From: Geoglobus acetivorans
Lineage (GTDB): Archaea; Halobacteriota; Archaeoglobi; Archaeoglobales; Archaeoglobaceae
Assembly: GCF_039641995.1 (NCBI RefSeq)
Contig: NZ_CP087714.1
Span: forward strand, 62,001 to 126,000
DNA length: 64,000 nt
Direction: 5' to 3'
The first letter of the stretch is position 1; each line of letters starts with the position of its first letter. Positions 1-64,000 of this stretch are shown one piece after another. Under the pieces are notes generated by a model. It had not been told where the DNA came from. It did no database searches and saw only the letters and a program-made list of their open reading frames with translations. The position numbers and the translations under genes were made by a program.

Positions 1-2
1 TC

Positions 3-200
3 CACCAGGATTATCAGGACAGAGGGATAGGGCAGGCCCTTCTCAGACACATAATAGACTACGCAAAGAGAATGGGTTTCGACGGAATAATGCTCGTGAC
101 AGAGAGAGACAACCACAGGGCCGTCCACGTCTACAAGAAATTCGGATTCAGGATAGTCAATCCAGAGCATGAGTTCGACATGTACCTCCAGCTCAAATGA
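3..200 (+). CDS. GNAT family N-acetyltransferase, C-terminal part (cut by window start)
   Basis: The open frame runs in from the left edge to a TGA at 198-200. The visible residues include DRGIGQALLRHIIDYAKRMG, which is the acetyl-CoA pyrophosphate-binding motif (Q/RxxGxG/A) of GNAT enzymes. They also include the usual GNAT ending, in which an Asn-rich turn (ERDNHRAV) leads into YKKFGF. The family moves an acetyl group from acetyl-CoA to an amine. A RimI-like or small-molecule substrate cannot be told from this fragment. The N-terminal half lies outside the window. Confidence 0.85.
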   Translation, partial: HQDYQDRGIGQALLRHIIDYAKRMGFDGIMLVTERDNHRAVHVYKKFGFRIVNPEHEFDMYLQLK

Positions 201-207
201 AAAATGA

Positions 208-222
208 AAAAATTTTTACACA
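208..222 (+). promoter_or_regulatory. TATA-like box for the CLC channel gene
   Basis: An A/T run (aaaatttttacac) is centred about 28 nt before the GTG at 245. No Shine-Dalgarno sequence precedes that GTG. This fits a leaderless archaeal transcript and supports GTG 245 as the start. Confidence 0.5.
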
Positions 223-244
223 ACACCCCACATAAGGCCCAAAC

Positions 245-1993
245 GTGAGATCATCCTACTCAAAAGGTCATTTCCTGTTTCTCGTTGTTCTCACGGGGAT
301 CGTGTCAGGATTGGGGGCCATTGCGCTGTATCTGCTAATAGACATGACCAACGCATTCTTCGTAGGCTCCCTTGGCAACATTACACTCCCCGCACCGGCA
401 GGCGAACCCGAAATGTTCTCTTTCAGCTTCTCCGGTGTCAGGGTTCCCTATTACCTCCTTCCGGCCATTGGAGGTCTGCTGAGCGGATACATCGTTTACA
501 CTCTCGCACCAGAAGCAGAGGGTCACGGGACAGATGCAGTGATAAAAGCATTCCACAGGGAGAGAGGTGTGATCAGGGCAAGGGTCCCATTTGTCAAGGC
601 TCTGGCAACGGCGTTCACAATCGGCACAGGAGGGAGTGCAGGAAGGGAAGGACCTATCGCGCAGATAGGTGCCGGTTTTGGCTCCGTACTGTCCACATTC
701 TTCGACCTCAGCGACAGAGAAAGAAGAATCCTGCTGATTTCTGGTGTTGCGGGAGGTATAGGTGCGATTTTCAGGTCTCCCCTTGGAGGGGCGCTTTTTG
801 CCGTTGAAGTGCTTTACAGGAGAGATACCGAAACAGAGGGTTTGATATATGCGTTCCTCTCATCGATAATCTCCTACACCGTGTTCGTTGGCTTTCTGTA
901 CTCTATGAGACATTCTATGCCAACGAGTATCTTCGCCACACCCTCCTTTGCACTCACAGGCTTTGAGGAAGTTCCGTTTTTCGCACTGACCGGCCTTCTT
1001 TCTGCCATTGTGGGTATAGTCTACATCAAGACCTTTTACTCAGTCCATAACATATTCAAAAATCTGAAAATGAAAAGCTGGATGAAGCCTGTGGCCGGAG
1101 GCCTGCTTACCGGAGCCATAATCTATCTCATTCCTCCTGCCATGGGTATGAGCTACGGCTACGTTCAGCTCGCAATAGACGGAAAGCTGACTGTGATCAT
1201 GGCACTCTCGCTTCTTCTCGGAAAAATACTCGCCACCTCGTTTACCGTGGGCAGCGGAGGAAGTGGAGGTGTATTCGCCCCATCAATAGTTATCGGCAGC
1301 ATGGTGGGCGCACTGACAGGTTTCCTTGCCCAGTCAATACTGCCGGACTGCTCCCTCCCCATAGGAGCTTTCGTACTCGTGGGCATGGGTGCATTCATTT
1401 CCGCCATTGCAAAGACGCCGATAGCAAGCATCATAATGGTTCTCGAAATGAGCGGGGGCTATGAGCTTCTTCCAGCAATAATGACTGCCTCGGCCATCTC
1501 ATACCTGCTCTCAGGAAACTACAGCATCTACAGCGAACAGGTTGATACGAGGGCCGACAGTCCTGCCCACAGAAGGGAAATGATTAAGGATGTTCTGGAG
1601 AACCTCACCGTGAGAGAGGCGATGAGTTCGGAGAATCTGATAACAGTCTCGCCAAACAATTCCGTCGATGATGTGCTGCAGCTCATACAGCTCACAGGCC
1701 ATCTGGGGTTCCCGGTTGTCGATGAGGGGAAGCTCATCGGCGTCATTACACTCAGCGACATCAACAGGGTTTCCGACGAGATGAAGGAGAACATAAAGGT
1801 GGAGGACATAATGACCCGTAACCCCCTCGCAGTCAAGCCTGACGAGAACCTCGAAAAAGCCCTCAAGCTCTTAATCGCAAAGGACATCGGAAGGCTCATG
1901 GTCGTGGATGATGCGGGCAGACTGCTTGGAATAATAACCAGGAGTGATATAATGAAGGCGCACGCAAAGGAGCTGACGAGGCTGGGATTATGA
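245..1993 (+). CDS. CLC-type chloride channel or Cl-/H+ antiporter with two C-terminal CBS domains
   Basis: This is a 582-residue membrane protein. Residues 1-440 have the many hydrophobic helices of a CLC core. Two selectivity-filter signatures are visible: GREGP inside GTGGSAGREGPIAQIG (about residues 128-143), and GSGGSGGVFAP (about 337-347). Residues 455-582 form a tandem CBS pair (VREAMSSENLITVSP and VEDIMTRNPLAVKPDE), which usually bind adenosyl ligands and gate transport. The start is GTG with a TATA-like box 28 nt upstream. The stop overlaps the next gene's start by 4 nt (ATGA), so the channel and ubiX are probably cotranscribed. Whether it is a channel or an exchanger is not settled from sequence alone. 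Confidence 0.93.
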   Translation: MRSSYSKGHFLFLVVLTGIVSGLGAIALYLLIDMTNAFFVGSLGNITLPAPAGEPEMFSFSFSGVRVPYYLLPAIGGLLSGYIVYTLAPEAEGHGTDAVIKAFHRERGVIRARVPFVKALATAFTIGTGGSAGREGPIAQIGAGFGSVLSTFFDLSDRERRILLISGVAGGIGAIFRSPLGGALFAVEVLYRRDTETEGLIYAFLSSIISYTVFVGFLYSMRHSMPTSIFATPSFALTGFEEVPFFALTGLLSAIVGIVYIKTFYSVHNIFKNLKMKSWMKPVAGGLLTGAIIYLIPPAMGMSYGYVQLAIDGKLTVIMALSLLLGKILATSFTVGSGGSGGVFAPSIVIGSMVGALTGFLAQSILPDCSLPIGAFVLVGMGAFISAIAKTPIASIIMVLEMSGGYELLPAIMTASAISYLLSGNYSIYSEQVDTRADSPAHRREMIKDVLENLTVREAMSSENLITVSPNNSVDDVLQLIQLTGHLGFPVVDEGKLIGVITLSDINRVSDEMKENIKVEDIMTRNPLAVKPDENLEKALKLLIAKDIGRLMVVDDAGRLLGIITRSDIMKAHAKELTRLGL

Positions 1994-2535
1994 GATTCAT
2001 AGTTGCGATGACAGGTGCATCAGGCCAGATTTTCGGAGTCAGACTCCTCGAAATTTTAAGAGATCATGCAGAAATCCATCTCGTAATCTCATCCGCTGCA
2101 AGAATCACGGCAGAGCATGAGCTGGACGTTCCCCTGAGCCAGGTTGAAAAACTGGCCGATTTCGTGTATTCTGAGGACGATATAGCCGCAAGGATTGCGA
2201 GCGGATCCTTCAGGCACGATGGTATGGCAATCGTACCCTGCAGCATCAAAACGCTCTCATCAATTGCCTACGGGATGGCGGACAACCTCATAACGAGAGC
2301 TGCAGACGTTACTCTGAAAGAGAGGAGGAAACTCGTTCTGGCCGTTAGGGAGACCCCACTCCACATAAACCACCTGAGGGCAATGGTGAGGGTTACCGAG
2401 GCAGGGGGAGTGGTCATGCCTCCAGTACCGGCCTTCTACATCAGGCCGGAAAAAATAGAGGACATTGTTGACCATTTTGCTTCGAGAGTTGCTGAGGTTC
2501 TCGGAGTGCAGGTCGATTACAGGCGGTGGGAGTGA
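1990..2535 (+). CDS. ubiX: Flavin prenyltransferase, UbiX family
   Basis: The 181-residue protein has the UbiX/PAD1 Rossmann-like flavodoxin fold. It opens with a FIVAMTGASGQIFGVRLLE loop that binds FMN phosphate. Further on are MAIVPCSIKTLSSIAYG (phosphate site), RERRKLVLAVRETPL-type helices and a late MPPVPAFYIRPE stretch, all typical of the family. UbiX attaches a dimethylallyl group to FMN to make the prenylated flavin used by UbiD-type decarboxylases. In archaea these act in quinone or aromatic-acid chemistry. No ubiD is in the window. It overlaps the CLC gene by 4 nt, and its end overlaps the convergent pgk gene by 19 nt. Confidence 0.92.
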   Translation: MRFIVAMTGASGQIFGVRLLEILRDHAEIHLVISSAARITAEHELDVPLSQVEKLADFVYSEDDIAARIASGSFRHDGMAIVPCSIKTLSSIAYGMADNLITRAADVTLKERRKLVLAVRETPLHINHLRAMVRVTEAGGVVMPPVPAFYIRPEKIEDIVDHFASRVAEVLGVQVDYRRWE

Positions 2536-3755
2536 CACCATTTCTCATTCCAGTACTTTTTGATGGTTTCCAGAGCAACCAGCTTTTCACCGCTCAGGAA
2601 TCTTATGCTCGCCCCGCCTCCCGTGGAGATGTGGCTCACCTTGTCCTCAAGCCCAGCAAGTCTTGCCGCAGATGAAATGTGTCCTCCACCCACCACTGAA
2701 AATCCTGCCCTCGATACTGCCCTGAGAATCTCAAACGTCCCGTAGGCAAATTCCTCCTCTTCAAAAACTCCGGCGGGGCCGTTTATCACGGCTATATCAT
2801 AGCTCTCAATTTCTCTGGAAAACATCTCCACCGTCTCTCTCCCAATATCCTTTATGGGCGGTTTGTCATCCATCCTGAAAAACTCCTCGACGGAAATATC
2901 GACCCTCTCCCCTCCAATCTCACAGCCAAAGTCCACGGGAAGGACTATTCTGTCTTCATAGTTCTTCAGCAGCTTCTTCATCTCTGAATCGTCAATACCC
3001 TCCTTGTTATCTTCCACAATCCTGATGTTTTTCTCTCCGAGGTCGTATCCCATGAGCATGAGGAAGTAATTGGCAACAACTCCTGTGAGGAAGACCCTCT
3101 CAGCAATGCCCTTCTCAAGAACGTTTTTCATGACGTTGACAGAATCGCTTATCTTCGCTCCGCCGAGAACGAATGCCTTTTCACCCTCACTGCCGAGCGC
3201 ATTCGATAATGCCCTGACCTCCTTCTCAACCAGCCTTCCAATCACCGAGGGCAGAACAACAGGAAATCCCACAAGACTCGCATGACCCCTGTGTGATGCG
3301 GAAAAGGCATCATTGACATAGAAATCAAAATACCTGTAGAGTTTTGATACGATATATGAGCCGGCATGCTCTTCGGGTGTTTTTTTCAGTTCCTCTTCAG
3401 AATAAAACCTGACATTCTCAAGCAAGAGTATATCGCCAGCATCCATCTCCAGAATCCTCTTTACGGCACATTCGGAAAAAACCTCATCAATATACTCAAC
3501 TTCCCGGTTAAGCAGCCTTGAAAAGACTTCAGCATGCTTTTTCAGCGTCGTGAAATCCTTCTTTCCGGGTCTCGACTGATGGGCCAGCAGAACAACCCTG
3601 CAGTCCTCAAGCTCTCTTATCGTTGGAATGTGGGCCCGGAATCTCGTCGTGTCCAGAATCTCTCCCTCAACGATGGGTGCGTTAATGTCAACCCTAACGA
3701 GGACGCTCCTGCCTGAATAATCAATGTCATCCAGAGTCGGATACTCCTCAATCAT
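2517..3755 (-). CDS. pgk: Phosphoglycerate kinase
   Basis: This 412-residue archaeal-type PGK interconverts 1,3-bisphosphoglycerate and 3-phosphoglycerate with ADP/ATP. Visible signatures are VLVRVDINAPI (substrate-binding N domain), TTRFRAHIPTI, LLAHQSRPG, FYVNDAFSASHR, and the C-terminal nucleotide loop VINGPAGVFE with VVGGGHISSAAR. The start is one of two adjacent ATGs; 3755 is chosen because MIEEY is the more usual opening. A TATA-like run (about 3778-3790) places the transcript start at the ATG, which suggests a leaderless message. The archaeal sequence lacks the G-rich bacterial spacing but has all catalytic blocks. Confidence 0.95.
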   Translation of the reverse strand: MIEEYPTLDDIDYSGRSVLVRVDINAPIVEGEILDTTRFRAHIPTIRELEDCRVVLLAHQSRPGKKDFTTLKKHAEVFSRLLNREVEYIDEVFSECAVKRILEMDAGDILLLENVRFYSEEELKKTPEEHAGSYIVSKLYRYFDFYVNDAFSASHRGHASLVGFPVVLPSVIGRLVEKEVRALSNALGSEGEKAFVLGGAKISDSVNVMKNVLEKGIAERVFLTGVVANYFLMLMGYDLGEKNIRIVEDNKEGIDDSEMKKLLKNYEDRIVLPVDFGCEIGGERVDISVEEFFRMDDKPPIKDIGRETVEMFSREIESYDIAVINGPAGVFEEEEFAYGTFEILRAVSRAGFSVVGGGHISSAARLAGLEDKVSHISTGGGASIRFLSGEKLVALETIKKYWNEKWCHSHRL

Positions 3756-3833
3756 CAATCAGAAATCCCGGCCTGAAATTAAAAAGTTTTTGAAAAGCAG
3801 AATGGGGGCAAAAAGAAGATAAAATAAATGGAA

Positions 3834-4106
3834 TTAGTCCTTCTTACCGAGAACAATCTCAATAGCAGAGACGTTTGCCTCGCCCTGCTCGCTCTCAACC
3901 TTCTCGGTTGAGATCTTGATGTCCTTTACCTCAACATCTGGAAGGAATCTCTTCCTGACGATCTCTGCAACATCGACAGCCCTGCTGATCGCTCTTCCCC
4001 TTGCCTTAACAACGACTTCCTTTGCACCGCCGTTGAACTGGGTCAGAACTGCCAGAACATAGTTCATTACAGGCTTGTTTCCTACAAACACAGCGTTTTC
4101 TGCCAT
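3834..4106 (-). CDS. albA: Alba family DNA/RNA-binding chromatin protein
   Basis: The protein has 90 residues from [17 protein letters not shown], which matches the start of Alba (conserved '[10 protein letters not shown]' strand-turn). It continues with [20 protein letters not shown], the helix that carries the basic nucleic-acid-binding face, and ends in the beta-hairpin [13 protein letters not shown]...VSAIEIVL. Alba is an abundant dimeric nucleoid protein that also binds RNA. The second ATG (4106) is chosen because the strong ggaggt Shine-Dalgarno lies 8 nt before it and only 2 nt before the upstream ATG at 4112. It is monocistronic between convergent and divergent neighbours. Confidence 0.95.
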
Positions 4107-4146
4107 TCCCATCTACCTCCTTGTTTTTATCCCGAAAAACCTACCA

Positions 4147-5181
4147 CTATATTAACTTTTCTTTTACCATCAACTCAGCATTCAGTATGCTTGCTCCAGC
4201 AGCACCCCTGACAGTGTTGTGTCCGAGAACGAGATATTTGATCCCGCTGTCTCCATCCTTTCTCACTCTCCCAACGACAACGCTCATGCCATTTCCTGCA
4301 TCTCTGTCAAGTCTCGGCTGAGGTCTGTCGGGTTCATCCCTCACCACGATAACCTCTTCCGGAGACGTGGGCAATCCTTCAATAGGCTTGAAGCTCCTGA
4401 AAGCTTCAATAACATCGTTCACTTCTATATTTCCACCAAACTCGGCAAAAACTGCCTCAAGGTGTCCGTCAATGACCGGAACTCTGTGACATGAGGCTGA
4501 AACCGTTATGCTGGCAAAATCGATACCGCTGCCCGTGAACTTTCCAAGCAGTTTGAGCGGTTCGGTCTCAACCTTGTCCTCCTCACCCCTGATGAAGGGT
4601 AAAACGTTGTCGATAACAGACATTGATGGCACTCCGGGATAACCAGCTCCGCTCAGCGCCTGCATCGTGGCAACGTTTACCTTGGCAAGCCCGAGGTCCA
4701 AGAGCGGTTTCAGTGTCAGAACAAGCATGATGGTCGTGCAGTTGGGATTCGTTACGATGAACCCATCCCAGCCCCTGTTCCTTTTCTGCACGTCAATCAG
4801 GCCGAGATGTTCGGCATTCACCTCAGGAATGACCAGCGGAACGTCCTCCTCCATTCTGAAGGCAGAAGCATTGCTCGCTACAGCAAAACCCTCCTGAGCG
4901 AATTTGGGTTCGACCTCTCTTGCAATGTCCGCGGGAAGGGCGGAGAAAACGATATCAGCATCCACATTTCTGGGGTCCATCGGCAGCATTTCCATGTCCC
5001 TTACATTTTCAGGTACATCGGATGAGATGAGCCATTCCACCTCGTCTCCGTAAGCCTTCCCAACCCTCCTCTCACTCGCCATCAGTGCAGAAATCTCGAA
5101 CCAGGGATGGTTTTCGAGGAGCTGGATGAACTTCTGCCCGACCATTCCGGTCGCTCCGAGCACGGCAACTTTGTATTTCAT
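4147..5181 (-). CDS. asd: Aspartate-semialdehyde dehydrogenase
   Basis: This enzyme reduces aspartyl phosphate to aspartate semialdehyde with NADPH, the branch point to Lys, Thr and Met. From the ATG at 5181 the protein has 344 residues and opens with the nucleotide loop [14 protein letters not shown]. The catalytic cysteine is C148 in [21 protein letters not shown] follows, and the catalytic His is in [11 protein letters not shown] longer frame exists, but a TATA-like box at 5200-5213 puts the transcript start at this ATG. Homoserine made from the product may feed the ThrC-like enzyme of the sulfur island (36.2 kb). Confidence 0.95.
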
Positions 5182-5199
5182 ACGCCAAGGAAAGCCGGG

Positions 5200-5213
5200 C
5201 AATATTAAAATTT
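5200..5213 (-). promoter_or_regulatory. TATA-like promoter of asd
   Basis: On the minus strand aaaattttaatatt is centred about 25 nt before the ATG at 5181. No Shine-Dalgarno is seen, so the message is probably leaderless. This decides the asd start. Confidence 0.5.
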
Positions 5214-5245
5214 TAAGATTATGAAGGGATCAAAACCATCAGAAG

Positions 5246-5257
5246 ATTTTATATACT
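5246..5257 (+). promoter_or_regulatory. TATA box of the small RNA gene
   Basis: The sequence attttatatact is centred about 25 nt before the first base of the stem at 5277. No ORF starts nearby, so the promoter most simply serves the non-coding RNA. Confidence 0.55.
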
Positions 5258-5274
5258 TCACTGAACAATAATAC

Positions 5275-5336
5275 GTGCCCGCCGGCCATGCGTCCCCTGA
5301 AATGATGATGGGGATTCCACAGAGCGGGCGACACTC
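5275..5336 (+). ncRNA. Probable single-hairpin H/ACA guide RNA
   Basis: The basal stem pairs 5277-5282 (GCCCGC) with 5324-5329 (GCGGGC). Above it lies an open internal loop of about 9 + 8 nt, the expected pseudouridylation pocket. An upper stem UCCCC/GGGGA (5293-5297 with 5310-5314) is capped by ugaaaugaugau, which resembles an L7Ae kink-loop. An ACA box sits at 5331-5333, one base after the basal stem and 3 nt before the inferred 3' end, followed by a T-run. TATA box, stem, pocket, K-loop, ACA and terminator are all spaced as in archaeal H/ACA sRNAs. The guide target is not established. The left pocket arm is complementary to GCAUGGCCG, which I recall from archaeal 16S rRNA near position 1050, but I could not match the right arm there. 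Confidence 0.7.
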
Positions 5337-5342
5337 CTTTTT
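5337..5342 (+). terminator. T-run terminator of the small RNA
   Basis: The run cttttt directly follows the ACA box plus three bases. Archaeal RNA polymerase terminates at such T-tracts. Between 5343 and 5451 I see no gene or clear signal. Confidence 0.5.
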
Positions 5343-5451
5343 GAGTCCCCAGCCTAATCTCCTGTGAAACTGGAAAAGTAAAAACCTGATCTCCCAACGG
5401 CTGACGGTATATTACATGAACCGTGTTCGACAAGTTTTGCCAAAAACAGCA

Positions 5452-5796
5452 TCACCTGATCTCAACAAGCCTCTTCACAAACCTCTGATACCACTTAAAC
5501 TCTTTCGGTGTGACGATGCGAAATTCGAACGGTGAGAACACTCCTATCTTCCTCGTGATTTTACCAGTAATTTTTGCCCGGCCCTCCAGCCTTTCAGGAG
5601 TGTTGGATGAAACTATCAGCACATCTATATCGCTGGCCAGCGTGTGTCTTCCATCAACTACAGAGCCAAATACATAGACTCTCGCATCTCCAAGAATCTC
5701 AGTCGCAATTCTGGAAATCAATCTTGCATAGTGCATCCAGTTCTCAAAGTACTTACTCTCTTCTTTCGCATTTTCTATTCTCGCGTCGAAATTCAT
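5452..5796 (-). CDS. MNT-type minimal nucleotidyltransferase (antitoxin of a HEPN/MNT pair)
   Basis: The 114-residue protein has the polymerase-beta fold signature VFGSVVDGRHTLASDIDVLIV (GS, then D-x-D metal ligands), followed by the third-acid region. Small proteins like this pair with HEPN ribonuclease toxins and can neutralise them, in known cases by adding AMP groups. Its ATG overlaps the stop of a HEPN-like fragment by 4 nt (ATGA), so the pair was once one operon. Here only the antitoxin half looks complete. Confidence 0.8.
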   Translation of the reverse strand: MNFDARIENAKEESKYFENWMHYARLISRIATEILGDARVYVFGSVVDGRHTLASDIDVLIVSSNTPERLEGRAKITGKITRKIGVFSPFEFRIVTPKEFKWYQRFVKRLVEIR

Positions 5797-5987
5797 AGTC
5801 CATCAACCAGCTTTCGTACTTTTTCCGAAATACTAAACATGTTTTCAATTTCAATTTTCTCAAACTCGAATGGTAGGTAACGGGACGTGACGTATGCATT
5901 TTCAAGATTTGAAATTCTGTCAATTATATCTCAAAACTTCTCCAGTAAATTAATAACCGTTTCGAATGAACCCAGAAGACTATCCAT
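5793..5987 (-). pseudogene. Remnant of a HEPN-domain toxin gene
   Basis: Reading into the MNT gene, the frame gives ISNLENAYVTSRYLPFEFEK and ends VRKLVDGL. This resembles the C-terminal HEPN segment in which an aromatic-Arg-Tyr (TARYP-like) motif precedes the last helix. A TGA at 5931-5933 breaks the frame after LLGSFETVINLLEKF. Nothing of the N-terminal helices with the catalytic RxxxxH is left before the glmM promoter. This is a truncated, stopped toxin gene next to a whole antitoxin gene. Confidence 0.6.
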
Positions 5988-6052
5988 CTGACCCTCTCAA
6001 GACTATGCGGATGATGAGGACAAGTCAGGGACCCGTCGAATTTTCCGAACAG

Positions 6053-6063
6053 ATTATATAATC
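6053..6063 (+). promoter_or_regulatory. TATA box of glmM
   Basis: The sequence attatataatc is centred 25 nt before the ATG at 6082, with no Shine-Dalgarno between them. This indicates a leaderless transcript. Confidence 0.55.
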
Positions 6064-6081
6064 CTTGATTCCACTGGGAAT

Positions 6082-7422
6082 ATGGAACGCTCCCTTTTCG
6101 GCACGAACGGTGTCAGGGGTATTGCAAATGAAGAGCTTACAGCCGAACTCGCCCTCGATCTTGGCAGAACGATAGCCTCCCTGAGAGATGGAATTATTGC
6201 CGTTGGAATGGACGCGAGAATATCATCCCCAATGCTGAAGTCGGCAGTTCTTGCAGGGATAATGTCTGCCGGAAGTGATGCTGTTGACGTTGGGGTGACT
6301 CCAACACCCTCTCTTCAGTATTACGTTAAAAGCACAAAAGCAAAAGCAGGAGTCATAGTTACGGCCAGCCACAACCCGCGAGAATACAACGGAATTAAAT
6401 TCGTAAGTGAGGATGGAACGGAGTTCAGCAGAGAGGAGGATGCTGAAGCAGAAAGAGTGCTTCTGAGCAAGAAATTCAGAAGAGCAGCCTGGAACGAGGT
6501 GGGAAGTGTTTTTACAGATGATGCAAACAGGGTTTACGTTACCGGCATACTGAACAGGGTGAATACAGACATTATCGCCGAAAAGGAATACAGAGTAGTC
6601 ATAGACTGTGGAAACGGTGCCGCATCGTTTACAAGCCCGGAAATTGCAAGAAGATTGAACTGCAGAACATACACAATCAACTGCTATCCGGACGGCAGAT
6701 TTCCAGCGAGAGCCTCTGAACCTGTAGAGGAGAACGTCTCTGAGCTTAAGGAGGTTGTTAAAGCAGTGAAGGCTGACCTCGGGGTCGCACATGATGGTGA
6801 TGCAGACAGAGCCACCTTTGTCGATGAAAAAGGAAATTTCGTCAGCGAGGACGTCATGCTGGCCCTGATGGCGAAATACTATGTCGAGAGAAACGGCGGT
6901 GGAGTCGTGGTTACGCCTGTAAGCACATCAAGATGCGTCGAGGATGCTGTCAGAGATGCCGGGGGTGAAGTGATCTACACTGCCGTCGGCTCACCCGTTG
7001 TGGCAAAGGTGATGAAGGAGAAAAACGCCGTTTTTGGTGGAGAAGGAAACGGAGGGCTTATTTTCCCTGAACACCTGCTTGCCAGGGATGGCGGGATGAG
7101 TTTCGCCAAGGTTCTTGAGCTGATGGCTGAGGAGAACAAACCGCTGTCGGAGCTTGTAAAGGATATACCGCACTACGTTACTCTGAAAACGAAGGTCGAA
7201 TGCAGAGACAAGAAAAAGCTGCTTGATGGTCTGAAAGCAGAGTTTGAAGATGCCAATTTCACCGACGGTGCAAGGATAGACTTCGAGGACGGATGGTTGC
7301 TGATCAGACCATCCGGCACGGAGCCAATAGCAAGGATTTTCGCCGAGGCGAAGGACGAGAAGAAGGCAAAGGAGCTGCTTGAGACAGGAATTGAGAAGGT
7401 GAGGAAAATACTAACAGACTGA
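6082..7422 (+). CDS. glmM: Phosphoglucosamine mutase / phosphohexomutase
   Basis: The 446-residue protein has all four domains of the alpha-D-phosphohexomutase family. The N-terminal FGTNGVRG is present, and the phosphoserine loop is TASHNPREYNGIKF with S96 as phospho-acceptor. The metal loop is HDGDADRA (about 236-243), the sugar-binding loop is GGEGNGG, and RPSGTEPIARIFAEA is the C-terminal phosphate loop. It most likely makes glucosamine-1-phosphate from glucosamine-6-phosphate. It would thus link glmS (41.9 kb) to the GlmU-like proteins (43.7-46.1 kb) in UDP-GlcNAc synthesis. Mannose or glucose substrates cannot be excluded. The last 12 nt overlap the convergent response-regulator gene. 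Confidence 0.9.
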   Translation: MERSLFGTNGVRGIANEELTAELALDLGRTIASLRDGIIAVGMDARISSPMLKSAVLAGIMSAGSDAVDVGVTPTPSLQYYVKSTKAKAGVIVTASHNPREYNGIKFVSEDGTEFSREEDAEAERVLLSKKFRRAAWNEVGSVFTDDANRVYVTGILNRVNTDIIAEKEYRVVIDCGNGAASFTSPEIARRLNCRTYTINCYPDGRFPARASEPVEENVSELKEVVKAVKADLGVAHDGDADRATFVDEKGNFVSEDVMLALMAKYYVERNGGGVVVTPVSTSRCVEDAVRDAGGEVIYTAVGSPVVAKVMKEKNAVFGGEGNGGLIFPEHLLARDGGMSFAKVLELMAEENKPLSELVKDIPHYVTLKTKVECRDKKKLLDGLKAEFEDANFTDGARIDFEDGWLLIRPSGTEPIARIFAEAKDEKKAKELLETGIEKVRKILTD

Positions 7423-7776
7423 TGTGTACTTTTCAAGAATTTGAAATATCTTTTTTTTGGTGAATGGCTTGTCAATTATGTCAAGCGCCCCGGCCTCAAT
7501 CAGGTATTTGCCCTTTGACCTCGAATAGGCAGTAACACCGATTATTTTGGCTCCAGGGTCGAGCTTCTTGATTTCCTTCGTTGCGGTTATCCCATCCATG
7601 ACCGGAAGCTCGATATCCATCAAAACCAGGTCCGGCTTTGCAAACCTGTAGAGGTCTATGGCCTCCTGACCGTTTTTGGCCACGAGGATCTGGCAGTTAC
7701 CCTTCGAGAGCATCACTTTGAGAACCTCAAGAACCGCATCGTCGTCTTCAACAATCATAACCTTTTTCCTTGTCAT
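7411..7776 (-). CDS. Stand-alone response regulator receiver (CheY-like)
   Basis: From ATG 7776 the protein has 121 residues and is a bare receiver domain. The acidic pair lies in VMIVEDDDAV, the phospho-acceptor is D54 in LVLMDIELP, the Thr is in IGVTAYS, and the conserved Lys is K103 in IDKPF. There is no output domain, so it acts through protein contacts or as a phosphate relay. The start is set by ggtgg a few bases before ATG 7776; the longer frame has no signal. No histidine kinase is adjacent, so its partner is elsewhere. Confidence 0.9.
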   Translation of the reverse strand: MTRKKVMIVEDDDAVLEVLKVMLSKGNCQILVAKNGQEAIDLYRFAKPDLVLMDIELPVMDGITATKEIKKLDPGAKIIGVTAYSRSKGKYLIEAGALDIIDKPFTKKKIFQILEKYTSVC

Positions 7777-7937
7777 TCCTCCACCTCTTATTATCATTAT
7801 CGTGAGAACCCAATAAATCTTTTTTGGTATAAGCCGGGAGCATGCCACTCACAGGCTCAGGTAAATTATGCAAGAGTAAAGCATAATAAGTCCCGGTTCA
7901 ATATCTCTCAAAGGCACAGATTCAGGAGGTGGTGCTG

Positions 7938-8624
7938 TTGAAAGTAACCTGGTACGGGCATGCCTGTTTTATGCTGGAGGGCAGCAAGAAGGTGCTGATA
8001 GATCCCTTCCTTACCGGAAACCCGCTTGCTCCTGTGAAGCCAAATGAGGTAACCGCAGACGTAATCCTGGTAACCCACGGTCACGGAGACCATCTGGGAG
8101 ATGCTGTTGAAATCGCCAGGAACAACGACTGTCCGGTTGTTGGAATCCATGAGCTTTCAAGGATACTTTCCGCTAAGGGTGTTGAGGCCGTGGGTATGAA
8201 CATTGGCGGAACCGCAAAACTTTCCGGAATAGCCGCCACGATGGTCAAGGCGTTCCACTCCGCAGATGTTGAGGAGGACGGAGAACTCATACCTGCCGGC
8301 GACCCCGCAGGGTTTGTGGTTGAGATGGATGGTCAGAAGGTTTACCACTGTGGAGACACGGATGTTTTCATGGACATGCAGCTCATAGGCGAGCTTTATG
8401 AGCCAGAAGTTATGCTTGTGCCGATCGGCGGTTGGTACACGATGGGGATAAGGGAGGCTGTCAAAGCTGTGGAGCTTGTCAGGCCCAGATACGCCATACC
8501 CATGCACTACAACACGTTTCCGGTCATAGAGACCAATCCTGAGGAGTTCAAAAAAGCTGTTGAGGGCAGAGTTGAGGGTGTTAGCGTAGTGGTGCTGAAA
8601 CCGGGAGAAAGCTTTGAATTTTAA
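7938..8624 (+). CDS. Metal-dependent hydrolase, UPF0173 metallo-beta-lactamase fold
   Basis: This protein of about 228 residues begins LKVTWYGHACF, the typical UPF0173 opening. The metal motif is THGHGDHLGD (HxHxDH), a later His is in MVKAFHSADVEE, VYHCGDTDVF supplies the acidic ligand, and PMHYNTFP the last His. The TTG at 7938 is preferred because ggaggt (7925-7930) lies 7 nt before it; a GTG at 7929 would overlap that site. The family occurs widely in bacteria and archaea and its substrate is unknown. It is monocistronic. Confidence 0.88.
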   Translation: MKVTWYGHACFMLEGSKKVLIDPFLTGNPLAPVKPNEVTADVILVTHGHGDHLGDAVEIARNNDCPVVGIHELSRILSAKGVEAVGMNIGGTAKLSGIAATMVKAFHSADVEEDGELIPAGDPAGFVVEMDGQKVYHCGDTDVFMDMQLIGELYEPEVMLVPIGGWYTMGIREAVKAVELVRPRYAIPMHYNTFPVIETNPEEFKKAVEGRVEGVSVVVLKPGESFEF

Positions 8625-8641
8625 CTCATTCTTTTGAAAAT

Positions 8642-8652
8642 TTTTTATAATA
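8642..8652 (+). promoter_or_regulatory. TATA box for the membrane-anchored wHTH gene
   Basis: The A/T box (tttttataata) is centred 26 nt before GTG 8673, with no Shine-Dalgarno sequence. It supports a leaderless GTG start. Confidence 0.5.
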
Positions 8653-8672
8653 CGTTCCGGTAAAAGATTCTT

Positions 8673-9359
8673 GTGAAGAAAATCCTGGTGATCCTTGCAC
8701 TGCTGCTGATCGCATCAACGGCAAGCGGGGCAAAAATACAGGGGACTGTATTCTCATGGGAGACGTTCGAACCCCTTAAAAACGTCATAATCACGATAAA
8801 CACCACTCCCCAGCAGAGAATCGTCAGCGAGGACGGCAGTTACATGTTCGAGGTGCCACCCGGAGTTTATTCAATCGAAGTTTACCACTACAACGACCTG
8901 ACACTCTACGCCAACGAAACCGTCGTTGTGGAGCAGAACGGGACCTACAGGATAGATATCCTCGCTTATCCGCTGGTTGAGGAGCTGGACAGAAACATGA
9001 GCGAGGAGCTGAATCTCGAATTCAACGTGGAAGACGGCAAGACTCCGTCAAACACGAGATATTACTGGACTGGCGTGGCACTGCTGCTTGCCCTGCTGTT
9101 CACCGGAGCGTACATGCTCAGAAAGAGGAGATCTGAGGAGGTTTATGAGATTGTCTCGCACGAAACGCTGCCGGAAGACCTGAGCGAAATCGTGGAAATA
9201 ATCAGGCAGGCTGGAGGTAGGATAACCCAGAAAGAGCTGAGGCAGAAAACTGGCTACAGCGATGCCAAAATCAGCCTGATGCTCGCAGACCTCGAACGCA
9301 GAGGTGTTGTGGAGAAGGTCAAAAAAGGCAGGGGTAACATTATTTTCCTGAAAGATTAG
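8673..9359 (+). CDS. Membrane-anchored winged-helix regulator with an extracellular beta domain
   Basis: The 228-residue protein has three parts. A signal peptide (residues 1-19, ILVILALLLIASTASG) leads into a carboxypeptidase-regulatory-like beta domain (IQGTVFSWETFEPLKNVIIT and YMFEVPPGVYSIEVY, about 20-105). A transmembrane helix follows at about 130-147 with positive residues after it (RKRRSEE). The C-terminal winged helix-turn-helix (about 170-228) contains ITQKELRQKTGYSDAKIS and LADLERRGVVEKVKKGRG. The DNA-binding part would face the cytoplasm. Such one-piece surface-to-DNA proteins occur in many euryarchaea; ligand and targets are unknown. It overlaps the convergent peptidase gene by 20 nt. 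Confidence 0.8.
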   Translation: MKKILVILALLLIASTASGAKIQGTVFSWETFEPLKNVIITINTTPQQRIVSEDGSYMFEVPPGVYSIEVYHYNDLTLYANETVVVEQNGTYRIDILAYPLVEELDRNMSEELNLEFNVEDGKTPSNTRYYWTGVALLLALLFTGAYMLRKRRSEEVYEIVSHETLPEDLSEIVEIIRQAGGRITQKELRQKTGYSDAKISLMLADLERRGVVEKVKKGRGNIIFLKD

Positions 9360-10458
9360 CAATGTTCCGGTATATTCTTGATGCAGTGTACAGCTCGTCG
9401 ATGTACACAAACTCGCCGTCGGAATGAAGATTTTCGCCCCTGGGACCGAGATAAAACGCTGGAATGCCTCTATTTCTCACATGCCTTATGTCCCCAACTC
9501 CGAGAGTTACAACGGCCTTGGGAACCATTCCCTCCCGCCTGATCGCACCGCTTATCAGGTTTACAAGCTGTCTGTCAAGGTCGGGATTCACTCCGTCGAG
9601 CATGTAGCCAAAAGGCCTGAGAAATCCGGTTACGAAGAAGTCCGTGCCCTCATACTGAAATTCATCCCTAAGGCTGCTCACGTCTATCCAGGGAGCCACC
9701 CGGATGTCGGCATCAATCTCACAGCGATCGGGAACGACATTGCGCTTTATGCCGGCCCTCACAACAGACGGATTGAAAACCGCATCGCCGCTACCCCTGA
9801 ACTCCACCTCAAGGCCGATTCTGGAAATTTCGTCAAAAAACTTTTTTCTATCTCCCCTGATTTTCTCGAATCGATCTACCGTTTCGGTTATGATTTCCGA
9901 TGCTCTGTAAACCGCTCCTTTCTTAACATCGGCCATTGCAGTGTGTCCGCTCTCTCCGTGAACCACGATTTTCAGAGCAACAACCGCAGCCTGAGCTATG
10001 CCTATTCTGTCAGAGCCGAAAGGTTCGCCAATGATTACGAAGTCGGGCTCCTCGTGCTTCATCACCTCTCCCAAGCCAAGCTTCCCCCCAATCTCCTCAT
10101 CAGCCGTGAAGGCCAGTTTTACCCCAGATTCGGGCTCATGATCCAGAAACGCAGAGATTATGGAGGCAACACATCCCTTCGCATCGCAGCTTCCCCGTCC
10201 GTAGACCCTTCCACCCTCAATGACGGGTTTTAAGAGCGAGTCATCTGAGGGGACGGTGTCCAGATGAGACGTGAACAGGAATTCTGGGTCTCCTTTGGAT
10301 ATCTCAACAACAATGTTGAGCTTTCCGTCCTTACCGTAAATCCTCGTGCTGTAACTCGAAAAAAGGTTTTGAAGGTACTCCACGGCCCCCTCCGTATTGC
10401 CGGGAGGGTTTCGCGTGTCAATCTCTATCAGATCCTTCAGAATCTCAACTGTGTCCAT
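9340..10458 (-). CDS. M20 family metallopeptidase / deacylase (ArgE-DapE-ACY1 type)
   Basis: The 372-residue two-zinc amidohydrolase shows the expected ligand order. SHLDTVPSDD has the first His, GRGSCDAKG the bridging Asp, ADEEIGG the catalytic Glu, VIIGEPFGSD a second-shell acid, and NLHSDGEF the C-terminal His. A dimerisation lid (about 160-275) contains GESGHTAM. The family removes acyl groups from amino acids or cleaves small peptides. Acetylornithine, succinyl-diaminopimelate and carboxypeptidase-like substrates are all possible. Its start overlaps the end of the upstream NifX-like gene by 14 nt, which suggests cotranscription. Confidence 0.88.
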   Translation of the reverse strand: MDTVEILKDLIEIDTRNPPGNTEGAVEYLQNLFSSYSTRIYGKDGKLNIVVEISKGDPEFLFTSHLDTVPSDDSLLKPVIEGGRVYGRGSCDAKGCVASIISAFLDHEPESGVKLAFTADEEIGGKLGLGEVMKHEEPDFVIIGEPFGSDRIGIAQAAVVALKIVVHGESGHTAMADVKKGAVYRASEIITETVDRFEKIRGDRKKFFDEISRIGLEVEFRGSGDAVFNPSVVRAGIKRNVVPDRCEIDADIRVAPWIDVSSLRDEFQYEGTDFFVTGFLRPFGYMLDGVNPDLDRQLVNLISGAIRREGMVPKAVVTLGVGDIRHVRNRGIPAFYLGPRGENLHSDGEFVYIDELYTASRIYRNIANLSGK

Positions 10459-10753
10459 GCAGTAGTTTCTCGATATCCCTCTCTTTAACAGTTTCTATTT
10501 TTATGCCCGCCTCTCCCAGATTTCTCCGCATCCCCTCCCCGACATGGAGTGCATAGACTACCTCAACACCTTCCCCCACGAGAAGATTTACAAGCTCGTG
10601 TTTTCGCCTGTGTTTTTCATGTCTGCCTGCATGCTCTCTGTGAGGGTTTTCAGCCAGCTTTGCATTCTTTCCGTCAGTGATGTAAAAATACCTCGCCCTT
10701 CCGAAGTGTTCCGAAACAAGCGTTCCATCATCTGTCGGGATTGCGACCTTCAT
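10445..10753 (-). CDS. NifX/NafY-like dinitrogenase iron-molybdenum cofactor domain protein
   Basis: The 102-residue protein has the family opening MKVAIPTDDGTLVSEHFGRA, where HFGRA is characteristic. It then has a His-rich loop (HREHAGRHEKHRRKHE) and a Gly-rich helix region (GVEVVYALHVGEGMRRNL). In diazotrophs such domains carry Fe-S or FeMo-cofactor precursors. Archaeal stand-alone copies without nif genes have unknown roles. The His-rich loop could bind metal. It lies first in a short minus-strand operon with the M20 peptidase. Confidence 0.85.
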   Translation of the reverse strand: MKVAIPTDDGTLVSEHFGRARYFYITDGKNAKLAENPHREHAGRHEKHRRKHELVNLLVGEGVEVVYALHVGEGMRRNLGEAGIKIETVKERDIEKLLHGHS

Positions 10754-10875
10754 AGTGAATATATATTCAAAATGATTTTAAGTAGCTTTCGGAGTCTGGT
10801 GAGATAATTCCAAGCTGAGAAGTTGTGCCACTCAGTATCCCGCAAAATTGAAAAACGCAGGCCACACCTTATCCG

Positions 10876-11745
10876 GTGGATTCAGAGAGAAAGTACGTTC
10901 TGGCTCTGCTCGGAACAGTTGTCGTCTGGGCTGCCTCGTTCATCTTCGTCAAGATAAGTCTCGGGGAGATTGGTCCTTTCAACCTCGCACTCTACAGGTT
11001 CCTGATGGCGGCTCCGGTGCTGTACATAATTATGAAGCTCTCCGGCAAGATCGTCCCTGTCTCAAAGAGGGACCTTCCGGGACTGGTTTTTCTTGCTCTG
11101 ACTGGAGTTACACTGCTTTACGCCGTGCAGTTTCTCGCTCTCGTTTACACCACCGCAACCAACTCGTCCATCCTGATCAACACGTCCGCAATATTTGTTT
11201 CCGTTCTCTCGTTCACTGTCGGCGAAAGACTCACGGGCAGAAAGTTCCTGGCTCTGATCCTCGCGTTTTCAGGCGTTGTGCTTACGGCATCAAAGGGCAA
11301 TCTGGACTTCATTCATGCCGAAACTCTGAAAGGAGATCTGCTGATGATTTTCGACGGCTTTCTGTGGGCGCTGTACACCCTCGCCGGAAAAAGACTCCTT
11401 GAGAAATACAATCCGGAAACCCTCACTGTCTATGCCTTCGCCATCGGAGCGGTTCTGCTCCTCCCCTTTGCGTATGTGGAAGGCATGGCCAATCCAGTCG
11501 CATTTTCCACGATGACCTGGGTCTCCATTACCTTCCTGGCCCTGTTCTGCTCGGTTTTTGGCTATGTTGTGTGGTATTCCGCTCTCTCAGCCATGGAGGC
11601 GACGAAAGTTGCGGTTTTTGTATACCTGATACCTCTTTTTACAGCGGTGATGGCGTATTTCACCATTGGAGAAGATATCGGGCTGTTCACGGTTCTCGGT
11701 GGAATCCATATAGTCCTGGGAGTGTATCTTGTCGAGAGGTCTTAG
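10876..11745 (+). CDS. EamA/DMT-superfamily transporter
   Basis: The 289-residue protein has two EamA repeats of five hydrophobic helices each. The first runs from ALLGTVVVWAASFIFVKIS to FSGVVLTASKG, the second from LKGDLLMIFDGFLWALYTLAG to HIVLGVYLVE. The charged and Tyr/Arg residues near the start of each repeat (LALYRFLMAAP) are usual for this drug/metabolite transporter group, which mostly exports amino acids or metabolites. The start is a GTG at 10876. The upstream 120 bases hold no other gene. The substrate is not predictable. Confidence 0.88.
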   Translation: MDSERKYVLALLGTVVVWAASFIFVKISLGEIGPFNLALYRFLMAAPVLYIIMKLSGKIVPVSKRDLPGLVFLALTGVTLLYAVQFLALVYTTATNSSILINTSAIFVSVLSFTVGERLTGRKFLALILAFSGVVLTASKGNLDFIHAETLKGDLLMIFDGFLWALYTLAGKRLLEKYNPETLTVYAFAIGAVLLLPFAYVEGMANPVAFSTMTWVSITFLALFCSVFGYVVWYSALSAMEATKVAVFVYLIPLFTAVMAYFTIGEDIGLFTVLGGIHIVLGVYLVERS

Positions 11746-11771
11746 TTTGATTGAGAAAGTAAAAAGAAAAG

Positions 11772-12797
11772 TTAGCCCTTAAGCTTCAACTTCATAAATT
11801 GTTTGAGCAATTCATCCATCTCCGGAAATGCCCTGATCTCCCCATTCTTTATTTTACCGTAAATTTCATTCAGAATCATCCTGTGTTGATTGACGTAAAC
11901 TTTATACATGAAATCAATTACTGGCTGATAATTTTCCTTATCACCCTCCGCCACAGCATCCAGATACATCGCTCTATCCTCCAAGCCGAGATAGAGTGTT
12001 GGATAACCATTTCTCTCCAGCACGAAGTTCATCAACGCTCTCGCAACCCTGCCGTTACCGTCCACGAAAGGATGTATGGTTACGAACTTCGTGTGAAGCA
12101 GTACGGCAAGCTCGAATGGGTGCATTGATCGCCTGTTTTTTCTGTACCACTCCACAAGCTCCCTCATGAGTTCCGGAACCTCAAAAGCTGGTGGAGGCTC
12201 ATGCTCAGCTTTCTCTATCAGAACCTGAATTTTCCTGTATTCTCCGGGAGATTCGAGCAAATTTTCCATGATTATGGAATGCATCTTTTTAATGAGTCTC
12301 TCGGATACGTCTCCCTCATATTCTTCCAAGAAATCTCTCAGTTTTCTGAAATTCAATATTTCATAGACCTCTCTGACAGACTTGCCAGCAGGAGTTATGT
12401 TGTGCTCAAGCAGCTCTTCAGCCTGCCTTAGAGTTATGGTGTTGCCCTCAATTGCCGTTGTTCCCTGCACATATCTTGCGAAGACAGATTGCTCATATCT
12501 CTTCATCTCGTCTGGATAGTGCTCTCCAAATAGCCTGTAGCTGTAGTGAAGTTCCTCTAAATTGAGTGCTTTGTCATCATCGAGATACGAACGCTTCTTT
12601 TTCAGCCAGAAGTCCGTGAAGATGTTTAACTTAGCTATCTGATATTCACCCAATTTTTTGATGAACTGTTCTGTGGTTGTTTTCTCCAATCTGCCAACGT
12701 ATACGGTAACAGATAGGTATTTATCGTTAACCCTAACCTTATCTTTGATGTAAACATATTTGTGGCCCCTGATGATCTTAATCTCCAGTTTTGCCAT
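11772..12797 (-). CDS. Fic-domain protein (AMP-transferase family) with its inhibitory motif
   Basis: The 341-residue protein has the full Fic active-site motif HPFVDGNGRVAR at residues 242-253 (H242 is the general base). The auto-inhibitory helix motif TAIEGN lies at 114-119, with E117 expected to block the ATP gamma-phosphate. The N-terminal 75 residues are a beta-rich segment and a Lys/Arg-rich linker. Fic enzymes add AMP or other phosphate groups to Ser, Thr or Tyr of target proteins. Because the inhibitory motif is N-terminal in the same chain (class II), no separate antitoxin is needed. Targets are unknown. Confidence 0.9.
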   Translation of the reverse strand: MAKLEIKIIRGHKYVYIKDKVRVNDKYLSVTVYVGRLEKTTTEQFIKKLGEYQIAKLNIFTDFWLKKKRSYLDDDKALNLEELHYSYRLFGEHYPDEMKRYEQSVFARYVQGTTAIEGNTITLRQAEELLEHNITPAGKSVREVYEILNFRKLRDFLEEYEGDVSERLIKKMHSIIMENLLESPGEYRKIQVLIEKAEHEPPPAFEVPELMRELVEWYRKNRRSMHPFELAVLLHTKFVTIHPFVDGNGRVARALMNFVLERNGYPTLYLGLEDRAMYLDAVAEGDKENYQPVIDFMYKVYVNQHRMILNEIYGKIKNGEIRAFPEMDELLKQFMKLKLKG

Positions 12798-12860
12798 GCT
12801 ATGTAATTTGGCAAAACAGATTAAAAATTTTTGGAAATGGGATTAACCTCTTACAAGCTT

Positions 12861-13019
12861 TCAATCCATAGATGTTTTCGTGACAGCCCTCCTCCAGAGA
12901 ATTTCGTCCAGATTTAGTGCTGCTTTTATCCCATAAGCATCCTGGTATGAACACCACTCGGAGAACCGCACCAATCTCCGTCGCATGGCTTTCACATACT
13001 TCCTGTCCCAGCTGGACAT
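12861..13019 (-). CDS. Short ORF downstream of the tRNA, uncertain
   Basis: An open frame of 52 codons begins MSSWDRKYVKAMRRRLVRFS and ends VTKTSMD. The same frame is open upstream through the tRNA, which is not informative. The composition (basic and aromatic residues, no low complexity) is protein-like, but I recognise no family. I see no clear promoter or Shine-Dalgarno. It could be a small gene, or a fragment left by an element that used the tRNA 3' end. Confidence 0.25.
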   Translation of the reverse strand: MSSWDRKYVKAMRRRLVRFSEWCSYQDAYGIKAALNLDEILWRRAVTKTSMD

Positions 13020-13081
13020 CCCAATCTGGAGAATAACGTTCTTGATGTCATCTTCCGTCCAGAAAACAGAAAAAGAGCAAG

Positions 13082-13155
13082 AGCCGCCGGCGGGATTCGA
13101 ACCCGCGGCCTGGTGATTACGAGTCACCCGCTCTGACCAGCTGAGCTACGGCGGC
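13082..13155 (-). tRNA. tRNA-Thr (anticodon CGT)
   Basis: On the minus strand the acceptor arms GCCGCCG and CGGCGGC pair over 7 bp. The D arm has AGCTCAGCTGGTCAGAGC, the anticodon loop is CTCGTAA giving anticodon CGT (reads ACG, Thr), and the T arm has GGTTCGAATCC. The discriminator base is T, as in archaeal tRNA-Thr, and the 3' CCA is not encoded. It begins 5 nt after the stop codon of a 35-codon zinc-ribbon ORF, so it is probably processed from a transcript that includes leuD. Confidence 0.96.
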
Positions 13156-13159
13156 ACGC

Positions 13160-13267
13160 TCACATCTTGGAGCTTATTCTGCTGTTGCAGATCGCACAGT
13201 ATATACCATCAGGGGTATTTAAAAAATACGCCTGATTGTTGCAGACAGGACATCTCATCTCCCCCAT
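13160..13267 (-). CDS. 35-residue zinc-ribbon miniprotein
   Basis: The short frame begins MGEMRCPVCNN, continues AYFLNTPDGIYCAICNSRIS and ends with Lys-Met. It has two CxxC knuckles (C6, C9 and C24, C27) spaced for one zinc. The leuD stop and this ATG overlap in TGATG, the classic layout for translational coupling. It ends 5 nt before the tRNA-Thr. A protein this small could bind RNA or a partner protein, but no function is recognised. The paired CxxC motifs and coupling make chance unlikely. Confidence 0.65.
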   Translation of the reverse strand: MGEMRCPVCNNQAYFLNTPDGIYCAICNSRISSKM

Positions 13268-13764
13268 CATACTACGATATCACCGTACTTCCTGACATAA
13301 TCCACGAGCCCACCCTCGTCCAGAATCCGTATCATGATTTCCGGAAGCGGTTTCGCCTGAATCTCAATGTCCTTTGTCAGGTTTCTGATAATACCTGTCG
13401 AGAGATCAACCTCAAGGTCATCCTCGGAGTCAATCTGGTCAGTATCGGCAATCAGCACAGGGAGGCCAACATTTATTGCATTGCGGTAAAATATTCTTGC
13501 AAAGGATTTGGCAATTACCGCCGAAATTCCGGCAATCTTGATTGCAAGAGGAGCGTGTTCCCTGCTGCTGCCCATCCCAAAATTCTTTCCGGCAACTATA
13601 AAATCTCCGGGCTTCATCTTCGATGGAAAATTAGGGTCAGCATCCTCCATAACGTGCTTGGCAAGCTCCGGCATGTTGCTCCTCAAATGATAGTACCGGC
13701 CGGGTGTGATGTGGTCAGTCGAAATATCATCTCCAAACTTCCAGGCTCGCCCTCTTAATTTCAT
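13267..13764 (-). CDS. leuD: 3-isopropylmalate dehydratase small subunit (LeuD/HacB-type swivel domain)
   Basis: The 165-residue protein has the aconitase swivel-domain signatures WKFGDDISTDHITPGRYY, AGKNFGMGSSREHAPLAI and KSFARIFYRNAINVGLP. With a large Fe-S subunit it isomerises 2-isopropylmalate in leucine synthesis. Homoaconitase or related substrates are possible in archaea. The true start is ATG 13764, with a TATA-like box 27 nt upstream. The longer frame to 13848 runs into the insertion sequence and should be discarded. No large subunit gene is adjacent. Confidence 0.9.
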   Translation of the reverse strand: MKLRGRAWKFGDDISTDHITPGRYYHLRSNMPELAKHVMEDADPNFPSKMKPGDFIVAGKNFGMGSSREHAPLAIKIAGISAVIAKSFARIFYRNAINVGLPVLIADTDQIDSEDDLEVDLSTGIIRNLTKDIEIQAKPLPEIMIRILDEGGLVDYVRKYGDIVV

Positions 13765-13783
13765 TGACCCCACGTCATGGACG

Positions 13784-13796
13784 CTTTTTTTAAAGA
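13784..13796 (-). promoter_or_regulatory. TATA-like promoter of leuD
   Basis: The minus-strand sequence ctttaaaaaaa is centred 27 nt before ATG 13764. The insertion sequence ends about 20 bp upstream of this box, so the core promoter is intact but anything further upstream is displaced. Confidence 0.45.
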
Positions 13797-13801
13797 TTTT
13801 G

Positions 13802-13817
13802 ATAAGTTCATTATGAC
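13802..13817. repeat. Left copy of the 16-bp direct repeat flanking the IS
   Basis: ATAAGTTCATTATGAC is repeated exactly at 14784-14799 on the other side of the element. This is the expected mark of a target-site duplication, though 16 bp is long for one. Confidence 0.85.
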
Positions 13818-14783
13818 TGTAATATCCCGAAATAATTTCACTCTTCAAACAACCACCTCCCGCTAAACTCGAACACCCTTTCGGCAGGCAACTTTCTCAG
13901 AAACGCCTGATAAGGAGTCTCAAGCTCATCAAAATTCAGGCTCATGTGAGGCTTCACGTGATTGTACCAGTAAACAAATTCCTCAACAGAATTAAACAAG
14001 CTTAGCTTCTGCTCCATCAGGCCAAAGAACCTCTCTATCTTCCCGTTGGTTTGAGGGTGGTTTACTCTGGCAACAATGTGCTTAACTCCATTCTCCTTCA
14101 GGAATTCTTTAAACCTGTGCTTAGCTTTCTCTCTGCTTTTTGCAGCAACAAATTGGGTTCCGTGATCGGTAAGAATTTCATCTGGAATGCCATATTCAGC
14201 GAATCCTTCTCTGAGTACCTTAATCGTGTTCTCTGTAGTTGCTGAATCAAAAACACCGTAGCAGGTTATGAAGCGAGAATCATCATCCATGAAGGCTATT
14301 ATCCACTCTTCTCCAAGCCTTTTCCAGTCTCCCTGCCACAGACTCATGGAATGAGTTCTTTCAAATCGAACCCATTTCCTCCTCTTCTTCTTGTTCATGT
14401 TCCCCTCTACCAAACCGTGTTTGAGTAAAACTTTGTATATGGTGTTGTGAGGGATGTGGATATTGTAATCTCTTTCTATCAGCTTTTCCAGCAGTACCGG
14501 GCTGAGTCTATATTTGTTGTAGGTTTGCAGGATTACTTGTTCTGTCTCTTTGGGTATTAGCTTTGGTTCCCTTCCCGGTTGTTTTAATTCTGGTATCTTG
14601 CCTGTTTCTTCGTATTGCTTCTTGATCTGGTAAATTCTTCTTGGTGTTACTCTCATTACAGCCGCTATTTCTTTGACTGGAGTTCCCTTGTTGAGCTGCT
14701 TGATGATCCATTTGATTTTCTTGTTCGTTAGTTTTCTCACAAGAGTTGGGTTTAGGGTTGTGAAATAATTTTGGGATACTACA
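13818..14783 (-). mobile_element. 966-bp insertion sequence with one DDE transposase gene
   Basis: Both ends begin TGTA and carry 24-bp imperfect inverted repeats (13818-13841 and 14760-14783; 21 of 24 match, sharing TATCCC and ATTTCAC). Exact 16-bp direct repeats lie outside. The single transposase gene fills the element. It has inserted between the divergent leuD and purA genes and leaves both TATA boxes intact. Near-perfect ends and an intact gene suggest a recent, possibly active copy. Confidence 0.9.
13838..14740 (-). CDS. IS481/IS3-like transposase with integrase core (rve)
   Basis: The 300-residue protein has an N-terminal helix-turn-helix (NKKIKWIIKQLNKGTPVKEI, then MRVTPRRIYQIKKQYEE). 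An RNase-H-like catalytic core follows with D138 (WQGDWK), D192 (LTDHGTQF) and E236 (NGKIERFFGLMEQ). The last two are 43 residues apart, fitting DD-x-E spacing. It closes with the usual VKPHMSLNFDELETP segment (R/KPH.SL). It would cut and join the element ends. The frame is intact. It could be placed in IS481 or a neighbouring rve group. Confidence 0.92.
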   Translation of the reverse strand: MRKLTNKKIKWIIKQLNKGTPVKEIAAVMRVTPRRIYQIKKQYEETGKIPELKQPGREPKLIPKETEQVILQTYNKYRLSPVLLEKLIERDYNIHIPHNTIYKVLLKHGLVEGNMNKKKRRKWVRFERTHSMSLWQGDWKRLGEEWIIAFMDDDSRFITCYGVFDSATTENTIKVLREGFAEYGIPDEILTDHGTQFVAAKSREKAKHRFKEFLKENGVKHIVARVNHPQTNGKIERFFGLMEQKLSLFNSVEEFVYWYNHVKPHMSLNFDELETPYQAFLRKLPAERVFEFSGRWLFEE

Positions 14784-14799
14784 ATAAGTTCATTATGAC
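14784..14799. repeat. Right copy of the 16-bp direct repeat flanking the IS
   Basis: Identical to 13802-13817. It lies directly upstream of the purA TATA box, so the original leuD-purA spacer can be reconstructed by removing the element and one repeat. Confidence 0.85.
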
Positions 14800-14803
14800 T
14801 ATG

Positions 14804-14818
14804 TCAAATTTTAAATAA
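14804..14818 (+). promoter_or_regulatory. TATA-like promoter of purA
   Basis: The sequence aaattttaaataata lies about 38 nt before ATG 14851. A Shine-Dalgarno (gggagggtgg, 14835-14844) follows 6 nt before the ATG. The message therefore has a very short leader. Confidence 0.5.
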
Positions 14819-14850
14819 TATGCCTGCGAAAAAAGGGAGGGTGGAATTCA

Positions 14851-15864
14851 ATGTCTGCTACAATTGTCGTTGGTGGATTCTGGGGTGACGAAGGAAAGGG
14901 AAAGATAATAGCGCACATTGCACACTCCGATAAACCGAAAGTAATTGCAAGAGGTGGTGTAGGGCCAAATGCAGGGCATACAGTGGAATTCGATGGAAAG
15001 TCGTTCGGTATTCGAATGATCCCTTCCGGCTTCGTTTACGGTGATGCGAAGCTCCTGATCGGAGCTGGAGTTCTCGTCAATCCAGAAGTTTTTCTGAACG
15101 AGGTTAAAATGCTCAATGTGGAGGAGCGGGCAAGAATCGATTACAGGTGTGCAATCATCGAGCCAAAGCACATTGAAGCTGACAAAAGCTCGGAACACCT
15201 TGCAGGCAAAATAGGAAGCACGGGGAGCGGATGTGGGCCGGCAAACGCAGACAGAGTGATGAGGGTCGCCAGACTTGCAAAGGACGTTGTGGAGCTCCAG
15301 CCATTCCTTACCGACGTTCCCCTCGAGGTAAATGAGACGATTGACAGCGGAGAGTTCGTCCTGATAGAGGGTTCTCAGGGTTTTGCCCTAAGCCTTTACT
15401 ACGGAACCTACCCATACGTAACATCCAAGGACGTTTCGGCATCGTCAATAGCCGCAGACGTTGGAGTCGGGCCAACGAAGATAGACGATGTGGTCGTCGT
15501 TTTCAAAACATTCCCTACAAGGGTCGGTTCAGGTCCATTCCCGACAGAGATGAGCCAGGAGGAGGCAGAAAGCCTCGGAATAGTGGAGTACGGGACAGTC
15601 ACGGGCAGGAGGAGAAGGGTCGGATGGTGGGACCCGGAGCTTGCGAGATACTCGGCCATGATCAACGGAGCGACGCAGATTGCCATAACCGGAATTGACA
15701 GACTCGACAAGGAGTGCTATGGGGTGACCGAGTGGGGAAAACTGACACCAAAGGCAAAGGAGTTTGTTGAAAGAGTTGAGGATGACACGGGCGTTCCCGT
15801 TACACTCATTTCAACCGGCCCATCTCTCGAACAGATAATTGATCTGAGAGATGAAAGACTCTGA
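14851..15864 (+). CDS. purA: Adenylosuccinate synthetase
   Basis: The 337-residue archaeal-type enzyme is shorter than the roughly 430 residues of bacterial PurA. It joins IMP and aspartate using GTP, the first step to AMP. Signatures are [11 protein letters not shown] (GTP P-loop, replacing the bacterial [11 protein letters not shown]), [13 protein letters not shown] with the catalytic His, [14 protein letters not shown] (IMP site), [20 protein letters not shown] and [10 protein letters not shown]. The start has a strong Shine-Dalgarno. It stands alone, divergent from leuD. Confidence 0.95.
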
Positions 15865-15900
15865 TTGCCTTTTTTAATCCCCATTATTCAGCATCAAAAA

Positions 15901-15911
15901 CTTAATATTTT
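15901..15911 (+). promoter_or_regulatory. TATA-like box for the Trm112-like/pyrG operon
   Basis: The sequence cttaatatttt is centred 28 nt before ATG 15934. It decides the start of the small gene at MRRKLLEIL and likely drives pyrG, guaA and argD as well. Confidence 0.45.
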
Positions 15912-15933
15912 GCGGTGTGAGAGGTGGAGCGTT

Positions 15934-16122
15934 ATGAGGAGGAAACTTCTTGAAATTCTCGCATGCCCTGTTTGCAAAGGAGATCTTGACGTGGAAGTCG
16001 AGGAGGAGAACGAAGAAGAGATAGTGTGGGGACGATTGATCTGCAAGTCCTGTGGGGCTGAATATCCGATTGAGGATGGGATACCAAACATGCTTCCCCC
16101 TGAACTGAGGGAGACGGTATGA
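15934..16122 (+). CDS. Trm112-like zinc-binding small protein
   Basis: The 62-residue protein starts [20 protein letters not shown] and has the second knuckle [20 protein letters not shown]. This is the Trm112/UPF0434 fold, with two CxxC pairs and the terminal IxDGIPxML motif. Trm112 activates several methyltransferases that act on tRNA, rRNA and release factor. In archaea it partners many SAM enzymes. It opens an operon; its TGA overlaps the pyrG ATG by 4 nt. Confidence 0.85.
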
Positions 16123-17717
16123 AGTTCATAGTGGTTACAGGAGGAGTGATGAGCGGCCTCGGAAAGGGCATCACAGCAGCGAGCATAGGCAGAATTCTCG
16201 TGGACATGGGTTACAGGGTCGTGCCGATAAAAATCGATCCGTACATAAACATCGATGCCGGGACCATGAACCCGTTCCAGCACGGCGAGGTTTACGTGCT
16301 TAAAGATGGAACAGAAGTCGATCTCGACCTCGGACACTACGAGCGGTTCATAGGAATGGAGCTTACCGGAAAACACAACATCACGACCGGAAAGATATAC
16401 AGAAATGTGATCGAGAAGGAGAGAAAGGGCGAGTATCTCGGTCAGACTGTCCAGATCATACCTCACGTTACCGACGAGATCAAGCGGTGGATAAGGAGTG
16501 TTGCAGAAGAGAAAAACGCAGATATCTGTCTCATCGAGGTTGGCGGAACGGTTGGAGACATCGAGAGCATGCCGTTTCTTGAAGCAATAAGACAGATGCA
16601 CAACGAAGAGAAAGAGGAGGATTTCCTGCTCGTCCATGTAACTCTCGTTCCGCTCGACAGCGGTGGCGAGCAGAAGACAAAGCCAACACAGCACAGCGTC
16701 AAGGAGCTGAGGAGCCTGGGACTCCATCCCGATGTTATCGTCGGAAGGTGCGAGGAGGAGCTGACCGAAAGCACCAAGAGAAAAATTTCGCTCTTCTGTG
16801 ATGTTCCCGTCGAAGCGGTTGTAAGCGCGAAAAACGCAGACGACATTTATGAGGTTCCACTGCTTTTCAAACAGGAAAAGCTCGACAGATACATTGCCGA
16901 AAAACTGAGACTGAATCGGGCCAAAAGCGAGAATAGGTGGGAGGAGTTCGTTTCAAAACTTAAAAACGCCGGTGAAAACGTAACAATCGCCATTGTCGGC
17001 AAATACATGGATGTCAGAGATGCGTACATAAGCATAAGGGAGGCCCTCAAAATAGCCGGAGTTTACAGCGGCACGAAGGTCAGCTATCTCTGGATTGACA
17101 GTGAGGACTTCGAGGATTTTGAGGAGATTGAGATTGAGGCAGACGGAATACTTGTGCCGGGTGGATTCGGTTCAAGGGGTGTTGAGGGCAAAATAATGGC
17201 GATCAAATACGCCAGAGAAAACAACATACCGTTCCTCGGCATCTGTCTCGGATTTCAGCTTTCTGTCATAGAATTCACCAGAAATGTCCTCGGATACGAT
17301 GGGGCAAACAGCACGGAGTTTGATGAAAATACACCCCATCCTGTTATCGACCTGCTTCCGGAGCAGAAGGAGATAGATGAACTGGGAGGGACGATGAGGC
17401 TGGGAGACATAGAAATAACTCTCAAGGAGAACACAATTGCCCACAGTCTCTATCAGACCGAAAAAATCCTGGAAAGGCACAGGCACAGGTATGAGGTCAA
17501 TCCGGAATACATAGCCGAGCTTGAGAAAAACGGGCTTGTTTTTTCGGGTTACTCAGACGGTGGAAGGAGGATGGAAATCCTGGAGATTCCAGAAAAAAGA
17601 TTCTTCCTCGCTACCCAGTTCCATCCGGAGTTTAAGGCCAAGCCATTTGCCCCATCACCACCGTTTGTCGGGTTTGTTAGGGCTGCGCTGGAATACAGGA
17701 GGGAAATGAATGGTTAA
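16119..17717 (+). CDS. pyrG: CTP synthase
   Basis: The 532-residue enzyme aminates UTP to CTP with ATP and glutamine. The N-terminal synthetase domain starts [20 protein letters not shown] and has [19 protein letters not shown] and [12 protein letters not shown]-type blocks. The C-terminal class I glutaminase has the nucleophile Cys in [11 protein letters not shown] and a His-Glu pair in [10 protein letters not shown]. It overlaps the Trm112-like gene by 4 nt and the GMP synthase gene by 8 nt, so nucleotide synthesis genes are coupled here. Confidence 0.97.
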
Positions 17718-18624
17718 AGTTGAAAGATTTGTGGAAAAAGCAATTCAGGAGATTAAGGAACAGGTTGGTGACGGAAAGGCAATCATAGCGTTATCCGGAG
17801 GAGTTGACAGTTCCGTTTGTGCTGTTCTGGCTTACAGAGCCATTGGAGATAAGCTGATACCCGTTTTTGTTGATACGGGGCTTATGAGAGCAGGCGAGCC
17901 AGAGAGGGTGAAGGAAATCTTCGGGTACATGAATCTCAAATTTGTGGATGCGAGGGACGAGTTCTTCAATGCTCTGAAGGGTGTTGTTGATCCGGAGGAA
18001 AAGAGGAAGGTCATAGGAGAGCTTTTTGTCAGGGTATTTGAGAAGGTTGCGGAAGAGGAAAAAGCCGATTATCTCATTCAGGGAACGATATACCCGGACA
18101 TAATAGAGAGCCAGGGCGGGATAAAGAGCCACCACAATGTCGGCGGTTTCCCCACACACTACACGTTTAAAGGGGTCATAGAGCCTCTGAGGGAACTGTA
18201 CAAGGACGAGGTCCGAGAGGTAGCGAGATACATTGGACTGCCAGAAGAGATCTCAGAGAGGATGCCATTCCCCGGACCGGGGCTGGCTGTGAGGGTGCTC
18301 GGAGAAGTCACGCCGGAAAAGGTCGAAGTGGTCAGAAGGGCGAACAAAATTGTCGAGGAGGAGCTCAAGGACATTCCGAAGTGGCAGGCATTCGCAGCAG
18401 TCATAGGGAGAGCCACAGGTGTCAAGGGCGATGAGAGGGTTTACGGCTACATAATATCAATAAGAGCGGTTGAGAGCAGGGACGCCATGACTGCAGAACC
18501 CCTCAGGCTTGATTACGAAATCCTCAGGAGAATCATGAGAAGGATAACAGAGGAGATTCCTGAGGTTGTGAGAGTCGTGTATGATATAACTCCAAAACCA
18601 CCCGCCACGATCGAGTATGAGTGA
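17710..18624 (+). CDS. guaAB: GMP synthase, ATP pyrophosphatase subunit (split archaeal type)
   Basis: The 304-residue protein has the PP-loop [14 protein letters not shown] near residue 30 and the GMPS dimerisation domain at the end ([11 protein letters not shown]-like [15 protein letters not shown], and [11 protein letters not shown]). It lacks a glutaminase domain, as in archaea where GuaA is split in two proteins. It aminates XMP to GMP with ammonia from the separate amidotransferase subunit, whose gene is not in this window. It overlaps pyrG upstream and argD downstream by 8 nt each. Confidence 0.94.
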
Positions 18625-19762
18625 GATCATCGAGAGGGAAAAGAAGGTATTCATCCAGTTTTTTAACAGATATCCAATCGTAATCGAAAGAGCGAAGGGG
18701 TGCTGGATTTTTGACGAAGACGGGCGAAAATACCTTGACCTCATAGCAGGAATTGCCTGCGTGTCGGTGGGCCATTCCAACGAATACGTGATTGAAAGGG
18801 TGAGAGAGCAGGCTGAAAAGCTCATCCACGTTTCAAACCTGTTTTACACCAAGCCCCAGGTCGAGCTTGCGGAGAAACTTGCTGAGATAAGCGGAATGGA
18901 TAGATTCTTTTTCACGAATTCAGGGACCGAGAGTGTAGAGGCTGCCTTAAAAATAGCCAGGAGAGTTACAAGCAGAAAGAAATTCGTCTCGTTCACGGGC
19001 GACTTTCACGGCAGGAGTATGGGTGCGCTTTCAGTAACATGGAAGGAAAAGTTCAGGGAGCCGTTCATGCCTCTGATAGAGCCGGTGAGCTTTGCAGAAT
19101 TCAACTCATTAGAGAGTCTGGAAAATGCTGTGGACGGAGAGACCGCGGCGGTGATAATGGAACCCGTTCAGGGAGAGGCAGGAGTATATCCTGCGAAAAA
19201 AGAATTCATGAAAAGGCTGTTTGAGCTTAAGGAGGAGCATGACTTTCTCATAATCTTCGATGAGGTGCAGACCGGATTTGGCAGAACCGGGGAGTGGTTT
19301 GCCAAGGATATCTACGGGTTCGAGCCAGACATCATGACCCTCGCAAAGGCCATGGGCAACGGGTTCCCCATCGGGGCGGTTGCCGTAAGCGAGGAGGTGC
19401 ATTCCGGAATCCAGAAGGGAGATCATGGATCAACGTTTGGCGGAAACCCGCTCGCATGCTCGGCATCTCTCGCAACCATAGAGTACATGGAGCAGAACAA
19501 CCTTCTGGAGAATTCGAGGAAAATGGGGGAGAGATTCAGAAAGGGACTTGAAGGTTTTGACTTCGTTCAGGATGTGAGGGGCTTCGGGCTGATGGTTGGT
19601 CTTAGTGTAAGTGATGCGAAGGGTTTTTCCCAGTTTGCCATGGGCAGAGGTGTGCTTGTAAACGCAACATCCGAGAGAGACGTGAGAATAATCCCGCCAC
19701 TGACAATAAGCAGAGAAGAAGTTGATCTTGCCCTGTCAGTTTTCGAAGAGTTTGCCCACTAA
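18617..19762 (+). CDS. argD: Acetylornithine / class III aminotransferase
   Basis: The 381-residue PLP enzyme of fold type I has [17 protein letters not shown] (PLP phosphate), [28 protein letters not shown] (cofactor Asp) and the Schiff-base Lys in [15 protein letters not shown]. It most likely transfers the amino group between acetylornithine and glutamate in arginine synthesis. Lysine-pathway or 4-aminobutyrate substrates are also plausible for archaeal ArgD. It overlaps guaA by 8 nt and the convergent MBL gene by 4 nt. Confidence 0.88.
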
Positions 19763-20574
19763 TTTTTTCCCTCCAGTTTTTTCACATGCTTGAGGACCAT
19801 GTTCCTCTCGAAGTAGTCGAGAATATTCCTCCAGGCCGGTTTCTTGCCCCTGTAAACTGGAGAGTGTTCAACAATCATGTCAATGTTGTAACCCCTGCCC
19901 AGAAGCTCGGAGATCAGCTCATCCCTTCTGTCGAAATGCTCGAGAAATTCAGTCAGGAGAGCTTCAATGTTCTCCCTGCCCTCGACAGGTTTGCGGTGGG
20001 ATGGAACAATCACCGTGAAATCGTAGTCAAAAAGAATCTCTATGCTCTTCTTGAACATCTCCGGATCGCTCTCCGGATTTCCATACCAGGGGCCAAATGG
20101 TGTCAGGTCTATGTCAGCCGAAAACAGAATTCTGCCATCGATCAGGAAGAGGTGCATGTCCACCGTGTGTCCCTCAGTCTTTATCAGCTCAACCTCGTGG
20201 TTTTTCGTGCTGAAATCGTGGCTTTCATCATACAGAATGCCGCTGAAGTCCCTCAGACCGGCCATGTTTCTTGCAAAATCCATCCACTCATCCGCGACTT
20301 CCGGAGCAAACCTTCTGGCAAGCTCTTCCACCGTCGTGGCCGGATGCGGAGTGTATACGCTCTTCCCGTATTTTTCAGCAAGCCATGCTCCGGATGCGTG
20401 GTCGGGATGTGTGTGGGTGAGAACAAGCTCGTCGAATCTGTCAAGAACTGCCTCAAGCCTGTCCTTTCCGCAGCTTGAATCAATCAGAAGATTATCGACA
20501 AGCAGACAGTTGCAGTAGGGAAACCTGCCCCTGTTCTGACCCTCGATGAGGTAAACACCATCTGCAAGCTTCAC
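19759..20574 (-). CDS. Metallo-beta-lactamase-fold hydrolase, glyoxalase II-like
   Basis: The protein has about 271 residues. The metal motif is LTHTHPDHASGAW (HxHxDH), followed by a later His in IKTEGHTVDMHLF, an Asp in LFSADIDLTPFGPW and a His in VPSHRKP. The C-terminal helical part (residues about 190-271) is typical of MBL proteins of the type IIa hydrolase/ribonuclease Z-like group. A GTG at 20574 is the likely start because a TATA box (tatttattct, 20594-20603) is centred 25 nt upstream. The longer frame to 20664 would cross that promoter. The substrate is unknown. Confidence 0.78.
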   Translation of the reverse strand: MKLADGVYLIEGQNRGRFPYCNCLLVDNLLIDSSCGKDRLEAVLDRFDELVLTHTHPDHASGAWLAEKYGKSVYTPHPATTVEELARRFAPEVADEWMDFARNMAGLRDFSGILYDESHDFSTKNHEVELIKTEGHTVDMHLFLIDGRILFSADIDLTPFGPWYGNPESDPEMFKKSIEILFDYDFTVIVPSHRKPVEGRENIEALLTEFLEHFDRRDELISELLGRGYNIDMIVEHSPVYRGKKPAWRNILDYFERNMVLKHVKKLEGKN

Positions 20575-20593
20575 ATGCTCTCTGTAAAAAATC

Positions 20594-20603
20594 AGAATAA
20601 ATA
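20594..20603 (-). promoter_or_regulatory. TATA box of the MBL hydrolase gene
   Basis: The minus-strand sequence tatttattct is centred 25 nt before GTG 20574. It supports a leaderless start. Confidence 0.45.
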
Positions 20604-20668
20604 CATTATTTCGCCAGGGGTTCAACTTGAGACAAAAATGCAGATATGTGTTAAAATTTTTCACACTT

Positions 20669-20679
20669 TTTTTATATTC
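20669..20679 (+). promoter_or_regulatory. TATA box of the MFS transporter gene
   Basis: The sequence tttttatattc is centred about 26 nt before GTG 20701. It shows that the upstream in-frame Met codons are not the start. Confidence 0.5.
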
Positions 20680-20700
20680 CGGCCCGCATTTTCTGCAGGA

Positions 20701-21855
20701 GTGGAGCGCAGAATACTGACGGTGTCCATCGCAAGATTCGCGGATTCAGTGGGAAGTGGTATGGCCTATTTTGCACTGCCAATTCTGATTTCGTCACTTT
20801 CAGTATACAGCCTTCCAATAGACCTTGTCTCAGGCATAGTCATATCCATCTGGGGTCTTGTGGCAACTCTCGTTCAGCCTCTGGCAGGAAAGGTGATTGA
20901 AAGATCATCAAGACCGAAGAAAATCCTCTCACTCTCTCTGCTGCTCACGGCAATCCTAATTTTCTTCTACACATCCATAAGGACGGTTGAGGAGCTTCTT
21001 TTCCTCAGGGTCGTGCTTGGAATTATTGAAAGCTTTCTCATGGTATCGAGCCTCACGCTCGTCATTTCTCTTGCTGGAAAGAAGAAGGGGCAGAGCTTTG
21101 GTATCTACAACACGTTCACAGATCTGGGGTTTTCGATTTCTCCCATCATGGCGGGCATTCTCATAAGCCTCAACCTGAACATTGTATTTTACATATCGGC
21201 ATTATTCGTTCTGGTATCCTCCATGGGCGTATTCATGCTGGTGGATGAGCCCGAAATTTCGGAGATGAAAAAGAGAAAGGGCGGTTTCAGAGATGTCAGC
21301 AGGGAGATATATCCCATCCTCGTGTCTCTAATGTTCGTCGTTGCACTCATGTCCTCAATAGTACCCCTCGAAAACTCGTTCCTCGAGAGGCTGAGCATCA
21401 CCCCGCTGGAATTCGGGCTGTCCTTCAGCATCTACCTCATCACCAGAACACTATCAAACACCTATGCCGGATATCTGACAGACAGGCACGGTGGACTGAA
21501 ATCGTACACAATCTCGTCTCTCCTGATATCAGTTACTTCCCTCCTGATTCTGATTCCGAACATCTACGTTTTTCTCGGTGTCAGGTTCATTCAGGGGTTT
21601 ATCGTGGCGCTTGTTTACACATCAGCCACAGTCACCATAGCCGAGAGGAGCGGTCTGAGCTATGCAATGTCCATGAGCATTCTCTCCTCTGTTATAACCG
21701 CAGGATTGACCGCTGGCCCGCTGATCGCCGGTATGATGAGTGGATACGTTGGTTTCGAATCGCCATACATACTCTTCTCCCTGCTTATATCGGTGCCTGT
21801 CGTTCTTCAGACCCTGAAAAATAAAAGGGGTCAGTTCCAGCCCCTGAAGTCGTAA
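20701..21855 (+). CDS. Major facilitator superfamily transporter
   Basis: From GTG 20701 the protein has 384 residues and about 12 hydrophobic helices. The loop between helices 2 and 3 (VQPLAGKVIERSSRPKK) is the family's G-x-x-x-D/E-R motif A, and a matching copy in the second half reads AGYLTDRHGGLKSY. A basic central loop (MKKRKGGFRDVSRE) divides the halves. The substrate is not predictable; drug-efflux-like MFS proteins are the closest in layout. Its last 25 nt overlap the convergent AOR gene. Confidence 0.85.
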   Translation: MERRILTVSIARFADSVGSGMAYFALPILISSLSVYSLPIDLVSGIVISIWGLVATLVQPLAGKVIERSSRPKKILSLSLLLTAILIFFYTSIRTVEELLFLRVVLGIIESFLMVSSLTLVISLAGKKKGQSFGIYNTFTDLGFSISPIMAGILISLNLNIVFYISALFVLVSSMGVFMLVDEPEISEMKKRKGGFRDVSREIYPILVSLMFVVALMSSIVPLENSFLERLSITPLEFGLSFSIYLITRTLSNTYAGYLTDRHGGLKSYTISSLLISVTSLLILIPNIYVFLGVRFIQGFIVALVYTSATVTIAERSGLSYAMSMSILSSVITAGLTAGPLIAGMMSGYVGFESPYILFSLLISVPVVLQTLKNKRGQFQPLKS

Positions 21856-23555
21856 TATTCCTTAAGCTGGAGCTCAACATCAGGGACGTTGCCCTCGCTT
21901 CCACCATCCACAGGCTGCAAAATTATCTCGGGTAGCCTGTCATGGTCCCTTCCCCTCCCAGCAAGCTCGTTGAATCTCCTCTTCGCCAGGAAGGTCGTCT
22001 CTCCGATTTCATATATCCTCTCAACAGAGTAATCCACTCCGAGTCCATGGGTGAGAAGGGAGGCTATGTGGGACGGCTTTGCAGGGACGAATGCACACAT
22101 TACGAGAGAATTGAAAATCTCCGTGAAGTTCTGCATTCTGGCAGTTATTATTCCCTTACCCCTGTTTTCGAATCTGTCCTCGCTCTCAATGCCGTATGCT
22201 TTTATTTTCAGGCCCATCTCGACATTGTACATCTGGTGGGGCAGGTGGCATGCTCCTCTGTTGTTTGTCGCATAGGCCACCGCAAGGCTGAAAAACGCCC
22301 TCGGATCATGCATCGGTATCTCAAGGCCCCTGACGTGGGCTGCAATTCCGTTCAGGCCGAGCTTCTGCTCAACCCTCATCGTACCCTCTGCGAGGAGGTC
22401 GCCGTTCCCCCTTCTGAACGCTATGTCGTGTAGAAGGCTGACAGCCCCTTCAGCATCACCGAACCTCACTCCAAAGTCAGCAAGGTTGTTTTCAGTGAGA
22501 TACATCGCCATGCCGATGGTAACTCCTGCCGAAATCGTGTCCATACCAAGGGCGTTGGCAGCGTGGTTCATCTCAATCAGCTTCTCTCCAGAATCAATCA
22601 TCAGAAGAGAGCCGAAAGATGCGAGGGTTTCATATTCCGGCAGATGATATTCTCCCCCATTGTAATCGAGGACCTTGCCGCACCTTATTGCACATCCCAT
22701 GCACCCGTCGTGTTTCTTGAGGTACTTCTCCACCAGATAGTTTGCGGAGATTTTCTCAGCTTTACCGAAAACTCCGGAGGTGAAATACCTGACGGGCAGA
22801 TCACCGAACATCTCCGCCGACTCAACGTAACCCCCCGTACCCACTTCCTTAAGCATGTTTGCCGTGAAGTTCTCCTTTATCCTGTCGGCAAGCTGCTTTA
22901 CGGCATCTCTGTAAGCTTCCGGGTTCTCGGGTTCCGGAGTGAATTCATCCTCCTTCAGCACCGCAATACCCTTGAGATTTTTGCTGCCCATAACCGCCCC
23001 CATTCCAGTTCTTCCGGCTGCTCTCGAGTTGTCGACCAGAACGCATGCATACCTCACCAGATTTTCCCCAGCCGGACCAATCACTGCTGTTGACGCTTCG
23101 CCTTCGTCTTTCATTATCTCTTCCTGAGTCTCGTAAGTCGTCTTACCCCAGAGGTGGTCTGCTTCTCTGATTTCAGCCCCATCAGAGCTGACGGTTAGGT
23201 AAACTGGCCTGTTACTCTTTCCCTCAATGATCAGTCCATCCCATCCTGCCCTCTTGATGTACGTTGCAATTCTGCCCCCAACGCTGCTTTCACCCCACGC
23301 ATAAGTGAGGGGAGACCTTGCCGTGAACTGCAGTCTTGAACATGAAGGGGCTGAGGCGGTGAGCGGGCCAGTCATGAGAATCAGCGGGTTCTCAGGGCCA
23401 AGTGGGTCGGCGCTGTACGACCCCATGTCGAGATGCAGGTTCACGGCCAGACCGCCACCACCGAGAAACTCCCTGTAAAGGTCTTTTCCGGGCCTGAAGG
23501 TTTTAACATCTCCGCTTTCAAGATTGATTCTCAAAAGCTTTCCTGTATACATCAT
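21831..23555 (-). CDS. Tungsten-containing aldehyde:ferredoxin oxidoreductase family protein
   Basis: The 574-residue AOR enzyme oxidises aldehydes to acids with ferredoxin. The N-terminal tungstopterin part has REFLGGGGLAVNLHLD and TGMGAVMGSKNLKGIAV. The Fe-S cysteines are in DGCMGCAIRCGKVL (CxxCxxxC), with the fourth probably in SLVMCAFVP near residue 490. ATG ATG are both possible starts, and they overlap the upstream alcohol dehydrogenase stop. Pairing with an alcohol dehydrogenase suggests conversion of an alcohol or aldehyde with electrons passed to ferredoxin. Confidence 0.92.
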   Translation of the reverse strand: MMYTGKLLRINLESGDVKTFRPGKDLYREFLGGGGLAVNLHLDMGSYSADPLGPENPLILMTGPLTASAPSCSRLQFTARSPLTYAWGESSVGGRIATYIKRAGWDGLIIEGKSNRPVYLTVSSDGAEIREADHLWGKTTYETQEEIMKDEGEASTAVIGPAGENLVRYACVLVDNSRAAGRTGMGAVMGSKNLKGIAVLKEDEFTPEPENPEAYRDAVKQLADRIKENFTANMLKEVGTGGYVESAEMFGDLPVRYFTSGVFGKAEKISANYLVEKYLKKHDGCMGCAIRCGKVLDYNGGEYHLPEYETLASFGSLLMIDSGEKLIEMNHAANALGMDTISAGVTIGMAMYLTENNLADFGVRFGDAEGAVSLLHDIAFRRGNGDLLAEGTMRVEQKLGLNGIAAHVRGLEIPMHDPRAFFSLAVAYATNNRGACHLPHQMYNVEMGLKIKAYGIESEDRFENRGKGIITARMQNFTEIFNSLVMCAFVPAKPSHIASLLTHGLGVDYSVERIYEIGETTFLAKRRFNELAGRGRDHDRLPEIILQPVDGGSEGNVPDVELQLKEYYDFRGWN

Positions 23556-24643
23556 CCAATCACCTTTCCGATAATCTCGAAAAGCTCATCCTCTTCAGGC
23601 ACAAAAGGTCCGGTAACTATGCAGCTATCCTCCATCGCCCTTTTCACTATCCCTTCGCTGTTTTTCCTGATTTCGGAAGAATCGTAATGGCCCTCCACGC
23701 TGAATCTCGAATACAGATTCTGCATCAGGGCCATGACATCCATGCCTGTCTCATGCGAAAGCTCAGCGACCCTCTCAATACCTTTTTCAGCATAATATTC
23801 GAGAACCGGTTTCAGATATACTGCAACCGCAATCCCGTGGGGCATGTTCAGAACCGCTCCGGTGGCGTGTGCGAGAGCATGCACTACTCCAACCTGGGAG
23901 TTGCTGAAAGCCAGACCTGCAATCGTGGCGGCCAGGTGCATGTTCTCTCTCGCCTTCCTGTCACCCTCAGCCGATTGTTCAAAGCTATCAGCGATGAGCC
24001 TTACAGCCTTCACAGCGAGAGCATCGCTGAAGGGATTGCTGAAGGTTGAAAGGTAAGCCTCAACCGCATGGCTCAGAGCGTCGAAGCCCGAAGAGATTGC
24101 GATGCTTTCCGGCATTTCGTAAACGAAGACTGGATCAACCAGAGCAATCTCGGGCATCGCCTTTTCGTTTGCCATTACAATCTTCCTTCTCTCGCCCCTG
24201 TCCTTGAGAACTATTGCCCAGGTTACCTCACTGCCCGTTCCGCTTGTGGTGGGTATCGCAACCAGCTTCATCCTGCCGGAATAGCCCATTTCCTCGAGAT
24301 CGGTGAAGGGTGTTATCTCCTCAGGAGGAATGTCAAGCTCTGCAAGAATCCTTGCTGCCTTCGCAACGTCAAGAACGCTTCCACCACCGAGGGCCACGAT
24401 GAAATCCGGTTCAATTTCCCTGAGTCTCTCAGCCACATCCTCTGCGTCCTCTCTGTACGGCTCTCTTGCAGGGAGATAAATCCTCCCGGCAAAATCAGCG
24501 TAATTTTCCAGAATTTTTGAAAATTTTTCACCCACAACCTCGTCCGAGATCAGAACAGCTCTCTTACCCTGCAACCTTTCAAGAAATTCGACAGAGTCCT
24601 CCCCGAAGACGATTTTTGGAGATAAAAAATTCCACATGGACAT
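23552..24643 (-). CDS. Iron-containing (group III) alcohol dehydrogenase
   Basis: The 363-residue protein begins MWNFLSPKIVFGEDS. NAD(P) binding is in IVALGGGSVLDVAKAA and IPTTSGTGSEVT. The metal ligands are expected in SGFDALSHAVEAY (Asp, His) and in VVHALAHATGAVLNMPHG (two His). It oxidises or reduces alcohol/aldehyde pairs. It is cotranscribed with the AOR gene (overlapping stop/start) and follows the SCP2 gene directly (1 nt upstream), so the three probably form one operon for alcohol or aldehyde use. Confidence 0.92.
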   Translation of the reverse strand: MSMWNFLSPKIVFGEDSVEFLERLQGKRAVLISDEVVGEKFSKILENYADFAGRIYLPAREPYREDAEDVAERLREIEPDFIVALGGGSVLDVAKAARILAELDIPPEEITPFTDLEEMGYSGRMKLVAIPTTSGTGSEVTWAIVLKDRGERRKIVMANEKAMPEIALVDPVFVYEMPESIAISSGFDALSHAVEAYLSTFSNPFSDALAVKAVRLIADSFEQSAEGDRKARENMHLAATIAGLAFSNSQVGVVHALAHATGAVLNMPHGIAVAVYLKPVLEYYAEKGIERVAELSHETGMDVMALMQNLYSRFSVEGHYDSSEIRKNSEGIVKRAMEDSCIVTGPFVPEEDELFEIIGKVIG

Positions 24644-25051
24644 CTACTCCGGCAGCTCTGTTTCGACCTTCTGAGCCACCTCTACGAGGGCTTTGGCAGC
24701 CTTGGCATACCTCATGACCTTCGCCATATTCCCCCTGAGCTTGAACTTGCCGGTTACAAGCCCCTTTATGGGGTCTATCTCGCCGTTTAAAAGCTTCTTC
24801 CAGTTCGAATACTTCCCCCTGAACTCGAACGCCGCACTCACCTGGGAAGGGTCCTTCACCATGTACCCGTCTCTGGCCTTTCCATGGTAGAGGTCGAGGT
24901 AGATGTACATCGGCTCAGTCAGCCCCTCGTCCGGCTCCACCACAAAAAGAAAATCCCCTTCCCAGTCCTTTGCAGCCTGTGCATACTCTTCACTTTCGTT
25001 CAGCAACCTCATGTACTCCTTTACCCATTCTTCGGAAAACAGCTTTGGCAT
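24644..25051 (-). CDS. SCP2 sterol-transfer-domain protein
   Basis: From ATG 25051 the protein has 135 residues. The beta-sheet region AAFEFRGKYSNWKKLLNGE, followed by DPIKGLVTGKFKLRGNMAKV, is the hallmark 'd...G..k.kG....' end of the SCP2 fold. These domains bind lipids or hydrophobic acyl molecules. The ATG has a TATA-like box (about 25070-25080) upstream and no Shine-Dalgarno. As first gene of the Fe-ADH/AOR operon it may carry or bind a hydrophobic aldehyde or alcohol; that is inference. Confidence 0.8.
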   Translation of the reverse strand: MPKLFSEEWVKEYMRLLNESEEYAQAAKDWEGDFLFVVEPDEGLTEPMYIYLDLYHGKARDGYMVKDPSQVSAAFEFRGKYSNWKKLLNGEIDPIKGLVTGKFKLRGNMAKVMRYAKAAKALVEVAQKVETELPE

Positions 25052-25105
25052 AGAGTAAATTGAAATCAAAAATAATTAAATTTAACGCTCAATGGAACTT
25101 AAAAT

Positions 25106-25567
25106 TTACATCGGACAGAGTTCTCCATGGTCATCATGTTCGTCTTCATCGGGAAGATTGTCAAGACCGAGTCTTTTCAGATCTTCTACCCTCCCATTCT
25201 TTTTCAGATAGTCTGCAATTGCCCTTTTCAGCGCATCTGCAGCGAGATTTGAGCAGTGCATTTTCTGGGGAGGTAAACCCCCGAGAGCTTCAGCAACGGT
25301 CTGCTTTGTGATCTGCAATGCCTCCTCGAGCGTTTTGCCCTTCGCAAGTTCTGTCGCCATGCTGCTGGTTGCTATCGCCGCACCACAGCCAAATGTCTGG
25401 AATTTTATGTCAACGATTCTGTCATCCTCAACCTTGATGTACATGGTCATTAAATCTCCGCATACAGGGTTACCCACGGTTCCAACACCATCAGCGTCCT
25501 CTATAACGCCAACGTTCCTGGGATTCCTGAAATGCTCAAGGACCTTTTCACTATACAAGTCAATCAC
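25106..25567 (-). CDS. iscU: IscU-type Fe-S cluster scaffold
   Basis: The 153-residue protein has the three scaffold cysteines C36 (GNPVCGD), C61 (TFGCGAAIA) and C105 ([12 protein letters not shown]), together with the conserved Asp38. The final 25 residues are acidic and end [11 protein letters not shown], adding a fourth Cys and several His. Scaffolds of this class assemble [2Fe-2S] clusters on sulfur delivered by IscS. It overlaps iscS by 8 nt. The A. fulgidus homologues form an IscS-IscU complex with a cluster bound between them. Confidence 0.94.
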
Positions 25568-26717
25568 CCCCTTTCTTCCTTTTCATGTAAAGAGGAGACA
25601 TCATCCTCAACCTCTCGATGACGGGTGGGAGCTTTTCAAGGACATAATCCACGTCCTCTTCCCTGCTCCACCTTCCGAGACTGAAAACGACACTTCCATG
25701 TGCCTCCTCATGCTTGAGACCTATCGCCATGAGTACATGAGAGGGCTGTAGTGTTTTTGAAGTGCATGCCGAGCCTGTGGATGCCTGAATATCCTCCATA
25801 TCAATGCTTAGAAGTATTGACTCACCCTCTATGTAGCTGAACCTGAAACTGGCGTTGTTCGGGAGCCTCTCAACGGGATGTCCGTTGAGATACGTGTCCT
25901 CAATCTTTAGCATTCCCTCAATCAGCCTGTCCCTCATTTTCTGAAGTCTTTCAGATTCTGCCCTCCATTCCTCGCTCGCAATCTCTGCAGCTTTTCCAAA
26001 ACCGGCTATTCCTGCCACGTTCTCCGTTCCACCTCTGAGGCCTCTTTCCTGCCCGCCACCCAGTATGACCGGGTTCACCCTGACACCCTTGCGAATGTAC
26101 AGCGCCCCAACACCCCTCGGGCCATAGATGTCGTTTGAGGAGAGTGTGAGCATATCCACGCCAAGTTTTTCAACATCAACCTCTATCTTTCCGAGGCTAG
26201 CGGTGGCATCCACATGAAACGCACAGTCAAAAATCTCCCTGATTTTCTCAATATCCTGAATCGTCCCTATTTCGGGATTCGCATGCTGGACTGACACCAG
26301 AATCGTATCATCCCTGATAAGATTCTCGAGCTCATCAGGCCTGACCTTTCCATGGCTGTCAACCGGTGCGAAGTCCACTTCGAATCCGTTCTTCATCAGA
26401 AACTTGGCAGAATTGATTATGGAGATGTGCTCAATTGCGCTCACCACAATGTGCCTGCCCTTATTTTTGTTCCTCATCACATACCCGATCACTGCAAGGT
26501 TGTTGGATTCAGTTGCTCCACTCGTAAAGATTATTTCAGAGCTGTCCGCATTTACAAGCCCGGCCACCTTGGCTCTCGCATCTTCCACAATCTGTCTCGC
26601 CTCAAGACCCTTCGAATGAATTGATGACGGGTTTCCGGGATGCCTGAAATACTTCAGCATCTCCTCGATTACACGTTCATCAACCGGAGAACCGGCCACA
26701 TAGTCCATATACGGCAT
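25560..26717 (-). CDS. iscS: IscS/NifS-like protein with Asp in place of the PLP-binding lysine
   Basis: The 385-residue fold type I protein is otherwise a typical class I cysteine desulfurase. It has [19 protein letters not shown] with the PLP-stacking His97, [11 protein letters not shown], and the sulfur-carrying loop TGSACTS with C318. At the Schiff-base site, however, the usual S-H-K-IYGPKG reads [10 protein letters not shown], so the Lys is D196 and the His before it is N195. The same K-to-D change is reported for A. fulgidus IscS, which lacks normal desulfurase activity but still forms an Fe-S complex with IscU. It may accept sulfide rather than cysteine sulfur. Confidence 0.93.
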
Positions 26718-26720
26718 TTT

Positions 26721-26948
26721 TCAGACACCTCTCTGAATTCTGATTATGAATATTCCATCATCTTCCTCAACACTTAAAACTTTATGTCCGGCCCTCTCAG
26801 CCCACTCGGGAATATCCTTTCTGGCTGAGGGGTCGTCGGCAAGAACCTCGATAACGTCCCCAACTTCGACCTCTTCTATCGCCTTTCTCGTGAGGAAAAG
26901 AGGCATGGGACAGAACATACCAATGCAGTCCACAGATTTCTCTTTCAT
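26721..26948 (-). CDS. tusA: TusA-family sulfur carrier
   Basis: The protein has 75 residues. The active Cys is in DCIGMFCPMPLFLTRKAIEE (C-P-x-P motif), followed by ADDPSARKDIPEWAERAGH, a standard TusA/SirA ending. TusA proteins pass a persulfide between sulfur-handling enzymes. The ATG at 26948 is preferred over the GTG 3 nt upstream. A TATA box at 26970-26977 puts the transcript start there, with a palindromic operator in between. It leads the tusA-iscS-iscU operon. Confidence 0.9.
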   Translation of the reverse strand: MKEKSVDCIGMFCPMPLFLTRKAIEEVEVGDVIEVLADDPSARKDIPEWAERAGHKVLSVEEDDGIFIIRIQRGV

Positions 26949-26955
26949 CACGAAA

Positions 26956-26968
26956 TTAACAATGTTAA
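26956..26968 (-). promoter_or_regulatory. Sulfur-regulon operator candidate 1 (tusA-iscS-iscU)
   Basis: TTAAC-AAT-GTTAA is a perfect 5-3-5 palindrome placed between the TATA box (tatataaa, 26970-26977, minus strand) and the tusA start. Binding here would block transcription start. The same half-sites recur at 30245, 31050 and 36143. Confidence 0.6.
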
Positions 26969-27001
26969 TTTATATATTGGTTTCGCTGGAGTTACAGAAA
27001 A

Positions 27002-28132
27002 TTAAAAACCGTATTCGTAAACCTCGGCGTTTTCAACGGCCTCCTCTTCCTGAAGGTTGCAGAAACCCTCGAATCTCATGACGTCTTCAGGAGTTGTTTT
27101 GGTAACGGGATGCCTCGACATAAGCAGAGAACAGCAGTCCTCGTAAGGGAGAATGGAGATTTCGTAAGTGCCTATTTTCCTCGCAACCTCGATTATCTCA
27201 TCCTTGTCAAGTCCAATGAGTGGTGTGAGAACAGGGTATTGTGCTGCTTCATAAATCGTTCGCATGTTGTCGAGTGTCTGGGATGCAACCTGTCCGAGAT
27301 TGTCCCCGGTGAAAATTGCCTTGGCGTTTTCTTTCTCAGCAATCATCGATGCCATCCTCATCATGCTCCTCCGGTAAACCACCATTCTGTAATCGGCAGG
27401 TATCTTTGCTATAATCTCCCTCTGAATCTGCACAAATGGAACCATGTATAGCTTGATCCTGTGATACTCCGAAAGTTTTCTGGCGAGATCATGAATCTTC
27501 TTCCTGACGGAAGGAGAATGAATCGTGGAATTGAAGAAGTGCACCGCCACAACTTCCGCCCCTCTCTTCATCGCCATGAATGCTGACACGGGGCTGTCGA
27601 TACCTCCGGAAATCAGGGTGACCACCTTGCCCGAAACTCCTGTCGGCAGACCGCCAACACCTTCAATTCTCCCGGAGTAAACGTAAGCGTGATCTTTTGA
27701 GATTTCTATGTAAACCGTGTTTTCCGGATTCCTGAGATCAACCTTCAGATTTTTCTTCGCCCTGAGTATCCTTTCGCCAATCAGCCTGTTCACTTCCATC
27801 GAGTTCATGGGGAACTCCTTGTAGCTTCGCTTCGTCTCAACCCTGAACGTACCTGAGTCGGGCGCAAACTCTATCGCCTTTTCTGCAATCAGTTCAACGT
27901 CAGGCTCAACCATCTCTGCAAGTGCAGAATATTTAACTCCCGGAGTTTTCCTCAGCACGTTTTCGATCCTTTCCTCCCCGGAATCGATCACAATCCTTCC
28001 GTACTCTCTCCTGATTTTTATGCTGTCATCACCAAGCTTCCTTTTGAGGTTGCTGACTAACTTCTTCTCAAAATAGCTCCTGTTTTTCCCCTTCAATGCG
28101 ATTTCCGAGTAATGAACGACGTACACCCTCAT
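27002..28132 (-). CDS. thiI: ThiI-type tRNA 4-thiouridine / thiazole sulfurtransferase
   Basis: The 376-residue protein has an N-terminal ferredoxin-like plus THUMP region (residues 1-165), then the adenylation PP-loop VTLISGGIDSPVSAFMAMKRG. The catalytic Cys pair is in LPYEDCCSLLMSRHP. There is no C-terminal rhodanese domain, as usual in archaea, so sulfur must come from another carrier, such as TusA or sulfide. It makes 4-thiouridine in tRNA. It overlaps the DUF169 gene by 4 nt, forming a pscS-DUF169-thiI operon. Confidence 0.94.
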   Translation of the reverse strand: MRVYVVHYSEIALKGKNRSYFEKKLVSNLKRKLGDDSIKIRREYGRIVIDSGEERIENVLRKTPGVKYSALAEMVEPDVELIAEKAIEFAPDSGTFRVETKRSYKEFPMNSMEVNRLIGERILRAKKNLKVDLRNPENTVYIEISKDHAYVYSGRIEGVGGLPTGVSGKVVTLISGGIDSPVSAFMAMKRGAEVVAVHFFNSTIHSPSVRKKIHDLARKLSEYHRIKLYMVPFVQIQREIIAKIPADYRMVVYRRSMMRMASMIAEKENAKAIFTGDNLGQVASQTLDNMRTIYEAAQYPVLTPLIGLDKDEIIEVARKIGTYEISILPYEDCCSLLMSRHPVTKTTPEDVMRFEGFCNLQEEEAVENAEVYEYGF

Positions 28133-29055
28133 GCTCTTGCCTTCAACCCCTTTATCCTCCTCGCTTCCTCGACTATTTTCTCAATCTCTGAGTTTAACCT
28201 TTTCTCGAAGTCTGGTTTCCGGTATTCCTGAAAGACATCAATGTCAGACACCTTCATGATTTCGATCCAGTTTTCCCTCGGCATGAGGACGTACTCTCCA
28301 GCGTAGCTCTCAGCAACCCTCTCAGCCTCTTCTTCGCTTTTGAACTTGACTGATGTGTAGATTCCAAGCGTGTTCTTTTCTCCCTTGAAAATGTACAGCT
28401 TCACGCTCTTGCCGCTGACAAAGCCGAAGAAGTGGTCGGTTGACTTATCAAAGCCCATCTGCTCAAACCTTTCAATGAGGTCCTTGGGCAGATCGTCCAT
28501 CAGACACCCGCACAGCGCCTTGACTTCCTGTTTTCTTATCGCTGTCTCAATTCTGACGAATACGTCCTTTGGAAATCCTATGACCACCTCTTCCCTCCTG
28601 TAATTCCCAATCTCCCTCGCTCCCGGGCAGAGGAAGGATATGTTCGGTTCGCCTGTGTCTCTCACTCTTGCAGTCGCTTCTCCACAAACCGCAGTTTCTC
28701 CAGCGAACTGCGCCTTGAGCTCCTCATCGAACAGGTTCTTGTAGTAAGAGGAAATCCGCATTATTCTGTCAGGTGTTGCCACAACGAGCACCACATCACA
28801 TTCCTGACCCCTGTACGGCTCAAGCACTATGCTCCTCGTTTCGCCCTCTTCAGCCATTTCGGTGACAAAGCCGAGAGAGACCAGCGCTCCGGCACACATC
28901 AGATTGAATTCGTTGATTACAATCCTCTCTCCATGCTCTGCTACTATCCTGACGGCCTCACAGAACCGGTATTCGCCCTCAGCGTCCATTTCTTCCTTTC
29001 TAAAGATGACTGCTACGGGATTGAGCGGGATTTCAAAGTAATCTCTGAAGTTCAA
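28129..29055 (-). CDS. DUF169-family protein of unknown function in a sulfur operon
   Basis: The 308-residue protein contains DUF169 (COG2043) features in residues 1-210: PVAVIFRKEE, a Cys in FNLMCAGALVSLGF, ISFLCPGAREIGNY and VKALCGCLMDDLPKDL. About 95 residues follow (YIFKGEKNTLGIYTSVKF, and ends EIEKIVEEARRIKGLK). Several conserved Cys suggest a thiol or metal role. It sits between SepCysS and ThiI with 4-nt overlaps on both sides. A part in sulfur delivery to tRNA-linked reactions is a reasonable guess, but no function is established. Confidence 0.75.
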   Translation of the reverse strand: MNFRDYFEIPLNPVAVIFRKEEMDAEGEYRFCEAVRIVAEHGERIVINEFNLMCAGALVSLGFVTEMAEEGETRSIVLEPYRGQECDVVLVVATPDRIMRISSYYKNLFDEELKAQFAGETAVCGEATARVRDTGEPNISFLCPGAREIGNYRREEVVIGFPKDVFVRIETAIRKQEVKALCGCLMDDLPKDLIERFEQMGFDKSTDHFFGFVSGKSVKLYIFKGEKNTLGIYTSVKFKSEEEAERVAESYAGEYVLMPRENWIEIMKVSDIDVFQEYRKPDFEKRLNSEIEKIVEEARRIKGLKARA

Positions 29056-30236
29056 TCCTCCACCTCCACCCCGTATTTTTCGGCAATATCTTTAAAAGCA
29101 TTTGCAACCTTCTCGAGTTCCTCCCACGAAAGCCCGTAGGTATTCACCTTGAAGTTTTTGGTCATGCCAGCCTGCACACCAAAGACTCCCCTTTTCTTCA
29201 GTTCATGATACAGGAAGTAGCCCTTCTTCTTGTGGCTTTTTGCTATGCTGTGGAACGCAGGAGACTCGAAATGCATCAGCGTGTGATTCTTGGGCCTCTC
29301 ACCTATGAGCTGGAGCCCCTCGATTTTTTCCATCTCCCTCACGAACCATCTCGCCTTCTCAACCTCTTCATCCCAGTGCTTAACCCTTTCGACCACCTTC
29401 GGAAATGAGGCCATCAGCGTTATGACTGGCAGTCCGTAAACCGGTGAGCATCCAAACATGGATAGCTCCTTCTTTGTAAATGCTCTGCCGCTCCATTCTC
29501 CCCTGACCTTTGACGTCTGAAAAGCCCGGTCAGCAAGCTCGTAATTGGTGGCAAGAATGCCAATTGGAGCGGTGGCTGCCCAGCTTTTGTGACCGCTACC
29601 AACTATAAAGCTCGCTTTCAGCTTCTTTCCATTTATCTCCATAAGACCGGAGGTGTATGCTGTGTTCAGAACGAGAGGTATTTCATATTCCTCACAAATC
29701 CTACCCACCTTCTCCGCATCGGCCAGATTGCCGTACCTGTAATCAACATGGGTCAGGAGGGCAATGTCCGGATACCTACCCGTTTCCTCCTTCACCCTTT
29801 CAAAGGTCTGAGCATAACCCTCAGGATTTATTCTGAAATCGGGATAACCCGAATTGGGAACCTCATATATTTTCATATCGTTCAGTTCAGCCGCAATGTA
29901 TGATGTGTAGTGTGCGAGTGAGTCGAGAACGAGAGTGCCGCCCTTGAAGGCGGACATTATAACGAATTTTGCGTGTCTCGCCCCCGCAGTAAACCTGGCA
30001 GTATCCATTCCGAGAAATTCGGCAACATCCTGTTTGAGCTGATTTATCGGAGGATTTTTTATGAGATCAACCCTGCCTTCAAGACAGACGTCACAGACAG
30101 AGTAACCATCTGCCCAGCTTAAAAGTATTTTTTTCGCCTCCTCAGTCAAAATTCCGCCTCTCTGGATGGGATGTATGTTTATCATCCCCTCAGAGATTCT
30201 CTTCAGGTTGTTCGGGTGATATCTCGACAGCTCCAT
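29052..30236 (-). CDS. pscS: Sep-tRNA:Cys-tRNA synthase (SepCysS)
   Basis: The 394-residue PLP enzyme converts O-phosphoseryl-tRNA(Cys) to cysteinyl-tRNA(Cys). The N-terminal Cys pair needed for sulfur transfer is C48/C51 (SVCDVCLEGRVD), a third Cys is C263 (LSMFGCSPVYG), and the Schiff-base Lys is K217 in VGSGHKSWAA. The N-terminal IHPIQRGGILTEEAK is also typical. The start at 30236 has aaggagaggg before it. As first gene of the operon with DUF169 and thiI it is the main cysteine-forming enzyme visible here. Phosphoseryl-tRNA synthetase is not in the window. Confidence 0.95.
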   Translation of the reverse strand: MELSRYHPNNLKRISEGMINIHPIQRGGILTEEAKKILLSWADGYSVCDVCLEGRVDLIKNPPINQLKQDVAEFLGMDTARFTAGARHAKFVIMSAFKGGTLVLDSLAHYTSYIAAELNDMKIYEVPNSGYPDFRINPEGYAQTFERVKEETGRYPDIALLTHVDYRYGNLADAEKVGRICEEYEIPLVLNTAYTSGLMEINGKKLKASFIVGSGHKSWAATAPIGILATNYELADRAFQTSKVRGEWSGRAFTKKELSMFGCSPVYGLPVITLMASFPKVVERVKHWDEEVEKARWFVREMEKIEGLQLIGERPKNHTLMHFESPAFHSIAKSHKKKGYFLYHELKKRGVFGVQAGMTKNFKVNTYGLSWEELEKVANAFKDIAEKYGVEVED

Positions 30237-30244
30237 CCCTCTCC

Positions 30245-30257
30245 TTAACGGTGTTTA
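30245..30257 (-). promoter_or_regulatory. Sulfur-regulon operator candidate 2 (pscS operon)
   Basis: On the minus strand the site reads TAAAC-ACC-GTTAA, one mismatch from the palindrome. It lies directly downstream of the TATA box (30261-30268) and upstream of the Shine-Dalgarno, the same geometry as at tusA. Confidence 0.55.
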
Positions 30258-30262
30258 GTTAT

Positions 30263-31036
30263 TTAAATTTTGCTCGCTATTATCACGAGAGACGCAAACC
30301 CGATGCTCGCAGTTATTGCCATTCTCAGAAATCCGGGGGAGCATCTCTTCGAGAGGTAATACCCGATGAGCGATCCAACCAGTCCCGCCGGAATCAGCTG
30401 TGTCGCAAGTCCGAGGTCCACGTTTCCAAGAGAACCGTGCGAAATCAGAGCAACTGCTGAGAACAGCGTTGATGTGGCTAAATCAGTCCCAACAACCCGG
30501 TTGGGCTTGAGGTTCGTCAGATTGAGTACTGCGAAGGTTAGCAGAGTGCCACCCCCGACGGACGTAATCTGAACCAGCAACCCGACGATAAATCCCACGG
30601 GAATCAGGATGTAAACCTTCAGGCTGTTGTCGTGAAAGCTCTCGCAGTATTTGTCACATATAAAGCACTCTGTTTTAATTCTGCTGGTTTTGCTGGTATA
30701 AAGCATCAGAAGAGAGGAAACGAGAAGAACTGCTGCGAGGGTGATTGTGATCATGCCCTCATCTATCAGACCCCTGCTGAAGAATATGTGACCCGCAATA
30801 ATCCCGAAAACACCCGGCAGAGCTGTGAATCTGAAAAGCCTGAAGTCGAAATTATCGCCCCTTTTATGAACAGCGGCCGAAAAGGACTTGACAGAGAAAG
30901 CGTATGCGAGATCCGTCCCCACTGCAATCTTCGGAGATATTCCAAAGAGGATCAGAAGTGGAGTCATGAGCGCCCCTCCTCCTATCCCTGTCAGCCCCAC
31001 GAGCAGCCCCACCGCAAATCCCAATATCTCCAGCAT
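30263..31036 (-). CDS. TauE/SafE family sulfite/sulfonate-type permease
   Basis: The 257-residue membrane protein has two repeats of the TauE/SafE signature: VGLTGIGGGALMTPLLI in the first half, VQITSVGGGTLLTFAVL in the second. Each is followed by a VGTDLA motif (KIAVGTDLAYAF, and NRVVGTDLATST). The family exports or imports sulfite, sulfonates, sulfoacetate or related anions. A central loop carries ECFICDKYCESFH, three Cys plus His, which is unusual and could sense metal or redox state. It has its own promoter overlapping a sulfur operator, divergent from the sulfite reductase operon. Confidence 0.88.
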   Translation of the reverse strand: MLEILGFAVGLLVGLTGIGGGALMTPLLILFGISPKIAVGTDLAYAFSVKSFSAAVHKRGDNFDFRLFRFTALPGVFGIIAGHIFFSRGLIDEGMITITLAAVLLVSSLLMLYTSKTSRIKTECFICDKYCESFHDNSLKVYILIPVGFIVGLLVQITSVGGGTLLTFAVLNLTNLKPNRVVGTDLATSTLFSAVALISHGSLGNVDLGLATQLIPAGLVGSLIGYYLSKRCSPGFLRMAITASIGFASLVIIASKI

Positions 31037-31048
31037 TTTTGGATCACC

Positions 31049-31063
31049 TTTAACACCGTTAAA
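31049..31063. promoter_or_regulatory. Sulfur-regulon operator candidate 3 (permease / sulfite reductase divergent promoter)
   Basis: TTTAAC-ACC-GTTAAA is a perfect 6-3-6 palindrome. It overlaps the permease TATA region (31060-31069, minus strand). It also lies about 40 nt upstream of the A/T box (31099-31110) of the plus-strand sulfite reductase operon, so one site may control both directions. Confidence 0.6.
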
Positions 31064-31156
31064 TTTAAGTTCAGATATTAATATTTAACGAAAAAGTCAA
31101 GATTTAAAAAACATATCACCTGCTTTAAACATGCACATATGAGGAGATGATGCAGT

Positions 31157-32563
31157 ATGGAGATTTCGATAGATATTGGAGACATTTCAAAATTTGTGGG
31201 AAAATACTCGCTCGGTAGGGACAATGGCAGTGGTTCGGCTCATTTTCTGAGGATCAAGATACCCGCCGGTCAGGTGGAGTCTGAAAAGCTGAGAAAGATA
31301 GCAGCGCTTTCGGAAAAATATGGGAGAGGATATGCAGAAGTTACTGACAGGCAGAGCATTCAGCTTCACTGGATCGAGCCGGAAAAGGCACTGGAAATCT
31401 TCGAAAACCTCTACGAAATGGGGTACTACACAGACATGTGCGGCCAGGGCTTCAGCGGTGCGTGCTTTGGAGACGTCAGAAACATCGTGTCCTGTCCGCT
31501 CAGCGGCAAGATAACTGATTTCGACGTTTCAAAACATGCCATAAAGCTGACAGAGTATTTCACGGGAAATCCGGAATTCCTCGATCTGCCGAGAAAATTC
31601 AAAATAGCCTTTACCGGATGCGGCGGAGACTGCGTTAGGCTTGGAATCAACGACCTGGGAATGTTCGGGATGGAGTATGAGGGGGAGCACGGGTTCGTTC
31701 CGTTTGTCGGAGGCAGCATTGGTGCAAGTCAGCCCGGACCGAACCTCGCAAAGAGCCTCGGAATATTCGTGCCAGAGAAAAAAGCATTCGACTTCGTGAA
31801 GACCGTGGTTGAGATACACAGGGACAATTCAAGCAGGGAGAGCAAGGTCAAGGCGAGATTCAAAAACCTCGTGAACCAGTGGGGCATCGAGAGGCTGAGG
31901 GATGAGATCGAGAGCATAACGGGTGAATTCGAGAGAGTGGAGATGTTCACACCCGCACCTTCCGACCATAACGGGTCGGGAGAGCAGGTCAATGGTCTTT
32001 ACTACTACACGCTGCCCCTTGTTGGGGGCGTTCTCGATGCCGAGAAGCTCGTCTTCATTGCAGACATGGCAGACAAACACGGGGATGGCGAGGTTAGGCT
32101 AACACCGGAACAGAACGTAACCTTCGTCGATGTTAAGGATGTTGAAAAGCTGAAAGAAGACCTTTCAAGGGTTTTTGATGTTAAGGAAGGTGCCATGTAC
32201 TATTCCTCAATCGGATGTGCATCCAACTTCTGCGGCAGAACGAATGAGCCGCACGCAAAGGATGTTCTCAAAAAGCTGATGGAGATATGCGAGAGGAAGG
32301 GAATTAAAGACGTCAGAATACACGTTTCCGGATGCAGAAATGCATGTGGATGCCACCATGTTGGCGAAATCGGACTTGTTGGGAGGCTGGTCAAGACGGA
32401 TGAGGGTATCGTCCAGGGTTACGACCTTCTCTACGGCGGAGATTTCGCCGGGCTGAAAATGGCGAAGGTTCATGCTGAAGGACTGTATGGAGATAAGCTG
32501 TTCGAGGAATTTGAAAAACTGCTGGAGGGGATAAAAAATGGAACTGAAACTGAAACAGATTGA
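31157..32563 (+). CDS. Siroheme nitrite/sulfite reductase, assimilatory type
   Basis: The 468-residue protein has two ferredoxin-like/hemoprotein repeats. The first half has GYAEVTDRQSIQLHWI and FTGCGGDCVRLGINDLGMFG, the second GEVRLTPEQNVTFVDV. The 4Fe-4S/siroheme cysteines are C354 and C359 (GCASNFCGR) and C393 and C397 (GCRNACGC). The first pair is spaced C-x4-C, one residue shorter than the usual C-x5-C. It would reduce sulfite to sulfide by six electrons. Its place ahead of tusA, AprA/AprB-like and sat argues for sulfite over nitrite. A gaggagatgat Shine-Dalgarno precedes the ATG. Confidence 0.9.
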   Translation: MEISIDIGDISKFVGKYSLGRDNGSGSAHFLRIKIPAGQVESEKLRKIAALSEKYGRGYAEVTDRQSIQLHWIEPEKALEIFENLYEMGYYTDMCGQGFSGACFGDVRNIVSCPLSGKITDFDVSKHAIKLTEYFTGNPEFLDLPRKFKIAFTGCGGDCVRLGINDLGMFGMEYEGEHGFVPFVGGSIGASQPGPNLAKSLGIFVPEKKAFDFVKTVVEIHRDNSSRESKVKARFKNLVNQWGIERLRDEIESITGEFERVEMFTPAPSDHNGSGEQVNGLYYYTLPLVGGVLDAEKLVFIADMADKHGDGEVRLTPEQNVTFVDVKDVEKLKEDLSRVFDVKEGAMYYSSIGCASNFCGRTNEPHAKDVLKKLMEICERKGIKDVRIHVSGCRNACGCHHVGEIGLVGRLVKTDEGIVQGYDLLYGGDFAGLKMAKVHAEGLYGDKLFEEFEKLLEGIKNGTETETD

Positions 32564-32780
32564 AGACGGAGTTTTTGAGCTTGACGTCAGGGGCAATGCA
32601 TGCCCGTTCCCGCAGATATACACGGAGCTTGCCCTGAAAAAAATCGGAGATGCGAGGCTTGAGGTCATCACGGACAATCCTCCATCGGCCAGAGATTTAC
32701 CAATCGTTCTCAAAAAAAGAGGATACCAGGTGGAATCCGAAAAAGAGGGTGATCACTGGAGGATAAAGATATGGAAATAA
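32538..32780 (+). CDS. TusA-family sulfur carrier (second copy)
   Basis: The 80-residue protein has an N-terminal beta extension (ELKLKQIEDGVFELDVRG), then the Cys motif NACPFPQIYTELALKKI (CPxP) and the usual DNPPSARDLPIVLKKRGY end. It starts 26 nt inside the sulfite reductase gene with ggagggg 6 nt before the ATG, so the two are translationally linked. It probably accepts sulfur from the reductase product and hands it to a partner; which partner is unknown. Confidence 0.88.
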   Translation: MELKLKQIEDGVFELDVRGNACPFPQIYTELALKKIGDARLEVITDNPPSARDLPIVLKKRGYQVESEKEGDHWRIKIWK

Positions 32781-34324
32781 TCAACACTGAACTCGCGATA
32801 ATAGGCGGTGGAACAGCGGGCTGCATGGCAAGTTATGAGGCAAATAAGAAAGGAATTGAAAATCTCATAATAGAAAAGGCCAGCATAAGGAGGAGCGGGT
32901 GTCTCGCCCCGGGTGTCAATGCGATATATTCCTACCTCCACGAGGGTGAAAAACCGGAGGATTATTACGAGTTCGTGAAACATCAGGGAATGGGTCTTGC
33001 GAGGAGAGACCTTGCCCTGACCCTCATTAAAGAGACCCCCTACGCCGTCGAGATTCTGGAAAAATACGGTCTTCCCGTTCTCCATGAAAGGCAGGGAAGA
33101 TTCGGGATGAGAATTTACGGAGAGCATATAAAGCCAATTCTCGCAGATATAGCGAGGGACAGCACGGAAAACATAATTGAAAGAGCATATCCATTCGAGC
33201 TTGCCGTTGAGAATGGCGAGGTTGCGGGAGTTTATGTTTACGATTTCAAAAACGACGAGACATTTTTCGTGAGAGCAAAATCTGTGCTGATCGCAACCGG
33301 AGGGGCGAGCGGGCTGTACATGAATTACACTGTTCCATGGTATCCCCCGTCAAACGCCGGAACGGGATACTCCCTGGCAATAAGGGCCGGGGCAGAGATA
33401 GAGGGTTTCGAGTTCAGATTCATTCCACCGAGAATAAAGGACGTGAACAGCCCAATAGGTGTTACCGCCGTTGGCTTCAAGGCACCTCTCAGAAATTCAG
33501 AAGGACAGGAGTTCATGAAGGAGAAGTTTGCGGAGTACGGCGGTGAGGGGTCGCCAATAGCTCTGAGAGCCTTAGGGCCGATAAGAGAGTACGCTGAGGG
33601 CAGGTTTCCTGTATACATAGACACCTCAGAGATAACGGACGAGCAGAAGGAAAGGCTTCTCAGGCTGTACCTCAACGCCTGGCCCCTGTTCTACCTGTTC
33701 ATAAACGCCAGGGGTATAGACCTTAAGGAGAAACTCCTCGAGGTCATGCCATGCGAGCCATACATCTCAGGCTCACACACGGTTGCAGGGATATGGGTTA
33801 ACGAGGACAGGATGACATCGATCAAATACCTGCTCGCTGCCGGAGATGCTGCCGGCGGGGTTCCCCTGAAACACGTTGGAGGGGCTCTGGCTGAGGGGAT
33901 AATAGCCGCGAGAACTGCATCCAGAACGAAAAGAGCAAACGACCTCAAACCGGAGGAGAGAATTCCTGAATTTGGAGATTACAGCTGGAAGGATGCGGAG
34001 GAGAGGATGAAGTTCGTTCTGGAGCATTATGCGGGAGGTCTTTCCCGATATTACATATACAACGAACAGTCAGCAAGAATCGCTCTCGCAGAGGTGAACA
34101 AACTTCTGACGCTGAAGCTCGGAGGAGACAGGCTCAGATGCTTGGAAACCCGCGACAGGCTTGTGACGGCAAAGACAATGCTCCACCACATGATCGAAAG
34201 AAGAGAGACGAGAATGCCGCCGTTCCAGATGAGGAGCGATTATCCCGAATGGAGTAACTCGAACTACCTTCTCGTATCCAGACTCGAGAATGGAGAGATC
34301 GCTTACAGGAGGGATTACACATGA
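32771..34324 (+). CDS. AprA-like APS reductase flavoprotein, short form
   Basis: The 517-residue flavoprotein of the fumarate reductase/AprA family has the FAD loop ELAIIGGGTAGCMASYEANK, the AprA-type substrate region RRSGCLAPGVNAIYSYL, ATGGASGLYMNYTVPWYPP, and late blocks RETRMPPFQMRSDYPEW. AprA reduces adenylyl sulfate (APS) to sulfite and AMP. It is about 120 residues shorter than dissimilatory AprA. Next to it are an AprB-like ferredoxin and sat, which supports APS as substrate. An assimilatory role is inferred from its compact size and the assimilatory-type sulfite reductase. A related flavoprotein role on another substrate is the main alternative. Confidence 0.82.
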   Translation: MEIINTELAIIGGGTAGCMASYEANKKGIENLIIEKASIRRSGCLAPGVNAIYSYLHEGEKPEDYYEFVKHQGMGLARRDLALTLIKETPYAVEILEKYGLPVLHERQGRFGMRIYGEHIKPILADIARDSTENIIERAYPFELAVENGEVAGVYVYDFKNDETFFVRAKSVLIATGGASGLYMNYTVPWYPPSNAGTGYSLAIRAGAEIEGFEFRFIPPRIKDVNSPIGVTAVGFKAPLRNSEGQEFMKEKFAEYGGEGSPIALRALGPIREYAEGRFPVYIDTSEITDEQKERLLRLYLNAWPLFYLFINARGIDLKEKLLEVMPCEPYISGSHTVAGIWVNEDRMTSIKYLLAAGDAAGGVPLKHVGGALAEGIIAARTASRTKRANDLKPEERIPEFGDYSWKDAEERMKFVLEHYAGGLSRYYIYNEQSARIALAEVNKLLTLKLGGDRLRCLETRDRLVTAKTMLHHMIERRETRMPPFQMRSDYPEWSNSNYLLVSRLENGEIAYRRDYT

Positions 34325-34614
34325 TTGTCTTCGATCTCGAAAAATGCATAAAATGCAGAAAGTGTGAAAGGATCTGTCCCACACTCACCATTGGCTTTGA
34401 TGAATTCCCCCGCCTCGCATATCCGGAAAAGTGCTGGCACTGCTGTGCGTGCATAAAGGAGTGTCCGGCCGAGGCGATCAGGCTCAGACTTCCCCCTCAC
34501 ATAGGCGATCAGCGCTACGAGATGCTTGTTAAAGATGAGGGCAAAAGCATGATATTCCAGATCCTGTTTGAAGGAAGGAAAATCGATGAGATGAAAATCC
34601 AGGTGAGAAAATGA
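34321..34614 (+). CDS. AprB-like two-cluster ferredoxin subunit, short form
   Basis: The 97-residue protein holds two 4Fe-4S motifs, CIKCRKCERICP and CWHCCACIKECP, near the N terminus. A beta-strand tail of about 45 residues follows (MIFQILFEGRKIDEMKI). This is the plan of AprB, the electron-transfer subunit of APS reductase, but AprB of sulfate reducers is about 150 residues with a longer tail that wraps AprA. It overlaps the AprA-like gene and sat by 4 nt each, so all are coupled. Confidence 0.85.
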   Translation: MIVFDLEKCIKCRKCERICPTLTIGFDEFPRLAYPEKCWHCCACIKECPAEAIRLRLPPHIGDQRYEMLVKDEGKSMIFQILFEGRKIDEMKIQVRK

Positions 34615-35735
34615 TTGAACCGCATGGAGGCAGGCTCGTAAAGAGGATTGCCGATGAAAGGCTCAGAGAGGAGGCAAGGGAGCTGGACAGCATAAGCATA
34701 GACAGAGAACGTGCCCTGGATGTTGAAAACATAGGTTATGGCATATACAGCCCTCTTGAAGGGTTTCTATGCTCAAACGATTTCGAATCGGTTTTGTGGG
34801 AGGGCAGGCTCGAAAACGGGCTTTCCTGGACGATACCAATAGTGCTTGATGCCGATGTCAGGGAAGGGGAGAGCTACGCTCTGAAGTTCGGAGACACGAT
34901 TGTCGGTGTCATAGAGGTCGAGGACGTTTACAGCTACGACAAGGAAGAATACGCAAGGCAGGTCTTCAAAACAACCGATGCCGAACATCCTGGCGTGAGG
35001 AGGGTTAAATCATTCGGTGACAGGCTCGCAGGGGGAAAGGTCTGGTTCATCGAAACTGCAGATAACAGATTCAGCGAGTATTTCTTCCCGCCCGAAGTTA
35101 CGAGAGAGATTTTCAGAAAATGGGACTATGTGGTTGCGTTCCAGACGAGAAATGCACCCCACATAGGCCACGAGTACGTGCAGAAGACTGCAGTAATGGC
35201 TGTTGAGGCATACACCGGTAAAGAGGCAGGACTGTTCATAAATCCGGTTATCGGGAAGAAGAAACCCGGAGACTTCAGAGATGAGGTCATCATCGAAGCA
35301 TACAGAACCCTCATCGACAGCTATTACAGAAAGGACAAAACCTTCCTTGGAATCTGGAAAACGGAGATGAGGTATGCCGGGCCAAGGGAGGCTGTGCTGC
35401 ATGCCATCGTCAGGCAGAACTTCGGATGCACCCACTTCATTGTGGGAAGGGACCATGCAGGTGTGGGCAGCTACTACAAACCATACGAGGCTCATGAGAA
35501 GCTGATGGAGCATGACGACCTGAAGATAAAGCCGCTCTTCTTCAAGGAGTTTCACTGCTGTGACAGGTGCGGAATTATCAGCAAGAGTGTCTGTCCGCAT
35601 GAAGCGAGCAATTTTTCGGGGACGTACGTCAGAAACTGCCTGCTGAACAACCACAGGTGCGAGTACATCAGGGACGAGGTGCTGGACACTGTGAGAAAAT
35701 TTGATAATCCCTTCGTGGTTGATGAATCAACCTGA
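34611..35735 (+). CDS. sat: ATP sulfurylase (sulfate adenylyltransferase)
   Basis: The 374-residue single-domain enzyme makes APS from sulfate and ATP. The active-site QTRNAPHIGHEYVQK replaces the usual QxRNPxHxxHE with Ala for Pro. The second block is FIVGRDHAGVGSYYKPY. Four Cys/His near the end (HCCDRCGIISKSVCPHEA) probably bind zinc, as in archaeal and bacterial Sat. There is no APS kinase domain and none elsewhere in the window, so APS would go to the AprA/AprB-like pair. Confidence 0.95.
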   Translation: MIEPHGGRLVKRIADERLREEARELDSISIDRERALDVENIGYGIYSPLEGFLCSNDFESVLWEGRLENGLSWTIPIVLDADVREGESYALKFGDTIVGVIEVEDVYSYDKEEYARQVFKTTDAEHPGVRRVKSFGDRLAGGKVWFIETADNRFSEYFFPPEVTREIFRKWDYVVAFQTRNAPHIGHEYVQKTAVMAVEAYTGKEAGLFINPVIGKKKPGDFRDEVIIEAYRTLIDSYYRKDKTFLGIWKTEMRYAGPREAVLHAIVRQNFGCTHFIVGRDHAGVGSYYKPYEAHEKLMEHDDLKIKPLFFKEFHCCDRCGIISKSVCPHEASNFSGTYVRNCLLNNHRCEYIRDEVLDTVRKFDNPFVVDEST

Positions 35736-35744
35736 GGTGAGTTG

Positions 35745-36125
35745 ATGATCAGCATAATCGTTCACAGCGGTGAGTGGGACCGAATATACCATGCGTTCAG
35801 CATGGCATCGACCTATTCAGCTTTGGGAGAGAAAGTTTCCATTTTTCTCACGTACTGGGCAATCGACACGGTTGTCAGAGACACTGCAGAGACCGGCGAT
35901 GAGAGAAAGGACGATATCATAAAAAAGGCGATGGATTCCGGTAAAATGAAATCACTTGGAGAGATGATCGAGCTTGGAAAGCAGTTCGGGAATGTGGAAA
36001 TCGTAGTCTGCAGCGGAAGCCTGGACATTCTCGGATACAGCGAGAATGATCTGCCCGAGTGGGTTGACAGAGTTGGGGGGCTTGCGGAGCAGCTTATGAC
36101 CGGTGAGAAAGTCATCTTCATCTGA
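35745..36125 (+). CDS. DsrE/F-like sulfur-relay family protein
   Basis: The 126-residue protein has the DsrE/F/H fold pattern: a beta-strand opening ISIIVHSGEWDRIYHAFSMA, ALGEKVSIFLTYWAID, then IVVCSGSLDILGYSENDLP with one likely sulfur-carrying Cys, and the ending AEQLMTGEKVIFI. Members carry sulfur as persulfide and bind TusA-like partners. It closes the sulfite reductase operon. The ATG at 35745 lies just after gaggtga; a TTG 3 nt earlier is less likely. A new promoter follows before the ThrC-like gene. Confidence 0.8.
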   Translation: MISIIVHSGEWDRIYHAFSMASTYSALGEKVSIFLTYWAIDTVVRDTAETGDERKDDIIKKAMDSGKMKSLGEMIELGKQFGNVEIVVCSGSLDILGYSENDLPEWVDRVGGLAEQLMTGEKVIFI

Positions 36126-36134
36126 AATTACAAA

Positions 36135-36155
36135 TGTTAATTTTAACACCGTCGA
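36135..36155 (+). promoter_or_regulatory. Sulfur-regulon operator candidate 4, double site (ThrC-like operon)
   Basis: Two overlapping palindromes lie just upstream of the TATA box. TGTTAA-TT-TTAACA is perfect (36135-36148). TTAAC-ACC-GTCGA (36143-36155) keeps the shared TTAACACCG core of the other operators but has an imperfect right half. Confidence 0.5.
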
Positions 36156-36157
36156 AA

Positions 36158-36168
36158 ATTATTTATAT
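36158..36168 (+). promoter_or_regulatory. TATA box of the ThrC-like/MoaD/MoeB operon
   Basis: The sequence attatttatat is centred about 27 nt before ATG 36190, with no Shine-Dalgarno. This supports a leaderless start there and rejects the longer frame from 36103. Confidence 0.55.
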
Positions 36169-36189
36169 TCATGGGGCTATGCTGACTCC

Positions 36190-37404
36190 ATGAAGGTTAC
36201 AGGACTGAGGTGCAGGATTTGCGGTAAAGAGTTTCCTCCGGAAGCGCTTTACACTTGTGATAACTGTTTCGGCCCGCTCGAGGTAAAATACGACTGGGAG
36301 TGGATAAAGAACAGGGTCAGCAGGGAAAAAATCGAGAAGGGTCCAAAATCCCTCTGGAGGTACAAGGACTTCCTTCCGGTTGATGGCGAACCTGTTGACC
36401 TCGGTGCGGGATTCACCAGGTTCATCAGGGCGAGTAACTTGGGTGAGGAGCTCGGCCTCAAAAACCTGTTTCTGATAGACGATTCCACGAACCCGACGTA
36501 CTCGTTCAAGGACAGGGTCGTGAGCGTTGCGGTTACGAAGGCCAAGGAGTTCGGAATGAAGGCCGTCGGATGTGCCTCGACGGGAAACCTTGCGGGCAGC
36601 ATTGCCGCGCATGCCGCAAAGGCCAGACTGCCGGCATACATTTTCGTCCCGAGGGGTATAGAGAAGAACAAGATAATCCAGGCGCTCGTGCATGGGGCAA
36701 ACGTGATAGAGGTGGACGGCACTTACGATGACGCGAACAGAATCGCAACTGAGGTTGCTGAGGAGCATCCGGACTGGGGGTTCGTGAACATAAACCTGAG
36801 GCCGTTCTATGCAGAGGGCAGCAAGACCCTTGCTTACGAAGCTGCTGAAAGGCTCGGATGGACACTTCCGGATCAGGTTGTTGTCCCGATGGCGTCGGGA
36901 GCGTTGCTGTGCGCAATATACAGGGGATTCAGAGACCTTGAGAGGGTTGGGCTGGTCGATGAGAAGGATGTGGTGTTCAACGGCTCCCAGCCCCACGGAC
37001 TGCCAATATCCAGAGCCGTGAAGCTTGGAACCAGGGTTGAACCGGTGAGGAAGATGGACACGATCGTCCACAGCCTTGCAATAGGCAACCCGGCTGACGG
37101 CATATTCGCCAAGGAAATCATCGAAAAAACGGGCGGGTATGCCGAAGATCCGGTGGACAGGGAGGCCATCGAGGGCATCAAACTGCTCGCAAAAACGGAG
37201 GGCATTTTCACCGAGCTTGCGGGCGGCGTTACGGTTGCGGGGTTGAAGAAGCTTGTTGAGGAAGGCAGAATAGACAGGAGCGATGTTGTTGTTGCTTACC
37301 TGACAGGAAACGGTCTCAAGACCGGAGAGGCCATAGTGGATTATCTCGACGATACGCTCAAGATAAGACCGAGACTTGAAGATTTCGAGGAGGTGATAGC
37401 ATGA
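36190..37404 (+). CDS. Threonine synthase-like PLP enzyme in a sulfur-carrier operon
   Basis: The 404-residue fold type II PLP protein begins with a zinc knuckle (C8, C11, C23, C26 in LRCRICGKEF and YTCDNCFG). The PLP Lys is K107 in STNPTYSFKDRV, the phosphate loop is in CASTGNLAGS, and VVPMASGALLCAIYRG follows. The sequence alone fits threonine synthase, which acts on O-phosphohomoserine. Its operon partners are a MoaD-like carrier, a MoeB/ThiF activator and a TusA, under a probable sulfur operator. That suggests it may instead, or also, add sulfur to O-phosphohomoserine or O-phosphoserine. It overlaps moaD by 4 nt. Confidence 0.85.
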   Translation: MKVTGLRCRICGKEFPPEALYTCDNCFGPLEVKYDWEWIKNRVSREKIEKGPKSLWRYKDFLPVDGEPVDLGAGFTRFIRASNLGEELGLKNLFLIDDSTNPTYSFKDRVVSVAVTKAKEFGMKAVGCASTGNLAGSIAAHAAKARLPAYIFVPRGIEKNKIIQALVHGANVIEVDGTYDDANRIATEVAEEHPDWGFVNINLRPFYAEGSKTLAYEAAERLGWTLPDQVVVPMASGALLCAIYRGFRDLERVGLVDEKDVVFNGSQPHGLPISRAVKLGTRVEPVRKMDTIVHSLAIGNPADGIFAKEIIEKTGGYAEDPVDREAIEGIKLLAKTEGIFTELAGGVTVAGLKKLVEEGRIDRSDVVVAYLTGNGLKTGEAIVDYLDDTLKIRPRLEDFEEVIA

Positions 37405-37670
37405 TCAGGGTGAAGTTCCCAACCGTTTTCGTGCAGATAACCGGTAAGAGGAGAATCGAGGTGGATGGTGTTACCACAGTATCCCAGCTTCTCGAAAAGC
37501 TCTTCGAGGATTATCCCCAGCTGAAAGAAAGACTCATAAAGGATGGAGACCTAAGTCCATTCATAAACATATTCGTGAACGGAGAAGATATCAGGTTCCT
37601 GAACGGTCTGGATACGGAAATCAAGGGCGGCGACGAGGTCGCATTCATACCCGCAATATCAGGAGGTTGA
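37401..37670 (+). CDS. MoaD/ThiS-family ubiquitin-like sulfur carrier
   Basis: The 89-residue beta-grasp protein (VKFPTVFVQITGKRRIEVDG, then LLEKLFEDYPQLKERL) ends in GDEVAFIPAISGG. The C-terminal Gly-Gly is the part that an E1-like enzyme adenylates and turns into a thiocarboxylate. Such carriers serve molybdopterin, thiamin, tRNA thiolation, or amino acid synthesis (CysO- and HcyS-type systems). Its position between a ThrC-like enzyme and a MoeB/ThiF-like activator favours an amino acid role. Confidence 0.9.
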   Translation: MIRVKFPTVFVQITGKRRIEVDGVTTVSQLLEKLFEDYPQLKERLIKDGDLSPFINIFVNGEDIRFLNGLDTEIKGGDEVAFIPAISGG

Positions 37671-37672
37671 AA

Positions 37673-38461
37673 ATGAACGAGGAGCAGATTAAGAGATATG
37701 CAAGACAGATAATAATGCCCGAAATAGGAGTTAAGGGCCAGAGGAAGCTGCTGGAGTCAAAGGTACTGGTGGTTGGGGCCGGTGGACTCGGAAGCCCGGC
37801 AATCCAGTATCTTGCCGGGGCTGGCGTCGGCCACCTCGGCATTGTGGACGGTGATGCTGTAGACATATCCAACCTGCAGAGACAGACAATCCACGCAGGA
37901 AACCTTGGCAAGAACAAGGCAGAGAGTGCAAAAGATTTCGTCGAAAGGCTCAACCCCGATGTAGAGGTTACGGTGTACCCATTCCACCTTGACCCCGAGA
38001 ATGCGAGGGAGATAGTCAGAAACTACGATGTCGTGCTGGACTGCACGGACAACTTCGTGGCGAGGTTTCTGATAAACGACGCATGCGTCATAGAAGGAGT
38101 ACCATTCGTCCACGCAGCCGTGCTGAGGTTCGAGGGAGAGATAATGACGATCGTTCCGGGAGAGACTGCATGCTACAGGTGCGTTTTCAGGCACGCACCC
38201 CCTCCGGGAAGCGTTCCAACCTGTCAGGAGGCAGGAGTTATTGGAGCCACGGTCGGCGTTCTCGGGACTCTGCAATCAGTAGAGGCGATCAAACTCCTGA
38301 CCGGCATCGGAGAACCTCTCAAGAACAGAATGCTCATCGTCGACCTGCTTACCATGGAGTTCACTGAACTCAAGCTGAAGAAGGATCCGGAGTGTCCGGT
38401 ATGCAGCGGAAAGGTTAAGGACATAATTCCGGAAAAGTACGCGGAGAGCTGTCAGCTATGA
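37673..38461 (+). CDS. MoeB/ThiF-type E1-like activating enzyme
   Basis: The 262-residue protein has the nucleotide loop VLVVGAGGLGSPAIQYLAGA and the ATP-binding DGDAVDISNLQRQ. A conserved Cys is at 184 (PTCQEAGVIGA). Zinc is bound by C167/C170 (CYRC) and C241/C244 (CPVC). It would adenylate the Gly-Gly end of the adjacent MoaD-like carrier, after which sulfur is added. The ATG at 37673 follows aggaggt by 6 nt. It overlaps the third tusA gene by 4 nt. No rhodanese domain is fused, so a TusA may supply the sulfur. Confidence 0.92.
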   Translation: MNEEQIKRYARQIIMPEIGVKGQRKLLESKVLVVGAGGLGSPAIQYLAGAGVGHLGIVDGDAVDISNLQRQTIHAGNLGKNKAESAKDFVERLNPDVEVTVYPFHLDPENAREIVRNYDVVLDCTDNFVARFLINDACVIEGVPFVHAAVLRFEGEIMTIVPGETACYRCVFRHAPPPGSVPTCQEAGVIGATVGVLGTLQSVEAIKLLTGIGEPLKNRMLIVDLLTMEFTELKLKKDPECPVCSGKVKDIIPEKYAESCQL

Positions 38462-38679
38462 AAAAGCTCGATCTGAGAGGAGAGGTCTGCCCATTCACGT
38501 TCGTCAAAACCAAGGTGGCACTCGAGGACATGGAGAGCGGGGAGACTCTGGAAGTGATATTCGATCACGAACCAGCAATCAGAGACGTGCCCAGAAGCGT
38601 CCAGGCAGAGGGACACGAGGTGCTTTCAATCGAGAAGATTGGCGAGGACGAGTGGAAGATCGTGATAAGGAAAAAGTAG
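38458..38679 (+). CDS. TusA-family sulfur carrier (third copy, CPFT variant)
   Basis: The 73-residue protein reads KLDLRGEVCPFTFVKTKVAL and then DHEPAIRDVPRSVQAEGHEV. The active Cys is kept, but the Pro two residues on (CPxP) is Thr (CPFT), a known subgroup of archaeal and clostridial TusA-like proteins. It is the last gene of the ThrC-like operon and is the best candidate to give sulfur to the MoaD/MoeB pair; this is inferred from gene order only. Confidence 0.88.
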   Translation: MKKLDLRGEVCPFTFVKTKVALEDMESGETLEVIFDHEPAIRDVPRSVQAEGHEVLSIEKIGEDEWKIVIRKK

Positions 38680-39063
38680 GTTGCTGAATCGAGAATTTTA
38701 ACATTATGTTTTTTTATACAATAGCAAATCGGAAATCGCGCCAAGCAGGCAGTGGGATTTTCCACTCCCAGTTGAAGGTTATTGGCCAGGGTATTTCCCC
38801 AGCCACTCATTATATACCTCAAGGTTCTATTCTGTAACCAATCAGCATTTGGCTGAGACTCAACAGCAGTCTCAACACCCAAATCCGAATAGATAGCTGG
38901 AGATTTATCCCGATGTTCTTTTTTAAACCCCATAAACAGAAATCATCTCAATGGTATTTTTATCGACCTGTGAAGACTACATTTCATTGACTTTTCACAC
39001 ATAAAACAGCAACAGAGTGGCGGAAAAGAAAACCCACTACATCATACCAGCACGGTAAACAAA
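38680..39063. other. Intergenic stretch; possible small structured RNA
   Basis: No convincing gene. A TATA-like box (ttttttatacaa, about 38710-38721) is followed at about 38742 by pairable segments: GCCAA with TTGGC enclosing AGTGG-gatttt-CCACT. This could be a small RNA, but the evidence is only the pairing. A minus-strand frame (38565-38933) has no start signal and looks accidental or decayed. The TATA box of the next gene lies at about 39064-39074. Confidence 0.25.
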
Positions 39064-39097
39064 ATGTTTATTTGGGTTCTAACAGAAAATTATTACA

Positions 39098-39415
39098 ATG
39101 ATTGAGGCTCGTTATCGAAAAGCCATCGATGAATTCGTAAGAAGGGCCATAGAAGAATACGGCGATATGGTGGAAAGTATCATCCTCTTTGGTTCTGTTG
39201 CGAGAGGAGAGGCTAAAGAGGATTCAGATATAGATATACTGGTTGTCTGGAACGGGAAGAAAGCTGAGGGCTGGAGAGCTATGACCAGACTCGCCTTTGA
39301 CGTGTTGCTTGATACCGGGGAGCACATATCTGTAAAAATCCTCGGTTCGGAGGATGTACAGCAAAAAACGCCATTTATAAGGAATGTGATGCGGGAGGGC
39401 ATAAAGATTGCATGA
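39098..39415 (+). CDS. MNT-type nucleotidyltransferase (antitoxin of a second HEPN/MNT pair)
   Basis: The 105-residue protein has the signature IILFGSVARGEAKEDSDIDI (GS then D-x-D), and a third acidic strand in EHISVKILGSED. The ATG at 39098 has a TATA-like box (tgtttatttggg) about 28 nt upstream, so it is leaderless. It is followed, with overlapping ends, by a broken HEPN gene, so here too the antitoxin is whole and the toxin is not. Confidence 0.85.
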   Translation: MIEARYRKAIDEFVRRAIEEYGDMVESIILFGSVARGEAKEDSDIDILVVWNGKKAEGWRAMTRLAFDVLLDTGEHISVKILGSEDVQQKTPFIRNVMREGIKIA

Positions 39416-39805
39416 GCTACAGGAAAAATACATAGGGATAGCAGAAGAGAAGCTGGAGGCTGCAAAATTGCAAAATATCTCTTTGAGGGTGGGTTTTACA
39501 GTGATGCCGTGAGCAGGGCTTACTACTCCATGTTTTATGCTGCTAAAGCACTTTTAGCCCTGAAGGATATCTAGCCCAAGGCTCACAGGGGTGTAATCTC
39601 AAAGTTTGGTCTTGAATTCGTAAAGAAAGGATTTGTAGAGGAAGTTTACGGATATGCTTTTGCTCATGCCAAAGACAGGAGAGAAGCTGCAGAGTACGAT
39701 GTCGAAAGAAAAATCGACAGAGAAGAAGCAAGGGAGATAATTGAGGATGCCGAAAAATTTCTTGACAGGATAAAGAGAGCCTTGGAAGAGCTGAGGAAAC
39801 CGTGA
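39408..39805 (+). pseudogene. Broken HEPN-domain toxin gene
   Basis: A TTG at 39408 begins a frame reading LQEKYIGIAEEKLEAAK. The HEPN core continues only in another frame from about 39470 (FEGGFYSDAVSRAYYSMFYA, then AKALLAL). That frame meets a TAG at 39572-39574, after which PKAHRGVISKFGLEFVKKG and the helical tail go on to TGA at 39805. One frameshift plus one stop make it a pseudogene. The layout (G-x-Y-x-D-A-x-S-R-x-Y-Y-x-x-F) is the common HEPN pattern. Confidence 0.82.
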
Positions 39806-39885
39806 ATGTTGAGGAGAATTCTTGGTCAGGTAAGAGGTCTTCTTCACAGGACATCAAATTTTACCGAAGCGAAAACAGGCGCTCT

Positions 39886-40386
39886 CTATTTCCGGCTGGC
39901 AATCCTCTTTGCCTCTTTTATCGCCTCAACGGCAACATCTTCTCTCAACCTGTAGCCATGTTTCAGCATTTCATGAAGAATATCCAGGAACCCGTCAAAG
40001 TCCAGCATACCCTCCTGTAAAGCCCTCAGCAGAACGAATACCGTCCCCCTTGGCTTCAAGCCGAGCAGTTTTGCAGCAAACCTTGCAGGTTTTTCGTCAA
40101 CCAGAACCTCTTTTACACCGAGATGCTTAGCGAGTGAGAGAACAGCCTTCTCTCCCGGGTGAAGTTCCAACGCCAGGTTTACCATCTCAGCTTTCATCAC
40201 TCTGATCCAGCCCTCGTTGATGGCCTTCTCGATAACATAAGCGTCTGCTTTTTCCAGCGCCTTTCCCCTATCCACAACCTCGATTTTCACTTCCTCAGGG
40301 ATTACGACCTCGCCAAAAATCTTAAGCAAATGCAGTTTTCCTGCTTTTGCAAGGTAGATGAGCGGAGTTGCGTTGGAGACGATCAT
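39886..40386 (-). CDS. DUF3368 PIN-like toxin, pair 1
   Basis: The 166-residue protein starts IVSNATPLIYLAKAGKLHLL. The usual PIN 'D-T-x' is 'S-N-A/S-x-P-L', typical of DUF3368. It has a middle acidic motif LELHPGEKAVLSLAK and VLVDEKPARFAAKLLG. These proteins resemble VapC ribonucleases and pair with UPF0175 proteins. Its ATG overlaps the antitoxin stop by 4 nt. Whether it retains nuclease activity is not known. Confidence 0.85.
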   Translation of the reverse strand: MIVSNATPLIYLAKAGKLHLLKIFGEVVIPEEVKIEVVDRGKALEKADAYVIEKAINEGWIRVMKAEMVNLALELHPGEKAVLSLAKHLGVKEVLVDEKPARFAAKLLGLKPRGTVFVLLRALQEGMLDFDGFLDILHEMLKHGYRLREDVAVEAIKEAKRIASRK

Positions 40387-40679
40387 ATGCCTTCAAGATC
40401 CTCTTCCAGATCTTCAGGGGTGTAGGGAACGTGTATTTCCCTCTTCTCAACCTCGCTTACTGCTTCCCAGAGCGATAAACCGCATCTCTCAGCCACCTGC
40501 CACAGGGTTATTTTTCCCTCCTCGTAATCCTTCAGGCTCCTCTCAATCAGCCAGTCTTTTGCAGCCCTTGTCAGAAATCTCCTGATGACAGTTGACCGAT
40601 CCATACCCTCTTTTGCCGCAATATCGTCGATGAGCTTCGCAAGATCGTCATCAACCCTCGTTGTTAAGGTTACGGGCAT
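40383..40679 (-). CDS. UPF0175/ribbon-helix-helix antitoxin, pair 1
   Basis: The 98-residue protein has an N-terminal RHH-like strand-helix-helix (LTTRVDDDLAKLIDDIAAKE) and the UPF0175 helix motif LWQVAERCGLSLWEAVSEVE. It ends in an acidic tail (TPEDLEEDLEGI). The RHH part likely binds its own promoter and the tail the toxin. It is the first gene of the pair. Confidence 0.85.
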   Translation of the reverse strand: MPVTLTTRVDDDLAKLIDDIAAKEGMDRSTVIRRFLTRAAKDWLIERSLKDYEEGKITLWQVAERCGLSLWEAVSEVEKREIHVPYTPEDLEEDLEGI

Positions 40680-40772
40680 GTATTAAAGTTATTCATTTTA
40701 ATACTTAAGCATTGTGCAACACCACCTTCATCGCCCTTGTGTTATAACAGCAACAGAATTTTTCAGATATGC

Positions 40773-41264
40773 TCACAGAGTTTCAATGATCTTTCTCGCT
40801 TTCCCGTAAACTCCAACATTAATCCACATAACGTTTGCAAGCTTTTCCAGGTCTGCCAGACCCTCATTCTTTGAGATGAGGTTCTCCTTTATCGCTTTGA
40901 TGATTACACCCAGCGACCCTACAACTTCCAGGCCCAAACCCAGAGCGAATTTCCTTGCGTCGGAATCATCAAGAAGAACCGGAACACCAAGAGATCTGGC
41001 TAAAATGATTGCACAGGCTTCTCCAAAATGTATTCCTGCCCGATCCGACAGGATGTCTGCACCAGACGGATCCTTAACAACCCTGATCCAGTCCATACTC
41101 TCGATCAGAAACGCATCTGGCTCCCCTCTCTCCTTCCCCCTGTCAACGACCTCCAGCTTTACAGTTTGCGGAATCAGTATTTTCCCAAATATTTCTTTCA
41201 GCAGGTGTAGCTTCCCGATTTTTGCGAGGTGTATGAGTGGACCAGCGTTGCTTACAGCACTCAT
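40773..41264 (-). CDS. DUF3368 PIN-like toxin, pair 2
   Basis: The 163-residue protein opens SAVSNAGPLIHLAKIGKLHLL, then has IHFGEACAIILARSLG and VLLDDSDARKFALGLGL. It is clearly a paralogue of the protein at 39886-40386 but diverged. It overlaps its antitoxin gene by 4 nt. Tandem pairs suggest either duplication or separate arrivals of related modules. Confidence 0.85.
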   Translation of the reverse strand: MSAVSNAGPLIHLAKIGKLHLLKEIFGKILIPQTVKLEVVDRGKERGEPDAFLIESMDWIRVVKDPSGADILSDRAGIHFGEACAIILARSLGVPVLLDDSDARKFALGLGLEVVGSLGVIIKAIKENLISKNEGLADLEKLANVMWINVGVYGKARKIIETL

Positions 41265-41566
41265 TTCATCGCCCAGTACAGGTCAGCTTCCAAGTCTTGA
41301 AGATCATACTTGAACGGAATATTCCTCCTCTTCAGCTCTTCCAGAGCCTCACTGTATGTAATCCCGGCAATTTCAGCAGCCTTCCAGAGCGAGATTTTTC
41401 TCTCCCTGTAAAGTTCGAGTGCTTTTTTAATTCTGTATTCTCTGAGAGATTCAGCTATTAGTTTCCGCACGAAAGTCCCTTTGTCAATCCCCTCGTCTTT
41501 ACTGAATTTTTCGATTTCATCGATAATATCCTTGGGTAGTCTTACCGAAGTTGTTACCAGTTTCAT
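41261..41566 (-). CDS. UPF0175/ribbon-helix-helix antitoxin, pair 2
   Basis: The 101-residue protein begins VTTSVRLPKDIIDEIEKFSK (RHH) and has the UPF0175 helix motif ISLWKAAEIAGITYSEALEE, with an acidic end. It is a paralogue of the antitoxin at 40383-40679. It would neutralise the toxin encoded directly downstream. Confidence 0.85.
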   Translation of the reverse strand: MKLVTTSVRLPKDIIDEIEKFSKDEGIDKGTFVRKLIAESLREYRIKKALELYRERKISLWKAAEIAGITYSEALEELKRRNIPFKYDLQDLEADLYWAMK

Positions 41567-41692
41567 GATTACATTTTATTACAGTGTATACTTAAGCATT
41601 TTGTTCAGCAAAGAGCCAGTAGAGTGTCCAGAGGTCTCCAGAAAGAGCAAAAAAGAAGAATATTCTCAACGTCCAGCTCCGACATATTGGAT

Positions 41693-41845
41693 TTACACTC
41701 TCCATAGAGCCCCCTCCGACGTTGTACAGCCCATCCTCTCTATGGGATTTGCTATCAGCTTCACTCTGTCCCTGACCTTAACCCCGAACCTTCCCTCAAG
41801 CCTGTTCTCAACTACCATCAAAATGTATCTGGCAGTCCCAACCAA
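41693..41845 (-). CDS. Small ORF of unknown function downstream of glmS
   Basis: The frame of about 50 codons from TTG 41845 reads LVGTARYILMVVENRLEGRF, then GVKVRDRVKLIANPIERMGC and ends GALWRV. A TATA-like run (gtttaaattaatc, about 41867-41880) is centred 28 nt before the TTG. The composition is protein-like. I recognise no family. It might be a fragment of a larger gene. The rest of 41567-41896 shows nothing else. Confidence 0.3.
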   Translation of the reverse strand: MVGTARYILMVVENRLEGRFGVKVRDRVKLIANPIERMGCTTSEGALWRV

Positions 41846-41896
41846 CTAACCACCAGAGATTCGCTAAACTAGGAGATTAATTTAAACGTGAAGCTT

Positions 41897-43672
41897 CTAC
41901 TCAACCGTAACGCTCTTCGCAAGATTTCTGGGTTTGTCTATCTCGCAGCCCCTCTTCCTTGCAGTGTGGTAGGCCAAGAGCTGAAGTACAACGGAGTGGG
42001 TTATGGCAGAGAAGATATGTTCGGTTTTTGGAACTCGGATTACAAAGTCAACATATTTCTCCACTTCCTGGTCGTCTTCATCCGCTACTGCAACAACAAC
42101 AGACTCTCTTGCCTTAACCTCCTTGATGTTATTAAGCATTATCTCGTAGGTTTCGTCAGGAACCAGGGATGCAATAACCGGAGTTTTCTCTCCGAGCAGT
42201 GCAAAAGACCCATGCTTGAGTTCACCGGCAGGATACGCCTCGGCATGAATGTAGGATATCTCTTTCATCTTGAGCGCACCCTCCATGGCAATGGGGACTC
42301 CTATCCCCCTCCCTATGTACATCATGTTCTCATAGCCAGAAATCAGAACTGCAATCTGTTCGATTTCACCTTCCCGCTCCAGAACCTTTCTGACAAGCTC
42401 AGGCATTGCCCTCAGTTCGTCAATAAGTCTGTTAACCTCGCTTCCCGGCAATCTTGAGAGTTTCAAGGCGATAAGATAAAGAACTATCAGCTGAGCGATG
42501 AATGATTTTGTGGCCGCAACGCTTATTTCTGGCCCGGCTCTCGTGTATAAAACGTGATCAGCCACTCTCGTCGCCGTACTTCCAAGGACGTTCACTATGG
42601 CAAGTGTCTTTGCTCCGAGCTTCTTTGCAATCCTCATCGCCTCAAGCGTGTCTGCAGTCTCTCCGGATTGCGTTATGGCTATGGTAAGGGCCCTGTGCAT
42701 TGGTGGCTGGTGATATATAAACTCCGACGCAAACTCAACTCTGACCGGAATTCCTGTGAGTTTCTCAATCAGGTACTTGCCCACGAGGCTTGCATGGTAG
42801 GAGGTGCCGCAGGCAATGAACACAATTTCGGAGATGCCTGCTGAAAAGCTGGCATCCATCTCTATATCTTCTGAGAGGTACTCAAACAGCGTATCCTCAA
42901 TAACCTTTGGGATTTCATGTATCTCTTTGAGCATGAAATGCTCGTAACCACCCCTCTCCGCATCCTCTATGCTCCACGGAATCATCTCAATCCTTCTCTC
43001 AACTCTCGTTCCATTATTCCACACTTCAAAGCCATCTCTGTTCAGAACTACCATATCTCCGTCTTCAAGGTAAACAACCCGGTTCGTGTAATCCAGAATG
43101 GCAGGTACGTCAGAAGCTATTATCCATTCCTCATCTCCAGCGCCAAGCACAAGCGGGCTCTTGTATCTCACTGCCACAAGCTCATCTTTTTCAGCATGGA
43201 GAGCAACAATGGCGTAAGACCCCTTCAGCCTTTCAACGGCCTCAATCACAGCCTCCTTCAAATCACCCCGATAGGATTCCTCAATAAGGTGTGCAATAAC
43301 CTCGGTATCTGTTTCAGATTTGAACAGGTGACCTCTGCTTTCAAGTTCCTCTTTCAGCGATTGAAAGTTCGAGATTATCCCGTTGTGGACGACGGCAATT
43401 TTACCGCTGCAATCAGTATGGGGGTGGGCGTTTATTTCGGACGGTTTTCCGTGAGTTGCCCACCTGGTATGCCCCACACCCAGATTTCCCCCGGCTATGC
43501 TGTACGAGTCAACATCGCCTATCGCCCCCACCTTCTTTATGATCCTGATTTCGTTACCATCTCTGACTGCCACACCCCATGAATCGTATCCCCTGTACTC
43601 AAGCCTCTTGAGAGCGGAAATTATAACTCCATCTGCCCTTCTGAATCCGAGATAGCCAACGATTCCACACAT
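41897..43672 (-). CDS. glmS: Glucosamine-6-phosphate synthase (isomerising)
   Basis: The 591-residue enzyme makes glucosamine-6-phosphate from fructose-6-phosphate and glutamine. The nucleophile is Cys2 in MCGIVGYLGFRRADG, the glutaminase loop has VGHTRWATHGKPSEINAHPH, and two SIS sugar-isomerase domains follow (EIVFIACGTSYHASLVGKYL and GRGIGVPIAMEGALKMKEIS). It ends KPRNLAKSVTVE. It starts one base after the stop of the upstream nucleotidyltransferase gene, in an operon of three UDP-GlcNAc genes. Confidence 0.96.
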   Translation of the reverse strand: MCGIVGYLGFRRADGVIISALKRLEYRGYDSWGVAVRDGNEIRIIKKVGAIGDVDSYSIAGGNLGVGHTRWATHGKPSEINAHPHTDCSGKIAVVHNGIISNFQSLKEELESRGHLFKSETDTEVIAHLIEESYRGDLKEAVIEAVERLKGSYAIVALHAEKDELVAVRYKSPLVLGAGDEEWIIASDVPAILDYTNRVVYLEDGDMVVLNRDGFEVWNNGTRVERRIEMIPWSIEDAERGGYEHFMLKEIHEIPKVIEDTLFEYLSEDIEMDASFSAGISEIVFIACGTSYHASLVGKYLIEKLTGIPVRVEFASEFIYHQPPMHRALTIAITQSGETADTLEAMRIAKKLGAKTLAIVNVLGSTATRVADHVLYTRAGPEISVAATKSFIAQLIVLYLIALKLSRLPGSEVNRLIDELRAMPELVRKVLEREGEIEQIAVLISGYENMMYIGRGIGVPIAMEGALKMKEISYIHAEAYPAGELKHGSFALLGEKTPVIASLVPDETYEIMLNNIKEVKARESVVVAVADEDDQEVEKYVDFVIRVPKTEHIFSAITHSVVLQLLAYHTARKRGCEIDKPRNLAKSVTVE

Positions 43673-44845
43673 TCACAACACCCTTGATTTATCGGGGAGT
43701 TTTCCGGAGAGAACCTTCAGGGGGGCAACCTCAACATCATTCCCCACAACCGTACCGGGCATTGCAGTTGCCTTGGCACCCATCCTGCACCTCTCACCTA
43801 TGAAGGTCCCGGTTTCAATCCTAATGACCGCACCATCCACCTCGACTGATACTGCGTCCTTTACCGCAGTAAATCCCGGCATAATTCTCGTCCCGGAGTC
43901 GATCACAGAACCCTCAATTCTGCTACCGCTCCCGACTCTAACATTATCCCCGATAACGCTGTTCTCTATAACGGAGAAGGGTTCAATTTTCGTGTTGTTT
44001 CCTATGGAAACTCCCGGACCGATTACAGCGTTGGGCCCAATTTCACAGTTTTCTCCTATCATGACAGGTCCCTTTATGTAAGAACCGCTCCGTAACACGC
44101 ATCCATTTTCCACAATCACGTCTCCGACAATCGTTACGCCACTTTCAACCTTTCCCGAGACCTTTCTACCCCTGAAATTGAGTGCATACTCATTTACAGC
44201 AGGAATATCCCAGGGATAAACGACGTCCAGCCATACACCTCTGGTCTCAACCGCCCTGAATGCAACACCATTCCCAATCATGGAGTTTACCACAGCCGTT
44301 AAATCCCTCTCATTCAAAATGTAATCGAAAATTGACGAGTCGAGATGATAAACACCGGTGTTGGCGAGGTAGCTCACAGTTTCCGACGGTTTTTCGACAA
44401 TTTCGGATACAGTCCCGTCATCCCTTAATCTCAGGACTCCATACTTCGATACGCCCTCAATTACCTTGTAAACAATCGAATTTTTCTCATTAAGGGCACA
44501 GTTTATCGTTCTGACATCAATTATGTTGTCTCCCGGAACAAGTAAAAACTCCCCCTCAACGAATCTTTCTGCCTGCTTGAGAGCGTGAGCAGTGCCGAGC
44601 TGCTGTTCCTGAAAGGCGTACTCGATCTTGACACCGAATTTTTTCCCGTCTCCAAAGTAGCTCATTACTCTGTCCTTCCTGTAGCCAACAACCATTACGA
44701 TATCGTGAATGCCAGCATTTCTGAGAGCATCAACCACATACTGGAGGATTGGCCTGTTTCCGACCTTGATCATGACCTTCGGCTTGCTTGCTGTAAAGGG
44801 CCTCAGCCTCTGGCCCTCTCCGGCTGCAAGAATGACGGCTTTCAT
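43673..44845 (-). CDS. GlmU-like sugar-phosphate nucleotidyltransferase, paralogue lacking the acetyltransferase His-Tyr motif
   Basis: The 390-residue protein has an N-terminal nucleotidyltransferase (MKAVILAAGEGQRLRPFTAS, FLLVPGDNIIDV) and a C-terminal left-handed beta-helix (many hexapeptides such as IGENCEIGPNAVIGPG). The segment where its neighbour has VPHFNYIGDS reads IMPGFTAVKDAVS here, so the residues linked to N-acetyl transfer are missing. It may only transfer UMP or dTMP to a sugar phosphate. ATG 44845 is preferred to 44854 because MKAVILAAGEG is the standard opening. Confidence 0.85.
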   Translation of the reverse strand: MKAVILAAGEGQRLRPFTASKPKVMIKVGNRPILQYVVDALRNAGIHDIVMVVGYRKDRVMSYFGDGKKFGVKIEYAFQEQQLGTAHALKQAERFVEGEFLLVPGDNIIDVRTINCALNEKNSIVYKVIEGVSKYGVLRLRDDGTVSEIVEKPSETVSYLANTGVYHLDSSIFDYILNERDLTAVVNSMIGNGVAFRAVETRGVWLDVVYPWDIPAVNEYALNFRGRKVSGKVESGVTIVGDVIVENGCVLRSGSYIKGPVMIGENCEIGPNAVIGPGVSIGNNTKIEPFSVIENSVIGDNVRVGSGSRIEGSVIDSGTRIMPGFTAVKDAVSVEVDGAVIRIETGTFIGERCRMGAKATAMPGTVVGNDVEVAPLKVLSGKLPDKSRVL

Positions 44846-44854
44846 ACATCCCAC

Positions 44855-46063
44855 CTAATACACCTTCGAGTTCGGTTCAACAACTCCATCAACAACAGCC
44901 CCTGGACCAATAAAAACGTTATTTCCTATCAGAGTGCCAACATTTATTGAGGCATTGATGCCGGTTTTGACATTGTCACCTATGGCTGCCCCAAATTTCT
45001 TCCTGCCAGTTATTACAACCCTGCCCTTAACATTCACAGCAATCTCCCCTTCGTCAAGTCTGAGGTTTGCGATCTTCGTTCCCGCTCCGAAATTGCAGTT
45101 TTCACCTATGACCGAATCTCCGATGTAATTGAAATGAGGAACCTTCGTGCTGCTCATGATTATCGAGTTCTTAACTTCAACAGCATTGCCTATGTGACAG
45201 TTATCTCCGATGGCTGTATAAGGTCTTATGTAGCAGTTGGGGCCGATTCTGCAGTTTTGCCCTATAACCACAGGCCCAACAATGTAGCTGCCGGCCATAA
45301 TAACCGTTCCTTCCCCAATCACAACATTGCCCTTTATCACAGCCCCGTCCTCAACCTCGCCCTCAATCTTCGACTCAACATGAGACAGAAGAGTTTCATT
45401 TGCTTTTAGGAGATCCCAGGGGTAACCGACATCTATCCACCCTTCAATCCGGACCGCTTTGAATTCAAAACCATCGGCAATCGCCATCGTTATCGAGTCG
45501 GTGATCTCGTATTCTCCCCTAACAGAAAGGGGCGTTTTTTCCAGGTAATTCACGATCTCCCTTGTGAAAACGTAAATGCCAGCGTTTATCAGATTTGAGG
45601 GAGGATTTTCTGGTTTTTCAATAATTTCTTTCACAGAGTTGTTTTCTACATCTACCACCCCAAAATCCTGAGGATTTGAAACTTCACGGACCGCGATTGC
45701 GCTCTTTTCCCTCACGAGATGTTTTAGATCATCCTCAAAGACTATGGCGTCTCCATTCAGCATCATGAACCTGTCATCGAGGAGATGTTTCGCTGAGAGG
45801 AGTGCGTGGGCTGTCCCGAGCTGCTTTGTCTGCCTGACATACTTGATTCTCACACCTTCCAGTTCGTCGCCAAAGTGCTCTCTGACGGTATCTTCCCTGT
45901 ACCCCACCACCAGCACAACTTCATCGACACCGGCTCTGGCAAGATTCTCAATTACGTGCTGGAGAATTGGTTTATTTGCCACTGGAAGCATCACTTTTGG
46001 CTTTGTGTAGGTTAGCGGACGCATTCTCGTCCCTTCACCTGCTGCAAGAATGACGGCCTGCAC
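44855..46063 (-). CDS. glmU: Bifunctional GlmU-like nucleotidyltransferase / N-acetyltransferase
   Basis: The 402-residue protein begins (GTG) QAVILAAGEGTRMRPLTYTK. It has MMLNGDAIVFEDD (metal Asp), then a beta-helix. The beta-helix contains KVPHFNYIGDSVIGENCNFG with the His and Tyr expected for acetyl transfer, and GAGTKIANLR. It resembles archaeal GlmU-type enzymes that acetylate glucosamine-1-phosphate and make UDP-GlcNAc. It is the first gene of the minus-strand operon ending with glmS. A TATA-like run (ttaattttttaac, about 46088-46101) lies upstream. Confidence 0.88.
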   Translation of the reverse strand: MQAVILAAGEGTRMRPLTYTKPKVMLPVANKPILQHVIENLARAGVDEVVLVVGYREDTVREHFGDELEGVRIKYVRQTKQLGTAHALLSAKHLLDDRFMMLNGDAIVFEDDLKHLVREKSAIAVREVSNPQDFGVVDVENNSVKEIIEKPENPPSNLINAGIYVFTREIVNYLEKTPLSVRGEYEITDSITMAIADGFEFKAVRIEGWIDVGYPWDLLKANETLLSHVESKIEGEVEDGAVIKGNVVIGEGTVIMAGSYIVGPVVIGQNCRIGPNCYIRPYTAIGDNCHIGNAVEVKNSIIMSSTKVPHFNYIGDSVIGENCNFGAGTKIANLRLDEGEIAVNVKGRVVITGRKKFGAAIGDNVKTGINASINVGTLIGNNVFIGPGAVVDGVVEPNSKVY

Positions 46064-46126
46064 AGATAGAGTTATCGGATCTGCATAGTTAAAAAATTAA
46101 CGGGAATTTATTCAAGAAAGGAGCAA

Positions 46127-46138
46127 CATATAAATTTC
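46127..46138 (+). promoter_or_regulatory. TATA box of the TIGR04076-like gene
   Basis: The sequence acatataaattt is centred about 27 nt before GTG 46159, with no Shine-Dalgarno. It supports the leaderless GTG start. Confidence 0.5.
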
Positions 46139-46158
46139 TGGTCTGCTCAAACAGATAC

Positions 46159-46431
46159 GTGAGAGTCAAAATAGAGGTTGTAAAAGTCGAAGATGAATGT
46201 GCTGCCAGCTATCAACCCAGAGACGTGTTCTACATGAATGGCTTCCTTATTGAGTCTGAAAAGCCCCTCTGTATTCATGCAGTCTTTGCTATCAGCCATG
46301 TAGCGTATGCTCTTTCTCATGGAATGGATGCCAGTGCTTTTGGGACAGAGGAAATATTCCTTTCCTGCCCTGATCCGGGAAAGCCATATGGAGATGGAAA
46401 GGTCATTTTCAGGCTTGAGGTGGTTGAATGA
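46159..46431 (+). CDS. TIGR04076-family small protein
   Basis: The 90-residue protein begins RVKIEVVKVEDECAASYQPRD. A Cys is in EKPLCIHAVFAISHVAYALSHG and another in EIFLSCPDPGKPYGDGKVIF, matching the short TIGR04076 family of unknown function seen in archaea and anaerobic bacteria. Its stop overlaps the ATG of an aminotransferase remnant by 2-4 nt, so it may once have been coupled to that gene. Confidence 0.7.
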   Translation: MRVKIEVVKVEDECAASYQPRDVFYMNGFLIESEKPLCIHAVFAISHVAYALSHGMDASAFGTEEIFLSCPDPGKPYGDGKVIFRLEVVE

Positions 46432-46508
46432 TTCCGATCGCAAAGCCAGTTATTGGTGAAGAAGAGATAAACGGGTTTTCAGACATTAAATTTCTCACAA
46501 AAATTTGA
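46428..46508 (+). pseudogene. 5' remnant of a DegT/DnrJ-type aminotransferase gene
   Basis: The first 13 codons read IPIAKPVIGEEEI after the Met, the standard N terminus of DegT/DnrJ/EryC1/StrS sugar aminotransferases. After that the similarity stops and a TGA follows at 46506. Only the start of the gene is left. It hints at an amino-sugar gene once present ahead of the rhamnose operon. Confidence 0.55.
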
Positions 46509-46596
46509 CCTGTCATAAGGCAGACATAGTGCTTTATTCGCCGTACAATTTGAAGAGAGCTATTTAGGCAATTTTTTTCTAAAGTCATGTCGAAAA

Positions 46597-46608
46597 AATT
46601 TAAATTAA
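46597..46608 (+). promoter_or_regulatory. TATA box of the rfbABD operon
   Basis: The sequence aatttaaattaa is centred about 27 nt before ATG 46630. The message appears leaderless. Confidence 0.5.
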
Positions 46609-46629
46609 CCTAATGAGTATCTAAGAACG

Positions 46630-47685
46630 ATGAAAGCTCTCATTCTTTCAGGTGGACATGGTACGAGGCTCCGTCCGCTAACGTACTCCCAGCAAAAACA
46701 GCTAATACCTGTTGCGAACAAACCCGTCCTTTTCTACGCCATAGAAGACGTTATAGAGGCAGGAGTGGATGAGATAGGGATAGTAACCGGTCCGAACAGG
46801 GAGCAGGTGATAGAAACTGTAAATTCGGCAGAGTGGGATGCAGAAATAACATTCATCCACCAGGGCGAGCCCAAAGGGCTGGCACACGCGATCCTGGTTG
46901 CCGAAGAGTTTCTTGGTGATGAGGAGTTCGTGATGTATCTGGGGGACAACATACTGAGGGACGGAATTGTGGATCATGCCCGGAAATTCAGGGAGAATGA
47001 CCCTGACTCGCTCATACTGCTGACAGAGGTCGATGACCCATCCCGGTTTGGTGTTGCCGAGCTCGATGAGAATGGAAATGTGGTGAGACTGGTGGAGAAG
47101 CCGAAGATACCACCTTCGAATTTTGCCCTTGTTGGCATTTACTTCTTCAAGCCCGTTATAATCGAGGCCTGTAAGAGCATAAAGCCTTCATGGCGTAACG
47201 AGCTCGAGATTACAGATGCCATCCAGTGGCTGGTTGAGAACGGCTACTCCGTTGAGGCCTCAATTGTCAGAGGGTGGTGGAAGGATACCGGTAAGCCGGA
47301 GGACATCCTCGAGGCAAACAGGCTGATTCTTGACGACATCAGAGAGAGAATTTCCGGGGAAGTTGCTGACTCCACAGTTATCGGCAGGGTTGTTGTGGAG
47401 GATGGGGCAAGGATTGTGAATTCAACCATCAAGGGGCCGTGCATAATCGGCAGGAACACGAAGATTGAGAACGCATACATCGGCCCCTACACGGCAATCG
47501 GGAACGGTTGTGTTATCAGAGATACGGAAATTGAGGACAGCGTGGTGCTGGACGAGAGCGTCATAGAAAGGGCGGGCAGGATCGTGGAGAGCCTGATAGG
47601 CAGGGGTGTCAGAATAAAGAAGGACAGCATAAAGCCCTCAGGGCACAGGTTCGTCATCGGCGACAATTCAGAAGTGATCCTCTGA
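46630..47685 (+). CDS. rfbA: Glucose-1-phosphate thymidylyltransferase, long archaeal form
   Basis: The 351-residue enzyme makes dTDP-glucose. The N-terminal domain has MKALILSGGHGTRLRPLTYS, FVMYLGDNILRDG and a sugar site around EITDAIQWLVENGY. The last 110 residues form a left-handed beta-helix (SGEVADSTVIGRVVVEDGA and similar), as in the long RmlA class. It opens the dTDP-L-rhamnose operon rfbA-rfbB-rfbD-(TA)-rfbC. Confidence 0.93.
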   Translation: MKALILSGGHGTRLRPLTYSQQKQLIPVANKPVLFYAIEDVIEAGVDEIGIVTGPNREQVIETVNSAEWDAEITFIHQGEPKGLAHAILVAEEFLGDEEFVMYLGDNILRDGIVDHARKFRENDPDSLILLTEVDDPSRFGVAELDENGNVVRLVEKPKIPPSNFALVGIYFFKPVIIEACKSIKPSWRNELEITDAIQWLVENGYSVEASIVRGWWKDTGKPEDILEANRLILDDIRERISGEVADSTVIGRVVVEDGARIVNSTIKGPCIIGRNTKIENAYIGPYTAIGNGCVIRDTEIEDSVVLDESVIERAGRIVESLIGRGVRIKKDSIKPSGHRFVIGDNSEVIL

Positions 47686-47694
47686 GGTGGAGCG

Positions 47695-48696
47695 ATGAAG
47701 GTTCTGGTAACAGGAGGTCTGGGATTCATTGGGAGCAATTTTGTCAGGTATGTTCTGCGAGAATACAGGGACATTGAGGTTATCAATCTCGACGCAGTGA
47801 AGTACGGATCGAACCCGGACAATCTCAAGGACATCGAGGGAGACGAGAGATACACGTTTATCAGGGGAGACATAGCTGATTACGAGCTTGTAAAGGATCT
47901 GGTTAAGGGTGTGGATGCCATCGTCAACTTCGCTGCAGAGACACACGTTGACAGGAGCATCTCCAATCCAGAATCGTTTCTGAGGAGCAACGTGGTTGGG
48001 GTGCATTCTCTCCTTGAGGCAATCAGGAAGCACAACAGCAATGCGGTCTTCGTTCACATCTCCACCGACGAGGTGTATGGTGATATAATGGAAGGATCAT
48101 TTAAGGAGGATGACAGGCTGAAGCCGTCCTCACCGTATTCGGCCAGCAAGGCTGCCGGAGACCTGTTCGTTCTGTCGTACGTAAGAACCTACGGCATTGA
48201 TGCAAGGATCACGAGGTGTACAAACAACTACGGGCCATACCAGTTCCCGGAGAAGCTGATTCCCAAGACGATCATCCGAACGTTGATGGGTCTGAAGGTG
48301 CCGGTGTACGGGACTGGGCAGAACGTCCGTGACTGGCTGTACGTGGAGGACCACTGCAGGGCGATTGACCTGGTGGTGCAGGAAGGAGAGAAAGGCGAGA
48401 TATACAACATCTCGAGCGGGGAGGAGAGGACGAATCTGGAGGTTGTTAAAACGATCTTGAACATGCTTGGCAGGGATGAGAGCATGATAGAGTTCGTTGA
48501 GGACAGACCCGGTCACGACGTGAGGTACAGTCTGGATTCCTCCAAAATAAGGGGGGAGCTGGGGTGGAGGCCGAGGGTCAGTTTCGACGAAGGAATCGAG
48601 GAGACTGTGAGGTGGTACAGGGAGAACACCTGGTGGTGGGAGAAGCTCGTGGATGAAAGAGTCCTGCATCCCACACCCTGGAAGCTGAAATGGTAA
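47695..48696 (+). CDS. rfbB: dTDP-glucose 4,6-dehydratase
   Basis: The 333-residue extended SDR protein begins KVLVTGGLGFIGSNFVRYVL. It has FAAETHVDRSI and HISTDEVYGDIM with the Thr-Asp-Glu catalytic triplet, and YSASKAAGDLFVLSYVRTYG with the Tyr-x3-Lys pair. It converts dTDP-glucose to the 4-keto-6-deoxy sugar. A ggtggag Shine-Dalgarno lies before the ATG. It ends in WKLKW, common in archaeal and bacterial RmlB. Confidence 0.95.
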   Translation: MKVLVTGGLGFIGSNFVRYVLREYRDIEVINLDAVKYGSNPDNLKDIEGDERYTFIRGDIADYELVKDLVKGVDAIVNFAAETHVDRSISNPESFLRSNVVGVHSLLEAIRKHNSNAVFVHISTDEVYGDIMEGSFKEDDRLKPSSPYSASKAAGDLFVLSYVRTYGIDARITRCTNNYGPYQFPEKLIPKTIIRTLMGLKVPVYGTGQNVRDWLYVEDHCRAIDLVVQEGEKGEIYNISSGEERTNLEVVKTILNMLGRDESMIEFVEDRPGHDVRYSLDSSKIRGELGWRPRVSFDEGIEETVRWYRENTWWWEKLVDERVLHPTPWKLKW

Positions 48697-48712
48697 GTTC
48701 GGGTGAGATGCT

Positions 48713-49585
48713 TTGAATGTGTTCATCACGGGTGGAAGTGGTCTTCTGGGGAGCAAGATCGCAGAAATTGCGGTTGACAGAGGATATGAGGTTTATTCAG
48801 GATACCACAGCCACAAACCCGAGTTCGGTGAGGCGGTTAAACTTGACCTGTCAAGTCCGGAAAGCATCAGGGGAGTTATCCGCGAGGTGAGGCCGGACGT
48901 CGTCATCCATACTGCAGCTTTAACCGATGTCGATAGGTGTGAAAGGGAGAAAGAACTGGCACACAGAATAAACGCTGAGGGGACAAAAGTTGTGGCCGAG
49001 GTGGCGAGAGAGGTAGGTGCATTCCTCGTGTATGTTTCGACGGACTACGTTTTCGATGGTGAAAGGGGAATGTACAGGGAAGAGGATGAGACGAATCCCG
49101 TGAACCACTACGGCTACACGAAGCTTGCTGGGGAGAAACACTGTCAGGACTTCTGCATCGCAAGGACATGTGTTATTTACGGAGCAAGGCCGGCGAGCGG
49201 CAAGGTTAACTTTGCTCTGTGGCTGATTGACAGGCTTGAGAAAGGAGAGAGTGTCAGAATTGTCACAGACCAATATATTACGCCAACACTCAACACGAAC
49301 CTCGCTAAGATGATCCTGGAATGTGCGGAGAATGAGCATAGAGGAGTTTTTCACCTGGCCGGAGCAACGAGGGTTTCGAGGTTCGAGTTTGCCAAGGAGA
49401 TTGCGGAAGTCTTCGGTCTGGAAGAGAGTTTGATAATTCCCTCGAAGATGGAAGAGATAAACTGGATCGCTAAAAGACCGAGAGATTCCTCGCTTGACGT
49501 TTCAAAAGCTGCAAGATACTTGAGTGAGAAGCCCCTTGAGCTGAGAAAGGCTTTAAAGGTGCTGAAGGGAGAAATGGAGCGATAG
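48713..49585 (+). CDS. rfbD: dTDP-4-dehydrorhamnose reductase
   Basis: The 290-residue SDR protein reads NVFITGGSGLLGSKIAEIAV after a TTG start that follows ggtgaga. The catalytic YVSTDYVFDGERG and YGYTKLAGEKHCQDF are present. It makes dTDP-L-rhamnose from the 4-keto sugar after epimerisation by RfbC. A 48-nt decayed copy of the rfbC start follows 2 nt after its stop, and the true rfbC lies 680 nt further on, beyond a toxin-antitoxin module. Confidence 0.92.
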   Translation: MNVFITGGSGLLGSKIAEIAVDRGYEVYSGYHSHKPEFGEAVKLDLSSPESIRGVIREVRPDVVIHTAALTDVDRCEREKELAHRINAEGTKVVAEVAREVGAFLVYVSTDYVFDGERGMYREEDETNPVNHYGYTKLAGEKHCQDFCIARTCVIYGARPASGKVNFALWLIDRLEKGESVRIVTDQYITPTLNTNLAKMILECAENEHRGVFHLAGATRVSRFEFAKEIAEVFGLEESLIIPSKMEEINWIAKRPRDSSLDVSKAARYLSEKPLELRKALKVLKGEMER

Positions 49586-49587
49586 TC

Positions 49588-49635
49588 ATGCTCCCCGGCA
49601 CAGTTATCAAACCCCTGAAGATGTTTTGTGGGTGA
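49588..49635 (+). pseudogene. Decayed duplicate of the rfbC 5' end
   Basis: From ATG 49588 the frame reads LPGTVIKPLKMFCG and stops at 49635. The true rfbC at 50267 begins LPGIVIKPLKRFADERG. At DNA level the first 39 bases differ at about 7 positions; the match then fades. The copy sits where rfbC should follow rfbD, just upstream of the inserted toxin-antitoxin module. Confidence 0.8.
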
Positions 49636-49677
49636 GGTCCTAAAAAGGTTTTTAAGATTTAAAAAAGAGGATATATC

Positions 49678-49926
49678 ATGATTTCAATAAAGCGTGAGGT
49701 TCACGATGAGATCGTGAAGAGACTTCTCAACGAGCTTGAATACTATAGCGCAATTGTCACTAAATTCGAAAAAAAATACAGATGCTCACTGAATGAGCTG
49801 GAAAGAAGAATCGAGAAAGAAGGTGTGCCTTTAGACAGCCATGAAATCTGGGAAGACAGTATAGAGTGGAGAAACGCAGTTGAAGAGGTGGAAAAACTGA
49901 AGAAGCTTATCGAGGAGCTTAAATGA
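49678..49926 (+). CDS. Predicted antitoxin paired with a TumE-like toxin
   Basis: The 82-residue protein is rich in Glu and Lys with likely long helices (VHDEIVKRLLNELEYYSAIV, then AVEEVEKLKKLIEELK). It has no recognisable DNA-binding domain. It starts at an ATG with A/T boxes 20-30 nt upstream and overlaps the TumE-like gene by 4 nt. First position and coupling suggest the antitoxin role. Confidence 0.65.
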   Translation: MISIKREVHDEIVKRLLNELEYYSAIVTKFEKKYRCSLNELERRIEKEGVPLDSHEIWEDSIEWRNAVEEVEKLKKLIEELK

Positions 49927-50264
49927 CTGAAATTCTCAAGGAAGTTGCAAAAAAGTTGCTGGATTACGATATCGTACTGAAAGTGGAATTTTTTGGAACT
50001 AAGGTCAGGGCCTATCTGGTTCGCGGGTATATTTTTGACGTATACCACAACCAAACGCTCGGAAAATACAGCTATACGCTGATAAAAGAGGACAGACGGA
50101 TAGCTGGTTGGGACAATGCACCTCACCATGTATCTGTTGAAACGTATCCAGACCACTTTCATGATGTTGATGGGAAGATTAAGCCATCTTACCTATCCGG
50201 AGACCCTTTGGAAGATTTGGATAGGGTTTTGAATGTAGTCAAGAATATCCTAGGGGAGGTGTGA
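49923..50264 (+). CDS. TumE-like (DUF6516) toxin
   Basis: The 113-residue protein contains RAYLVRGYIFDVYHNQTLGK and KEDRRIAGWDNAPHHVSVET, then YPDHFHDVDGKIKPS. The DNAPHH block followed by T-x-P-x-H-x-H is the signature of the TumE family of toxin-antitoxin proteins. The biochemical activity is not known to me. It ends 2 nt before the rfbC start. Confidence 0.8.
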   Translation: MTEILKEVAKKLLDYDIVLKVEFFGTKVRAYLVRGYIFDVYHNQTLGKYSYTLIKEDRRIAGWDNAPHHVSVETYPDHFHDVDGKIKPSYLSGDPLEDLDRVLNVVKNILGEV

Positions 50265-50266
50265 TT

Positions 50267-50764
50267 ATGCTGCCGGGTATAGTTATCAAACCCCTGAAAA
50301 GGTTTGCAGACGAGAGGGGATTCTTCACCGAGATAATGCGGAAGGACTGGGACATCTTTCAGGACAAAATCGTTCAGGCGAACCTGTCCATCACGTATCC
50401 CGGAATCGTCAGGGCATGGCACAAACACGAGAGGGGACAGGTTGACTACTTCGTCTGCGTTAAAGGAGCCATCAAGATATGCGCATACGATGATGAAACG
50501 CAGGAGCTTGCCGAGATCGTCTCGACCGGAGAGAACCCGCAGGTGGTGAGGGTTCCGGGACACTACTGGCACGGGTTCAAGGCTGTTGGCAATGAACCTG
50601 CTATGCTGGTTTACTTTGTGAGCAGACTCTACGACTACGAAAATCCGGATGAAGTGAGGAGGCCGTGGAACAATCCAGCAATAGTTCCAAAAGTCATAAA
50701 TGGACGAAAGGATGATCCAAGGTGTGGTAAGCCCTGGGACTGGTTTTACCCGCCACACAAATAA
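50267..50764 (+). CDS. rfbC: dTDP-4-dehydrorhamnose 3,5-epimerase
   Basis: The 165-residue RmlC-like cupin has LPGIVIKPLKRFADERGFFT, IVQANLSITYPGIVRAWHKH with the catalytic His region, YFVCVKGAIKICAYDDE and the late RVPGHYWHGFKAVG. It epimerises C3 and C5 of the 4-keto-6-deoxy sugar. ATG 50267 is favoured; a GTG two codons earlier is possible. It completes the rhamnose pathway but is separated from rfbD by the toxin-antitoxin insertion. Confidence 0.92.
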   Translation: MLPGIVIKPLKRFADERGFFTEIMRKDWDIFQDKIVQANLSITYPGIVRAWHKHERGQVDYFVCVKGAIKICAYDDETQELAEIVSTGENPQVVRVPGHYWHGFKAVGNEPAMLVYFVSRLYDYENPDEVRRPWNNPAIVPKVINGRKDDPRCGKPWDWFYPPHK

Positions 50765-50879
50765 TCCATGAAGTTACAGGCAAGGTCGAAGAGTGAGTGG
50801 TCTGTGCCATGGTGGAATGGTCGGTGTGAGGGTCTCTAACCGACTTTAAAAAATCAACAGGGGAAACGCCAGTGAATGC

Positions 50880-50948
50880 ATGAGCGAGGTCAATCAACCT
50901 CTCCAGAGAATAACGAGAGAGTCAAGAAGAATGTTTGCTGGCAAATCA
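50880..50948 (+). pseudogene. Decayed duplicate of the flippase 5' end
   Basis: The frame from ATG 50880 reads SEVNQPLQRITRESRRMFAG before it loses likeness. The true flippase (51712) begins NEVSHALQRIARGTGIVFAG. An A/T box (ctttaaaaaatc, about 50842-50853) precedes this copy as one does the true gene, so the promoter and about 70 coding bases are duplicated. An AbrB/PIN toxin-antitoxin module separates the two copies. Confidence 0.8.
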
Positions 50949-50963
50949 CCATGTAGTAGGTTA

Positions 50964-50976
50964 AACTATTTATACG
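50964..50976 (+). promoter_or_regulatory. TATA box of the AbrB/PIN module
   Basis: The sequence actatttatacg is centred 27 nt before ATG 50997. It fixes the antitoxin start there and excludes the in-frame extension that belongs to the flippase remnant. Confidence 0.5.
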
Positions 50977-50996
50977 ATTCCAACCAGTCCAACATT

Positions 50997-51257
50997 ATGG
51001 AAAAGTTGGAAAGCATTGTGAAAGTGTCTGGAAAAGGACAGATAGTGATACCCAAGGAGGTAAGGGATGCGCTGGGCATAAAGTCTGGTGGAAAGCTGGC
51101 AGTTATTGTAAGAGATGACGAGATAATTCTGAGAAAGATAGAACGGCTGGATCTTTTGGAGATGAGTTCCAGAATTTCATCTGTGGTTGAAAAAGAGAAT
51201 ATTGACGTGGATAAACTGGTAATGGAGGCTGTTGAGTGGGCAAGAAAACAAAGATAG
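50997..51257 (+). CDS. AbrB/SpoVT-family antitoxin
   Basis: The 86-residue protein begins EKLESIVKVSGKGQIVIPKE, the swapped-hairpin AbrB DNA-binding motif (VSGKGQIVIPKEVRDALGI), and continues GGKLAVIVRDDEIILRKIE. A helical tail (VVEKENIDVDKLVMEAVEWA) would hold the toxin. It overlaps the PIN gene by 22 nt. It should repress its own promoter. Confidence 0.88.
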   Translation: MEKLESIVKVSGKGQIVIPKEVRDALGIKSGGKLAVIVRDDEIILRKIERLDLLEMSSRISSVVEKENIDVDKLVMEAVEWARKQR

Positions 51258-51661
51258 TTTTAGATACAAACATCTGGATCTCGATATTCTTCAACAAGAC
51301 TTTGAGTAAGGAATTCGGCGATCTATTCAGGAGTGGAAAGATCGAGGTTTATGTCTCAGAAGAGATTTTAAAAGAAATAGCTCGAGTTCTTGAGTATCCG
51401 AAAATAAAGACCGTACTGGAAAAAGCCGGGATGGATTCAAAAGAAGTTCTAAAGGAAATTTCAGGAATATCTAAGGTTGTGAATCCAGAGAAAAAACTGG
51501 AAATCATACGGGAGGACCCCGAGGATAACAAGTTCTTAGAGTGCGCACTCGAAAGCGGGGCGGAGTATATAGTGAGTGGTGATAAGCACCTGCTGGGAGC
51601 TGGAGAATTCGAAGGAATTAAAATAATCCCTGCAAGAGAATTCATAGAGAGAATGAAATAG
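51236..51661 (+). CDS. PIN-domain toxin (VapC-like)
   Basis: The 141-residue protein (GTG start) begins KIVLDTNIWISIFFNKTLSK, with the first catalytic Asp in LDTN. EEILKEIARVLEYPKIKTVL follows. Late acids lie in EDPEDNKFLECALESGAEYI and GDKHLLG. This is the 'putative toxin, PIN family' class that pairs with AbrB antitoxins and cleaves RNA. It lies 50 nt ahead of the flippase start. Confidence 0.88.
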   Translation: MGKKTKIVLDTNIWISIFFNKTLSKEFGDLFRSGKIEVYVSEEILKEIARVLEYPKIKTVLEKAGMDSKEVLKEISGISKVVNPEKKLEIIREDPEDNKFLECALESGAEYIVSGDKHLLGAGEFEGIKIIPAREFIERMK

Positions 51662-51711
51662 CGATCATCCCCAAATAGCGAGGAGATTAAAAAACCAAGG
51701 CAGGTAATAGA

Positions 51712-53238
51712 ATGAACGAGGTCAGTCATGCCCTCCAGAGAATAGCAAGAGGAACAGGAATAGTATTTGCTGGAACAATCATTTCGATGTTCTTCGGGTT
51801 CATCAGCAGGGCAGTAATAGCCAGATACCTTTCGGTTGGAGAGTACGGAGTCTTCAATTTGGCCCTTACAGTTCTTAACATAGCCCTTGTGGTATCTACT
51901 CTTGGACTTCAGAATGCTCTACCTAGAGAAATTGCTTTTTATAAAGAAAGAGAATCTTCAAGAATTATGGATTTAATATCCATGGCTTTGATAATTGTGG
52001 CATTAAATAGTTTAATTTGGACAAAAGTTTTAATTTTTGGAGCAGAGAACATTTCCCAAGTTTTTAATGAAGAAAGATTAGTTTACGCTCTAAAAATAAT
52101 GGCTTTTGCACTGCCGTTTTCGGCCTTAATTGGAATGATGATTTCAATCTCCCAAGGTTTTGGTAGGGTTAGAGAAAAGGTCTATTTTCAGAATATACTT
52201 TACCCCACTGTGTTTTTAGTCCTCGTTGTAGGTGGAGCTTTTCTAGAGCTATCTTTCACATATGTATTTTTTGCTTATGTTGTTGCTCAAGCCCTCACGC
52301 TTTTGGTACTAACTTTTGATGTGTGGAAGATTAAGCTATTTGAGTTTAAGCTTTCTTTCAACATGAAAATTGGAAAGAAACTTTTAACATTCTCTCTTCC
52401 ATTAATGTTAGGTGGAATTTTGATTTTTGTTATGAATTGGACAGACACATTAATGCTTGGCTATTACGGAACCTCTGAGGTTGTTGGTCTCTACAATGCT
52501 GCAACACCTCTAGCTAGGCTGATTCCTATATTCTTGAATTCTGCAGCTTTCCTTTATCCCCCAATTGCCGCTTCACTTTATGCTAAAGACAGACTTAAGG
52601 AATTGAAGAGAACATATCAAATATTAACTAAGTGGATTTTTCTATCAACATTACCAATATTCAGTGTTATGTTTCTTTTTCCAGAAGTAACAATAGGACT
52701 TCTCTTTGGGACAAAGTATTTGCCAGCAAGTCAAGCCTTGAGAATTCTGGCTTTGGGTTCTATGTTTCATACTTTTCTTGGCTTAAATGGATTGAGTTTG
52801 GTTGTAATTGGAGAAACAAGGTTTGGTCTAAAATCCTCATCAGTTTCAGCAGTGCTGAATGTCATTCTAAATGCTCTGCTAATACCATCCTATGGAATAG
52901 AAGGAGCTGCTGTTGCTACAGCAGTTTCATACTTGGTTGCTAACATTTTAAATTCTTGGAAGCTTTACCAAAAGACTAAAATCCACCCCTTCAGCTGGAA
53001 TTATGTGAAGTCTTTGGCTATTAGCTTTGTTTTGTTAGGACTACTTCAGAGTTTGCAATTAAAAGTGCCGAATATATGGTATGCTGTTCTAATCTTAGTA
53101 GTTTTTCTTATATTATATCTCCTTTTAGTGCTATTAAGCAAAAGTATTGATAAAGAGGACATTGACTTACTTGCATCGATAGAAAAGAAGCTAGGAGTAA
53201 ATTTAAAAATAATAAAAATAATAAGGAAGATTATTTAA
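51712..53238 (+). CDS. Oligosaccharide-unit flippase (Wzx / polysaccharide exporter family)
   Basis: The 508-residue membrane protein has about 12-14 hydrophobic helices. It begins NEVSHALQRIARGTGIVFAG, with FGFISRAVIARYLSVGEYGV typical of the MOP/MATE-like flippases, and later LGGILIFVMNWTDTLMLGYY. It would flip lipid-linked glycan units across the membrane for S-layer or surface glycans. From about 51900 the DNA becomes AT-rich, unlike the first 60 codons and the upstream genes. This suggests that the body of the gene came by transfer. Confidence 0.92.
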   Translation: MNEVSHALQRIARGTGIVFAGTIISMFFGFISRAVIARYLSVGEYGVFNLALTVLNIALVVSTLGLQNALPREIAFYKERESSRIMDLISMALIIVALNSLIWTKVLIFGAENISQVFNEERLVYALKIMAFALPFSALIGMMISISQGFGRVREKVYFQNILYPTVFLVLVVGGAFLELSFTYVFFAYVVAQALTLLVLTFDVWKIKLFEFKLSFNMKIGKKLLTFSLPLMLGGILIFVMNWTDTLMLGYYGTSEVVGLYNAATPLARLIPIFLNSAAFLYPPIAASLYAKDRLKELKRTYQILTKWIFLSTLPIFSVMFLFPEVTIGLLFGTKYLPASQALRILALGSMFHTFLGLNGLSLVVIGETRFGLKSSSVSAVLNVILNALLIPSYGIEGAAVATAVSYLVANILNSWKLYQKTKIHPFSWNYVKSLAISFVLLGLLQSLQLKVPNIWYAVLILVVFLILYLLLVLLSKSIDKEDIDLLASIEKKLGVNLKIIKIIRKII

Positions 53239-53255
53239 TGAGATTTTACGTTTCT

Positions 53256-54254
53256 TCAAAACAACCTCCTATAACTTGAAACAAGAGTTTTCTGGATTAA
53301 ATATATCAGCTTGGCAATATAATACGTAGCAATGAATGATGTTAGCTTCTTAGCCCCTAAGGTGTATGGCTGTTGTAAGGCATCAGAAATTTTCTGAAGT
53401 TCCTCCTTTTCATTAAAGATGTGAGTATTTATAGCTACTATATGGCATCTCTTTTCAATAGCCTTGTGGGTAACTAATTTTGCAAGTTTTTTATTATCTT
53501 GAATTATGTATATCCCAAACCCCTTAGACTGGAATATTTCGAAGAGTTCTCTAGTATCCGTATCCAACAATTTCATTTGATTTGGATGAATCTCACATAG
53601 AATATATTTTACATTATGTAGTATATCCCCAAAACCTCTTAGTACCAAAACTTCAGCTCCTTCGACATCTATTTTAATAATATCTGGGGCCCTGGTTAAT
53701 AACTTATCTTCATAAAATATCGAATCAAATCGTTTTACTTGCACATTTTCAACAATTTCTGCATTTTCTGCAATTCCCATAGTATTCTCACCAGATTTGC
53801 TTCCCTTGGGTAAAGCTAGCTTTGCTATTGTATTTGTATCCCCAAGTGCAAAATTGAATGTTTCTATGTTTTTGTAGTTGTTACTGTTAATATTTAAAGT
53901 TAGAATTTCATAATTAAACGAGCTAGGTTCAAAAGCTAATACTATCCCAGAATCTCCAACCCTTTCTGCTGCTATTAAAGTGTAGAATCCAAAGTGAGCC
54001 CCAACATCTACAACGATATACCCCTCTTTGATAATGGAAGCAAATATCTTTTGAAACTCTAATTCGGATCCAGCACCATACTTCTTTGTTAGGAATAGAT
54101 AATAACCTTGGGCAGAAAAAGTAGGGACAGTGAAAAATTTTTGTCCCTTATCGATAATAAATTCTACCAATTTATTTGGTATGAACAGATGCTCCATTGC
54201 ATCCAAACTTTTCAAGACAATAATACCAGACTTCTTTAGTAAATTCTTTATCAT
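53256..54254 (-). CDS. FkbM-family methyltransferase
   Basis: The 332-residue protein has the SAM-binding motif YIVVDVGAHFGFYTLIAAE, EPSSFNYEILTLNIN, and the FkbM feature IIKIDVEGAEVLVLRGFGDI with CEIHPN after it. Such enzymes O-methylate sugars in glycolipids and surface glycans. It lies in the AT-rich block and overlaps the upstream glycosyltransferase gene by 4 nt (ATGA). Confidence 0.88.
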   Translation of the reverse strand: MIKNLLKKSGIIVLKSLDAMEHLFIPNKLVEFIIDKGQKFFTVPTFSAQGYYLFLTKKYGAGSELEFQKIFASIIKEGYIVVDVGAHFGFYTLIAAERVGDSGIVLAFEPSSFNYEILTLNINSNNYKNIETFNFALGDTNTIAKLALPKGSKSGENTMGIAENAEIVENVQVKRFDSIFYEDKLLTRAPDIIKIDVEGAEVLVLRGFGDILHNVKYILCEIHPNQMKLLDTDTRELFEIFQSKGFGIYIIQDNKKLAKLVTHKAIEKRCHIVAINTHIFNEKEELQKISDALQQPYTLGAKKLTSFIATYYIAKLIYLIQKTLVSSYRRLF

Positions 54255-55486
54255 ATATCACCCTCCACATAACATTTTAAATGTTCCTTAGCACATCTTT
54301 TCCAGGTAAACTTTTTAGCTCTTTCTATTCCCCATTTGGTTAATTTTCTTCTTAGTTTTTTGTCACTTACAACTTTATAGATCGCATTAGCAATTTTCTC
54401 TGGGTTGTAAGGATCCACAAGAATAGCAGTTTTTCCTGCTACTTCAGGCATTGAAAAAACATTAGAAGTGATTACTGGACAACCACAAGCCATGGCTTCT
54501 AATATTGGCATTCCAAAACTTTCATGGAAAGAAGGAAAAACAAAGGCTTCTGCTACGCTATAAAATAGAGGTAACTCTTCTTCTGGTATAAACCCAACGA
54601 AAATAACATCATCTTCAATTCCTAAGTCCTTTGCTAATCTCTTTAAGCGATTTGGCTGTTTACCACCTATTATTAGTTTTTTCTTCTTTAAAATTTTATT
54701 ATACTTTTTCTTTGCAATAGCAAAGGCCTTTATTATATTCTCGACATTCTTTTTTGGTTGGTATGCACTGAGATGGAATATAAAGGGAAAATTTATTCCA
54801 TAGTTTTGATATAATATCTTTCCAGCTTCTCTGTTTCTTTTTGACTTACAATTTTTGTAATCGGCTCCATGATAGATAACTTTGATTTTCTCAGGCGAAA
54901 TTCCTAGGCTTTTTACAATATTCTTTTTTTCTGAATGTGAGACAGTAATCATAATTTTAAAACGTGTTCTAAATAGATATTTCCACTTCAAATATTCGAT
55001 ATAATAAATAATTCTTGATACCGTGAAAAATTTCCCCCAACATAGTCTAGGGGGAAGTGCCAAATTGGCCATTCCATGATTAGTAACAATGAGAGATGTA
55101 TTGTCAAAATCAAACACTAAATACGCAATTGGGGGAGCAGGCCTTCCTAGGTGAGGAATATGTAAAACATCGGCATCCTCTTTTTTATAAAATTTTATAA
55201 TTTCAAAATTTCGTTTAATATTCCAAAGACTCGTTAGAAGGAAAACTAAAACCCTAATAGGGAAAAATGACTGCTTTCTCTTTTTAAAAAATGGAATCAT
55301 AATCTCGCGAGCTTTTTTGTAAATATCAATATTTCTCCTTTCTCCATGGATTAAAATTATATCAACTTTTTTATCAATATTTATTTCCAACAAATTTCTA
55401 ACCAAATTTTCTGTGTATTTCCCTACACTGGTCGGACCTTTTTCTATTGAATCAGTAATAATTGCAATTTTCATATGATTCACCAA
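54251..55486 (-). CDS. Glycosyltransferase family 4 (GT-B)
   Basis: The protein of about 411 residues has N-terminal IAIITDSIEKGPTSVGKYTE, a middle FIFHLSAYQPKKNVENIIKA and GFIPEEELPLFYSVAEAFVF. The catalytic E-x7-E region is FHESFGMPILEAMACGCPVI. It would add a nucleotide-activated sugar to a growing glycan. The start is a TTG (55486) or GTG (55483), about 6-9 nt after a gggagga site. ATG 55474 is 18 nt from it and so less well placed. AT-rich codon use. Confidence 0.88.
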   Translation of the reverse strand: MVNHMKIAIITDSIEKGPTSVGKYTENLVRNLLEINIDKKVDIILIHGERRNIDIYKKAREIMIPFFKKRKQSFFPIRVLVFLLTSLWNIKRNFEIIKFYKKEDADVLHIPHLGRPAPPIAYLVFDFDNTSLIVTNHGMANLALPPRLCWGKFFTVSRIIYYIEYLKWKYLFRTRFKIMITVSHSEKKNIVKSLGISPEKIKVIYHGADYKNCKSKRNREAGKILYQNYGINFPFIFHLSAYQPKKNVENIIKAFAIAKKKYNKILKKKKLIIGGKQPNRLKRLAKDLGIEDDVIFVGFIPEEELPLFYSVAEAFVFPSFHESFGMPILEAMACGCPVITSNVFSMPEVAGKTAILVDPYNPEKIANAIYKVVSDKKLRRKLTKWGIERAKKFTWKRCAKEHLKCYVEGDI

Positions 55487-55487
55487 G

Positions 55488-57098
55488 CTAAATCCTCCCT
55501 TTTAGCTTTAAGCTTTTTATTGCCTTTTTAAGCTTTTCATCTTCTTGTTTCCTCTCGTAGTAGCTTGGATTAATGTATTTCGGCTCTCTTTTTGCGAGCT
55601 CCGAATCTTCTTCGAATATTTCCATCAAAACCCTCCCGTCCATATCGTTTGGAATTGGCAAGCCGAAGATGTGGAGGATTGTTGGAGCAATGTCATAGAT
55701 TTTTGCTCTTTCGATTTTGTGGCCTTTTTTGATTCCTAGGCCATAAGCAAGGAAGATTCCATTTAACCTATGGGCACCTGTGTGTCTTGTCGAAAAGGGC
55801 TTTTCCTCGAATAATGGCCTATCAAAGTTATCTTCGATTATAACACATCTCCAATCGTTAATCGTAAAGATTATGTCAGGCAAGAGGTTAACTTTTTCTC
55901 CAGAGTATAGTCTTTTGGGTTCGTATATCTGGACTTCGACTTCTTTTCCAATATCTTTGCTTAAGTTTTTCAAGTCATGTATCAATCTGGCTTTAATTTC
56001 ATCCCTTTCTTTTTCACTGTTTGCGTTTATGTAAATGGCACCGAAGGGAATCGTGTGTCTTAAACAGAAGGCTTTACTTTTCTCAATGTCAATTTCGTCC
56101 ACTATGCTTGTTTTCAGTGCATCTCCGACGCTTTTTCTTGTTTCAGCAGAAAATAGTCTCCTTACTGGTGTTTTTGCCACGATTGTGGCGATTTTGTATG
56201 CATATTTTTTGATGAACTTCTTTACGTCTCTTATCCTGACCATGTATCCCTTCGAAACCAACCACTTCGCAAGGTTAAATGTCTGGTCGTTGGGTCCAAA
56301 TCCGTGATCGGATGCGAGAAAAACGATTGTATCTTCTGAGAGCATATTCAAGATGTTTCCAAGAATTCTATCTATTCTCTGCCAGAATTTAACGAACTCG
56401 TCTTTATACCTTGGCGACGTTTCCGGATCAAACATTGGATGGTTTTCATCTATGTGCCTCCAGATTATGTGCTGCATCCAGTCAGTTACCGAAAAAACGA
56501 GGAAGAGCAGATCCCATTCTTCGTTTTCGACCAAGTATTGTACCCATTTTTCAAATTTGCTCAGGAATTCATTCAAGTCGTAAATGAAAAGATCGAGATT
56601 CTCGTATTTTTTGTTGTGATAGTCAACATAAATTTCATACGGGCTTTCAATTTTTTCGAGTTCCTTTTTTAGAGATTGCGGATACGAAACCTCGTCATCA
56701 GGAGAAGACCCCAACCCAGAAATCATAAAGCCGTTCACTTTATACGGGGGGAACAGCATTGGGTAATTGAAGATGCCGACTTTTTTGTTTGCTTTGCTTA
56801 AATAGTCCCAGAAAGAGTGCCCCTTAAAGTCGGAAGAAGTTGCCGGATGTAGCTTATAACCCTCGTCCTTTCTGTTCAGGAAGTCAATTACCCCTGTTTT
56901 CCCGGGAGTTTTCCCCGTTGCCAATGAAAGCCAGGCTCCACCGGTTACCGGAGGGATAGTTGATTCCAGAACTCCGTAACTTCCGTTTCTGAGCAATTCT
57001 TCAAGCGTTGGAAGTTTCTTCTGATTTATTAAAGGAATTAAGATGTCCCACGTTGCTCCGTCGAGGCCGATGATCAGTAGCTTTTGAGAATCGACCAT
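55488..57098 (-). CDS. Type I phosphodiesterase / nucleotide pyrophosphatase-like (alkaline phosphatase superfamily)
   Basis: The 536-residue protein has the metal Asp in LLIIGLDGATWDILIPLINQ, the nucleophile Thr region in STIPPVTGGAWLSLATGK, FLASDHGFGPNDQTFNLAKW, and the last His pair in FSTRHTGAHRLNG. A DMDGRVLMEIFEED segment closes the domain. Relatives hydrolyse phosphodiesters or transfer phospho-groups in archaeal and bacterial glycan clusters. It is first of a three-gene minus-strand AT-rich operon, with a likely promoter near 57100-57150. Confidence 0.85.
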   Translation of the reverse strand: MVDSQKLLIIGLDGATWDILIPLINQKKLPTLEELLRNGSYGVLESTIPPVTGGAWLSLATGKTPGKTGVIDFLNRKDEGYKLHPATSSDFKGHSFWDYLSKANKKVGIFNYPMLFPPYKVNGFMISGLGSSPDDEVSYPQSLKKELEKIESPYEIYVDYHNKKYENLDLFIYDLNEFLSKFEKWVQYLVENEEWDLLFLVFSVTDWMQHIIWRHIDENHPMFDPETSPRYKDEFVKFWQRIDRILGNILNMLSEDTIVFLASDHGFGPNDQTFNLAKWLVSKGYMVRIRDVKKFIKKYAYKIATIVAKTPVRRLFSAETRKSVGDALKTSIVDEIDIEKSKAFCLRHTIPFGAIYINANSEKERDEIKARLIHDLKNLSKDIGKEVEVQIYEPKRLYSGEKVNLLPDIIFTINDWRCVIIEDNFDRPLFEEKPFSTRHTGAHRLNGIFLAYGLGIKKGHKIERAKIYDIAPTILHIFGLPIPNDMDGRVLMEIFEEDSELAKREPKYINPSYYERKQEDEKLKKAIKSLKLKGRI

Positions 57099-57178
57099 AA
57101 CACACCTCCTCTTAAGTCTGACAGAGAATAATGCTTTTAAATTTTTGGGAATTTTAATTTTTCAGGGGGCGTAATTTT

Positions 57179-57245
57179 GTGTTTCTCCGTGTCTCAATCA
57201 TAATCCTCAACCGGAACAGCTGGAAGGATACAATAAAAATATTCG
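57179..57245 (+). pseudogene. Decayed duplicate of the GT2 gene 5' end
   Basis: From GTG 57179 the frame reads FLRVSIIILNRNSWKDTIKI and then diverges. The true GT2 gene (58054) begins KKFPRVSIIILNWNGWKDTI. Over about 50 bases the DNA is clearly homologous, for example TCATAATCCTCAACCGGAAC against the TCATCATCCTCAACTGG of the real gene. A TATA-like run (cttttaaattttt, about 57132-57144) precedes it. From 57246 to 57430 nothing is recognised. Confidence 0.8.
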
Positions 57246-57466
57246 GGGCAACCTTTTATAGACCAACAAACTCTCCTTGCCGTAATTTTACATTCCACAT
57301 TAAGAGAATGGTAGTAGGCACAAGTTCCAGATTGATCGTCACGTATATAACTCCCACACAGACTCAGAATGGTAACTCTGCCATCAATTTGATGGTCGAT
57401 CTGCAATCGAGTTGTCGCCTTCGAAGCACCAACATTTTTAAAACATAAAAGACAATAAGTTTACTG

Positions 57467-57682
57467 ATGACAGAAATCGTCAGAAGACTGGAGTTGCTTG
57501 AAAGAGAGATCCGGGATCTGAAGAGTCTGATATTCTCAAAGGAGGATCCAGCCCTTGAGAAAAAGCTCGTGTCTCTCAGAGGGATGGGAAAACCTCTGGC
57601 TGAGGACGACGAAATAGAAAACGCAATAGAGGAGGCAAAGAAATCAATTTTCCCGAAGATCGAGGATGATTTACGTAACTGA
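57467..57682 (+). CDS. Predicted antitoxin of a PIN toxin
   Basis: The 71-residue protein starts TEIVRRLELLEREIRDLKSL, a heptad-like coiled helix, then RGMGKPLAEDDEIENAIEEA. No DNA-binding motif is obvious. It overlaps the PIN toxin gene by 17 nt, the expected order for a VapB-type antitoxin. A TATA-like run (about 57433-57447) lies 25 nt before its ATG. Confidence 0.7.
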   Translation: MTEIVRRLELLEREIRDLKSLIFSKEDPALEKKLVSLRGMGKPLAEDDEIENAIEEAKKSIFPKIEDDLRN

Positions 57683-58046
57683 CACCCATCCACTTGTCTG
57701 GTATCTGATGGACAGGCTGCCGGAAAACGCAGACCGCATTTTCACATCTGCGGAAAAAGGAGACGCCATAATCTACATCCCCACAATTGTGCTTGCGGAG
57801 TGCATGTATCTTGCGGAAAGTGGAAGGATAGAAATTGATTTCGAAGACCTGCTCGGCAGGCTGGAAGTGGGCAGAAACTTCGTTCCAGTATCCTTCAACT
57901 TTAAGGTTCTGAAACTCCTCCCCGAAGTAAAGCTGAAAGAACTTCACGACAGGATAATCGTCGCAACCGCGAGGATTCTCGATGCCAAACTCATCACAAA
58001 AGATGAAGAAATCAGAGAATCGGGAATGGTCGAAACCGTGTGGTGA
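57666..58046 (+). CDS. VapC-like PIN-domain toxin
   Basis: The 126-residue protein begins IYVTDTHPLVWYLMDRLPEN (first acidic residue in TDTHPLVWYL). It has PTIVLAECMYLAESGRIEID with the second acid, ELHDRIIVATARILDAKLIT with the third (HDRIIVATA), and ends KDEEIRESGMVETVW. This is the VapC ribonuclease pattern. It ends 7 nt before the GT2 start. Confidence 0.9.
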   Translation: MIYVTDTHPLVWYLMDRLPENADRIFTSAEKGDAIIYIPTIVLAECMYLAESGRIEIDFEDLLGRLEVGRNFVPVSFNFKVLKLLPEVKLKELHDRIIVATARILDAKLITKDEEIRESGMVETVW

Positions 58047-58053
58047 CGCCACG

Positions 58054-59148
58054 ATGAAGAAATTCCCGAGAGTCTCCATCATCATCCTCAACTGGAACGG
58101 CTGGAAGGACACAATAGAATGCTTGGAGTCGCTTTATCAGATTACGTATCCAAACTATGATGTCATTGTCGTAGATAACGGTTCTGAAGATGACTCAGTT
58201 CAGAAAATAAAGGAATACTGTGAGAGTAGGATGGAAGTGAACTCTAAATTCTTTGAATACAATCCAAAAAACAAGCCCATAAAAGTGTTCGAGATATCAG
58301 AAGATAAGGCAAGAAAGGGAAAATTTAACCGACCACTTTATGAGAAGTTCGACGTTGATAGGCGACTGATCCTTATTGAAAATAAAGAAAATTATGGTTT
58401 CGCCAAGGGAAATAATGTGGGCATAAAGTTTGCTTTGAGTGTTTTGAATCCTGATTACGTTTTGCTTTTGAACAACGATACTGTGGTTGATAAAAACTTC
58501 CTAAATGAACTCGTGAAAGTTGCTGAAAGCGATAAGAGCATAGGTATTATAGGTCCCAAAGTATATTATTACGATTTCGATGGTAAATCAAACGTTGTGC
58601 ATTCAAGAGGGGGCAAAGTTTTGCCAAAACTTGGATTAGCACCGCCAATAGGGAATTCTGAAGTAGACACAAACTATGCCGTATGCCCCCCATATGATGT
58701 GGATTATGTTGAGGGTTCTTGCTTACTGGCAAAATCTAAGATCATTAAGAACATAGGATTGTTAAACGAAACATTGTTTTCGTATTGGGAAGAAGTAGAT
58801 TTTTGTCTGAAAGCGATAGAAAGTAAACATAGAGTAGTGTGTACAACATCGTCAAAAATATGGCACAAAGTATCTTCGTCAATTGGAAAAACACATCCCA
58901 TTAAGCTGTACTACATGGCAAGAAACAAACACATAATTATTAAAAATCATTATAATGTACTAAATCTTTCAATTTTGATAATATATTCAAGTATAGATGC
59001 TCTAATTTCGGTGATAGTCTACTGGATAAAATATAATTGCAAGCGATGTGTGATCAGTCTACTAATGGGGCACATAGAGGGAATCATGAATAATATTCAT
59101 ACACTTAAAAATCAGAGAACTCCCATACTCTCTTCAATTCTTAAATAA
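58054..59148 (+). CDS. Glycosyltransferase family 2 (GT-A, rhamnosyltransferase-like)
   Basis: From ATG 58054 the protein has 364 residues. It has RVSIIILNWNGWKDTIECLE, YDVIVVDNGSEDDSVQKIKE and YVLLLNNDTVVDKNFLNELV (DxD-like), then YVEGSCLLAKSKIIKNIGLL and FSYWEEVDFCLKA (catalytic E-D). Two hydrophobic helices near the end may touch the membrane. An insert of about 45 residues after the DNGS motif is unusual. RfbN/WbbL-type rhamnosyltransferases have this plan. The longer frame belongs to the preceding PIN gene region. Confidence 0.88.
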   Translation: MKKFPRVSIIILNWNGWKDTIECLESLYQITYPNYDVIVVDNGSEDDSVQKIKEYCESRMEVNSKFFEYNPKNKPIKVFEISEDKARKGKFNRPLYEKFDVDRRLILIENKENYGFAKGNNVGIKFALSVLNPDYVLLLNNDTVVDKNFLNELVKVAESDKSIGIIGPKVYYYDFDGKSNVVHSRGGKVLPKLGLAPPIGNSEVDTNYAVCPPYDVDYVEGSCLLAKSKIIKNIGLLNETLFSYWEEVDFCLKAIESKHRVVCTTSSKIWHKVSSSIGKTHPIKLYYMARNKHIIIKNHYNVLNLSILIIYSSIDALISVIVYWIKYNCKRCVISLLMGHIEGIMNNIHTLKNQRTPILSSILK

Positions 59149-60278
59149 ATAGTTTTTCCAACACTCTCCCAATCAAATTCTTTTTCAGCCAGCTTCCTCG
59201 ATCTATACCCCATTTTAGCCAATTTGGATTTCGGAAGAGAATGCAGATATTCTATCCCTCTAACCAAATTTTCAGGACTGTTATCAGCTACCACAATTCC
59301 TGAACCATAATTTCTAACAAAATCAGCAGCATCTCCGACCTCAGTAGCCAATACTGGCCTTCCAGCGGCTGAATATTCTGCAAACTTAGTTGGCGCCGCC
59401 ACTTCTGCAGCAGGATGATGAGGTCTTGGAAGTACCAAAACATCGCATAGCCTATAGTACTTAAAGATTTCACTCTGGCTAATTTTTGGAAGATATATTA
59501 TGGATCCCTTCTCATCTCTTACTGGCCGCTTGATTTGAAGACCTCCAATTACAAACCCAATTTCATCCGATTTCACAATTCGAGCAGCTTTAATAAAATT
59601 TTCAACACCCTGCCATTTTTGAAAACCACCAAAATACCCAAAAAGGAACTTATCCTCAATTCCCAAATTTTCTTTAAGTTCCCACAATTCAGTGCTAGAA
59701 ATACTCCCTAAATCAAAATTCGAGAAGTCAACACCGTTTGTTGCGTAAACTATCCGCTCAGGCTCCATACCATACCTACCAACAAGCATGTTTTTCATCT
59801 TATATGAGACTGACACGGCCAAATCAGTCAATTTTACTGATTTAGATTCGAGTGTCTTTACTACACAATATTTGAGATAATTTACCACATTGGCGAGATC
59901 GTGAATCAATGGGAACTCAAATTCTGCGATGCCATGAAAGTCGGTAACAATAAGAGAGCTCCTTCCCGGAGTCCTAAGAATAGGGGCCAAAATACCACCA
60001 GAAACAGATAAATTCGCATATACGATATCATAATCCCTTTTGGCCAATTCGCAAACCATAGAATGATCGTAAAACCAATCAATACCTACATCATTCTCGG
60101 GAATGTTTTCCCTCAAACGCAGGTTTAGCACTTGATTAATGCTGGAAACAAAGGCAACAATATCTACGTCAGCTCCACACCTATTCAACTGATTTGCAAT
60201 GTTGAAAATCCGGTTCCACATGGCGTTGTACTCCAATTGTCCTAAGTTCCAAAGATACACCACACTAAGAATTCGCAT
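59112..60278 (-). CDS. Glycosyltransferase family 4/1 (GT-B)
   Basis: From ATG 60278 the protein has 388 residues and begins RILSVVYLWNLGQLEYNAMW. It has FLFGYFGGFQKWQGVENFIK, CDVLVLPRPHHPAAEVAAPT and KFAEYSAAGRPVLATEVGDA in the donor-sugar domain. An ggagggt Shine-Dalgarno lies just before this ATG, so the frame to 60410 is rejected. Its 3' end overlaps the convergent GT2 gene by 37 nt. It follows another GT-B gene by 13 nt in the same operon. Confidence 0.88.
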   Translation of the reverse strand: MRILSVVYLWNLGQLEYNAMWNRIFNIANQLNRCGADVDIVAFVSSINQVLNLRLRENIPENDVGIDWFYDHSMVCELAKRDYDIVYANLSVSGGILAPILRTPGRSSLIVTDFHGIAEFEFPLIHDLANVVNYLKYCVVKTLESKSVKLTDLAVSVSYKMKNMLVGRYGMEPERIVYATNGVDFSNFDLGSISSTELWELKENLGIEDKFLFGYFGGFQKWQGVENFIKAARIVKSDEIGFVIGGLQIKRPVRDEKGSIIYLPKISQSEIFKYYRLCDVLVLPRPHHPAAEVAAPTKFAEYSAAGRPVLATEVGDAADFVRNYGSGIVVADNSPENLVRGIEYLHSLPKSKLAKMGYRSRKLAEKEFDWESVGKTIYLRIEESMGVL

Positions 60279-60291
60279 ATTTACCCTCCAT

Positions 60292-61407
60292 TCAATTTGT
60301 TGCTCTATCAGTGTCACCAAACCGTTCGACATAACGGTAAAACTCACAAGTTCTTCTCGCAACATTCTCCCAAGTAAATCTCCTTGCATAGTCTCTGATT
60401 TTTTCGGCATCCCACCCTTTCTCGAGCGCCATTAAAATCTTCTCCGCAAGATCTCTGGCATCTGCAGGTTTTGCTATCAGGCCGTAATCGCCGGACGTTA
60501 TTATTTCAGGCACACCCCCCACACCCGTCCCTACGAAGGGTAGCCCGCATCCCATTGCCTCGAACATCACGGTGGGATTCCCTTCGTGCAGGCTTGATAG
60601 CACGAAGAGGTCCGCCGCGTGCAGGTAGAGGTTGAGGTCTTCAAAGGACACCCAGCCGGTAAGCCTCACGTGGCCCTCGAGACCTTTCTCTCTGACCAGT
60701 CCGGCCAATTTCTCGTAAAGAGAGCCCTTGCCGATGATTACACACAGCACGTCCCTCCTCCCGACCTCGTTTACCACCACATCCACAGCCTCGATGAGAA
60801 ACTCCTGTCCCTTCTGGGGGAGTAGATTTCCGACGTTGACGAGTATCTTCGAGTCCTCTGGCAACCCCAGTTTTTCTCTTGCTTCCCTCTTATCTACTGG
60901 TGTGAACTTCTCCGGGTTGTAACCGTTCGGTACGACCACAATCTTGCCCTCTCCACCAACCTCGGACGAGATCACCTTCTTCTGGAGATGCGAGACGACG
61001 ATCAGAAGGTCCGTGTTATCGAGAACGAATGACATCAGTTTCTTGTGCTTTTTCACAAAATTCTCGGTGTCGGAGTAATGAAATGTCACAACCAGTCTGA
61101 ATCCGAGCAGTTTCTTCCATAACGCTCCAACGATTGCCGGCAAAAATCCACCGAGCGGACCTGAAGCTTGAATATGCACTATGTTGAATTTTTTCGAATC
61201 CTTCAGAAGCTTCAGTGAGAGGCCAAGTGTTCTTGTGTAAAGGCGAATGAGCCTGTCCCTGACAATATCGTACTCTCTAGAGGGAGAGGTCAGGCAGTGC
61301 TCAACCTCTACGCCGAGCTTTCGAAGGTGGGCGATGAGCTCTTCAGTGTGAGTCGCCATCCCACCTGCACCCCTGATCTTCTTTGTTCCAACCATCAGCA
61401 CCCTCAT
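60292..61407 (-). CDS. Glycosyltransferase family 4 (GT-B)
   Basis: From ATG 61407 the protein has 371 residues. It begins RVLMVGTKKIRGAGGMATHT, followed by EELIAHLRKLG. The donor domain has KILVNVGNLLPQKGQEFLIE and LFVLSSLHEGNPTVMFEAMG with the E-x7-E motif, then CGLPFVGTGVGGVPEII. ATG 61407 fits the glycine-rich N terminus and a ggtgatc site just upstream. Codon use here is like the host's, not AT-rich. Confidence 0.9.
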   Translation of the reverse strand: MRVLMVGTKKIRGAGGMATHTEELIAHLRKLGVEVEHCLTSPSREYDIVRDRLIRLYTRTLGLSLKLLKDSKKFNIVHIQASGPLGGFLPAIVGALWKKLLGFRLVVTFHYSDTENFVKKHKKLMSFVLDNTDLLIVVSHLQKKVISSEVGGEGKIVVVPNGYNPEKFTPVDKREAREKLGLPEDSKILVNVGNLLPQKGQEFLIEAVDVVVNEVGRRDVLCVIIGKGSLYEKLAGLVREKGLEGHVRLTGWVSFEDLNLYLHAADLFVLSSLHEGNPTVMFEAMGCGLPFVGTGVGGVPEIITSGDYGLIAKPADARDLAEKILMALEKGWDAEKIRDYARRFTWENVARRTCEFYRYVERFGDTDRATN

Positions 61408-61411
61408 CAGA

Positions 61412-62386
61412 TCACCCTGAAAGAACCTGCTCCACAAACTCCGAGAAAGTTGTGAACCTAACGGCGTGGGAGTAATCTCTCGTAACGATCTCAAGAAACT
61501 TTTTGAAATTGCTGCTATTGAAAAAGTCCTTCGTGTGCCCGATCGCAACCACGGGCACTTCATTTTCGGCAGTGTCGTAAACGTTGAGTGCGTGATCGAG
61601 CATCCCCACCATCTCTCTCCACGACAGCTTTGAGATGTCGAACTTCATCACTCTTCCACTCCCACCAGAGCCCTTCAGCGAGGATCTGCCTGTTGGCGAT
61701 GTGGGCGGATCGTGTACCCACACGTAAAGCAGAGGGAGCAGAAATCCTGGTTTGAGGAACGAGTGCAGCTTTGCCGGGATTGAGTAGATTGGGACCTCGT
61801 AAACCTGTAGGTCGTACAGCCTCCACAGCCCGTTATTTCCGGCTGGGGCGGGAATGTCTGAAAGGGAGTGGACCACTATCCCCAAATCCTCCATAGCCTT
61901 TGCGACATGGTATGGTGGCTCAACCCACCCCATGTTGCTCAGCCTGAGTGCGAGACACCTGTAACTGCCCGAGGGAACGAGAGATTCCAGCGTATCCTTG
62001 CACATCTCGATCATGCTACGCACATCCTCGTAGCTCATGTCAAAGACTGAGAGTTTGGGATTTCTGAGGTGGAACCTCCCTCTGCTGTATTCCGCGTCGA
62101 GGAACTGGGGGTGGATGTGGAGTTGCACGTCATGTCCCCGCTCGTGCATTTCCAGAATCTGCGTTGAGATTCTTTCACTGGGGCTGTAACCCAAGTCGTT
62201 CACGAGGGCTTCATCATATTTCTCGAACTGTATGTACTCGCACATCTCGGCCATCACGGTTACCGGAACGTTGTGAGCTTCCGCTATTGATGCAATCCTG
62301 CCCATCGGAATGATCATGTGCCTAATTACATCACCCCTCCCGTTTCCAAAGATCTCGTAATCTATTGTGATGATCAGGTTCAGCAT
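61412..62386 (-). CDS. Polysaccharide deacetylase-like (NodB-fold) protein
   Basis: The 324-residue protein begins NLIITIDYEIFGNGRGDVIR, with the first acidic residues of a NodB-like barrel. HDVQLHIHPQFLDAEYSRGR supplies a His-x-His pair on the second metal strand. The end region has VPVVAIGHTKDFFNSSNFKK (late His). It may remove acetyl groups from glycan amino sugars; metal and catalytic residues differ enough to leave doubt. The ATG overlaps the sulfotransferase stop by 7 nt. Confidence 0.7.
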   Translation of the reverse strand: MLNLIITIDYEIFGNGRGDVIRHMIIPMGRIASIAEAHNVPVTVMAEMCEYIQFEKYDEALVNDLGYSPSERISTQILEMHERGHDVQLHIHPQFLDAEYSRGRFHLRNPKLSVFDMSYEDVRSMIEMCKDTLESLVPSGSYRCLALRLSNMGWVEPPYHVAKAMEDLGIVVHSLSDIPAPAGNNGLWRLYDLQVYEVPIYSIPAKLHSFLKPGFLLPLLYVWVHDPPTSPTGRSSLKGSGGSGRVMKFDISKLSWREMVGMLDHALNVYDTAENEVPVVAIGHTKDFFNSSNFKKFLEIVTRDYSHAVRFTTFSEFVEQVLSG

Positions 62387-63318
62387 GTTCGACACTTCCC
62401 GTATCCAAGGTCACTCATCACATCCCCAAGCAACGCATCTATTAACATGCACTCCCACGGTTTTATCCTCTTCCTCCACAGGTGTGCACCGCGCGAGTCT
62501 ATTCCCCTCCTCCTGACGTTTTCTATGCTCGACTCCTTACCAGTCGTGTACAGCATCCCGGACTCGAACGGGACACCTATGAACCTGCATACGGCCTTAA
62601 GCATGGGAACAGGATTGGACAGCAAATCCTCGTACTTGACGACTCTGACGTTGTCCCTGTGCCTGTTTTTGACGCAGGTTCTGTAAAGCCAGCGGTATTC
62701 GATGGACACTCTCAGTAAAGTTATAAAATCGTAAACGTGGTGGAGGGGTCTGGGCAACCTGCCCTTCAGCCATCTGGAGAACTCGTCGTTGGTCTTCGAC
62801 AGGTAAACTGCCCGGGGATCACGGAACAGGAGGAGAACCTTGCAGTCCGGATAATGATTCTCCAGAAACTCGATGTTTGTGGCATACACCGGATTTTTTC
62901 CGCCAAAAATTGGTTTATCTGTTCTCTCAAGATAGTCAAGCAGAACGAGGTTTACGACGTCCATGCAGGAAACCTCTCCAGATTGCTTCAGAATTTGCGA
63001 AGCCCGGCTCAGTACGCGGTCTTTGCTTATCCCATATCTATCAATTTTCTTCCAGAAGGCACCATAAAGCTTTTTGGAGAATAAAACTTCGACCAGCTTT
63101 TCGAGTTTCTTTTTTTCACGGATTTTACCGAATTTTTTGCAGAGTGTAACGGCGTCTTGTCTCCAGGGGTACGGGTTCCAGAGGTGGAGCTCTTCTGGAG
63201 CCATAGCTACGAACCTGCTTCTGTCCAGTATGTTTCTCAGCAATGTTGATCCGGTTCTGTAAATAGTCACAATGAAGACTGGACTATCAACCTCCACGCG
63301 CCCGCCTCGAATACCCAT
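62380..63318 (-). CDS. PAPS-dependent sulfotransferase family protein
   Basis: The 312-residue protein has the 5'-phosphosulfate loop VFIVTIYRTGSTLLRNILDR, the 3'-phosphate motif VLLLFRDPRAVYLSKTNDEF, and VVKYEDLLSNPVPMLKAVCR, the usual sulfotransferase third block. It would place sulfate on a surface glycan or lipid, using PAPS. The window has sat for APS but no APS kinase to make PAPS. It is in one operon with the deacetylase-like and GT-B genes. Confidence 0.88.
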   Translation of the reverse strand: MGIRGGRVEVDSPVFIVTIYRTGSTLLRNILDRSRFVAMAPEELHLWNPYPWRQDAVTLCKKFGKIREKKKLEKLVEVLFSKKLYGAFWKKIDRYGISKDRVLSRASQILKQSGEVSCMDVVNLVLLDYLERTDKPIFGGKNPVYATNIEFLENHYPDCKVLLLFRDPRAVYLSKTNDEFSRWLKGRLPRPLHHVYDFITLLRVSIEYRWLYRTCVKNRHRDNVRVVKYEDLLSNPVPMLKAVCRFIGVPFESGMLYTTGKESSIENVRRRGIDSRGAHLWRKRIKPWECMLIDALLGDVMSDLGYGKCRTC

Positions 63319-63361
63319 CTGATCAGCTTTTTCTATTTTGCAGTTTTTATTGTTTCTCCCG

Positions 63362-64000
63362 TTAGTGCAATTTGTCTTGATGTGTTGTATAAAGATAATA
63401 AGACATGGCGAGCATAATCCAAGCCTGTGCCCACCTCATGTAAGGTATCTTGTTAACAAAACCCGGCCACTTGTGAGAATAAAAGTAGCCTGATGGGTCT
63501 CGCATGTTGTCAATCGTCCATTTAAGAATTTTTTCTGCCATCCTTAAATATTCAGCATCTCTAAAAAACCTGTACAGGTTCGCAAACGTTATTATTCCCT
63601 GAGCCTGGTTGTGGATGTTTATTGGGTACTTCAGAGGATACCGGTAGTAAAAATACCCCTCGGGACAAAGCTGCTTTTCCTGGAAGAATTCAACACCCTT
63701 CCTAATTGCCACCATGCACGATTTTTTAAGCTCACCGTCAACATACGGATAAAACGCCAGAAGTCCGTCAATTATAAACCCCTGATGATAATCCAGCTGC
63801 CAGTAATAGGACCTCTTTTCCAGATCATACGAGAACGGCCATGCCCCATCGCCCCTCTGATAATCGACCAGCAGTTTGACGACTTTATTTCCGATTGACA
63901 CCAGCTCAGGATTGTAGCTGTGTCGCAAAACCCCAGACATTGCCTCAAGCGCGAGTCCAGAGACATCAAAAACTATTCGGTTTTCCTCAAAAGGGGTGTA
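63362..64000 (-). CDS. Alpha/alpha-toroid protein, C-terminal part (cut by window end)
   Basis: The frame is open to the right edge, so the N terminus lies outside. Repeats such as LLVDYQRGDGAWPFSYDLEK and GVEFFQEKQLCPEGYFYYRY, with alternating helices, suggest an (alpha/alpha)6 barrel. This is the fold of terpene cyclases and of glycan-processing enzymes such as lyases or unsaturated glucuronyl hydrolases. In this glycan cluster a polysaccharide-related role is likelier. A specific activity is not assigned. Confidence 0.6.
   Translation of the reverse strand, partial: YTPFEENRIVFDVSGLALEAMSGVLRHSYNPELVSIGNKVVKLLVDYQRGDGAWPFSYDLEKRSYYWQLDYHQGFIIDGLLAFYPYVDGELKKSCMVAIRKGVEFFQEKQLCPEGYFYYRYPLKYPINIHNQAQGIITFANLYRFFRDAEYLRMAEKILKWTIDNMRDPSGYFYSHKWPGFVNKIPYMRWAQAWIMLAMSYYLYTTHQDKLH

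Follow-up and report, generated by a model that had tools for sequence, protein, structure and literature searches.

Integrons are a well-known example of arrays in which a repeated element, attC, sets apart gene cassettes that are small and unrelated to one another. RM systems have been described as inserting with a long target duplication (Nobusato 2000; Furuta 2010; as cited in PMC3874152 and PMC3031569). For effector-immunity arrays of the T6SS, homology-facilitated illegitimate recombination has been proposed, which leaves remnants of the displaced genes between the modules (Kirchberger 2017, PMC5361080). The survey of toxin-antitoxin (TA) systems by Makarova 2009 (PMC2701414) stresses their mobility and reports TA-like modules inside operons of one strain that are absent from the orthologous locus in another; the words "direct repeat", "target site" and "transposase" are absent from it. 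The footprint described below bears on the movement of chromosomal TA modules in the absence of a mobile element.

Here we describe, from heat-loving archaea, TA modules that are bracketed by two copies of a host gene terminus. The window, i.e. the whole stretch of DNA analysed, comprises 64,000 nucleotides, positions 62001-126000 of the 1.90-Mb single-contig genome of Geoglobus acetivorans (G000). The Geoglobus congeners G025, G027 and G030 were among the genomes used for comparison. In a limited literature search, mostly outside subscription journals, no description of this footprint was found for TA modules.

Results and discussion

Three gene starts in the window are present twice

A first-pass annotation had claimed that three TA modules in the window are each preceded by a decayed copy of the start of the gene that follows, and this was confirmed. 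Each ORF of at least 100 aa was compared with its own upstream 4 kb. The three pairs were the three best matches (E 4e-8, 3e-10 and 6e-13), followed by a match with E 8e-5. Their alignment scores were 48, 58 and 66; 500 dinucleotide shuffles gave at most 29-30, and 220 real segments of 1 kb taken from the window at most 26-31. The equal similarity in randomised searches that the annotation had named as a counterargument was thus not seen, and shuffles, real-sequence controls and control genes (see below) together rule out chance similarity as the source of the pairs. Pfam assigned the proteins of the modules to TumE (PF20126), to MazE/AbrB (PF04014) together with PIN_3, and to PIN; no significant family match was obtained for the two small antitoxins (49678 and 57467).

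The first case lies between rfbD and rfbC:

48713..49585, + strand, rfbD (dTDP-4-dehydrorhamnose reductase; Pfam RmlD_sub_bind, E 4e-75)
49588..49626, + strand, decayed upstream copy of the rfbC start at its native position (85% of 39 nt to 50267-50305)
49678..49926, + strand, putative TumA-like antitoxin (82-aa ORF before TumE; no significant family match)
49923..50264, + strand, TumE toxin (PF20126, E 4e-13)
50267..50764, + strand, intact rfbC (PF00908), whose first 39 nt are the downstream copy (repeat D6)

The rfbC remnant begins 2 nt past the rfbD stop codon. In G015, G019 (two loci) and G010 the site is free of modules and rfbC follows rfbD directly. The TumA-like ORF and TumE occur together at rfbC in several other relatives, in one of them with a decayed toxin. 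In other relatives the rfbD-rfbC gap holds TumAE, DUF104-VapC, UPF0175-MazF-like or RelBE-like modules, singly or in tandem (names given partly by eye), and the rfbC site is a hotspot. A start copy of rfbC is present in G000, G023, G030 and G013 and was not found in G020, G021, G025, G027, G007, G012, G037 and G038. Thus the footprint is common but not universal.

The second case precedes a flippase gene:

50865..50941, + strand, decayed upstream copy of the flippase start with 15 nt of leader (repeat D1)
50997..51257, + strand, AbrB/MazE-type antitoxin (PF04014, E 1e-12)
51236..51661, + strand, PIN_3 toxin, VapC-like (PF13470, E 3e-23)
51712..53238, + strand, intact flippase (PF01943, E 5e-30)

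The pair 50865-50941 / 51697-51773 is identical at 73% of 77 nt and begins 15 nt before the ATG, so that the downstream copy consists of the 15-nt leader and the first ~62 nt of the gene. G025 has the empty site; its whole rfbC-flippase intergenic region can be aligned by eye with the sequence preceding the G000 remnant. G020 and G037 likewise have no module between rfbC and flippase.

The third case concerns a glycosyltransferase gene with a divergently oriented neighbour, which fixes the native position of the gene start:

55488..57098, - strand, divergent neighbour gene of 536 aa (ORF; homologous neighbour in G027)
57180..57238, + strand, decayed upstream copy of the GT2 start (repeat D2; extended to the start by alignment with G027)
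57467..57682, + strand, small antitoxin ORF of 71 aa (no Pfam match; similar ORF beside a homologous PIN in G002)
57666..58046, + strand, PIN toxin (PF01850, E 4e-12)
58054..59148, + strand, intact GT2 glycosyltransferase (PF00535, E 1e-20), with the downstream copy at 58072-58119

Here 88% of 48 nt are identical between 57191-57238 and 58072-58119. In G027, which has a single copy, the homologous divergent neighbour lies ~80 bp from a lone GT2 start. The G000 remnant keeps this native spacing of ~80 bp to the divergent gene and aligns with the G027 site, including the promoter region. It begins with GTG TTT like the GT2 gene of G027, whereas the intact G000 gene has ATG AAG AAA as its first codons, unlike the native start. 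The closest homologue of the PIN toxin in the archaeal family (G002, 68%) lies between the copies of a 155-bp repeat that is unrelated in sequence; this is what would be seen if each insertion copies the target that it enters.

Single starts without TA, which the first-pass annotation had taken as a sign of insertion, were therefore found at the orthologous loci of all three genes. Since relatives without these modules have a single gene copy at each spot, the upstream remnant marks the native position. Consequently it is the TA module and the second start that were added, downstream of the remnant.

Gene ends, arrays and conserved units

The annotation had further proposed that modules enter at gene starts by a process that duplicates the start and keeps the host gene intact. 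The duplicated boundary and the one intact gene hold up; the restriction to starts does not, because mirror-image arrangements exist at the ends of trm56 and of a gene for a 1238-aa membrane protein (with three modules) and at the 3' half of tRNA-Lys. The two protein gene ends rule out a mechanism confined to starts. In G023 trm56 is succeeded by a VapBC module, behind which the end of trm56 recurs over 36 bp. The sister genome G024 has the empty site: no TA separates its trm56 from the gene that also comes next in G023. The 36-mer of G024 differs by one base from each of the two G023 copies, which look like one duplicated sequence. Downstream of the membrane protein gene of G025 stand three modules in the order DUF104-VapC, TumAE and a UPF0175-type pair, and each of them has a copy of the gene end behind it. 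This end array is the mirror image of the flippase-start array of G027; a start array is also present in G030.

Some combinations of terminus and module recur as a unit at unrelated positions. The flippase start, AbrB and a putative toxin (no Pfam match) form a block of 1,045 bp that is 86% identical between G027 and a G000 locus at 1.69 Mb. The edge of the block is at most one or two nucleotides away from the flippase start codon, and outside the block the sequences of the two loci do not match. The membrane-protein end with TumAE (~1,060 bp, 77-80%) is found in G025, G011 and G012, with a conserved junction and different neighbours. The unit rfbC start-TumAE-rfbC (1,248 bp, 84%) is preceded by rfbD in G023 and by a MazF module in G030.

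Survey beyond the window

The wider scan for terminus repeats at TA modules that the annotation had suggested did find them in the archaeal family. Modules were counted as bracketed when direct repeats lay within 2 kb. Bracketing was found at 12 of the 58 PIN loci analysed, which come from the family's complete genomes, and at 11 of 26 TumE modules, as against none of 127 size-matched control ORFs (Fisher p 4e-7 and 4e-10, respectively); these p-values are too small, because several bracketed loci share one ancestral unit and the events are fewer than the loci. Five of the 12 PIN cases are repeats between neighbouring homologous TA genes; such repeats were excluded by hand (L229, L236 and L253 in the PIN count; also L224, L248 and L249), which leaves host-derived repeats at 7/58 (p 2e-4, with the same reservation). 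Larger genes of 200-500 aa were bracketed in 1/93 cases in the same regions and in 3/234 in control regions. Outside the family the signal was weaker than within it (p 0.13), with 2/29 PIN loci bracketed.

Most modules have no repeat around them (46/58 PIN, 15/26 TumE), several of these at the same rfbC site. Further host-derived repeats were seen at HsdS starts and, at 1.705 Mb in G000, at the starts of wecB and of a GT2 gene. The target repeats vary in length from 36 to ~350 bp. L214 is the sole locus with a tRNA repeat, a duplicated 3' half of tRNA-Lys; inspection by eye revealed no integrase between its copies. More generally, no integrase or transposase ORF was recognised in the inserts read, as judged by eye from the ORFs between the repeats. 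L254 adjoins an ORF that by eye resembles an IS605-type TnpB. The 14 junctions compared had no terminal motif in common. A viral vehicle finds no support for two of the toxins, since IMG/VR viral contigs contained no relatives of them.

Comparison with known systems

The first-pass annotation knew of no described TA transfer mechanism with this footprint. The footprint as such nevertheless has precedents in the long target duplication of RM systems (as cited in PMC3874152) and in the displacement remnants of T6SS arrays (PMC5361080). As far as the RM insertions are described in these sources, both cases have an addiction module without a transposase between long, variable direct repeats (for RM on the order of 100 bp) and an empty site in relatives. 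The resemblance is one of footprint only, as the inserts described here are archaeal type II TA modules by Pfam. In contrast to the RM cases so described, the repeats here cluster at gene termini, several modules form arrays, and the unit of repeat and module recurs at unrelated positions. With the T6SS arrays the present ones share the succession of toxin-type modules at one gene by way of a conserved anchor and the gene remnants between modules; an origin of the remnants from a displaced allele is indicated for the rfbC copies of G000 and G030 and for the second flippase remnant of G027, and not for trm56. In the T6SS arrays, however, the anchor is the toxin gene itself, whereas here unrelated host genes serve as anchors for TA pairs that act inside the cell. 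The arrays are also like those of integrons in that unrelated small modules alternate with a repeated element; yet this element is a host gene terminus and not attC, and neither integrase nor attC was recognised by eye. Duplications of 36-350 bp without shared ends also differ from the short duplication of fixed length left by transposons and insertion sequences.

Possible mechanisms

We consider it probable that TA modules insert with a long target duplication and that the resulting units of terminus and TA then spread by homologous recombination. A type II TA module would insert beside a host gene terminus and duplicate a long and variable stretch of the target (~36-350 bp), by whatever enzymes carry out the first insertion. 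Insertions at the start or the end would survive because only these leave one intact gene. The spare copy of the terminus would then decay, as is seen in the trm56 case and presumed for the others. A module bracketed in this way would be a portable cassette of one gene terminus and TA, which could enter other copies of the same terminus in related genomes by homologous recombination while the host gene stays intact. Repeated entry would produce terminus-TA-terminus-TA arrays. More tentatively, the units may constitute a cassette system without a recombinase. Each cassette, TA plus exactly one terminus copy, would be excised between the repeats, probably as a circle, and would re-enter by a single crossover at a homologous start or end, regenerating an intact gene; the termini would then serve as docking sites shared by unrelated TA modules.

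Several observations speak against this reading. Most TA modules are unbracketed, the 14 junctions have no terminal motif, and no viral vehicle was found for two of the toxins. Moreover, simple target duplication does not predict that the upstream rfbC copies of G000 and G030 are nearer to a congener's allele than to their own genes. The G000 copy matches the rfbC start of G025 at 37/39 positions as against 33/39 for its own downstream copy, and the G030 copy is closest to the G027 allele (92%). Grouping with the congener rather than with the own gene is favoured by 9.5 (G000) and 15.5 (G030) log-likelihood units, with p-AU values of 0.28 and 0.17 for these short copies. In case 1 the two copies hence look like different alleles, though the tree tests are not significant.

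Such a pattern would be expected if the modules arrived by homology-facilitated illegitimate recombination, as proposed for the T6SS effector-immunity arrays (PMC5361080). A donor carrying "TA + gene" would pair at one end and join illegitimately within the resident start or end, so that the old terminus left behind is the remnant of a different allele. The second flippase remnant of G027 fits this explanation, being 80-81% identical to the flippases of G030 and G019 and 71% to its own gene. The same applies to the upstream rfbC copy of G023, which lacks one codon present in its own gene. Displacement also predicts that a start copy is present at some rfbC sites and absent from others. On the other hand, the rfbC copies of G013 and G023 pair with their own genes in the tree test, if weakly supported, and the two trm56 copies are each one change away from the same G024 sequence, while no other trm56 locus examined matches the G023 VapBC. 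Displacement also leaves unexplained how the TA came to lie beside the gene. As a general account we regard it as possible but rather doubtful.

The annotation had left the choice between a staggered insertion and recombination with a donor open, and both find support, in different cases. A mixed model, in which the first insertion occurs by target duplication and spread or replacement follows by recombination between homologous termini, fits best.

It is very unlikely that the modules are ordinary mobile elements that have lost their integrase or transposase, with the repeats as att sites or target duplications. The duplicated 3' half of tRNA-Lys is a classic integrase site, and the TnpB-like ORF beside L254 points in the same direction. 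Against this, lengths from 36 to ~350 bp and unrelated targets are not what one integrase, or a transposase with short duplications of fixed length, would leave behind. The ORFs of the inserts, read by eye, included none recognisable as an integrase or transposase, and the insert ends have no common motif.

That the copies are remnants of tandem gene duplications beside which TA modules arrived later by chance is least credible and was rejected: polysaccharide clusters do turn over their genes rapidly and the flippase has many alleles, but relatives have single genes and, at the loci examined, none of the full-length tandem paralogues that the annotation had named as contrary evidence; the remnants that flank the TA are parts of a terminus, from tens to a few hundred bp long; the core genes trm56 and tRNA-Lys are affected too; and the controls are at or near zero.

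Conclusions

By this footprint past insertions of TA modules can be dated and counted; it also yields a rule for their possible landing sites and predicts intermediates that can be tested. It connects TA modules with RM systems, another type of addiction module with a scar of this kind, and suggests a role for the termini of host genes as homology arms in the spread of TA modules. By this, it shows how TA pairs may move between genomes without a transposase while the host gene remains unbroken.

Elsewhere in the Geoglobus acetivorans genome (locus L208, 1.705-1.713 Mb), a DUF104-MazF pair is flanked by two wecB-type starts, and a RelE-like gene and a nucleotidyltransferase gene have three GT2 starts around them. 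This region is a further array of gene starts and toxin-antitoxin modules within the window's own genome. In the congener G030 (contig C550, locus L104, 3157-5478), a PIN/UPF0175-type pair, encoded on the other strand, is interspersed among multiple decayed flippase starts; these starts are a graveyard of flippase alleles, one after another.

The gene segment GVKEVQWGLPSPFFGEQRKAK recurs as a bracketing repeat at two loci each in G002 (L317, L156) and G021 (L139, L151), genomes of two genera, and encloses VapBC as well as TumAE. At L254 of G014, which is next to an ORF resembling an IS605-type TnpB, a PIN gene lies between the copies of a 105-bp direct repeat (2574-2678 and 3784-3888, 90% identity), the ends of which are self-complementary.

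In G001, at least four DUF104-VapC pairs stand in tandem close to rfb genes (L106, 4427-8003). Their PIN C-termini are near-identical (NDALIAATCKHYGI...DEDFRRVDFL), and a fifth copy is decayed. At L233 of the same genome (2772-3893), a DUF104-PIN pair immediately precedes the start of an HsdS gene, which contains internal repeats with a period of about 620 bp.

In G083, which belongs to a different family of the same phylum, VapBC is flanked by a 94-bp repeat (L310, 3654-3747 and 4627-4720, 83% identity) corresponding to the end of a cysteine-motif gene. Thus the footprint, a module bracketed by direct repeats, extends beyond the Archaeoglobaceae.
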